Below are positions 1 through 34,117 of a DNA stretch of 34,117 bases, one piece after another (position 1 is the first letter of the stretch; every line of letters starts with the position of its first letter). A program made the position numbers and the translations under genes. The stretch comes from Bacteroidota bacterium (GTDB lineage: Bacteria > Bacteroidota > Ignavibacteria > UBA10030 > UBA8401), in contig JAVBYA010000057.1 in NCBI GenBank assembly GCA_030824295.1, forward strand, positions 1 through 34,117, written 5' to 3'. The notes under the pieces were generated by a model. That model worked only from the letters and a program-made list of their open reading frames with translations, ran no database searches and was not told where the DNA came from.

Positions 1-413
1 CTGAATGCTGTTGTCAACGCCCGTACTTTGTGTTTTCGTTTTATGGTTTCTCGGATGATAGGGTATGCCGGATCTTCGCCATCGACAATCACTTCCGCCA
101 ACTGGACCGCATTAGGGGTCAGAACAATATCTATGCGTTCGGCTTGCTTCAAGTCGACAGTGCGTGCTTGTGCTTCAAAACCTACATATGAGAATCGTAA
201 TTTATAGATACCTTTAGACAATGATATTCGATATTCACCCTCAGAGTTGGACACTGTACCGATCTGAGTTCCAACAATGCGGATACTGGCGAATGGCAAT
301 TGTTTTCCCGCCTCATCTCTGATTGTTCCACTTATCGTAGCGGTAGAATCTTGAGACAGCATTGATTGACTCAAGAGAAAAAGATATAGAAACCACATCA
401 GATGATCTTTCAT
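1..413 (-). CDS. Carboxypeptidase-regulatory-like domain protein, probably DUF5686-type (N-terminal part; truncated by window edge)
   Basis: Reading the minus strand from ATG at 413 gives MKDHLMWFLYLFLLSQSMLSQDSTATISGTIRDEAGKQLPFASIRIVGTQIGTVSNSEGEYRISLSKGIYKLRFSYVGFEAQARTVDL...AEVIVDGEDPAYPIIRETIKRK, open to the window edge. CarboxypepD_reg-like beta-sandwich followed by the 'AYPIIRETIKRK' segment typical of DUF5686 proteins. Not in the ORF track because no stop lies in the window. Confidence 0.8.
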   Translation of the reverse strand, partial: MKDHLMWFLYLFLLSQSMLSQDSTATISGTIRDEAGKQLPFASIRIVGTQIGTVSNSEGEYRISLSKGIYKLRFSYVGFEAQARTVDLKQAERIDIVLTPNAVQLAEVIVDGEDPAYPIIRETIKRKHKVRALTTAF

Positions 414-426
414 AGGCGTAATACTA

Positions 427-448
427 AAGGGCCGACTCAACGGCCCTT
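427..448 (-). terminator. Hairpin terminator-like element downstream of the GG-peptide gene
   Basis: Perfect 8-bp inverted repeat AAGGGCCG-ACTCAA-CGGCCCTT between the peptide stop (480) and the start of the next gene (413); only a weak T-rich tail. Confidence 0.55.
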
Positions 449-479
449 CCTTTGTCATAGTTCTTTAATTGTGTATTTG

Positions 480-749
480 TTAGAGCGTCATACAGAGGAT
501 ACCAAATATTGCACACGCGGCGACTCCGAACCACGACAGCACCATCGTGAAGCAAAGAGTGGTGAAATGAATACATTCAACCGTTTCGACAGCATCCCCT
601 CCCCTGATACTCTGCATCTCGTCGGCGCTCAATGACACTCCCTGTTCGATCTGCACGTTCGCATCCATTGCCTGCGTCCGCGCGAGCGTTGTCTCGCCGA
701 CGAACAGCAGCCCAAGGAACAGCAAAAGAAATCCAAACGTCTTTTTCAT
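480..749 (-). CDS. Small secreted/membrane peptide precursor with Sec-like signal plus double-glycine leader (bacteriocin-like)
   Basis: 89 aa: MKKTFGFLLLFLGLLFVGETTLA...EQGVSLSADEMQSIRGG|DAVETVECIHFTTLCFTMVLSWFGVAACAIFGILCMTL. AAGGA Shine-Dalgarno-like sequence just upstream of ATG; canonical LSxxEMxxIxGG motif; adjacent C39 peptidase gene. Confidence 0.75.
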   Translation of the reverse strand: MKKTFGFLLLFLGLLFVGETTLARTQAMDANVQIEQGVSLSADEMQSIRGGDAVETVECIHFTTLCFTMVLSWFGVAACAIFGILCMTL

Positions 750-901
750 GGTTGTCCTTTTTGAAATAGTGATGAATGGGTTGTTTAGTCCCTCCTCACC
801 GCTGTCCGTCCGATGGTGTCATATCCGTGCGGGGTGCGGGGACAGGCCGCATCCAACACAGCTACGAGTGACCGCCGAACCGGTGAGTCAGGGTTGATTA
901 T

Positions 902-1474
902 TCAATGCCGGAAGATGAGCGTTTCACCGCTCCATCGTTCCTTGAACCGCGCTTCCGGGACCGCCAGACGGCCCACTCCGGGGTCGCGCAGATACACGGT
1001 GTGCCGGACGATACTGTCCACAACGACGAAATGGGATCGGTCGACGAACGCCAGCGCGGGGAGCGGTCCGGTGCGAAGATCATCAAAGGCGAGCTTCCAC
1101 CCTTCCGCATCCACTCCATACCGTTCTGCAGCATCCTTCAGCGCCAGCATCGACGCACCATCCTCCGTCAGCGGGATGCCGGATTCCAGTTCCTGCAATG
1201 GAACGTTCGTGCCGCGGCTTGATAACACCATCTTCAATGCGCTGGGGCCGCAGTTGTTCCGCGTAGTCTGCAGCACGACGCCGTCCCGCCCCAGATACTC
1301 CGTATCATTGAACAGCGACGTGAGTCGGATGTGGGAGCCGGGAACAGCGAGGAACCAGGCCCAGCCGACAGCGGCAAGAACGAAAAGAAATACTAAGAGA
1401 TGTTTCACGGTGATCCGGATCGGGGATGTTCTGTTCACGAATGCGCGGAGCTGTTTCTTCCCAATGTAATCCAT
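902..1474 (-). CDS. Stand-alone C39-family (bacteriocin-processing/double-glycine) peptidase with one N-terminal TM segment
   Basis: Start at MDYIGKKQ (minus-strand GAGGGGGGTG-ATG); TM ITVKHLLVFLFVLAAVGWAWFLAV; catalytic block VVLQTTRNNCGPSALKMVL (oxyanion Q six residues before Cys), SHFVVVD (His), LRDPGVG (Asp). The ORF-track start at 1576 lies in a terminator hairpin and is unlikely. Confidence 0.88.
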   Translation of the reverse strand: MDYIGKKQLRAFVNRTSPIRITVKHLLVFLFVLAAVGWAWFLAVPGSHIRLTSLFNDTEYLGRDGVVLQTTRNNCGPSALKMVLSSRGTNVPLQELESGIPLTEDGASMLALKDAAERYGVDAEGWKLAFDDLRTGPLPALAFVDRSHFVVVDSIVRHTVYLRDPGVGRLAVPEARFKERWSGETLIFRH

Positions 1475-1547
1475 CACCCCCCTCTTTGTCACGGAAAAAG
1501 CATTGTCCATTGAGGTCGGCGAACGATTGGCGGATGGGGAGAAAACG

Positions 1548-1579
1548 GCGATGCCATGACCGGACGGCCATGGCATCGC
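1548..1579 (-). terminator. Intrinsic terminator of the M49 peptidase gene
   Basis: Perfect 11-bp inverted repeat GCGATGCCATG / CATGGCATCGC with 10-nt loop, followed on the minus strand by CGTTTTCTCC. Confidence 0.8.
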
Positions 1580-1602
1580 AAGAGAGGGAGCAAGAGGGGT
1601 GG

Positions 1603-3696
1603 TTACTTCAGTTTGAGCGTCGTGCGGGCCTTCGCCTTCTCCTCTTTCGTGAAGGCGGAGTATTCGAGCATCTGTTTGCCGAGGTCGAGCGGGTAGACGA
1701 CCTTCACATCGGTCACTTTGCCTTTGGCATCCGTCACCGGTTCCAGCTTCGGCATGACGAATCCCACGTACACGGCGCGGTCCAGTTTCTCCATGCGGGA
1801 CAATACTTCATCACGCAGTGCTGTGTCGATCTTGAATCCGTACGTATCGATGAGCGTCTTCGCCGCCGCCAGGTCCCCTTCGGATTTGATCCGCTGCACT
1901 TCCGCCAGCAGCCGTCCCACGCCGTCGCGCATCTTCTCGAAGCTCGTCACGCGGAAGTAGGTCTTCCCCTCCTTCGTTGTCCGTTCGATGCAGTCTGCAT
2001 TCTTCCAGAGCCAGTGGATGATCATCTGGCGGTTCTTCATATGGTCCTCTTCCAGCTGGTCTTGTCCTTTCGGTACACGCTGCAGCTGTACGAGCGCGGA
2101 GTTCCGCACCTCTTTGGTGTACATCGCCTTCACGATATCCATCGTGTTGGGGATGATGCCGATCTCGACGAGCTTCGGGTCCCAGATATGATAGAGCGCC
2201 ACAAGGTCGGCGCGCGCTTCCTCCAGCGTGGAGTAATAGCCGGGGAGGGCCGCCTGCGGATCGACCGTGAGGGAGGGCGAGACCTTGCCGGAGGCATGGC
2301 CGAGCACTTCGTGGAGCGCAGTGTGCATATTGTCCGCCAGTGAACCGTACTTCTCGGAGAGCATCATCTCTTCTTCGTCGTACGCGAACTCCTTCAGGAT
2401 ATCCTTCCCGCCGGTCTTCTCGTACGCATCGACGATATTGAAGAGCGTCACCGATTTACTGCCGTGCAGTTCGCGTACATCCTGTTCGTTCGGCAGATTG
2501 ATGCCGATGGCGCTGACCGGTCCGGCGTCGCCCGTCTCCACCACCACGTTAATGACGGTGTACTTCAGCGGTTTCACATCCGCTTTCCTGTACTTCGCAT
2601 CCCACGGCATGCGGTCCTCGAAGTACTGGGCGTTGGTCCCGACCTTCTGGAAGAGTTCCGTCAGTTCCGGATTGGCGAAATTCACGACCGATTCGAACTG
2701 TCCTTTGGCTCCGCGTGCATCCAGATAGACCTCGATGAAGCCGTGGATCATATCCACCTGCGACTCCGTCTCCTTCACCCAGCCGATGTTGTACTCGCGC
2801 CAGTCGTTCAGGTCCCCCGTGCGGTAGAAGGTGATGAGCTTATCGAGATTCGCTGCCTGGCGTTTGTTGGAAGCGTACGCTTTCGCCTTCTCCAGATAAC
2901 CGATCGCCACCTGCAGGTCCTCGGCATACATGCCGGCAGGGATCTTCCCGCCGAGATGTGTGTTGCCGGTGCGATAGACCTTTTCGACGATCGTTCCGTT
3001 CTCCTTCACCACTTTGGAATTGAGCGGGTTCTTCTCATTCCCGGCCTTCGCCCATGCATCCACTTCGGCGAATGTGACCCCTTCATAATTATTGTTGGCG
3101 CTGCCGGCGATCATATCCTCCCCCGGCGTCTTGTTGGTCTGTACCGGTTCGAATGATCTGTCGAAGATGGAACGGCGGAGACGATCCAATTTTTGATCGA
3201 TGGTCTCACCCCTGGTCAACGTGACCGATGCGCCGTTGAAGATGGCCGCTTTCACCGCAAGGGAGAATTGTTCCGGAGTGAAGAGCGGGACGAACTTGCG
3301 GGAGGTGATGTTGTCGTACTGCGAGTTGTTCACCCAGAAGAGTTTCGTATAGAGAACGAACTGCTCCATCACGGCAGGGTCGATCCCTTTGGGATGCGTG
3401 TACACCGCTTCGAGCAGCTCGCGGATCTCCAGTGCGTGACGGTGGCGCTGGTCCACCGCGATATCCCGCGCGGCGATGGCGGACTTGTACAGATAGTAGG
3501 TGAAGATCTTCTCCTTCGCGGAGAGCTTCTCGAATCCGTCCGCATAGAGCTGGACGATGCGCACCGGGCCGACGTCGCCCATCTGCAGTTTCTCGATCGT
3601 GTATTGTCGTTCCATAAGGTTCGGCTGGGTTGGTTTGTCCTTGTGCTGTGCGCTGAGTGCGGTGATCATGATCAGTGTGAGTATGAATGCTTTCAT
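1603..3696 (-). CDS. Dipeptidyl peptidase III-type zinc peptidase (family M49)
   Basis: 697 aa with signal peptide; HEVLGH zinc motif (M49 HExxxH) and downstream EEARADLVALYH. Confidence 0.93.
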   Translation of the reverse strand: MKAFILTLIMITALSAQHKDKPTQPNLMERQYTIEKLQMGDVGPVRIVQLYADGFEKLSAKEKIFTYYLYKSAIAARDIAVDQRHRHALEIRELLEAVYTHPKGIDPAVMEQFVLYTKLFWVNNSQYDNITSRKFVPLFTPEQFSLAVKAAIFNGASVTLTRGETIDQKLDRLRRSIFDRSFEPVQTNKTPGEDMIAGSANNNYEGVTFAEVDAWAKAGNEKNPLNSKVVKENGTIVEKVYRTGNTHLGGKIPAGMYAEDLQVAIGYLEKAKAYASNKRQAANLDKLITFYRTGDLNDWREYNIGWVKETESQVDMIHGFIEVYLDARGAKGQFESVVNFANPELTELFQKVGTNAQYFEDRMPWDAKYRKADVKPLKYTVINVVVETGDAGPVSAIGINLPNEQDVRELHGSKSVTLFNIVDAYEKTGGKDILKEFAYDEEEMMLSEKYGSLADNMHTALHEVLGHASGKVSPSLTVDPQAALPGYYSTLEEARADLVALYHIWDPKLVEIGIIPNTMDIVKAMYTKEVRNSALVQLQRVPKGQDQLEEDHMKNRQMIIHWLWKNADCIERTTKEGKTYFRVTSFEKMRDGVGRLLAEVQRIKSEGDLAAAKTLIDTYGFKIDTALRDEVLSRMEKLDRAVYVGFVMPKLEPVTDAKGKVTDVKVVYPLDLGKQMLEYSAFTKEEKAKARTTLKLK

Positions 3697-3870
3697 CGTT
3701 GCTCCGTGATAAATTTGTGCATCAAAGTAGGGAGAGATTGATGGAAATGCAATTGATGATTGTCACCCATCCTATTCCCACTTTCGCAAGAGACCGGAAG
3801 TAATTTCCCAACTCTAAAAAATCGGACCGTCAAATCCTTAAGATTTTTAGCGGAGGAACTCGGCACATAA

Positions 3871-5040
3871 ATGGCTATTAGAATGGAAGGTTTATTATCC
3901 CGGACAATCATGGTACAATCCTCCATCAAGATACGCACCGGCAATCAGATGATCGCCGAAGGTGCACTGCATGCCGGCTGTCAGTTCTTCGCCGGATATC
4001 CCATCACGCCTGCATCGGGTGTGTACAAAGCGATGATCGAACAGCTGCCGCAGCGCAGCGGTGTTGCCATCTCCGCACCGGACGAGATCTCCGCCCTCGC
4101 GTACTGCGTCGGCGCATCGGGCCGCGGCGTGAAAGCGATGACCGCCTCCTCCGGTCCCGGCTGGTCGCTGATGATCGAAACGGTGCAGTATGCTCTGATG
4201 ACGGAACTCCCGGTGGTGATCGCGCTCGTACAGCGGCTCGGACCGAGCACCGGCGGCGCCACGCAGAACGGTCAAGCGGACATCCTCTTCACCGAGTTCT
4301 GCACCTCCGGCGGATATACCATTCCCATCTTCGCTCCGAGCACTCCGCAGGAATGCTACGAAGTAGCGACCATCGCATTCCATTGGGCCGAACAGCTGCG
4401 GACGCCGGTGATCATCCTCTCCGATAAAGAGGTCGGCATGATGTCCGAGGATGTCGATTTCGCACAGCTCAAAGGGGTGCCGCCGTCCGAGCGGGCATTG
4501 TTCCGCGGCGGCAACGGTGCACAGCATCTCACGTACGATTTCACGGAACTCTCCGATGTGCCGCTCTTCGCCCCTGTCGGCGGTGAGGACAAGGTCACCA
4601 TGACCGGTTCGGCGCACGATAAAAAAGGAACGCTGCAGAAGAATTCCAAAGAGACGATCGACGTGCTGATCCATCTGCAGTCGAAGATCGATGCCCGGAA
4701 GGAAGCGATGTCCATCGTCCGCGTGGACGATGCCGGTCCGGCCGACACGCTCGTCATCAGTTTCGGCATCACTGCACGCACGGCGCGGGAAGCGGTCCGC
4801 CGCGCCCGGCAGGCAGGAAAGAAAGTGCGGAGTGCCAATGTGATCTCCCTCTTCCCCGTCCCGGAACAGGCGCTGATCGAAGCAGCCGCGGGAGTGAAAC
4901 GGGTAGTGGTCGCGGAAGAGAACATGACGGGACAGTACCGGAGCGTCATCCGCTCCCTCTTCCCGCAGACGGAGATCGTCGGCGTGAACACCATCGGCAC
5001 GATGATCACCCCGAACGACATTTTGAACGGACTATTATAA
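3871..5040 (+). CDS. 2-oxoacid:ferredoxin oxidoreductase, alpha subunit
   Basis: KIRTGNQMIAEGALHAGCQFFAGYPITPASGVYKAM..., SSGPGWSLMIETVQYALMTELPVVI, RLGPSTGGATQNGQADILF, typical of POR/KOR alpha. Start could be 3871, 3883 or 3910. Confidence 0.92.
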   Translation: MAIRMEGLLSRTIMVQSSIKIRTGNQMIAEGALHAGCQFFAGYPITPASGVYKAMIEQLPQRSGVAISAPDEISALAYCVGASGRGVKAMTASSGPGWSLMIETVQYALMTELPVVIALVQRLGPSTGGATQNGQADILFTEFCTSGGYTIPIFAPSTPQECYEVATIAFHWAEQLRTPVIILSDKEVGMMSEDVDFAQLKGVPPSERALFRGGNGAQHLTYDFTELSDVPLFAPVGGEDKVTMTGSAHDKKGTLQKNSKETIDVLIHLQSKIDARKEAMSIVRVDDAGPADTLVISFGITARTAREAVRRARQAGKKVRSANVISLFPVPEQALIEAAAGVKRVVVAEENMTGQYRSVIRSLFPQTEIVGVNTIGTMITPNDILNGLL

Positions 5041-5057
5041 GGACGCGCGAACGCATC

Positions 5058-6386
5058 ATGGAAGAGACACTGCAGAGGAATACATTCACCAAAGAGGCCG
5101 CGGTCTTCCCGTTCTGTAAAGGGTGCGGACATCATCACTATGTGAAGCATCTGGACGAAGCGTTCGTCTCCTTGCAGCTTGACCCGAAACAGGTCTGCAT
5201 CGTCAGCGACATCGGCTGCATCGGCATCCTGGATTCGCTCTTCGCTGAACCGCATACGTTCCACACCACACACGGACGTTCCACCGCGTTCGCCACCGGC
5301 ATCGCCCTGGCGGACGGCATCCTGCACGACGCGAAGCTCAAGACCGTGGTGGTGATCGGCGACGGCGGTGCAACGATCGGTCTGCTCCATCTGGTGAACG
5401 CTGCGCTGATGAACATCAACGTCACGGTGGTCCTCGCCAACAATTTCCTCTACGGGATGACCGGCGGACAGCATTCGCAGTTCTCACCGCTGGAGTTCGT
5501 CACCCCGACCACGCCGGCCGGCAACATCGTTCCGCCGATGGACATCTGCGCCATCATGAAGAGCTGCGGCGCCACGTACATCCGCCAGGCAGCGGCAACG
5601 GACAAGAATCTCGGCACCATCATCGCAGATGCCATCGCACATCCCGGGTTCGCCATCGTGGAAGTGCTGGAGCTCTGCACCGAGTGGGCCACACCCTTCA
5701 ACAAGATCGACGGGAAGATGCTCAACGGTTCCGTCCACCAGGAGGATTCCGGCGGAGCAGCGGAGCGGAAGGATTTCTCATCCCTCTATAAAGAGAAGGT
5801 GCTCGGCGCACCGAAGAAGAGCATCGATGACACCATCATTCCGCATTTCACCTCCACGCTGAACGGAACACGCCGCATCGTCCTGGCGGGAACGGCCGGC
5901 GAGAAGGTACAGCTGGCGTCGTTCCTCTATATGAAGTCCGCCATTGCCAGCGGTCTGCACGCCACGCAGAAGAACGACAATCCGGTCACGCAGGGCTCGG
6001 GATTCTCGCTGTCGGAACTATGCGTAAGCAATGAAGAGATCCTCTTCACCGGCATCGACCGGCCGGATGCGGTGATCATCGCATCGGCGGACGGATTGAA
6101 GGAAGTGCGGGCGAACGGCACGCTCGCGCGCTGCACACCGGATTCCATCGTCGTGGCAGAGCAAACGCTGCCGGAGTTCGAATGTTCCGGGAAGGTCTCC
6201 CGCCTGCCGCTCCGCGCGGTCTGCACCGGCAGCCGCGCTGCATTGAGTGCGCTTGCAGCACTGAACATGGCCAAAGGCTGGGTATCGCAGGATGCCCTGT
6301 GGGAGATGATCGACGCTAAATTCAAGGAAAAAGGAGCGGCCTTCCACCGCGATATCGAAGCGCTGTTGCCGTTCATCAAAATATAG
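5058..6386 (+). CDS. 2-oxoacid:ferredoxin oxidoreductase, beta subunit fused to a C-terminal gamma domain
   Basis: Beta TPP features FCKGCGHHH, SDIGCIG, GDGGATIGLLHLVNAALMNINVTVVLANNFLYGMTGGQHS; C-terminal RRIVLAGTAGEKVQLASFLYMKSAIASGLHATQ...PVTQGSGFSLSELCVS resembles the gamma domain. Confidence 0.88.
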   Translation: MEETLQRNTFTKEAAVFPFCKGCGHHHYVKHLDEAFVSLQLDPKQVCIVSDIGCIGILDSLFAEPHTFHTTHGRSTAFATGIALADGILHDAKLKTVVVIGDGGATIGLLHLVNAALMNINVTVVLANNFLYGMTGGQHSQFSPLEFVTPTTPAGNIVPPMDICAIMKSCGATYIRQAAATDKNLGTIIADAIAHPGFAIVEVLELCTEWATPFNKIDGKMLNGSVHQEDSGGAAERKDFSSLYKEKVLGAPKKSIDDTIIPHFTSTLNGTRRIVLAGTAGEKVQLASFLYMKSAIASGLHATQKNDNPVTQGSGFSLSELCVSNEEILFTGIDRPDAVIIASADGLKEVRANGTLARCTPDSIVVAEQTLPEFECSGKVSRLPLRAVCTGSRAALSALAALNMAKGWVSQDALWEMIDAKFKEKGAAFHRDIEALLPFIKI

Positions 6387-6409
6387 TCCATCATTTGAAC
6401 GAGGTCCTT

Positions 6410-6640
6410 ATGAACACCATTGAAGATTTCTCCTCCGTCACCGCTGCTCTGGAGCATTTCATCGCCCGTGAGAACGAGACGATCGCGCTGTACGAGCGTT
6501 CGCTCCATTCATTGGGGGATACCATCGTCACGCCGGTGCTGCATCAACTGATCGACGAGCAGCGGCGGCATCGCCTGATGCTCGAAGCGGCGCTGGAAGA
6601 AGTGAATGAACAGTTCGTTCTGGATGAAGCGATCATTTAA
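6410..6640 (+). CDS. Small two-helix protein, possibly ferritin/rubrerythrin-like half domain
   Basis: MNTIEDFSSVTAALEHFIARENETIALYERSLHSLGDTIVTPVLHQLIDEQRRHRLMLEAALEEVNEQF...; amphipathic helical pair with ENETxxLY and DEQRRH motifs. Start at 6410 preferred over 6395. Confidence 0.6.
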   Translation: MNTIEDFSSVTAALEHFIARENETIALYERSLHSLGDTIVTPVLHQLIDEQRRHRLMLEAALEEVNEQFVLDEAII

Positions 6641-6687
6641 CAGGACGCCGGAATACGCCGGCGCACCATCACACTACGGGAGTACGT

Positions 6688-7122
6688 ATGACCACTACAC
6701 AACAAGAGATCGTCCGCACCACGTTCGCTCAGCTTGCTGAGCACGAGGACCGCGTTGCCGACCTGCTGTACCAGGAACTGTTCCGGCTGGAACCGAGGGC
6801 GCGGGAACTGTTCCGCGGCAATCTGCCCGAACAGCAGAAGAAACTGATGCGGATGCTCCGCATCGCCGTGGAGAATGTCGGCGATCCGTCGCAGCTGCAG
6901 CCGATGCTCTATAATCTGGGGATGATCCACCAGTCCTACGGCATCGAACCGCATCACTTCATTTCGTTCGGGACCGCGCTGCTGCATTCGCTGCGCACGG
7001 TGCTCAAGGAGAAGTTCACGAAAGAAGTGGAAGAGGCATGGCATACCGCCTACCACTATTTCATCCTGACCATGAGCAATTTCCCGCATTCGGACGATCC
7101 GGTGCAGCTCCCGCACAACTGA
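6688..7122 (+). CDS. Single-domain globin (flavohaemoglobin/Vgb-like globin fold)
   Basis: 144 aa: FRLEPRARELFRGNLPEQQKKLMRMLRIAVENV..., HQSYGIEPHHFISFGTALLHSLRTVLKEKFTKEVEEAWHTAYHYF. Confidence 0.9.
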   Translation: MTTTQQEIVRTTFAQLAEHEDRVADLLYQELFRLEPRARELFRGNLPEQQKKLMRMLRIAVENVGDPSQLQPMLYNLGMIHQSYGIEPHHFISFGTALLHSLRTVLKEKFTKEVEEAWHTAYHYFILTMSNFPHSDDPVQLPHN

Positions 7123-7129
7123 ACCTCGC

Positions 7130-7159
7130 CGCCGGCGGGAACGTACGTTCCTGCCGGCG
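7130..7159 (+). terminator. Stem-loop after the globin gene
   Basis: Near-perfect inverted repeat CGCCGGCGGGAACGT / ACGTTCCTGCCGGCG (one G-T wobble) immediately after the globin stop; no strong T-run. Confidence 0.5.
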
Positions 7160-7216
7160 CTGTTCTATGTATATGACCGTTGGTGCCGGGGTACCGGCCT
7201 TCTCACTGTTCAGCGC

Positions 7217-7594
7217 ATGAAAAATCTGCTCATCATACCGTTGATGCTCGTCTATCTGACCATGTCGGTCGGACTGACCATCATGCTGCATACCTGCGGC
7301 GGCGAGACCGAGGCGATGGTCGCCACGACCAGCACCGAAGATCCGTGCGGCTGCGGCGAGATGATGCCGGAAGAACGCTGCTGCACCACAGAGATCTCCA
7401 CCGTGAAACTGACCGACGAACAGAAGAGCGCCCCGGTCCCGGCAGAACAGCAATGGACCCTCCTGGGGATCCTTGCCGCTGTACCGGACGCTTCGATGCT
7501 GACCGTCGATCCCATTGTTCCCGTTGTCCATTCCGCCGATCCTCCACCCCCTCCGGACGAGCTTTGTATCGTCCATTCCGTGTTCCGTATCTGA
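7217..7594 (+). CDS. HYC_CC_PP-type small protein
   Basis: 125 aa: N-terminal hydrophobic segment, HTC (for HYC), CC and PPPPP motifs; followed by HMA and TonB-receptor genes, as expected for this family. Confidence 0.7.
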   Translation: MKNLLIIPLMLVYLTMSVGLTIMLHTCGGETEAMVATTSTEDPCGCGEMMPEERCCTTEISTVKLTDEQKSAPVPAEQQWTLLGILAAVPDASMLTVDPIVPVVHSADPPPPPDELCIVHSVFRI

Positions 7595-7684
7595 GCCACG
7601 GCTGTCGCTGCACAAGAACGACAACCGACGTGCCGTGCTGTACCGGCGTGTCATTCCCCAACTCAGAATTCACAGGAGCACATC

Positions 7685-8032
7685 ATGAAAACTTCCATCA
7701 TCACCACCATTGCGTTCACCGTTCTCTTCTCTCTCTCCCTCATCGCCGGTGATACCGTCAAAGAGACCGAATTCAAGGTCTCCGGCAACTGCGGCATGTG
7801 CAAAACGCGCATCGAGAAAGCGATGAAGATCCCCGAAGTGAAGTTCGCCAAGTGGGATAAGAAATCGAAGATGCTGAAGATCGCCTACACCGAGAACGCC
7901 ATCACCGCCGATTCCCTGCAGAAACGTCTCGCCTCCGTCGGTCACGATACGGAGAAGTTCAAAGCAGAGACTTCCGTGTACGAGAACCTTCCCGGCTGCT
8001 GCCTGTACCGCGACGGCGACAACACCCATTAA
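7685..8032 (+). CDS. Secreted heavy-metal-associated (HMA) domain protein
   Basis: Signal peptide then ETEFKVSGNCGMCKTRIEKAMKIPEVKFAKWDKKSKMLKIAYTENAITADSLQKRLASVGHD; GxCxxC HMA motif. Confidence 0.9.
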   Translation: MKTSIITTIAFTVLFSLSLIAGDTVKETEFKVSGNCGMCKTRIEKAMKIPEVKFAKWDKKSKMLKIAYTENAITADSLQKRLASVGHDTEKFKAETSVYENLPGCCLYRDGDNTH

Positions 8033-8110
8033 GAACAACCACTGTGCATGGTCCTTTCCGTCCGTCACTGCGACGGCGCGGACGGACCGTCCCATACCAT
8101 AAAGGAATCT

Positions 8111-10366
8111 ATGAGAACGATCATGATCATCCTCTTCACGGCGGTGTCGCTGCTGCAGGCGCAGCAACTGACCGGCGTCGTGCTAGAGAAGAGCGAGGAC
8201 GGACATTTCCATCCGATCATCGGCGCGAACGTGTACTGGCTGAACACCGCCAGCGGCACCACGACCGATACAAGCGGGGTCTTCCGTCTGCCGCTGAATA
8301 CCGAAAGCAACAGATTGGTGGTCGGCTACATCGGCTACACGTCCGATACCGTGACGATCGCGGACCAGTATAAAGTGAACATCATCCTGAAAGCGGAGGC
8401 GAACAGTGTTGCCGAAGTGGAAGTAGTGGGCGAACGTCAGAGCACGTTCGTGAACTACCTTTCCCCGCAGAAGACCCTCGTGATGACGGAGAAGGAGCTG
8501 TTCAAAGCGGCCTGCTGCAATCTCAGCGAAAGCTTCGAGACCAATCCCAGCATCGATGTGTCGTTCACCGATGCGGTGACCGGCACGAAACAGATCGAGA
8601 TGCTGGGACTCTCCGGCATCTATTCGCAGATCACGCTGGAGAACCTGCCGGCGGTGCGCGGTCTCACCTCGACCGTCGGGCTCACGTACATCCCGGGCAC
8701 CTGGATCGAGAACATTCAGGTCTCCAAAGGGGTCGGTTCCGTGGCCAACGGATACGAATCCATCACCGGCCAGATCAATGTGGAGCTGCGGAAACCGCAG
8801 AACCTGGAAGAGAAACAGTTCTTTCTGAATCTGTTCGGCAATCAGGACCAGAGAATGGAGGCGAACCTGAACCTCCGCACTCCGCTCACAGAGGAACTCT
8901 CGTCCATGACACTGCTGCACGCCAGCACACAGCGGGCGAAGCTGGACGGCAACAACGACCGTTTCCTCGACATGCCGCTCTACAGCACTATGAATATCAT
9001 CCAACGGTTCCATTATTCGGACCATGTGGGATGGGAAGGTCAGCTGGGAGTGCAGTACGTGGATGACCGGAAGCAAGGGGGCACTGTGAGCGGATACGAT
9101 CTGGACAAATCTGTCCTGACGGCGCGTCCCTGGGAGTATTCGTTCCGCATGGGCGGCGACCAGCTGCGGGTGTGGGGAAAGACCGGCTATGTCTTCCCGC
9201 AGAAGCAGTATCAGAGCATCGGGATGCAGTGGTCCTTTACGCGGAACCGGCAGAATTCCTTCTTCAATTCGCATGACTACAATGCGTACGAACAGTCCGG
9301 GTACGCGAACCTGATCTACCAGTCCATCTTCGACAACACCACGCACAAATTCCGCACCGGCGCCAGCTTCCTCTACGACCGGTACGACGAGACGTTCCAG
9401 CACGTGAGGTACGAGAGGACGGAGCGTGTTCCAGGTGCGTTCTTCGAGTACACCTATTCCCCCGGCGACGAGTTCTCCCTGATCGCGGGCGTGCGGGCGG
9501 ACCATCACAATCTCTTCGGCACGTTCACCACGCCTCGCATCCACATGCGGTACACGCCGCAGGAGGACTGGGTCTTCCGTGCGGTGGCGGGTCAGGGACA
9601 GCGGACGGCGAACATCTTTGCCGAGAACATGGCGTACTTTGCCAGCGCGCGGCATGTGAAGATCCTCCCCTCCAACACCAATGTGCTGTACGGATTGGAG
9701 CCGGAGCGGGCAACGAATCTTGGGTTCAACATGACGCACTACTTCCTGTGGGACTATCGGGAGGCGACGATCGCGGTGGACCTGTACCGGACCGATTTCC
9801 GGGACCAGGTCGTGGCGGATCTGGATACGGACGCGCAGGAGGTGCACTTCTATAATCTGAACGGTGAATCGTTCTCCAACAGCATCCAGGTGGAACTCAA
9901 CATCCAGCCGCTGGAGCTGCTCGATACGCGCATTGCGTACCGGTTCTATGATGTGCAGCAGACGGTGAACGGCACGCTGCGGGACCGGCCGTTCGTGGCG
10001 CAGCACCGTGCGTTCATCAATTTCGGATATGCGGAGCAGCGCGAGGAGGAGAGCGATGCGGCGATGTCGTATGACCTGACCGTGCAGTGGTTCGGCACAA
10101 AGCGGCTGCCGGACACGCAAAGCAATCCGACGGGGCTCCGCGCACGCGCCGAGTCGCCGAGCTTCGTTCTGGCGAACGCGCAGGTGACCCGTTCCTTCTT
10201 TGCCGGACTGGATCTCTATCTCGGCATCGAGAACATCACCGGGTTCCGTCAGGACGATCCGATCCTGGATGCGGCGAACCCGAACGGCGGATTCTTCGAC
10301 AGCGCGCTGGTGTGGGGTCCGCTCAACGGAAGAACAGCGTATCTCGGACTGCGCTGGAGGATGTAA
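8111..10366 (+). CDS. TonB-dependent receptor (metal-associated type, with carboxypeptidase-regulatory-like N-terminus)
   Basis: Start at MRTIMIILFTAVSLLQAQ; CarboxypepD_reg-like domain, plug segment (LTSTVGLTYIPGTWIENIQVSKGVGSVANGYESITGQINVELRKP) and beta-barrel C-terminus ending in aromatic LGLRWRM. Confidence 0.93.
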   Translation: MRTIMIILFTAVSLLQAQQLTGVVLEKSEDGHFHPIIGANVYWLNTASGTTTDTSGVFRLPLNTESNRLVVGYIGYTSDTVTIADQYKVNIILKAEANSVAEVEVVGERQSTFVNYLSPQKTLVMTEKELFKAACCNLSESFETNPSIDVSFTDAVTGTKQIEMLGLSGIYSQITLENLPAVRGLTSTVGLTYIPGTWIENIQVSKGVGSVANGYESITGQINVELRKPQNLEEKQFFLNLFGNQDQRMEANLNLRTPLTEELSSMTLLHASTQRAKLDGNNDRFLDMPLYSTMNIIQRFHYSDHVGWEGQLGVQYVDDRKQGGTVSGYDLDKSVLTARPWEYSFRMGGDQLRVWGKTGYVFPQKQYQSIGMQWSFTRNRQNSFFNSHDYNAYEQSGYANLIYQSIFDNTTHKFRTGASFLYDRYDETFQHVRYERTERVPGAFFEYTYSPGDEFSLIAGVRADHHNLFGTFTTPRIHMRYTPQEDWVFRAVAGQGQRTANIFAENMAYFASARHVKILPSNTNVLYGLEPERATNLGFNMTHYFLWDYREATIAVDLYRTDFRDQVVADLDTDAQEVHFYNLNGESFSNSIQVELNIQPLELLDTRIAYRFYDVQQTVNGTLRDRPFVAQHRAFINFGYAEQREEESDAAMSYDLTVQWFGTKRLPDTQSNPTGLRARAESPSFVLANAQVTRSFFAGLDLYLGIENITGFRQDDPILDAANPNGGFFDSALVWGPLNGRTAYLGLRWRM

Positions 10367-10374
10367 CGATCTTA

Positions 10375-10403
10375 CCGGGAAGGAGCTGACCGCTCCTTCC
10401 CGG
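10375..10403 (+). terminator. Terminator-like hairpin after the TonB receptor
   Basis: Perfect 12-bp inverted repeat CCGGGAAGGAGC-TGACC-GCTCCTTCCCGG. Confidence 0.7.
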
Positions 10404-10489
10404 CGGATTTACACTTGCTCTTCCTTATAATTCCCCGCACATTACGGCAGAAACTACGGACACTGTTCGTTGTCCAGGAGGAATACCTC

Positions 10490-10894
10490 ATGCCGATCAT
10501 CCTTCCTTTCCTTACCGTTCTTCTTCTTTTCCGTGGGTGCGACGCTGAACCGGCCGCCCCGGTGACCGATGTCCGGTACCGTCTGGGCGAAGCATTCACA
10601 CTCACCGTCGGCACGACTGCAACATTCAAGGATGAACCGCTCCAGCTCCGATTCATCAATGTACCGGCCGATTCCCGTTGTCCGGAAGGGGTCGTCTGCG
10701 TCTGGGCCGGGGATGCAGCGGTGCGGATCCAATTCACAGAGAGTGTCGATACATTGCACACTATGCATAACCCGAGCGAGGTCACCCGCGGTGCATACAC
10801 GGTGCGCATGCTGCAGCTCGATCCGTATCCCAAACACGGCGTTCCGCGGGACACGTCCGCATATGCTGCGCGGTTCGTGGTGACGAAGCAGTGA
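10490..10894 (+). CDS. Small secreted/lipoprotein-like protein with SRCPxxxxCVWAG motif
   Basis: AGGAGG 5' of ATG at 10490; MPIILPFLTVLLLFRGCDAEP...DSRCPEGVVCVWAGDAAV, a recurrent motif in small Bacteroidota exported proteins. Confidence 0.75.
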   Translation: MPIILPFLTVLLLFRGCDAEPAAPVTDVRYRLGEAFTLTVGTTATFKDEPLQLRFINVPADSRCPEGVVCVWAGDAAVRIQFTESVDTLHTMHNPSEVTRGAYTVRMLQLDPYPKHGVPRDTSAYAARFVVTKQ

Positions 10895-10917
10895 GCAGAC
10901 ATCAATAATTTGACTAG

Positions 10918-11784
10918 GTGCTGAACATGAAACCAATGAACATTCTGCTGACGGTCATGGTTTTCGCATTGATCCTTCCTTCCTTGCTATTTGGTCAGCC
11001 AACCTATGGTTCATATCTGGAGCAGGAAAGCAGTCCGTTTAGACAATTCTATGGGGGAAATTACATTGACTTGCTTTCTCGTCAGCCAATCTCCGGTTCG
11101 TATCTAGAGCCGGAACATAGTCCGTTTGGACGATTCCATGGGGGCACATACTTTGAGAATATTAAGAGAGTGCTCTATCGCCCGATCGATGGATGGGTCG
11201 TGGTTCAAATGGTCACACTTCCTTCGTTTCAACCGGAACATGTCACGGGGATTTTTGAAAAGGATGAACGCTATTTTGTTTTTTCCGTTCGATCAACGAT
11301 CCATTTGTACAGATATCAAACGGTACAGTATATGGAACAAGGACAGGAAACGATCATCCACTCCCCCGATGAGCCGGATCTGGCCGCTGCACAGCGGAAA
11401 GAGATAAAAAAACTCAAACAGTCGTTGCCAAAAAAGATCGATGATGTGAAGATCGTATTTCATAAGGCTCCGCTCCCACGGGAACTGTTCGATGTGATCC
11501 ACAAAACATGGCGTGCCATTCTCCGCAGAACCCGGTACGGCGAGCACAACTCAGGCTTGGACGGTACGCGATATCATTTCATGGTATTTGAATCAGGGAC
11601 AGGGGAAATGAGCGGACAAACATGGTCTCCGTCTCCGGGAACAATCAATGACCGCTCCGTTCAGCTAGGATATCTATTGGAGGAGTATGCTATCGGCACT
11701 AATACTGCTGTCACCGAGAAAGCAATCAGAGCGCTCTGCGATACAATAATTACAATGATCTATAAAGAAATCGGACGCAAATGA
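10918..11784 (+). CDS. Secreted protein of unknown function with two-copy N-terminal repeat
   Basis: Signal peptide; GSYLEQESSPFRQFYGGNYID / GSYLEPEHSPFGRFHGGTYFE repeat. Start 10918 or 10927. More AT-rich than neighbours. Confidence 0.75.
   Translation: MLNMKPMNILLTVMVFALILPSLLFGQPTYGSYLEQESSPFRQFYGGNYIDLLSRQPISGSYLEPEHSPFGRFHGGTYFENIKRVLYRPIDGWVVVQMVTLPSFQPEHVTGIFEKDERYFVFSVRSTIHLYRYQTVQYMEQGQETIIHSPDEPDLAAAQRKEIKKLKQSLPKKIDDVKIVFHKAPLPRELFDVIHKTWRAILRRTRYGEHNSGLDGTRYHFMVFESGTGEMSGQTWSPSPGTINDRSVQLGYLLEEYAIGTNTAVTEKAIRALCDTIITMIYKEIGRK
10996..11169 (+). repeat. In-frame tandem duplication, period 87 nt (29 aa), 2 copies
   Basis: CAGCCAACCTATGGTTCATATCTGGAGC... at 10996 and CAGCCAATCTCCGGTTCGTATCTAGAGC... 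at 11083. Confidence 0.8.
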
Positions 11785-12055
11785 TCGTTACAGTGCGCTG
11801 TTATGCTTGGTGCAGAGAAGTCTGTGGTGACGAAGCCGTGAGAAACAGAACAGAATCATGCCACAGATCTCACAGATGGAGCGAATGATTCTGTGTGCAA
11901 GGGAAGAGAAATTCCTCTCATCCACAAGAATATCAATATCAGAATACACATGAATATCGGCGGCGGATATTAACACTCTTCCGGTTCGAGCGGCGACACC
12001 TGCAGCATCCAATGCAGAACATTGTGCAGGAGCGCTCAGGATTTTATGCAGAAAT

Positions 12056-12092
12056 AAAAAAGGCATTCCCTGCTTTGCAGAGAATGCCTTTT
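12056..12092 (-). terminator. Bidirectional-looking intrinsic terminator
   Basis: AAAAAAGGCATTC ... GAATGCCTTTT; perfect 11-bp stem with A-run and T-run flanks, downstream of the minus-strand lipoprotein gene. Confidence 0.85.
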
Positions 12093-12162
12093 GTGTATCG
12101 GGGGGTTCAGTGCGATCGGCCGGACGTTCAGAACAACGGTGAACTTCCGTTCCGCACAGAGG

Positions 12163-12744
12163 TCACTTCTTCATCTTCTTCACAAAGAACCGCTCCACCA
12201 CATTCGTGATGGCTTTGGAGATCGGTGTGACGACCTGGTCCGCACCGGAGGCGAGACCGCCGATGCTGGAGACCGTCCGCGCTTTCACCAGTTCCTTCTG
12301 CGTTGCCCCGTTCACGATCACCAGGTCGCATCCCACTTTCCCCATGCCTGCGAACGGCGCAAAGAAGAAGCGGAGCAATGCGCTCCCTTCGTTGTAATCG
12401 GTCAGCGTCACATTCAGCACCGCCACGGTGGAAGAATCACCGGTGAAGGCGGAGCGGCGGATAACGGCGCCGGACGTGAGCAGTTCCTTGTCCACCGGAA
12501 CGGCATCGTCCACGATGATGGTCTTGAAATACTCCAGGTCCTGGATCCGTTCTGCCGTTTCGCTCATGATGCTTTGGATGACTCGTCCGTCGATCTTGCC
12601 GATCACATCGTTCTTCATGGTGAGGACCATGAACTGTGTATACGGACCGAGCGGTTCGGTGGGCGGGGTGATGAGTTTCACCGGGGCGGCGCAGCCGGCC
12701 ATCAGCAGCAGCACGGCAGCGGTGAGGATGATACGTCGGTTCAT
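12163..12744 (-). CDS. Lipoprotein, DUF4410-like
   Basis: Lipobox MNRRIILTAAVLLLMAGCAAP; C-terminal LTDYNEGSALLRFFFAPFAGMGKVGCDLVIVNGATQKEL resembles DUF4410. Confidence 0.75.
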   Translation of the reverse strand: MNRRIILTAAVLLLMAGCAAPVKLITPPTEPLGPYTQFMVLTMKNDVIGKIDGRVIQSIMSETAERIQDLEYFKTIIVDDAVPVDKELLTSGAVIRRSAFTGDSSTVAVLNVTLTDYNEGSALLRFFFAPFAGMGKVGCDLVIVNGATQKELVKARTVSSIGGLASGADQVVTPISKAITNVVERFFVKKMKK

Positions 12745-12755
12745 GGTGCGGACTC

Positions 12756-13754
12756 CTATGGGGTTGTGGATAAATGCAGTGAAACACCGAAGCGGTAGAA
12801 GAACCCGCTGAGATCGAGCGAGTAGTTCGGTACGTTGGTGCCGAGCACCTTCAGCTGGTCCACTTTGGCGCTCAGATAACCGAGTTCTGCGATCAAACCG
12901 AACCGCGGTCCGGTGCGGTACCGCACGCCGGCTTTCGGACGGAAGCCGACCACGTCTCCCGAACCGTCGAAATCCACACCATTCATACCGGTGATGCTTT
13001 CCGTTCCGGTAAGCAGGCCGATATCCGCCCCGCCGTAGATGAACGTTTCGGGAGAGGATGATGGTTGTCCGCCGATAAGAAGCGACCCGTAGGCAAAACT
13101 GTAGGTGACATGATCGTCGAACGTGGGACTGGTCGCACGGACCTCTACCGTCGGCGTGGAGAATCCTTCATACCCTGCTCCGATGATCACGTGACCGGAG
13201 AGCTCATAACCCGCTTCGATCCCAAAAAGATATCCCTGAGTCTGCACCACGCCGCCGGTGAATTGATTCTTCCAGTCATCCAATGCCGCATAATGATTGC
13301 TCACCTGCAGGGCAACATAGACCCCGCGGTCATCTGCGCGGAACACCGAAGCATCCTCTGCAACATTGGAGAAGTGCTTGCCGGTCCGAGGCAACTCCGA
13401 TACTTTGATCTCCCCGGACGCGTTGTAACGCAGATGCTCCACCGATGAACTCTTCACACGCCGCACGCCGACCGGCGTCGCGATCACAACATCGTCCCCT
13501 TCTTTTGCCGTTACCTTTCCGATGATCTCCTCGCCCGACTGCAGAACGACGACGTCGCTGTGCGTGAAGTTCACAGCGATGATCACCTCTTTGCTCAGTG
13601 CCACAGAAAGTGCACCGTCCGTGATGGTGATGGTGGAGTCGGTGGCGGCGCTGACCATCCCTTTATAGATGGTGCCGTCCCGGGTAACGATGATATCCGC
13701 AGCAAGAAACTGCACAGTGCACAGCACAACAGCGAAAAGTGAGCGAGTGAACAT
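12756..13754 (-). CDS. Outer-membrane beta-barrel-like protein with N-terminal repeat/SH3-like segment
   Basis: Start at MFTRSLFAVVLCTVQFLAADIIVTRDGTIYKGMV; C-terminal half of alternating beta strands ending GFFYRFGVSLHLSTTP. Confidence 0.75.
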   Translation of the reverse strand: MFTRSLFAVVLCTVQFLAADIIVTRDGTIYKGMVSAATDSTITITDGALSVALSKEVIIAVNFTHSDVVVLQSGEEIIGKVTAKEGDDVVIATPVGVRRVKSSSVEHLRYNASGEIKVSELPRTGKHFSNVAEDASVFRADDRGVYVALQVSNHYAALDDWKNQFTGGVVQTQGYLFGIEAGYELSGHVIIGAGYEGFSTPTVEVRATSPTFDDHVTYSFAYGSLLIGGQPSSSPETFIYGGADIGLLTGTESITGMNGVDFDGSGDVVGFRPKAGVRYRTGPRFGLIAELGYLSAKVDQLKVLGTNVPNYSLDLSGFFYRFGVSLHLSTTP

Positions 13755-13887
13755 TCCGGTTCCTTTGGATGGAGTGAGATCAGAGAAATGCGGGAAAAGT
13801 GTAGCAGAAAATTGCGCGAGTAGCAAGATGAAAATTGATTCCGGACACGTGGGGCGGGAATTGCAGACTATCGATGTCCGTGCATGT

Positions 13888-14448
13888 TCACTGCTTGGAG
13901 TGCGGCGAGGGAGTGCGCAGATGGTCCAGCACGTGATTGGCGGTGAACGCCGCTTTGGACGGGAGTTCGGTCACTTTCAATGCTTCCAGGACCTTCTCTT
14001 CTTCCGGATAGAGGACGTGATGTTCGTGGAGTCCGTACAGCACATGATGCGCCGCTTCGCGGAGCGGGGCTTCATCGAAATGTTCCTCGATCTGTTCCAG
14101 CACGGGTGCCACGGCGTGATGTTCCAGTTCGATGAGTGCATCGGCAGCGACCCATCGGACATCCATATCGTCATCCGTGAGCAGCGCTGCCAGTTCATGC
14201 GCGGCGCGCGGATCGCGGATCTGTTCAAGCGTCTTGCATGCTTCCCAGCGGACCTGGCGGAGAGGATGATGCAATAGAGGCAGAAGGAACGGTACGGCGA
14301 CAGGGCCGATGCGGACGAGTGTTGAACGAGCGTTCAATCGCTTCGCTCCCTCCTGCGAGCAGAGCTGTTCGATGAACCGTTCCACGCAGAATGGTTCTGC
14401 GGGATCGTGCGGCGATGCGGATGATGTTGTTGCGCTGAGCGTTGACAT
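13888..14448 (-). CDS. HEAT-repeat protein
   Basis: Repeats ARSTLVRIGPVAVPFLLPLLHHPLRQVRWEACKTLEQIRDPRAAHELAALLTDDDMDVRWVAADALIEL. Confidence 0.85.
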   Translation of the reverse strand: MSTLSATTSSASPHDPAEPFCVERFIEQLCSQEGAKRLNARSTLVRIGPVAVPFLLPLLHHPLRQVRWEACKTLEQIRDPRAAHELAALLTDDDMDVRWVAADALIELEHHAVAPVLEQIEEHFDEAPLREAAHHVLYGLHEHHVLYPEEEKVLEALKVTELPSKAAFTANHVLDHLRTPSPHSKQ

Positions 14449-14597
14449 ACCAGCTATTGTCCGGTTCGGAACGGTGTCACACGGACTCTGCGTGCATCGT
14501 TCTTACCGCAAAGGTATCCCTATTCTTGCGCGATGTCAAGGGAGCGGTTTGTCTTGAATCGGGCATTATCGGAGCAGTTACTCTGATTCTCGCATCA

Positions 14598-16391
14598 CTA
14601 TTTGAGCAGTGTCATCTTTATGGTGCGATGCTCACTGCCGTACTGAACACGCGCAAGATACGTACCGCCGGCAAGAGATGTTGCATCGAACGTGATGCGG
14701 TACTGACCGGGACGCGCGGAAGATTCTTCCAGAAGTTCCGCCACTTCCTGTCCGAGCATGGAGTAAACACGGACAGAAAGCGAGGCGCCGGAAGAGGACT
14801 GCGGCACGGCAAATTCAATAGTGGTGGATGGATTGAACGGATTCGGATAGTTCTGCCGCAGCGTGAATGTTTGCGGTATTGTGCCGGTCGGGATGATGCC
14901 GTTCGGCTTTGCTGCCGGGGCGAAGGTAACGGCAAAGATCCCTTCCGTTCCCGCCGGAATCCTCAGCTGGAGTGATGTGGAATCGAAATTCGTATACACG
15001 GCACCGTTCCGTTTCACACCGGCGATCTTCAGACTTCCGTCCGGCAGACCGACGGGACGGAGCCGCAGTGTGCGCGTATGCGGCAGTGCTGAAAAGCGGT
15101 AATGCAGCGTCGCCGGCTCTTTCTTGACAAGCAGCGAACCATACAGATAGGTGTAGTATCCGGTTTCGATGGAATGGTAGGCCGCTTTGCCGCCTCCCCC
15201 CTTGGTCGTTCCCCACTGTGTGATGAATCCGCCGTACTTGTTCGCGTTCTCGAATACATCACCGTACACATGGTCCACAAAATACTTCATGAAAAAGTCG
15301 AGCGATGCATCCGCCATGGTGCGATACTTCTCTTTGCCGGTGAGCTGATAGAGCATCAGACCTGCTGTGACCGCCTGTTCCATCTGCCACCACGCCTTCG
15401 CCGTATCGGTGATGCCCCACATCAGCATCTGTCCCGTCACACGGTTGTAGTCTTTGTACGGTCCGCCGTTCTGATGGTCGTATCCCTTCGCCATGACATT
15501 CTCCGCAAGCATCTCTGCGGTGGAGAGATAGACCGGGTTCGGGTCGAGCTGATAGATGCGTCCCAGACACCATGCGGTCTTCAGCACGTGGCCCATGATG
15601 GTCATCGTTTCGGATGGTTTGATGGTCCATGCTGAATTGTATTTCTCCGCAAAACCGATCTGCTGCGATGCTGCGGTGGAAGCGATACGGGAGACCATAT
15701 TGTCCGCCAGTTCCTGCAGCCGGAGCAGATACTTCTGTTCACCGGTCATCATATACAGATGCAGTACATGGGTGGTCACGGCATCGACCGTGGCATTGAA
15801 ACTCTTGTCCGCCGCACCGGTGCCGTTCGCTGCCACATAATCGAAGTATCCGAACGCCAGTCCATCCTTGTCCCACAGTTTCGCTTCGTTATAGTCGTAT
15901 CCCTTCATCAGCCACTGCCATTCCGCGGTGTCGCGGAGCGCTTCGTATGCCGCAGCGATACCAAGAAGCGCGTAGTGCTGATAGTAGGCGGTCTTGGCCG
16001 CATTGGGGCTGACGGGCGTGCCGGAGATGCCGAGATCGTTGATCCATCCGCCGTAGGTATCGTCCCACGAATGCTGATACATGAAATCGAGCGCGTAGCG
16101 TGCGTAGCGGAGATAGACGGTATCACCGGTCATCTGGAATGCACGGATGAACCCGTAGGCGTCGCGCGACTGGTTGAGGGTGTTCTTCAGCGAAGTGCCG
16201 AACGGACTCCCCTGCCGGTTGATATTCACAAAGAATCCGCCGTTCACCGGATCGTACGCCTTCATCCAGAACTTCGCACAGCTGTCCACATACCCGATGG
16301 TCATGGAGGTGTTCTGAAGATACTGCGACGTGAATGATGTCTGAGCTGCAGCGAACTGCAGAAGGAATGTCAGGATCAGGAGAAGCTTCAT
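14598..16391 (-). CDS. Secreted (alpha/alpha)6-barrel, AGE epimerase/glycoside-hydrolase-like protein with T9SS type A sorting domain
   Basis: Signal peptide; YDPVNGGFFVNINRQG, YALDFMYQHSWDDTYGGWIND typical of AGE-like barrels; C-terminus LRQNYPNPFNPSTTIEFAVPQ...MTLLK. Confidence 0.85.
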   Translation of the reverse strand: MKLLLILTFLLQFAAAQTSFTSQYLQNTSMTIGYVDSCAKFWMKAYDPVNGGFFVNINRQGSPFGTSLKNTLNQSRDAYGFIRAFQMTGDTVYLRYARYALDFMYQHSWDDTYGGWINDLGISGTPVSPNAAKTAYYQHYALLGIAAAYEALRDTAEWQWLMKGYDYNEAKLWDKDGLAFGYFDYVAANGTGAADKSFNATVDAVTTHVLHLYMMTGEQKYLLRLQELADNMVSRIASTAASQQIGFAEKYNSAWTIKPSETMTIMGHVLKTAWCLGRIYQLDPNPVYLSTAEMLAENVMAKGYDHQNGGPYKDYNRVTGQMLMWGITDTAKAWWQMEQAVTAGLMLYQLTGKEKYRTMADASLDFFMKYFVDHVYGDVFENANKYGGFITQWGTTKGGGGKAAYHSIETGYYTYLYGSLLVKKEPATLHYRFSALPHTRTLRLRPVGLPDGSLKIAGVKRNGAVYTNFDSTSLQLRIPAGTEGIFAVTFAPAAKPNGIIPTGTIPQTFTLRQNYPNPFNPSTTIEFAVPQSSSGASLSVRVYSMLGQEVAELLEESSARPGQYRITFDATSLAGGTYLARVQYGSEHRTIKMTLLK

Positions 16392-16461
16392 GGAATGGTT
16401 CCGCAGAATGATTGCAATTGGGGGAATGTTTGATGAAATTTACAAAAAGAAAGAGGAAGAA

Positions 16462-16869
16462 ATGACGAAAAAAGCCGAGGTCCTTGCGATACTGACCGGT
16501 GTGGTCACATCGGTCACCGTACTGGTGATGCTCACCACCACATTCGATCTGCTGGAGAAGAAATACTTCCCCTCCTTCATGCTGGCACAGAAGTATGCAC
16601 TGCCGCTCGTTGTGGCGGCGATGGCGCAGGTCTTCCTGGCGTTCTTCGAGCCGGAGCGGCTCGTGCAGCGGAGCACCATCATCGTAATGCGGCTCGGGAT
16701 GCTCGTGATTATCGGGATCTTCTCCTACTATCTTACCACGCTCAATGCTGTGGACGAATCGCTCGCCACGCTCATCGTCTACGGTGCGCAGTGGCTCACG
16801 TTGCTCTACGGGACGATCGTGTTCTTCACAGCGAAGGCCCAGGCGGACGGCACCGTTCCGAAGACATGA
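16462..16869 (+). CDS. Multi-pass membrane protein of unknown function
   Basis: Start at MTKKAEVLAILTG preceded by AAGAGGAAGAA; about four hydrophobic helices. Confidence 0.7.
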   Translation: MTKKAEVLAILTGVVTSVTVLVMLTTTFDLLEKKYFPSFMLAQKYALPLVVAAMAQVFLAFFEPERLVQRSTIIVMRLGMLVIIGIFSYYLTTLNAVDESLATLIVYGAQWLTLLYGTIVFFTAKAQADGTVPKT

Positions 16870-16903
16870 TGTGACCGTCGGTATGCGGAGCTCCATGAAA
16901 CGG

Positions 16904-16935
16904 CAAAAGCCCGGACAACTGTCCGGGCTTTTGCT
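16904..16935 (+). terminator. Strong intrinsic terminator
   Basis: 14-bp perfect stem GCAAAAGCCCGGAC-AACT-GTCCGGGCTTTTGC between convergent genes. Confidence 0.9.
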
Positions 16936-16945
16936 TTGTAATAGT

Positions 16946-16964
16946 CAACCTTGCGAAGGTTGAT
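16946..16964 (-). terminator. Second hairpin of a back-to-back pair
   Basis: TCAACCTT-GCG-AAGGTTGA, 8-bp perfect stem just downstream of the minus-strand gene ending at 16991. Confidence 0.5.
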
Positions 16965-16990
16965 TGGCGGTAGCATTGTCACCAATTATC

Positions 16991-19153
16991 CTATTTCAAC
17001 AGCAGCATCTTGCGTGTTTCGGTGAATGCACCGGCCCGTAGACGGTAGAAGTATACACCGCTCGGCAGATGCGCACCATTGAACGGCACGGAGTAGGTTC
17101 CCGCATCGACCGTTCCGTTCACCAATACCGCGACTTCTTGTCCGAGCACATCATAGACCGTGAGAGTCGCCATGCCGGTGCGCGGGATGGTATACATGAT
17201 GGTCGTGACCGGATTGAACGGGTTCGGGAAATTCTGCGACAGTGCGAACGCTTCCGGTACACCCGTCCGGTTCGGAACGTCCATGATGATCGGCTGCGTA
17301 TTCAGTATGGCGCCGGTCTGCAGATCGCACAGGTACAACATACCGCCCATCCATTGATTCTGGTTCTGATCGATCTGATAGTTGTACGCATACGCAACGG
17401 CCCAATAGGACTTACTGGTATCCACTCCCGGATTTCCTCCGAACCACATGTTCTGCTGGTTAGAGAGAGAAAGCTCCACGCGGAACTCCCACTGCGGCGG
17501 GATCTCTGCCATACGGATCTGTTTGCCGCCGGCTGCTTCTACGTTCGCGATGACTGTGGCGCTGGATGCCGCCTGCATATGTCCGGTGATCGGCTTCAAC
17601 ATGCTCATCCATTGGAAGTACTGCTGGTCCATATCTTCCACGCGCAGATCCATCGTGCCGATCTGTATGAGCTTTCCTGCAGTGTTGCCGTTCACTGCAT
17701 AGGCGAATTGCCACGATCGGGCGCGTCCCAGTGTATCCACATCCCAGCCGGAGATGCGCCGCAGGGAACGGTCCGCCGGCAGCCGCGCGGCGGCGAGACT
17801 GTCCGCACGCTGAAGCGCCTGGTCATAACGGAACGGCGTCAGTTTGAAGAATGTCAGTTCCACACCGGTGACCGATGCGTTGTTCACGATGATGGAATCG
17901 CCGAACGCCATCACGTCGATGCCGTTGTCCGGATTCAGCTCACCGTCCTTGTTAACATCCTTTGCTGCGAGCGGCCAATACGTTCCGTTCGGTACATACG
18001 GGACGGTGAAGGTGCCGTTGGCATTGACCATTCCCCAGCCGCCGAACGGCGGAGTACCCTCGACCTTCTCCTGCATGAAGTTCACTTTGGCAAGTCCGAC
18101 CACCGTTCCTTCAACAGTTTCACCGGTCGTACCGGAGAGAACGGTACCGCTCACGGAGGTCGTCGGGAATGCCGCACCGGTAGTGAAATAATATATCTGC
18201 GGTACATTCATCACCGAGCCGCCGCTCGATCGGATGTACATGAACGAGATGAAGTACGGTGTGTTCGGTTTGAGCACGACGGTGCTCCAGATGGTCTTCC
18301 CGTCATCGCTCACGCCGCTCGCCACGAGACTGTCGACGCTGCTGAACCAGGTCTCTCCTGCATCCTCCATCGATTCCATATCGACCGGTTCGCTGAAGGT
18401 GAGACTGAGTGTGGTCTGCAGCGGTACATTCACCGACAGGTTCGCCGGCTGTACGGAGAGGAGTGAGAAGAAGGTCATGGAGAGGTTCGTAATATTCCCA
18501 TTGTTCACCACGATGGAATCCCCCATCACCACCACATCACCGCCGCGGCCGGGATCGAGCTGTCCGTCCCCGTTCACATCCTTCGCTGCGAGCGGCCAGT
18601 ACGTTCCGTTCGAAACATACGGGATGGTGAATGTCCCGTTCGCGTTCACGTTCGCCCAGCCGCCGAACGGCGGCGGACCATCGGTCTCTTCCTTCATGAA
18701 GTTCACTTTGGAAAGCGCGACCACAGAACCGGCAGGCGGAATGTTGACCGTCCCGGCAGAGAGCGTGCCGCTCACGGAGTACGGCGCGAACGCCGTCCCG
18801 GTCGTGAAATAATAGACATGCGGCGTGGTGATGAGCGCGCCGGATTTCGCCTTCACGTACGAGAATGCATAGAAATAACTGGTGTTCGGTTTGAGCACGT
18901 GCGTGCTCCAGGCGGTCTTGGCATCCGCACTGTACCCGTGCGACACTGTGCTGTCGATGTTGGTGAACCAGGAGCCTTCATCGGTCCCGTTCATGGCGAC
19001 CGTATCGAGCGCTTCGGAGAAGGTGATGCTGAGTGTAATGGTCAGCGGTACATTCACGGCATTGTTGGCCGGCTGCGTGGAGACGACCGCGAATTGAGCG
19101 GAGAGCAGCGCGGGGATCAGCAGCAGGAAGAGTGTGCGTAGAAGGATGTTCAT
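16991..19153 (-). CDS. T9SS-secreted protein with two Big_5/SbsA-type Ig-like modules
   Basis: FAVVSTQPANNAVNVPLTITLSITFSEALD and LLSVQPANLSVNVPLQTTLSLTFSEPVD modules; DVNGDGQLD/DVNKDGELN segments; C-terminus LSQNFPNPFNPVTTIMYTIPR...KMLLLK. Confidence 0.88.
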   Translation of the reverse strand: MNILLRTLFLLLIPALLSAQFAVVSTQPANNAVNVPLTITLSITFSEALDTVAMNGTDEGSWFTNIDSTVSHGYSADAKTAWSTHVLKPNTSYFYAFSYVKAKSGALITTPHVYYFTTGTAFAPYSVSGTLSAGTVNIPPAGSVVALSKVNFMKEETDGPPPFGGWANVNANGTFTIPYVSNGTYWPLAAKDVNGDGQLDPGRGGDVVVMGDSIVVNNGNITNLSMTFFSLLSVQPANLSVNVPLQTTLSLTFSEPVDMESMEDAGETWFSSVDSLVASGVSDDGKTIWSTVVLKPNTPYFISFMYIRSSGGSVMNVPQIYYFTTGAAFPTTSVSGTVLSGTTGETVEGTVVGLAKVNFMQEKVEGTPPFGGWGMVNANGTFTVPYVPNGTYWPLAAKDVNKDGELNPDNGIDVMAFGDSIIVNNASVTGVELTFFKLTPFRYDQALQRADSLAAARLPADRSLRRISGWDVDTLGRARSWQFAYAVNGNTAGKLIQIGTMDLRVEDMDQQYFQWMSMLKPITGHMQAASSATVIANVEAAGGKQIRMAEIPPQWEFRVELSLSNQQNMWFGGNPGVDTSKSYWAVAYAYNYQIDQNQNQWMGGMLYLCDLQTGAILNTQPIIMDVPNRTGVPEAFALSQNFPNPFNPVTTIMYTIPRTGMATLTVYDVLGQEVAVLVNGTVDAGTYSVPFNGAHLPSGVYFYRLRAGAFTETRKMLLLK

Positions 19154-19506
19154 AGAGCCCCCTTGGAAGTGGTGGAATTATTCCAGGGTCTGGTGCGGAT
19201 CTATCACCGGCATGCATTTGATCACTCTTCAGACACGCCGAACGAACGGCACCGACCTGAGAGCTAACACGGCACGGGAGATCGAAGCGGTCTCGGGTGG
19301 GATGTTAGAGAGAGTCCCGCGATCCGGGACTGCTCATCTTGATTGTTCTACTTAGAACTTAGAATAATTTCACACTGCAGTCAAGCCAACAGCATCACAC
19401 AACGGATACGGCACTCCGCTTTGTGCGGACCGATTTGTCTTTTTTCCGTTTCGATTTTCATTATATTCGAATGAATCCATCAATACCACACCAACCGGAC
19501 ACTCCT

Positions 19507-20043
19507 ATGATCCTCTCCGACAAGGCCATCCTGAACGAAATGAAGCTCGGTACCATCGTCATCACGCCGTTCCAACGGAAATATCTCGGCTCGAACAGTT
19601 ACGATGTGCATCTGGGAAAATATCTGGCGATGTACGAGGATGAGATCCTCGATGCAAAGGTGCACAACAAAGTGCGTCACTTCGAGATCCCGAAGGAAGG
19701 GATCATCCTGGTGCCGAGTAAATTGTATCTGGGTGTGACGGAAGAGTACACCGAAACCCATGCGCATGTACCGTTCCTGGAAGGAAAGAGTTCCATCGGC
19801 CGGCTGGGGATCGACATCCACGCCACCGCGGGAAAAGGGGATATCGGATTCTGCAACACGTGGACGCTCGAGATCTCCGTACGGCAGCCGGTACGGGTCT
19901 ACGCCGGCATGCCGATCGGTCAGCTGATCTATTTTGCGGTGGAGGGAGAAGTGGAAGTTTCGTACAACAGGAAGAAGAACGCGAAGTACAACCGGCGGAC
20001 GATCAAACCGGTGGAATCGATGATGTGGAAGAATTTCAAATAG
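19507..20043 (+). CDS. dcd: dCTP deaminase
   Basis: MILSDKAILNEMKLGTIVITPF...LGSNSYDVHLGKYL...FLEGKSSIGRLGIDIHATAGKGDIGFCNTWTLEI. Confidence 0.95.
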   Translation: MILSDKAILNEMKLGTIVITPFQRKYLGSNSYDVHLGKYLAMYEDEILDAKVHNKVRHFEIPKEGIILVPSKLYLGVTEEYTETHAHVPFLEGKSSIGRLGIDIHATAGKGDIGFCNTWTLEISVRQPVRVYAGMPIGQLIYFAVEGEVEVSYNRKKNAKYNRRTIKPVESMMWKNFK

Positions 20044-20055
20044 CGTGCTCCATTC

Positions 20056-20099
20056 CCCGCCTCGTAGCCCACGGTTTAAACCGTGGGCTACGAGGCGGG
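20056..20099. repeat. 44-bp perfect palindrome (REP-like element)
   Basis: CCCGCCTCGTAGCCCACGGTTT|AAACCGTGGGCTACGAGGCGGG, exact inverted repeat centred at 20077/20078 between convergent genes. Confidence 0.9.
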
Positions 20100-20104
20100 T
20101 GCAT

Positions 20105-22120
20105 TCACCAGATCACCACGCGCTGCTCCTGTGTGCGGTAGAGCATTCCGCTCTCGCATTCGAACGCATCAAAGAATTCCTGCATGTTGGAAAGCGGACC
20201 GTTCGTCCGGAACATGGCGGGAGAATGGGGATCGGTCCTCACCTGCAGCCGGAGCGCTTCGTCCCGGTAATTACGCCGCCAGACGCGCGCCCAGGCCAGG
20301 AAGAACCGCTGTCCCGGCGTGAAGTCGTCGATGATATACAGGTTCGGCTGCTTATCCAGTTCCTTCTGCAGCGCCGCGTATGCGATGGCAAGCCCTCCGA
20401 GATCCGCAATGTTCTCCCCGCTCGTCAGTTTCCCGTTCACGTGCAGCGAATCGAGGACCGTGTACCCGTTGAACTGCGCTTCCAGCTGCGCCACACGCGC
20501 ATCGAACTGTTTCCGCGTTGCTTCGCTCCACCAGGAGCGGAGGTTCCCTTCCGCATCGTACTTGCTCCCCTGATCGTCGAATCCGTGCGTCAACTCGTGG
20601 CCGATCACCGCGCCGATGCCGCCGTAGTTCAGCGCATCATCCGCCGCCGGGTCATAGAACGGCGGCTGGAGGATGGCAGCCGGGAAGACGATCTCGTTCA
20701 GATTGGCATTGTAGTACGCATTGACGGTCTGCGGCGTCATCCCCCACTTCTCACGGTCCACCGGTTTGCCGATGGTGGCGACATCCTTCGCGAACGCGAG
20801 CGCGTTCCCGCGGCGGATGTTCTGCAGATAGGAACTGCGGTCGATGACGAGCGCACCGTAATCCTCCCACTTGTCCGTGTAGCCGATCTTCACGGAGAAC
20901 GATGCAAGCTTCTCCTGCGCCGCTGCACGCGTTACTGCGTCCATCCACGGCAGCGAATCGATCCGCTCGCTGAATGCAGCGATGATATTGTCCACCATGA
21001 TGCGCGCTTTCTGTTTCGCTTTCGGCGAGAAGGTGGTCAGGACGAACTGTTCGCCGAGCGCCTCTCCCATCGCGCCGTTCACAGAGGCAAGCACCCTCTT
21101 CCATCGCGGCTGCATCTCCTTCGCACCGGTCAGGATGGTGCCGGTGAACCGAAAATGCTCCGCAACGAACGGAGCGCTGAGCGCAGGTGCGGCGGCGGAG
21201 AGCACCTTCCAACGGAAGTAGGCCCTCCAATCCGCAGCATCGACGGAATCGATCATCAGCGCCGCTTCGGTCAGGAACGGCGGCTGACCGGCATTCACCA
21301 CGGTCACCTGCGGTGCATTGACGAGGCGGAAGTATTCCTCCCAATCCATCCCCGGTGTTCTGGATGTCAATTCAGCGACCGACATTTTGTTATAGTTCTT
21401 GTCCGGATCACGGCGCTGCACACGGGTGAACGATGCGTTTGCCAGGCGCGTCTCGAACTCCATCACTGCTTCACTCTGTTCCTCCGCTGCCGCCGTATCA
21501 TCCCCCGCCAGGATGAACATCGTTGTCATATACGCACGGTATTCATTGCGGATCGACTGTGACCGTTCATCCGCAGCAAGGTAATAGTCACGGTCCGGCA
21601 GTCCGAGTCCCCCCTGTGCCAGCTGTGCAATGACGCTCTTGCTCTCCTTCTCATCCTGATCCGCAGAGAAGCGGAAGAGTGTCCGTATCCCCATGGTATG
21701 CTGCAATGCGATCTCTTTCCGGATCCCGGCCGGGTTTTCGATGCGGGAGATGCGGAGCATATCCTCCTTGAGCGGCGTAACACCGATCTTCTCGATCCGG
21801 TCGACATCCATCCCGGAAGCGTAGAGGTCTCCCAGCTTCCGCCGGTTGCTCCCCTTTACCGCACGGGTATCGGCGGCGGATTCCTCCAGGATCTGTTTCA
21901 GTACGGCGGCGTTCTTCTCGTTCAGCTCATTGAAACTTCCCCACATGCTGAACTCCGGCGGGATGGGATTGTTCAGCAGCCAGCTGCCGTTAGCGAAATG
22001 ATAGAAGTCGTCGCAGGGCGCCACGGTCCGATCGAGGGTGGAGGTGTCGAGCGGCGGTTTCCGTTTGGTTTGTGCAGTAAGGAGTGTACAGCAGAGCAGT
22101 ACGGCGAGAAGGTACTTCAT
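20105..22120 (-). CDS. M13 family (neprilysin/PepO-type) metallopeptidase
   Basis: GAVIGHELTHGFDDQGSKYDAEGNL zinc motif, ENIADLGGLAIAY; start at MKYLLAVLLCCTLLTAQ. Confidence 0.93.
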   Translation of the reverse strand: MKYLLAVLLCCTLLTAQTKRKPPLDTSTLDRTVAPCDDFYHFANGSWLLNNPIPPEFSMWGSFNELNEKNAAVLKQILEESAADTRAVKGSNRRKLGDLYASGMDVDRIEKIGVTPLKEDMLRISRIENPAGIRKEIALQHTMGIRTLFRFSADQDEKESKSVIAQLAQGGLGLPDRDYYLAADERSQSIRNEYRAYMTTMFILAGDDTAAAEEQSEAVMEFETRLANASFTRVQRRDPDKNYNKMSVAELTSRTPGMDWEEYFRLVNAPQVTVVNAGQPPFLTEAALMIDSVDAADWRAYFRWKVLSAAAPALSAPFVAEHFRFTGTILTGAKEMQPRWKRVLASVNGAMGEALGEQFVLTTFSPKAKQKARIMVDNIIAAFSERIDSLPWMDAVTRAAAQEKLASFSVKIGYTDKWEDYGALVIDRSSYLQNIRRGNALAFAKDVATIGKPVDREKWGMTPQTVNAYYNANLNEIVFPAAILQPPFYDPAADDALNYGGIGAVIGHELTHGFDDQGSKYDAEGNLRSWWSEATRKQFDARVAQLEAQFNGYTVLDSLHVNGKLTSGENIADLGGLAIAYAALQKELDKQPNLYIIDDFTPGQRFFLAWARVWRRNYRDEALRLQVRTDPHSPAMFRTNGPLSNMQEFFDAFECESGMLYRTQEQRVVIW

Positions 22121-22167
22121 TGGAGCCCCCGGAGCAATTGAGTACATACGGCGGTATCAGCCGCGGT

Positions 22168-22857
22168 TCATTGGATGTCCCACACCACGGTCACATCATC
22201 GGTCAGCGTCAGTTCTTTCACATCGAAACCGCCGGACGGAGCACTCTCCGCCGCCATCGTCTTCATCATCGCTGCGCGCGGCATGAACGGTTGGGACTGG
22301 GACCGGTACGCGATCGTGCGGACGGTACCGAGCTTCACGTTCGCTGATGCAGCGATCACCTCCGCGCGGGAGCGGGCATCCGCCACGGCGCGTTTGAGCA
22401 GTTCATCCTTCACGACAGACTCACGTTCCGGCGAGAGTGTGAACTGAAAGCTGAAGCGGACATCATTCTTGCTCCCCATGAACGAGTTGATGATGGCGGC
22501 GATCCGCTCTTTCGTGTTTGGGAATTCCACGGAGATGTTCTGCCGCGCGATGTATCCCTTCTCCACGTTCGAACTGTTCTCCCAGACGATGTTCTGCGCC
22601 ACGCTGAAATCTGTCGTGACGATATGCTCCTTCTTGAAGCCGATCATCTGCAGCTGCGCCGTGAGCTGATCGGTCTTGGCGGTGAGTCCCTTTACTGCAT
22701 CAGCGAACGTCTCGCGAACGACGCTTGCTTCAATCGTCAGAATGCCAAGGTCCGGCATCGTCTTATAGGTGCCGGTACCGGTGACATCGATGGTGCGGAG
22801 CGGCGTTTGAGCGGAAAGAGAAGCGATGAACAGAACAAGGAGTGTGAACACCCGCAT
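22168..22857 (-). CDS. SIMPL-domain (DUF541) protein
   Basis: Signal peptide then IDVTGTGTYKTMPDLGILTIEASVV..., KDELLKRAVADARSRAEVIAASANVKLGTV. Confidence 0.9.
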   Translation of the reverse strand: MRVFTLLVLFIASLSAQTPLRTIDVTGTGTYKTMPDLGILTIEASVVRETFADAVKGLTAKTDQLTAQLQMIGFKKEHIVTTDFSVAQNIVWENSSNVEKGYIARQNISVEFPNTKERIAAIINSFMGSKNDVRFSFQFTLSPERESVVKDELLKRAVADARSRAEVIAASANVKLGTVRTIAYRSQSQPFMPRAAMMKTMAAESAPSGGFDVKELTLTDDVTVVWDIQ

Positions 22858-22905
22858 ACATGCACCTCTTGAATTTGATAAGAAACAATGGAGGATGGAT
22901 CCGGC

Positions 22906-23535
22906 TTACTGCCAGGTCACATTCCGTTTTATGATGACGGCCGGATTACCGGCGAGCAGAACATTCTCTTCTTCGCACGAACGGATGACAACAGCATTGG
23001 AAGCGACTACAACATTGTTCGCCAGCCTCACTCCTTTCAGGATGGTGACATTGCTTCCGATCCAGACATGGTCTCCGATCTCGATCGGATGAGGACGTTC
23101 CGTTTTCCCATCCCAGTGGAGGTGATGGAAATCCTCGTCGATGATGAGACATCCCCACGAAATGGCAACGCCGGTACCGATCTTCAGTCCATGCATGATC
23201 ACGAAGCGCGTATCGGCGGTGATATATCCGGAGCCGAGTTCACACCGGGCATTGGGTCCGATATCGATGGTGCAACCCCGGCCGATCGTGAACGGGGCGC
23301 GCACGACTAGTGATCCGCGAATATTCAGGAATGTCCGGTGCCGGGGGTGGACAAAACCGACGTAGTCCGTCCCGATGTACAATGTCCCGTCCGTCACGAT
23401 ATTCGAAACACCCCGGACCATGGCATGAGTGTGAGCGATGATCCGTTTTCCGCGGAGCCGAAAATAGAGGTACTTCAGCGCTGTAACGGCGCGGTTCGTA
23501 TCGAGTGCGGCAAGAGAGGAGAGTTTGCCCATCAT
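22906..23535 (-). CDS. Left-handed beta-helix (hexapeptide) acyltransferase
   Basis: IGDHVWIGSNVTILKGVRLANNVVVASNAVVIRS...LLAGNPAVIIKRNV. Confidence 0.9.
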   Translation of the reverse strand: MMGKLSSLAALDTNRAVTALKYLYFRLRGKRIIAHTHAMVRGVSNIVTDGTLYIGTDYVGFVHPRHRTFLNIRGSLVVRAPFTIGRGCTIDIGPNARCELGSGYITADTRFVIMHGLKIGTGVAISWGCLIIDEDFHHLHWDGKTERPHPIEIGDHVWIGSNVTILKGVRLANNVVVASNAVVIRSCEEENVLLAGNPAVIIKRNVTWQ

Positions 23536-23612
23536 GAAAGAAGTGTTAGTGGAATCTCAGCGGTCCACTCATTGTGGAACACACGATATCACTGGAAGCC
23601 GGCGGCCGGGGA

Positions 23613-23846
23613 TCAGACCTTCGGTGCCATCGGCGGCAGCGCATACGCTTCGCAGACCGACTCGAATCCGGCTGCTTTGTGTGAAGCGTCGCAGAACGGT
23701 TTCGTCTTGCTCTGCCCGCACCGGCAGAGGGAGATCTTCGTCCGCCCGTTCAGATCGTAGCGGTTCCCGTTCGCGTCGGTCAGTTCGATCCCTTCCCCTT
23801 CCACCCGCAGACTGCCGTTGTTGTTCACTGTGATCTTCACTGACAT
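23613..23846 (-). CDS. CDGSH-type iron-sulfur protein
   Basis: Start MSVKITVNNNGSL with AGGAGG upstream; SLCRCGQSKTKPFCDASHKAAGF is the CDGSH C-x-C-x2-S-x3-P-x-C-D-x3-H motif. Confidence 0.93.
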   Translation of the reverse strand: MSVKITVNNNGSLRVEGEGIELTDANGNRYDLNGRTKISLCRCGQSKTKPFCDASHKAAGFESVCEAYALPPMAPKV

Positions 23847-23900
23847 TCGGACCTCCTGATAATTGTCCGAAAAGATACGGAAATCTCCGCTCGAAAACAG

Positions 23901-23930
23901 CGGTGCCATGACCAAAAGGTCATGGCACCG
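23901..23930 (-). terminator. Terminator of the ABC exporter operon
   Basis: 13-bp perfect stem CGGTGCCATGACC-AAAA-GGTCATGGCACCG, followed on the minus strand by CTGTTTTCG. Confidence 0.85.
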
Positions 23931-23957
23931 GAAGTTTTTGCCGCTCAAACCCCTGCG

Positions 23958-25130
23958 TTATGAGGAACGGAGTGCGTTGATGATGTTCATCCGCGATGCA
24001 CGTACCGCGGGGAGGAATCCGCCGGCGATACCCATGATCAGGAAGAAGACGACCGTCCAGAGGATGACGCTGCCGGAGAGCGAGAACCCGAACGCCAGCT
24101 CGGAGAAGGAACCGAAGTTGGTCGTGGAGAACGAGACGAACTCCATGAACGATGCCAGGAAGAGTCCGATGATGCCGCCGATACTGGAGAGCGCTACCGC
24201 TTCGATAAGGAACGCGGTGAGGATGCTCGTCCTGCGGAAGCCGAGAGCACGCAGCGTGCCGATCTCCACCGTGCGGTTTGCGACGGATGCATACATGGTG
24301 ATCATCGCACCGATCATCGCGCCAAAACTGAAGATGACGGTGATGAACAGGCCGAGTCCGTTGATGAAGCCGGCCATGAACTTGGACTGTTCCAGATAGA
24401 ACTCCTGTTCCCGCTTCACTTCCAGGTCCTGCAGACGCTGTTCGGTCTCCAGTTTCGTTTTGATGGTCTCGAAATCATTCACATCCTTCAGTTTGAAGGT
24501 GTAGGTGGAATAGGTCGTGCCGCGGTTGAACTCCGTCATGACGATGTCCGCATCGGTCCAGACCTCGGACGCAAAGCCGGTCTTGCCGCCGTTGATCACG
24601 CCGACGATGGTCCAGAGTTTCGAACCGATCTGCACCGACTGTCCGACCTCCATGTTCACGAACTGGTCGTGGATCTTGTTCCCCACCACGATCTCGTACA
24701 TGCCGGGCTGGAACCAGCGTCCTTCCTGCAGACTCACCTGCGGACGGAGCGCGAACGCACCGGAGGAGATGCCGCGGACCGCAACATTCCCCATGTCGTT
24801 GGAGCCTTTCTTGTTGATGTTGATGAGCGTGACCACGTCCGACGTGGCGAACGGTTTCCCCTCCTGCGTCTGACCGACCTCCGGGAAGGTGGAGATGATG
24901 CCGATCTGGTCGCGGCTGACGGCACTCATCATCTCGCTTTGCGAACTCTTGCGGAGGATGATGACGTTGTCGTTGGAGCCGGTCGCCACGAGCGTGTCCT
25001 CAACGCCCTGCGAAAGCATCAGCACGGAAGCGAAGACGAACACGACAAGGGCGATGCCGGAGACGGTGAGCGCCGTGGTAAGGCGGCGTGCCCAGAGATT
25101 TCGAATGTTATAAGAGATGGGTATGCTCAT
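23958..25130 (-). CDS. ABC transporter permease (MacB/FtsX-type)
   Basis: Four-TM MacB-like topology with large periplasmic domain; C-terminal ASVANRTVEIGTLRALGFRRTSILTAFLIEA. Confidence 0.92.
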   Translation of the reverse strand: MSIPISYNIRNLWARRLTTALTVSGIALVVFVFASVLMLSQGVEDTLVATGSNDNVIILRKSSQSEMMSAVSRDQIGIISTFPEVGQTQEGKPFATSDVVTLININKKGSNDMGNVAVRGISSGAFALRPQVSLQEGRWFQPGMYEIVVGNKIHDQFVNMEVGQSVQIGSKLWTIVGVINGGKTGFASEVWTDADIVMTEFNRGTTYSTYTFKLKDVNDFETIKTKLETEQRLQDLEVKREQEFYLEQSKFMAGFINGLGLFITVIFSFGAMIGAMITMYASVANRTVEIGTLRALGFRRTSILTAFLIEAVALSSIGGIIGLFLASFMEFVSFSTTNFGSFSELAFGFSLSGSVILWTVVFFLIMGIAGGFLPAVRASRMNIINALRSS

Positions 25131-25198
25131 AGTTCTGTCTGATTATGCCCTCCGCTGCACACTGCGTCGGACGGCTGTTGAATTCCGATCGTTTCGAA

Positions 25199-26362
25199 TT
25201 ATCCTATCTGCCGCAGCCCGTCCACGATCCGCATCGTCGCGGAACGGTATGACGGGAAGATGGAAGCAATGACCCCTACCAGCACCGAGAACCCGATCGC
25301 CATCGCAATGGTCGTCGGCTGAACAGCGAACACCGGGAACATGGTCGGGAACGCATCGCCGAACGCCTGACTGACCGGGAAGGTGAGTATGAGTCCGACC
25401 GTGCCGCCGAGCATGCTGATGAAGAGCGATTCACCGGCAATGAGTCCCACCACATGGAAGTTGGTGAAGCCGAGCGTCTTCAGCACCGCATACTCACGGA
25501 TGCGTTCACGCGCCGCCATGATGATGGTGTTCGCCAGCACCATCAGAATGATGCCGATGATCACGTACGAGACCACTTCCATCGAAGCGATGATGGCACC
25601 GGAGAGCGAGACGAAACTCTGTTGGAACGCTTTCTCCGTTTCGGTCTTCGTTTTGGCCGGGGAGTTCACGTAGAGCGCGTCGATCGCTTCGGAGATCGTT
25701 GCCGCCTGGTTCGGATCGTCCACCTGGATGATGTACCATCCGATCTGGTCCGTGGCGAACGATTCGGTCTGACGGTTCCGTTCGTTCATGTACTCCCAGT
25801 TGAAGAAGAGCTGCGTTTCATCCGCCGTCTTATCCTTGCCGTAGTAGATACCGACCACCGTGAATTCCCAGTTGCCCGGATAGATGTCCCCGGTGACCGG
25901 GATGATGTCGCCGATCTTGAAGCCATGCTGCTCCGCCAGTTTCTTCCCGATCACGCAGCCGTTCCGCTGCTGTTTGAATGCGGTCAGCTGGTCCGCCGGC
26001 AGTGTGAATTCAGGATAGACGTCGAAGATCGTTTCCGGATCCACGGCCAGACGCGGGAAGAAGTTCTCGAAGCTCTGGTCCTTATAGGTGCCCTGGAACC
26101 AGGATGCGTACGATACTTTCTTCACCCCCTCCAGCTGTTCCAATTGACCTTTATACGCATACGGGAGCGGGAAGATGAATGCCACGGCATGCCGCGTGAT
26201 GAGCCGGTCCGCCGATGCCGCTTCCACCCCGTAGGACCAAGCGGTCACTACGGTGCGGAGCAGACCGAACGCCAGCACGGCAATGGCGATGCCGGCGATG
26301 GTCAACAGACTGCGGAGTTTGTGCCGCAGCAGATTCTTATAGATGAGTTTGAGTATTTTCAT
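25199..26362 (-). CDS. ABC transporter permease (MacB/FtsX-type)
   Basis: MKILKLIYKNLLRHKLRSLLTIAGIAIAV...; AARERIREYAVLKTLGFTNFHVVGLIAGESL. Confidence 0.92.
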   Translation of the reverse strand: MKILKLIYKNLLRHKLRSLLTIAGIAIAVLAFGLLRTVVTAWSYGVEAASADRLITRHAVAFIFPLPYAYKGQLEQLEGVKKVSYASWFQGTYKDQSFENFFPRLAVDPETIFDVYPEFTLPADQLTAFKQQRNGCVIGKKLAEQHGFKIGDIIPVTGDIYPGNWEFTVVGIYYGKDKTADETQLFFNWEYMNERNRQTESFATDQIGWYIIQVDDPNQAATISEAIDALYVNSPAKTKTETEKAFQQSFVSLSGAIIASMEVVSYVIIGIILMVLANTIIMAARERIREYAVLKTLGFTNFHVVGLIAGESLFISMLGGTVGLILTFPVSQAFGDAFPTMFPVFAVQPTTIAMAIGFSVLVGVIASIFPSYRSATMRIVDGLRQIG

Positions 26363-26381
26363 GGATGTCGTTGTCCTGCGG

Positions 26382-27059
26382 TTAATTGGACTTCAGTTCG
26401 CCTTTGTCCAGATGCTGGATCGTATGCGCGCTCTCTGCCGCATGAGGATCGTGCGTGACCATGATGATGGTCTTCTTGAACTCGCTGTTCAGCCGGCTGA
26501 GCAGGACGAGGATCTCCTCTGCCGATTTACGGTCCAGGTCGCCCGTCGGTTCGTCGCCGATGATGAGCGTCGGATCGGAAACGATGGCGCGCGCGATCGC
26601 CACACGCTGCTGCTGTCCGCCGGAGAGCTGTTTGGGATAATGGTCCATGCGGTCCGCCAGACCGACCACGCTGAGCACCGCTTCTACGCGCTGCTGCTTC
26701 TCCTTCTTGGAGAGGTTCGTCAGCAGCAGCGGCAGTTCCACATTCTCGAATGCTGTCAGGACCGGCATCAGATTATAGAACTGGAACACGAAGCCGATGT
26801 GATTGGAGCGCCATTTCGCCAGCGCCGATTCGTTCAGCTTCGCGATATCGGTCCCGCCCACCAAGATGGAGCCGGAGGTCGGCTGATCGATGCCGGAGAT
26901 GAGGTTCAGCAACGTGGTCTTTCCGGAACCGGAAGGTCCCATCAGCGCGAGGAACTCCCCTTCCGGGACATCGAGCGAGATGTTCTGCAGTACCGGGATC
27001 TCCATCGTGTCCCGCTTGTACACTTTGGTGACGTTCTTGACTTCTACTAATGTAGACAT
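26382..27059 (-). CDS. ABC transporter ATP-binding protein (MacB/LolD-type)
   Basis: Walker [10 protein letters not shown], signature [15 protein letters not shown], Walker [13 protein letters not shown]. Confidence 0.96.
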
Positions 27060-27088
27060 AGGGGTATGTGGTTAGTGAGTGATTGAAG

Positions 27089-29479
27089 TTATTTCATCAA
27101 GATCATGCGTTTCGTCTGCGTCCATGCACCGGCACGCAGAGAATAGAGATAGACGCCGCTGGAGAGCCCGTACTGCGCCGCCGAGAAGCGGAGGCGGTGT
27201 GCTCCCTCCTGCAATTCCCCCTCGTTCAGCCGTGCCACTTCCTTGCCGAGCAAGTCAGTCACGGTGAGCGTGACCGCACTCCGTTGCGGAAGCGTGAAGC
27301 GGATCTCGGTGGCAGGATTGAACGGATTGGGATAATTCTGTTCCAGTGTGAATGCCGTCGGTTGGGACGATGTCGGCCCGACTGTAAGCGGAGAGCCGGC
27401 ATAGGTCCACCGCACAGCATCGAAGATCACTGCTTGCTTCAGTGTATCGCTTCCATCGCCGAGGCGGACGGATGACGCCGTACCGGCAGCGAAGGAGAAC
27501 GTACCCAGAGGCGCCCAGGCATTCTTAAATTTCTTCTGATCGATGACCACGGTATGTGCACCGTCCTGCGCGTTCACTACATAGCGTGCTTTCGTAGCAT
27601 CGCTGACCGGGATATATGCTTCCACACTGTACTCTCCCGGCTTCGGAAGGGACGGAGTCCAGACCGCATAACAGGTATCGCTCATCTTGGTGCGGGTCCA
27701 CCAGAAATGGTTGTTCATCAAACCGCCCGCTTTCCGGTCCGACCAGCGCGTCAGCGATGAAGGAGCCGCGGTGCTCATAAAGAACCCTTTTCCCAGATGC
27801 ATATCGTCCACGAGCGTATCGGCCCGTGCGATCTTCGGGTAGCGGACGCTCACCCCCCAGTAGATGCGGTTCAGATTCCTGTAGCCGTTGTTGTATCCCA
27901 CCCAGTCGTACTTCACTCCCTTGCCGTTCAGACTCGGATACGTTCCGGTGTTCTTATTGCCGTACGGATCGTTCACGATGAGCGTGCGGTTGTTCACATC
28001 GTATCCGTTCACCGCAATGATATGTCCGGCGGTCGTCAGACCGTTGCAGAGTGTGAACGGATATCCGGAATCGACATTCGCGATGACCGTGGTGAAGAAT
28101 GAAGCGCTGGAATCGAAACGCGATGCCGTCATACCGTGATTGGTGTAATAATCGACCGTGCGCGAATACGGACTGAAACTGCCGGTCCACATAAAGCCGT
28201 ATCCGCCGTACGACGGTTTGCCGTTCGGATCCTCAGCCGTGAGGGCATACGCATACTCACGGTAGGTGTAACTCTCGCAAATGTAATTACCGTACGGACT
28301 GTAATGCCCGGGTGACGAACCGGAGGGTGAACACCAGACATTCCACGTCGGCACGATGTTGAAATAGGCAATGACCATGATCGAAGAGGTCGCTCCGCAG
28401 GCGGAGTGTCCGTTGTACCAATCGGGCGTATCCCATACCTGATGGACGTACGGCATTTCAAAATAGACTGCTGCTGCGGTGGACGGAGCATCGGGTGTGA
28501 TCGTGTTGTAGGGACGGGGTGTATTCAGGAACGAACGGTCGCCGGATGCAAGCTGTTGTTCGGCGCCGGCAGTAGACCTTACATACAAGCCGCCGCGCAG
28601 ATCATCAGAATAGAGGATCGTTCCCCGTTTCACATCACACCACGGTTCGGATTCGAATCGGTCACTCGTCGCCGTAAGCTGACGCCGCTGCGTGCCGTTG
28701 CTGGAGATACTAAAGAGCTCCGCTGCGGTCAGCGTTTCCCGCTCGAAACTCCGCTGCACATAGACGACGGTCGACGCATCCATCCAGGAGGGAGAATCAC
28801 CATCGCCAAGAAGAACCGTCATCTTTGCGGTCAAGGAATAGACATACATCGCCCCGCTCAAACGGGAATAGAGGATCTTGGAACCGTCCGGAGACCATTG
28901 CGGCAGTCCGTAACTTCCTGCACCGTCCGTGATCCGTTCCTTGTTGGCCGTTGTCAGATCGAGCACCCATAGCTGATCTGCATCATCATTATAGACAACG
29001 GACTTCCCGTCCGGCGAGATGGGAGCGATATTGGCATACGTTCCGAGCTCATAGCGCCGTTCCGCTTCTTCACCGCGAATGATGAGTTGCTCACCATTGG
29101 TGAAAGCAGCCGTTCCGTCATCGGCAAAGCTGATCTGTCCGACACGGGACGACAGCGTTGTGCGTGCAACAGCAGTACGCTTCAGCAGATCATACATGAC
29201 TGCGGACTGCGCACCATTCTCATTCACTTCTTTGAAACCGGCGTAGCGGCCATCCGGCGAGACGGAATAGTACATGCCACTTCCCGGCATGCGCGAGATC
29301 GTCTCAACACCGCTTGCGGTGAGCAGGAACAATCCGTCGCTCAGCCCGTCCGCGAACAGCACACCCGCAGCGCTCGCGCGCGGCGCGCGGAACGAACGGT
29401 CCGTCTCCTCTGCTGCCGTACCGAGAACGGACAGCAGCATCAGCAGAACGAACGGATGATATGATGCGCGGCGGGACAT
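27089..29479 (-). CDS. T9SS-secreted protein: WD40/TolB-like propeller, C39-like peptidase domain, golvesin-like CBD, T9SS sorting domain
   Basis: YSVSPDGRYAGFKEV, QWSPDGSKILYSR (propeller); VHQVWDTPDWYNGHSACGATSSIMVIAYF with AGHIIAVNGYD and IVNDPYGNK (C39_2-like); DTCYAVWTPSLPKPGEYSVEAYIP (golvesin-like); LEQNYPNPFNPATEIRFTLPQ...KRMILMK. Confidence 0.85.
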   Translation of the reverse strand: MSRRASYHPFVLLMLLSVLGTAAEETDRSFRAPRASAAGVLFADGLSDGLFLLTASGVETISRMPGSGMYYSVSPDGRYAGFKEVNENGAQSAVMYDLLKRTAVARTTLSSRVGQISFADDGTAAFTNGEQLIIRGEEAERRYELGTYANIAPISPDGKSVVYNDDADQLWVLDLTTANKERITDGAGSYGLPQWSPDGSKILYSRLSGAMYVYSLTAKMTVLLGDGDSPSWMDASTVVYVQRSFERETLTAAELFSISSNGTQRRQLTATSDRFESEPWCDVKRGTILYSDDLRGGLYVRSTAGAEQQLASGDRSFLNTPRPYNTITPDAPSTAAAVYFEMPYVHQVWDTPDWYNGHSACGATSSIMVIAYFNIVPTWNVWCSPSGSSPGHYSPYGNYICESYTYREYAYALTAEDPNGKPSYGGYGFMWTGSFSPYSRTVDYYTNHGMTASRFDSSASFFTTVIANVDSGYPFTLCNGLTTAGHIIAVNGYDVNNRTLIVNDPYGNKNTGTYPSLNGKGVKYDWVGYNNGYRNLNRIYWGVSVRYPKIARADTLVDDMHLGKGFFMSTAAPSSLTRWSDRKAGGLMNNHFWWTRTKMSDTCYAVWTPSLPKPGEYSVEAYIPVSDATKARYVVNAQDGAHTVVIDQKKFKNAWAPLGTFSFAAGTASSVRLGDGSDTLKQAVIFDAVRWTYAGSPLTVGPTSSQPTAFTLEQNYPNPFNPATEIRFTLPQRSAVTLTVTDLLGKEVARLNEGELQEGAHRLRFSAAQYGLSSGVYLYSLRAGAWTQTKRMILMK

Positions 29480-30712
29480 TTATTTTTCCGTCGTGTATGT
29501 TGCGCCGGTGGTCAGCGATTCGGCAGGTCGGAGCACCACTTTCTCGCCCGGCTTCACGCCGGAGCGCACTTCAATGCGGCTTCCCATCACTTCGCCCAGC
29601 GTCACGGCCGTTTCGGTGACCGTCTCCCCTTTGGCGACGAAGACCACCTTCTGTCCATTCCGCGTGGTGATGGCGGAGGCGGGAACAGAGATCAGCGGAG
29701 CAGAATCCTTCTTCTCCTGCTTCTGCTCTTCTTTGATGAAACTCACTTTGGCACGCATCTCCGGCAGCACCCGTTCGTCACGGTCCTTGAACCGCACCTT
29801 CGTTAGCACGGTCGCTTTCGCGCGGTCCGCCGTCGGCACGATCTTGTTCACGAATCCGGCATAGCGCCGTTCCGGGTATGCATCGAGCGTGATCTCGCAC
29901 GGCATCCCTTCCTTGATCTTCTCGATGTTCGCTTCGGAGACATCCGCCTCCACTTCCAGACTGGTCATATCCGCAACGGAAACAATGGCGCCGCGTGAAC
30001 CGGCTGCGGCACCGAACGGAGAGATCACCTCGCCGACGTTCGCATTCTTCGTGAGTACTACGCCGTCGAACGGTGCGCGGATGAGCGTGTACTCCAGTTG
30101 CACTTCCGTGGCGCGGACATTCGCTTCGGCGAATTTAATGGAGGCATCAGCGGACGACACCGCTGCGGACGCACGTTTATACCGCGCATTCGCACCGTCA
30201 TATTCCGCGCGGCTGATGGAGCCCTGTGCAAAAAGGGACTTCTGCCGTTCGAAGTTCGCCGCAGCATCTTCCATCTCTGCTTTCACACTTTCCAAACCTG
30301 CTTTCGCAAGGTTCAGATTCGCGCGGACCTGTCCCAGCGCCGCTTCCACGTCGCTGTTCTCCAGTCTGCCGATCACCTGCCCCTTCTTCACCCGGTCCCC
30401 TTCGATCACGCCGAGATACTCAAGCCGGCCTGTTCCTTTGGAAGCGACGGCCGCTTTCCGCTGCGCAACGATGTACCCGCTGGCGGTCAGGACGGCGCTT
30501 TCCTGCGCCTGGGTGGTGAGGGCAACGGTGCCGAGTTCAACGGTCTGCGCCGACGGCCCCGCGTTGAAGAACAAGAAGACCGATGCTGCAAGAACGGCCA
30601 GAATGGCGATTCCAATGATGAGCGGACGGCGTGAGGATGACGCATCGTCCTGTTTGGGTGCGGTGCGATCGATCTTCAGGAACGAGAGGTCTGTATTTTT
30701 ATTGTCTGACAT
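29480..30712 (-). CDS. Periplasmic adaptor (HlyD/MacA/RND membrane-fusion family)
   Basis: ASGYIVAQRKAAVASKGTGRLEYLGVIEGDRVKKGQVIGRLEN...; YTLIRAPFDGVVLTKNANVGEVISP. Confidence 0.94.
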   Translation of the reverse strand: MSDNKNTDLSFLKIDRTAPKQDDASSSRRPLIIGIAILAVLAASVFLFFNAGPSAQTVELGTVALTTQAQESAVLTASGYIVAQRKAAVASKGTGRLEYLGVIEGDRVKKGQVIGRLENSDVEAALGQVRANLNLAKAGLESVKAEMEDAAANFERQKSLFAQGSISRAEYDGANARYKRASAAVSSADASIKFAEANVRATEVQLEYTLIRAPFDGVVLTKNANVGEVISPFGAAAGSRGAIVSVADMTSLEVEADVSEANIEKIKEGMPCEITLDAYPERRYAGFVNKIVPTADRAKATVLTKVRFKDRDERVLPEMRAKVSFIKEEQKQEKKDSAPLISVPASAITTRNGQKVVFVAKGETVTETAVTLGEVMGSRIEVRSGVKPGEKVVLRPAESLTTGATYTTEK

Positions 30713-30915
30713 AGGTTCAATGGTTCAGTTCATAGGATGCGTGGATTCATATCCAATGAACACGGAATGGTGAGGAAATGTTCGTCAATATTGCCATTTT
30801 CAGGAGAAAAGGCAATGCCGCTTCCCCGTCTTCGATATGCTGTAAAGTAACAGGAAAGGGATGACTTTCTGAGGATTTTTCGGTGAACTGCGGCCGAACA
30901 ACGGTGAATTCGGGT

Positions 30916-31620
30916 TCAGTCTCCCCCGTCGGCTCCCCCATCGGCTCCGCCATCCGAACCTGCATCGACCGTTGTCATGGTGGTCAGCAGAAGGACGGCG
31001 GTGAGATCGTCCGAGGATCCCTGATACAGCACATCCCTCACTGTTGCCGGCAACGGATGCTCCGCTATGAAGCGGCGGAACCGCTCCTTCAGCTCGGTCC
31101 ATTCTGCCGGCGTGAAGAGATGCGTCAGGAACCGTTCACCGCCGATCACCAGACTGATGATGCAGGCGGTCCGTTCATTCCGTACCGCATCCTCAATGAT
31201 GCGCACCCGATGCCGGAGCGTGTGAAGGAGTCCCGGATTCACGATGTGATAGCGGGTCACCGGGAAGAACAGGATGGTCTTCTTCCGGATGGCGATCGTT
31301 CCTTTTGCCAAAAGGGATCCGATGATACGGTCCAGCAGTCCGCCGATCTGTGTGAGGGTCATGATCCAATGTTTCGGTTCCATCGCCTGCTTCTTCTTCA
31401 TCATGAGTTTCAGAGCATCATCCAGCACCGGCTGACCGGTCAGCCGGTGGTCGATCACCTCCAGTGTTCCATCCTCATTCTTCCGGATACGCTTCAGGGA
31501 GGAAAGCTCGACCAGGATGGCTGAGGTGATGCAATAATAAAGATCGGGATAGGAGCGGGGGAACTTGTTCGTGGACGGATCGAGGGAAAGAACGGTGATC
31601 TCTTCATACAGTGTCAGCAT
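30916..31620 (-). CDS. GPP34 (Golgi phosphoprotein 3-like) family protein with Gly/Asp repeat tail
   Basis: MLTLYEEITVLSLDPSTNKF..., DHRLTGQPVLDDALKLM..., LLAKGTIAIRKKTILFFPVTRYHIVNP typical of GPP34; tail DAGSDGGADGGADGGD. Confidence 0.85.
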   Translation of the reverse strand: MLTLYEEITVLSLDPSTNKFPRSYPDLYYCITSAILVELSSLKRIRKNEDGTLEVIDHRLTGQPVLDDALKLMMKKKQAMEPKHWIMTLTQIGGLLDRIIGSLLAKGTIAIRKKTILFFPVTRYHIVNPGLLHTLRHRVRIIEDAVRNERTACIISLVIGGERFLTHLFTPAEWTELKERFRRFIAEHPLPATVRDVLYQGSSDDLTAVLLLTTMTTVDAGSDGGADGGADGGD

Positions 31621-31718
31621 TTGGTCTCCATGCTATGGTTGGGAGTATCCGTGCGGCACTATGTACGGAGCGGTCGGTCGTGAGTTGTTACGGAATCATT
31701 ACTATTATAGAAAAGGAA

Positions 31719-32435
31719 CTACCGCTGCGGGAAGAAAATTCCCATCCCGTCCAGCGTCTGCAGCATGGTGCGGGCGACCAACGCATTACCGGCATCGTTG
31801 AGATGGACCCCGTCGTACGTGAGGATGTTCTTGGAGGTATCGTCCGGATTATTGGCGTGGATGTAGAGGGTGAACTCGCGGCGCAGGTCGCAGAGGGCTG
31901 TTCCGGTCCCGGCGGCGACATCCCTGGAGACAGCACTGTACTCTTCCAGCATCGCATCGTAGGTATTGGCGCCGTTCTTCAGTTCCCCGATGACCGTGGG
32001 TGTGCAGAGGACCGTCTGAGCACCGGAGGCCTGCAGTGTGGTGATGAGCGAGCGCAGTCCGGCAGCGAACGCTTCTTTCGGTGTGCCCGTGAGTCCGCGC
32101 GATGCAAAAGCATAATGCCACACATCGTTGATGCCGATGTAGATGACCACCACCGTCGGACGGTACGGCAGCACATCGCGCTCCACCCGGGCAAGCAGGT
32201 CGCCGATCTTATTCCCGCTGATGCCGGCGCCGGTCACCGCTGCACTGCGTCCTGTGCGCTCCAGAGAATCACGGATGAGTGTCACGTATCCGTTCGGCTT
32301 CACACCAAGTTCGGTGATGGAATCGCCGAAGAAGACGATGCGGTGCTGCGAGCCGAGTGCATCATCGCGCTGTGCGCATCCTCCCATGAACAGAGAAAGC
32401 ATCAGGATGTTCGTTACGAGCCGCATGGTGCGCAT
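31719..32435 (-). CDS. SGNH/GDSL-family hydrolase (lipoprotein)
   Basis: Lipobox LSLFMGGCAQ; FFGDSITELG, YIGINDVWH, YDGVHLNDAG blocks of SGNH hydrolases. Start 32435 or 32426. Confidence 0.92.
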   Translation of the reverse strand: MRTMRLVTNILMLSLFMGGCAQRDDALGSQHRIVFFGDSITELGVKPNGYVTLIRDSLERTGRSAAVTGAGISGNKIGDLLARVERDVLPYRPTVVVIYIGINDVWHYAFASRGLTGTPKEAFAAGLRSLITTLQASGAQTVLCTPTVIGELKNGANTYDAMLEEYSAVSRDVAAGTGTALCDLRREFTLYIHANNPDDTSKNILTYDGVHLNDAGNALVARTMLQTLDGMGIFFPQR

Positions 32436-32458
32436 GACGAAATGTGAAAAGAACCCCG

Positions 32459-32935
32459 TCACCAATCCATCCGGTCGCGCAGTCCCATGATCTGCATGCA
32501 GTGCTTCTCTCCGTGTCCGGAGTAGATCTTCAGCATGCCGTCCAGCGTCACCGTTCCCCGTTCCGGATGCTGCGCCGAGCGTTCCCATCCCTTCTCGTCG
32601 ATCGTGTCCAACAGCGCCGCCCACCGCTCGTGCAGTCCGCGCAGCAGATGCAGCGCTTCGAGCACCGGCAGCCGGTACTCGGGCGATGTCGCCCAGACAT
32701 CCTGATTGTACGGCTTCACGGTGAAGTTCTCCTCGGTGAGCATCCATTTGAAGCGGAGGAACGCATGCATGTGCGAATCGCAGAGATGATGCACCACCTG
32801 CCGGACGGTCCAGCCGCCGTCGCGGTACGGTGTATCGAGCTGGGCATCACTCAGTCCTTCCACCGTTGCATCCAGGACACCCGGGAGCGCTTTGATCTTT
32901 TGGATCATCATTTTTCGTTCTTCCATGGTCGGCAT
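32459..32935 (-). CDS. YfiT/BstA-type DinB-superfamily (bacillithiol transferase-like) protein
   Basis: PYRDGGWTVRQVVHHLCDSHMHAFLRFKWMLTEENFTVKPYNQDVWA and SGHGEKHCMQIMGL metal-binding His pattern. Confidence 0.88.
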   Translation of the reverse strand: MPTMEERKMMIQKIKALPGVLDATVEGLSDAQLDTPYRDGGWTVRQVVHHLCDSHMHAFLRFKWMLTEENFTVKPYNQDVWATSPEYRLPVLEALHLLRGLHERWAALLDTIDEKGWERSAQHPERGTVTLDGMLKIYSGHGEKHCMQIMGLRDRMDW

Positions 32936-33062
32936 ACAGCGGTCCTTTCTTGTTCCGAAGTGGGGGGTCCGGGTTCGAAAAAAACTTTCGTAAATGTAGA
33001 GAATGGAATCGAGAGAAGCCAATGGAAATACGCAGGATGGTAGCGGAGGAAAAGAGGGCAGG

Positions 33063-34049
33063 TCAGCCGGCGTTCAGCATATTCTGTTCATCGGAGAATG
33101 GCAGGTCGTGATGTTCCAGTGCATCGATATCGTGCCGCACACGCTGTTCATCCCCCCAGTCGCTCCAATAGATCCCCTGCAGGGAGAGGACGCTGAGGTG
33201 CTCCGGGACCCGTTCCAGCAGACCGCGGGAGATGTTGACAGGCGGAAGCGGAGCAAAGATCCGTTCGGTCGCTTCCATTTCGTGCCGTGTTCCCAGCGAC
33301 GGAATGACGGAACGCATCGCACTGTAGAGGTTCGTCATGTGCCGCTCCATCAACGAAAGGATGTGTGTGCAGGTGCCGACGAGCGTCATGGTATTCCACA
33401 GACACCCTTTATCATGCAGGTAGCGCATGAACTGGTCGTCCGGTTTTTCCCAGAACCGTTTCACGGCGCGCAATGCTCCTCCGTGCAGCGGTTCGCCCGG
33501 TTCGATCCATCCGTACCCGGACTGTACCGAGGTCGGCGGAACACCGAGCATGACGGTCCGTTCCGGTTCCGCTTCGACACGTTCGAACGCCTGCCGGACA
33601 TACGCACGGTACCGGTCCTCGCCGAGGATGAAATGGTCCGCCGGGAAGAGCGCGATCAGCGCCTGCGGATCCTCATGATGGACGTGCAGCAGCGACAGCA
33701 GAATGCCCGGTGCTGTCTCGCGGTCGTACGGCTGGATGACGATGGTACGGGGTGGACGATCATGCAGTTCACTGAATGCCCACGGCAGGTGTGCAGCATT
33801 CACGCTGACCATCACATGATCGGGATCGAACAGCGGAGCGATGCGGTCGATGGTGTGACGGAGCATGGTGCGGCGGCCGATGATGGCACAGTATTGTTTG
33901 GGACGGTAATCGCCGCAGCGCTGTTTGATGAAATGGGCCAGTCGCTTCCCTTGTCCGCCCGCCAGCACGATGCTCCAATGATGGTCGTGGTGTTCATACT
34001 GCGGGAATATCCGCGTCGGTTGATTCATCTCTGTTCCCTCCATGCACAA
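33063..34049 (-). CDS. Sugar-1-phosphate nucleotidyltransferase (mannose-1-phosphate guanylyltransferase-like)
   Basis: WSIVLAGGQGKRL...RPKQYCAIIGRRTMLRHTIDR, ALIALFPADHFI, RFWEKPDDQ. Start may be 34028 (MNQPTRIF). Confidence 0.88.
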   Translation of the reverse strand: MCMEGTEMNQPTRIFPQYEHHDHHWSIVLAGGQGKRLAHFIKQRCGDYRPKQYCAIIGRRTMLRHTIDRIAPLFDPDHVMVSVNAAHLPWAFSELHDRPPRTIVIQPYDRETAPGILLSLLHVHHEDPQALIALFPADHFILGEDRYRAYVRQAFERVEAEPERTVMLGVPPTSVQSGYGWIEPGEPLHGGALRAVKRFWEKPDDQFMRYLHDKGCLWNTMTLVGTCTHILSLMERHMTNLYSAMRSVIPSLGTRHEMEATERIFAPLPPVNISRGLLERVPEHLSVLSLQGIYWSDWGDEQRVRHDIDALEHHDLPFSDEQNMLNAG

Positions 34050-34117
34050 CGTGCCGGAACGGCATCATGCGGGAAGGGTGGGTGCGGCGGTGTGATGGGA
34101 AAGGAATGCGGGCCGGA

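What the first reader, a model, noticed from the sequence alone, without database searches (positions are those of the whole stretch)
480..1474. Two-gene cassette: orphan membrane C39 peptidase plus a peptide carrying both a Sec-like signal and a GG leader
The C39 domain is complete (Q-x5-C, His, Asp-Pro) but sits on a single-TM protein with no ABC transmembrane or ATPase domain, unlike PCAT exporters. The next gene downstream on the same strand encodes an 89-aa precursor with a canonical GG leader (SLSADEMQSIRGG) preceded by a Sec-type hydrophobic signal (MKKTFGFLLLFLGLLFVGETTLA). A GG leader behind a Sec signal suggests Sec translocation first, then GG cleavage at the outer face of the inner membrane by the orphan C39 enzyme, bypassing the usual coupling of cleavage to ABC export. 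Possible roles are bacteriocin, signalling peptide or envelope-inserted peptide.
Basis: partly seen in the sequence, partly recalled or inferred. Interest (0 to 1): 0.87.

Follow-up and report, generated by a model that had tools for sequence, protein, structure and literature searches.

The report
Sec-exported peptides cut by orphan protease
Two neighbouring genes encode a small exported peptide and a membrane-anchored protease that most likely cuts it outside the inner membrane, and the same pairing recurs in uncultured Ignavibacteria and Acidobacteriota inside gene clusters that look like an undescribed Sec-routed, disulfide-stapled bacteriocin system.

Summary
On the minus strand, a 190-aa membrane-anchored C39 peptidase (902-1474) precedes an 89-aa precursor (480-749) with a Sec-type signal, a textbook double-glycine leader (LSADEMQSIRGG) and a hydrophobic four-cysteine core. 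The pairing is conserved: 18 of 19 genomes of the order with this orphan C39 carry such a precursor beside it, and related clusters occur in Acidobacteriota. Orphan C39s separate from transporter-fused C39 domains in a tree (98/92) and have positive-inside N-termini, so the peptidase should face the periplasm. Eight twin-cysteine precursors share only M1, GG and four cysteines, spaced CX6C or CX10C in both halves: probably a disulfide-stapled helical hairpin. Most relatives sit in larger clusters: redoxin, C39, peptide(s), a secreted ~170-aa protein or an ABC module, Yip1, sometimes MauE. The window holds only the core pair; a second precursor lies on another contig of this genome in such a cluster without C39, so the window's C39, the only one found, probably serves both. 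Best explanation: Sec export, oxidative folding, C39 cleavage after GG, giving a gallocin-like bacteriocin. Cleavage and killing are untested. Closest known orphan periplasmic C39: FapD, substrate unknown.

The parts
902..1474 (-). Orphan membrane-anchored C39 peptidase, 190 aa; TM helix about residues 18-43, catalytic Cys75 (1250-1252), His148 (1031-1033), Asp164 (983-985), Gln69 (1268-1270)
   Evidence: PF03412 6e-29; conserved columns; AF2 pLDDT 92; best PDB fold 6mpz, TM 0.85; positive N-flank
480..749 (-). Tripartite precursor peptide, 89 aa (signal + GG leader + core)
681..749 (-). Sec-type signal, residues 1-23 (MKKTFGFLLLFLGLLFVGETTLA)
   Evidence: hydropathy and TLA site; no SignalP available
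597..680 (-). C39 leader, residues 24-51, ending LSADEMQSIRGG; hydrophobic -12, -7, -4
   Evidence: sequence; matches LSX2ELX2IXGG and the -4/-7/-12 rule; helix 42-49 in the model
483..596 (-). Predicted mature core, 38 aa, Cys spacing 6-12-6, helical hairpin
427..448 (.). Stem-loop after the precursor, terminator-like
1548..1579 (-). Terminator-like hairpin between the M49 peptidase gene and the cassette
3..413 (-). Start of a CarboxypepD_reg/DUF5686-type protein (predicted outer-membrane protein), cut by the contig end; possible cluster member
   Evidence: PF13715; homologues lie inside the cluster in G015 (L128) and G007 (L228) and carry PF18939

Best explanation
A Sec-routed peptide maturation system, most likely for a bacteriocin. 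The precursor crosses the inner membrane through Sec and signal peptidase removes residues 1-23. In the periplasm the core folds into a two-helix hairpin pinned by two disulfides (C59-C86 and C66-C79), in most relatives helped by the clustered redoxin and in some by MauE. The membrane-anchored C39 peptidase, facing the periplasm, binds the helical leader by its -4, -7 and -12 side chains and cuts after Gly51, releasing a 38-aa hydrophobic peptide that acts on membranes of competitors. In this genome the single C39 found would process both this precursor and the one on contig C296. Supported by sequence: pairing, topology, leader grammar, cysteine conservation, one C39 in the assembly. Inferred: cleavage, disulfide pairing, order of folding and cleavage, killing, crossing of the outer membrane, and immunity (Yip1, the ~170-aa secreted protein or the ABC module are candidates).
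For: Pairing: 18 of 19 genomes of the order with the orphan C39 have a Sec+GG precursor beside it; in reverse, 11 of 12 genomes with the precursor profile have the C39. Enrichment 1.6e-15. Leader: 30 of 34 precursors hydrophobic at -12 and 28 of 34 at -7, positions that C39 reads. Topology: 27 of 28 C39s have a positive flank before the helix, and the other (L124) has a lipobox. Fold: 6mpz, a C39 domain solved with its leader peptide, TM 0.85, rmsd 1.0. Clear GG peptides next to transporter-fused C39 lack Sec signals (L094, L102). The only PF03412 protein above cut-off in the assembly is this one. Cysteines and GG are the invariant columns besides M1 in eight precursors; hairpin model, core pLDDT about 80. 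A sister pair of the C296 precursor shows dN 0.13, dS 0.54. Neighbours: redoxin 46 of 51 loci, Yip1 43, ABC ATPase 27, MauE 12; Yip1 plus ABC genes occur in known bacteriocin clusters; gallocin A is a hairpin cut after GG that needs a disulfide and an extracellular thioredoxin.
Against: No processing or activity data exist. Signals were judged by hydropathy, not SignalP. GG sites in the 34 curated precursors were picked by eye. The precursor model is weak overall (pLDDT 68, pTM 0.36). No route across the outer membrane is assigned. Cores are mostly neutral or negative, unlike cationic bacteriocins. G044 has a related C39 with no precursor beside it, and G002 has a precursor cluster with no C39 found (its M49-gene contig ends 131 bp after that gene). 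Yip1 calls in GC-rich Acidobacteriota are partly doubtful.
Confidence: 0.68

Rival explanations
1. Same Sec plus C39 processing, but the product is a peptide signal (pheromone) or an envelope-resident small protein rather than a killing peptide.
For: C39 also processes ComC-type pheromones; the C296 cluster and its sister in G002 lie beside tandem AraC-like regulators; cores are very hydrophobic and some could stay in the inner membrane.
Against: Core diversity, several precursors per cluster, Yip1 and ABC modules, and presence/absence between close relatives fit competition better.
Confidence: 0.2
2. A FapD-like or FilB-like assembly system: the C39 trims a secreted subunit of a fibre or pilus, and the peptide is a structural subunit or regulator.
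For: FapD is a periplasmic C39 needed for secretion; all 28 orphans match the FapD model weakly; a DUF5686 protein, predicted outer-membrane, is in or beside the cluster of three genomes.
Against: The window protein scores far below the FapD and FilB cut-offs (32 and 33 bits against 330 and 475); no fapF-like or pilus genes were seen next to the loci by eye; cores have no amyloid-type repeats.
Confidence: 0.06
3. The hydrophobic N-terminus is only a membrane anchor, C39 acts from the cytoplasm, and an unlinked ABC transporter exports the peptide.
For: Excised C39 domains do cut GG leaders in solution; some clusters contain an ABC ATPase and permease.
Against: Positive-inside N-termini and a lipoprotein C39 put the domain outside; clusters with the ~170-aa secreted protein have no ABC genes (15 against 27, never both); the window genome has no C39-ABC fusion.
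Confidence: 0.04

Closest known systems
FapD (periplasmic C39 peptidase of the Pseudomonas Fap amyloid system; PMC5557850)
   Same: Stand-alone C39 peptidase outside the cytoplasm, needed with its catalytic Cys for secretion of Sec-exported proteins
   Different: FapD has a Sec signal peptide, its target is unclear and Fap proteins lack canonical GG leaders; here the protease is membrane-anchored and its neighbour has a canonical GG leader and a small predicted hairpin core
PCAT/AMS exporters (LahT, PCAT1, ComA; NHLM_micro_ABC1 TIGR03796)
   Same: C39 fold, catalytic residues and leader grammar (-4, -7, -12, GG)
   Different: No ABC transmembrane or ATPase domain; substrate carries a Sec signal; tree places the orphans apart
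Gallocin A-type class IIb bacteriocins (PMC10100652)
   Same: GG leader, hydrophobic disulfide-stapled alpha-helical hairpin core, extracytoplasmic thioredoxin-like helper; Acidobacteriota clusters have adjacent two-Cys peptides
   Different: Gallocin is exported and cut by BlpAB; here Sec plus orphan C39. The window core has four Cys (twin CX6C), in a Gram-negative-type lineage
Bawcin and circular bacteriocin clusters with Yip1 and ABC genes (PMC10707071)
   Same: Yip1, ABC ATPase and permease beside a small peptide
   Different: Bawcin is leaderless; no C39, redoxin or MauE in its listed cluster
MauD/MauE in candidate RiPP clusters (decRiPPter, PMC7794033)
   Same: MauE (and in one family MauD) beside candidate precursors
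   Different: Streptomyces; C39 does not occur in the text of that paper

Membership tests
C39 peptidase family (PF03412) | C39 domain with Gln, Cys, His, Asp | tested here: met
   101 bits against cut-off 22; residues conserved
PCAT exporter | C39 fused to ABC transmembrane and ATPase domains | tested here: not met
   190-aa protein with one helix before the domain; TIGR03796 85 bits against cut-off 853
FapD (NF058616) | Score above family cut-off | tested here: not met
   31.9 bits against 330
FapD / Fap system | fapF/fapC genes alongside | tested here: inconclusive
   None seen among ORFs near the loci by eye, but no Fap-specific models were run
FilB (NF050078) | Score above family cut-off | tested here: not met
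   33.3 bits against 475
Double-glycine leader peptides | LSxxELxxIxGG with hydrophobic -12, -7, -4 | tested here: met
   LSADEMQSIRGG; 34 precursors, rule from PMC10885120 and PMC3897388
Double-glycine leader peptides | Cleavage after GG by C39 | not testable with these tools
   Needs mass spectrometry
Sec substrates | N-region positive, hydrophobic core, AXA-like site | tested here: met
   Hydropathy and TLA site; no SignalP
Class II bacteriocins | Sequence match to a described bacteriocin family | tested here: not met
   No Pfam match above cut-off and only sub-cut-off NCBIfam matches
Class II bacteriocins | Antimicrobial activity and immunity | not testable with these tools
   Bench assay needed

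The most novel reading that the evidence does not exclude
A new, cross-phylum class of secreted peptides in which GG-leader processing is uncoupled from ABC export: tripartite precursors (Sec signal, C39 leader, disulfide-stapled core, twin CX6C or CX10C hairpins in the window's group) are exported by Sec, oxidised by a MauD/MauE-like pair and then cut by a dedicated outward-facing C39 protease that can act in trans on several precursors.
Probability: 0.6. Interest if true: 0.85.

Novelty: new variant of a known kind. Interest (0 to 1): 0.77.

Why it matters
The well-studied GG leaders are cut by a C39 domain fused to their ABC exporter, and the one studied periplasmic C39, FapD, has no known substrate. 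This system offers a natural orphan C39 next to a short canonical substrate, so whether C39 cleavage works outside the cytoplasm can be tested with two genes. It also points to a bacteriocin-like class in uncultured Ignavibacteria and Acidobacteriota that searches keyed on C39-ABC transporters would miss, and it suggests that maturation of GG peptides in bacteria with two membranes need not be coupled to ABC export.

Tried and rejected
C39 start at 1576: rejected, overlaps the terminator-like hairpin of the upstream gene. Chance GG motif: rejected by conservation and enrichment. ComC and lichenicidin matches of the peptide: 17 bits, far below cut-off. JUQZ-1/BLB8 family hits of other precursors are weak and cover the signal and leader only. 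Plasmid search: the best 15 hits were mostly NHLP C39-ABC transporters or unannotated, and no record covered 80% of the query. G006 and G030 C39-like hits are short proteins in unrelated settings (L156, L157). G431 (L191) and G044 (L124) have orphan C39s with no precursor recognised. Joining of the window contig to C296: tested by end matches; the C296 end overlaps C75 by 47 bp instead, and the window's first 130 bp match no other contig beyond short chance hits, so the two loci are not shown to be adjacent. Peptide-protease complex modelling was not possible with these tools. Literature searches found no description of this pairing in the open-access library; subscription papers are not covered.

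Full report
CHECK. The window is a whole contig (G000:C441) of an assembly of 3.4 Mb in 508 contigs, 90% complete. Both ORFs are on the minus strand. The C39 gene runs 1474 to 902 (190 aa) and the precursor 749 to 480 (89 aa), 152 bases apart. Upstream lies an M49 peptidase gene (1603-3696, PF03571), separated by a 14-pair hairpin with a T-rich tail at 1579-1548. Downstream is an 8-pair hairpin at 427-448 and then the start of a CarboxypepD_reg protein cut by the contig end. The pair is therefore a transcription unit of its own by anatomy (inference).

THE PROTEASE. The domain matches PF03412 at 6e-29 and has no ABC parts. AF2 on 28 orphan relatives gives pLDDT 92 with a helix at 18-43 followed by the C39 fold. 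Foldseek's best hit is 6mpz, a double-glycine protease domain solved with its leader peptide (TM 0.85 on the target, rmsd 1.0, 30% identity), which is also the best profile hit among solved structures (1e-28). In 27 of 28 orphans the flank before the helix is net positive, so the peptidase domain should face the periplasm. The 28th, L124, has a lipobox. A maximum-likelihood tree of 35 orphan and 17 transporter-fused C39 domains puts the orphans on one side of a branch with 98/92 support.

THE PAIRING. Scanning 296 genomes of the class with the C39 domain gave about 20 short orphan proteins as the strongest hits, with mostly transporter-fused proteins of 700 aa or more below them. In the order, 98 genomes were searched. 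Setting aside two weak unrelated hits (G006, G030), 19 genomes have the orphan C39. In 18 of these a short ORF with a Sec-like start and a GG, GA, GS or AG leader lies on the same strand close downstream; G044 is the exception. A profile of eight precursors found matches in 12 of the 98 genomes; 11 have the orphan C39 and the twelfth is G002. Seven of the eight training sequences were found because they lie near a C39 and one because it lies near MauE, so the independent part of this reverse test is the further hits: G228, G017, G009 and both loci of G053 are beside a C39, G002 is not. Against background the enrichment is 19/134 versus 8/1447 ORFs. Clear GG peptides beside fused C39 transporters (L094, L102) have no Sec signal.

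THE PRECURSORS. They have three parts: a signal, a leader of about 18-49 residues after the likely signal-peptidase site, and a core. The leader keeps hydrophobic residues at -12, -7 and -4, the positions that LahT reads (PMC10885120). Aligning the window precursor with seven relatives at 20-35% identity leaves M1, GG and four cysteines as the only invariant columns. Cysteine spacing is symmetrical: 6-12-6 (window, L043), 6-13-6 (C296), 6-9-6 (L128), 6-8-6 (L127), 10-9-10 (L042, L155, L123). Residues i and i+7 or i+11 face the same side of a helix, and the AF2 model has helices at 51-69 and 73-88 with core pLDDT near 80, so a hairpin with nested disulfides is the natural reading (inference). 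Other core types occur: CCxDLW-like cores in several Ignavibacteria, and two-cysteine Gly/Ala-rich cores, often two to four per cluster, in Acidobacteriota. The orthologous second precursor of this genome and of sister genome G002 differ by 14, 6 and 27 changes at codon positions 1, 2 and 3 (dN 0.13, dS 0.54), so that precursor is under purifying selection.

THE CLUSTER. In 51 loci (50 with an orphan C39, plus C296) a redoxin (AhpC-TSA/Redoxin) is found in 46, Yip1 in 43, an ABC ATPase in 27, a secreted ~170-aa protein of no known family in 15, MauE in 12. The secreted protein and the ABC module never occur together (family checks). Counts come from models built here, the Acidobacteriota loci are closely related, and some Yip1 hits in GC-rich loci are doubtful. 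Yip1 with ABC genes is known from leaderless and circular bacteriocin clusters (PMC10707071). MauE has been speculated to help form disulfides (PMC7794033). A DUF5686 protein like the one at window 3-413 follows the precursor in G015 and follows MauE in G007, so it may belong to the cluster.

THIS GENOME. The window has only C39 and precursor. Contig C296 holds redoxin, secreted protein, a second precursor (twin CX6C), Yip1 and MauE, but no C39. The C296 end shares an exact 47-base overlap with the end of C75, and C75 carries tandem AraC-type regulators and an agmatine-deiminase-like gene; a similar order of HTH genes and redoxin is seen on one contig in G002. The window's protein is the only PF03412 above cut-off in the assembly, and the two precursors are the only strong profile hits. 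The simplest reading is that one C39 serves both precursors in trans; a second C39 in the missing tenth of the genome cannot be excluded. In G004 of the same genus the full cluster sits beside the same M49 gene, while G006 has unrelated accessory genes there, so the site is variable.

MECHANISM AND RIVALS. Sec export followed by periplasmic cleavage after GG explains the signal, the outward-facing protease, the absence of ABC genes in many clusters and the leader grammar. [quoted passage not shown] A signalling role remains possible (AraC-type genes near C296). A Fap-like fibre role is unlikely on score and on the genes seen nearby.

NOVELTY. FapD (PMC5557850; PMC6173800) is the closest precedent: a periplasmic C39 whose catalytic Cys is needed, with substrate unknown and no canonical GG sites. 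The system here differs in protease anchoring, in a canonical substrate next door and in cluster content. It is filed as a new variant of GG-leader peptide systems rather than a member of FapD, PCAT or a described bacteriocin family, since those membership tests failed.

Noticed in passing
G000:C296 (L189:4488-7231) and G002:C104 (L227:4100-7651): Second precursor cluster with redoxin, secreted ~170-aa protein and Yip1 (MauE seen in C296), preceded by tandem AraC-type HTH genes, without a C39.
   Followed up: yes
L122, L151, L048, L053, L109, L126, L153, L154, L159: A different precursor core type with a CC(C)xDLWxF-like motif in Ignavibacteria clusters.
   Followed up: partly
L057-L078 (Acidobacteriota): Clusters, often with two to four adjacent Gly/Ala-rich two-cysteine precursors, resembling two-peptide bacteriocins, with a ~530-560 aa membrane protein of no Pfam family and an ABC ATPase.
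   Followed up: partly
L122, L127, L128, L159 and 11 further loci: Secreted ~170-aa protein family; the members tested had no Pfam match (two also none in NCBIfam), and it never occurs together with the ABC module; candidate immunity or partner protein.
   Followed up: partly
L188 (G006:C36:73000-83237): At the same M49-gene site where G004 has the peptide cluster, G006 carries other accessory genes, possibly restriction-like (judged by eye), before the shared YeeE/YedE-like flank.
   Followed up: no
window:27089-29479 (-): Protein combining PD40, a Peptidase_C39_2 domain, Golvesin_C and a Por_Secre_tail, so probably secreted by the type IX system; unrelated to the orphan C39.
   Followed up: no
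L190 (G389:C11): Divergent version in another family of the phylum: redoxin-like, MauE, two precursors, C39, Yip1 and ABC genes.
   Followed up: partly
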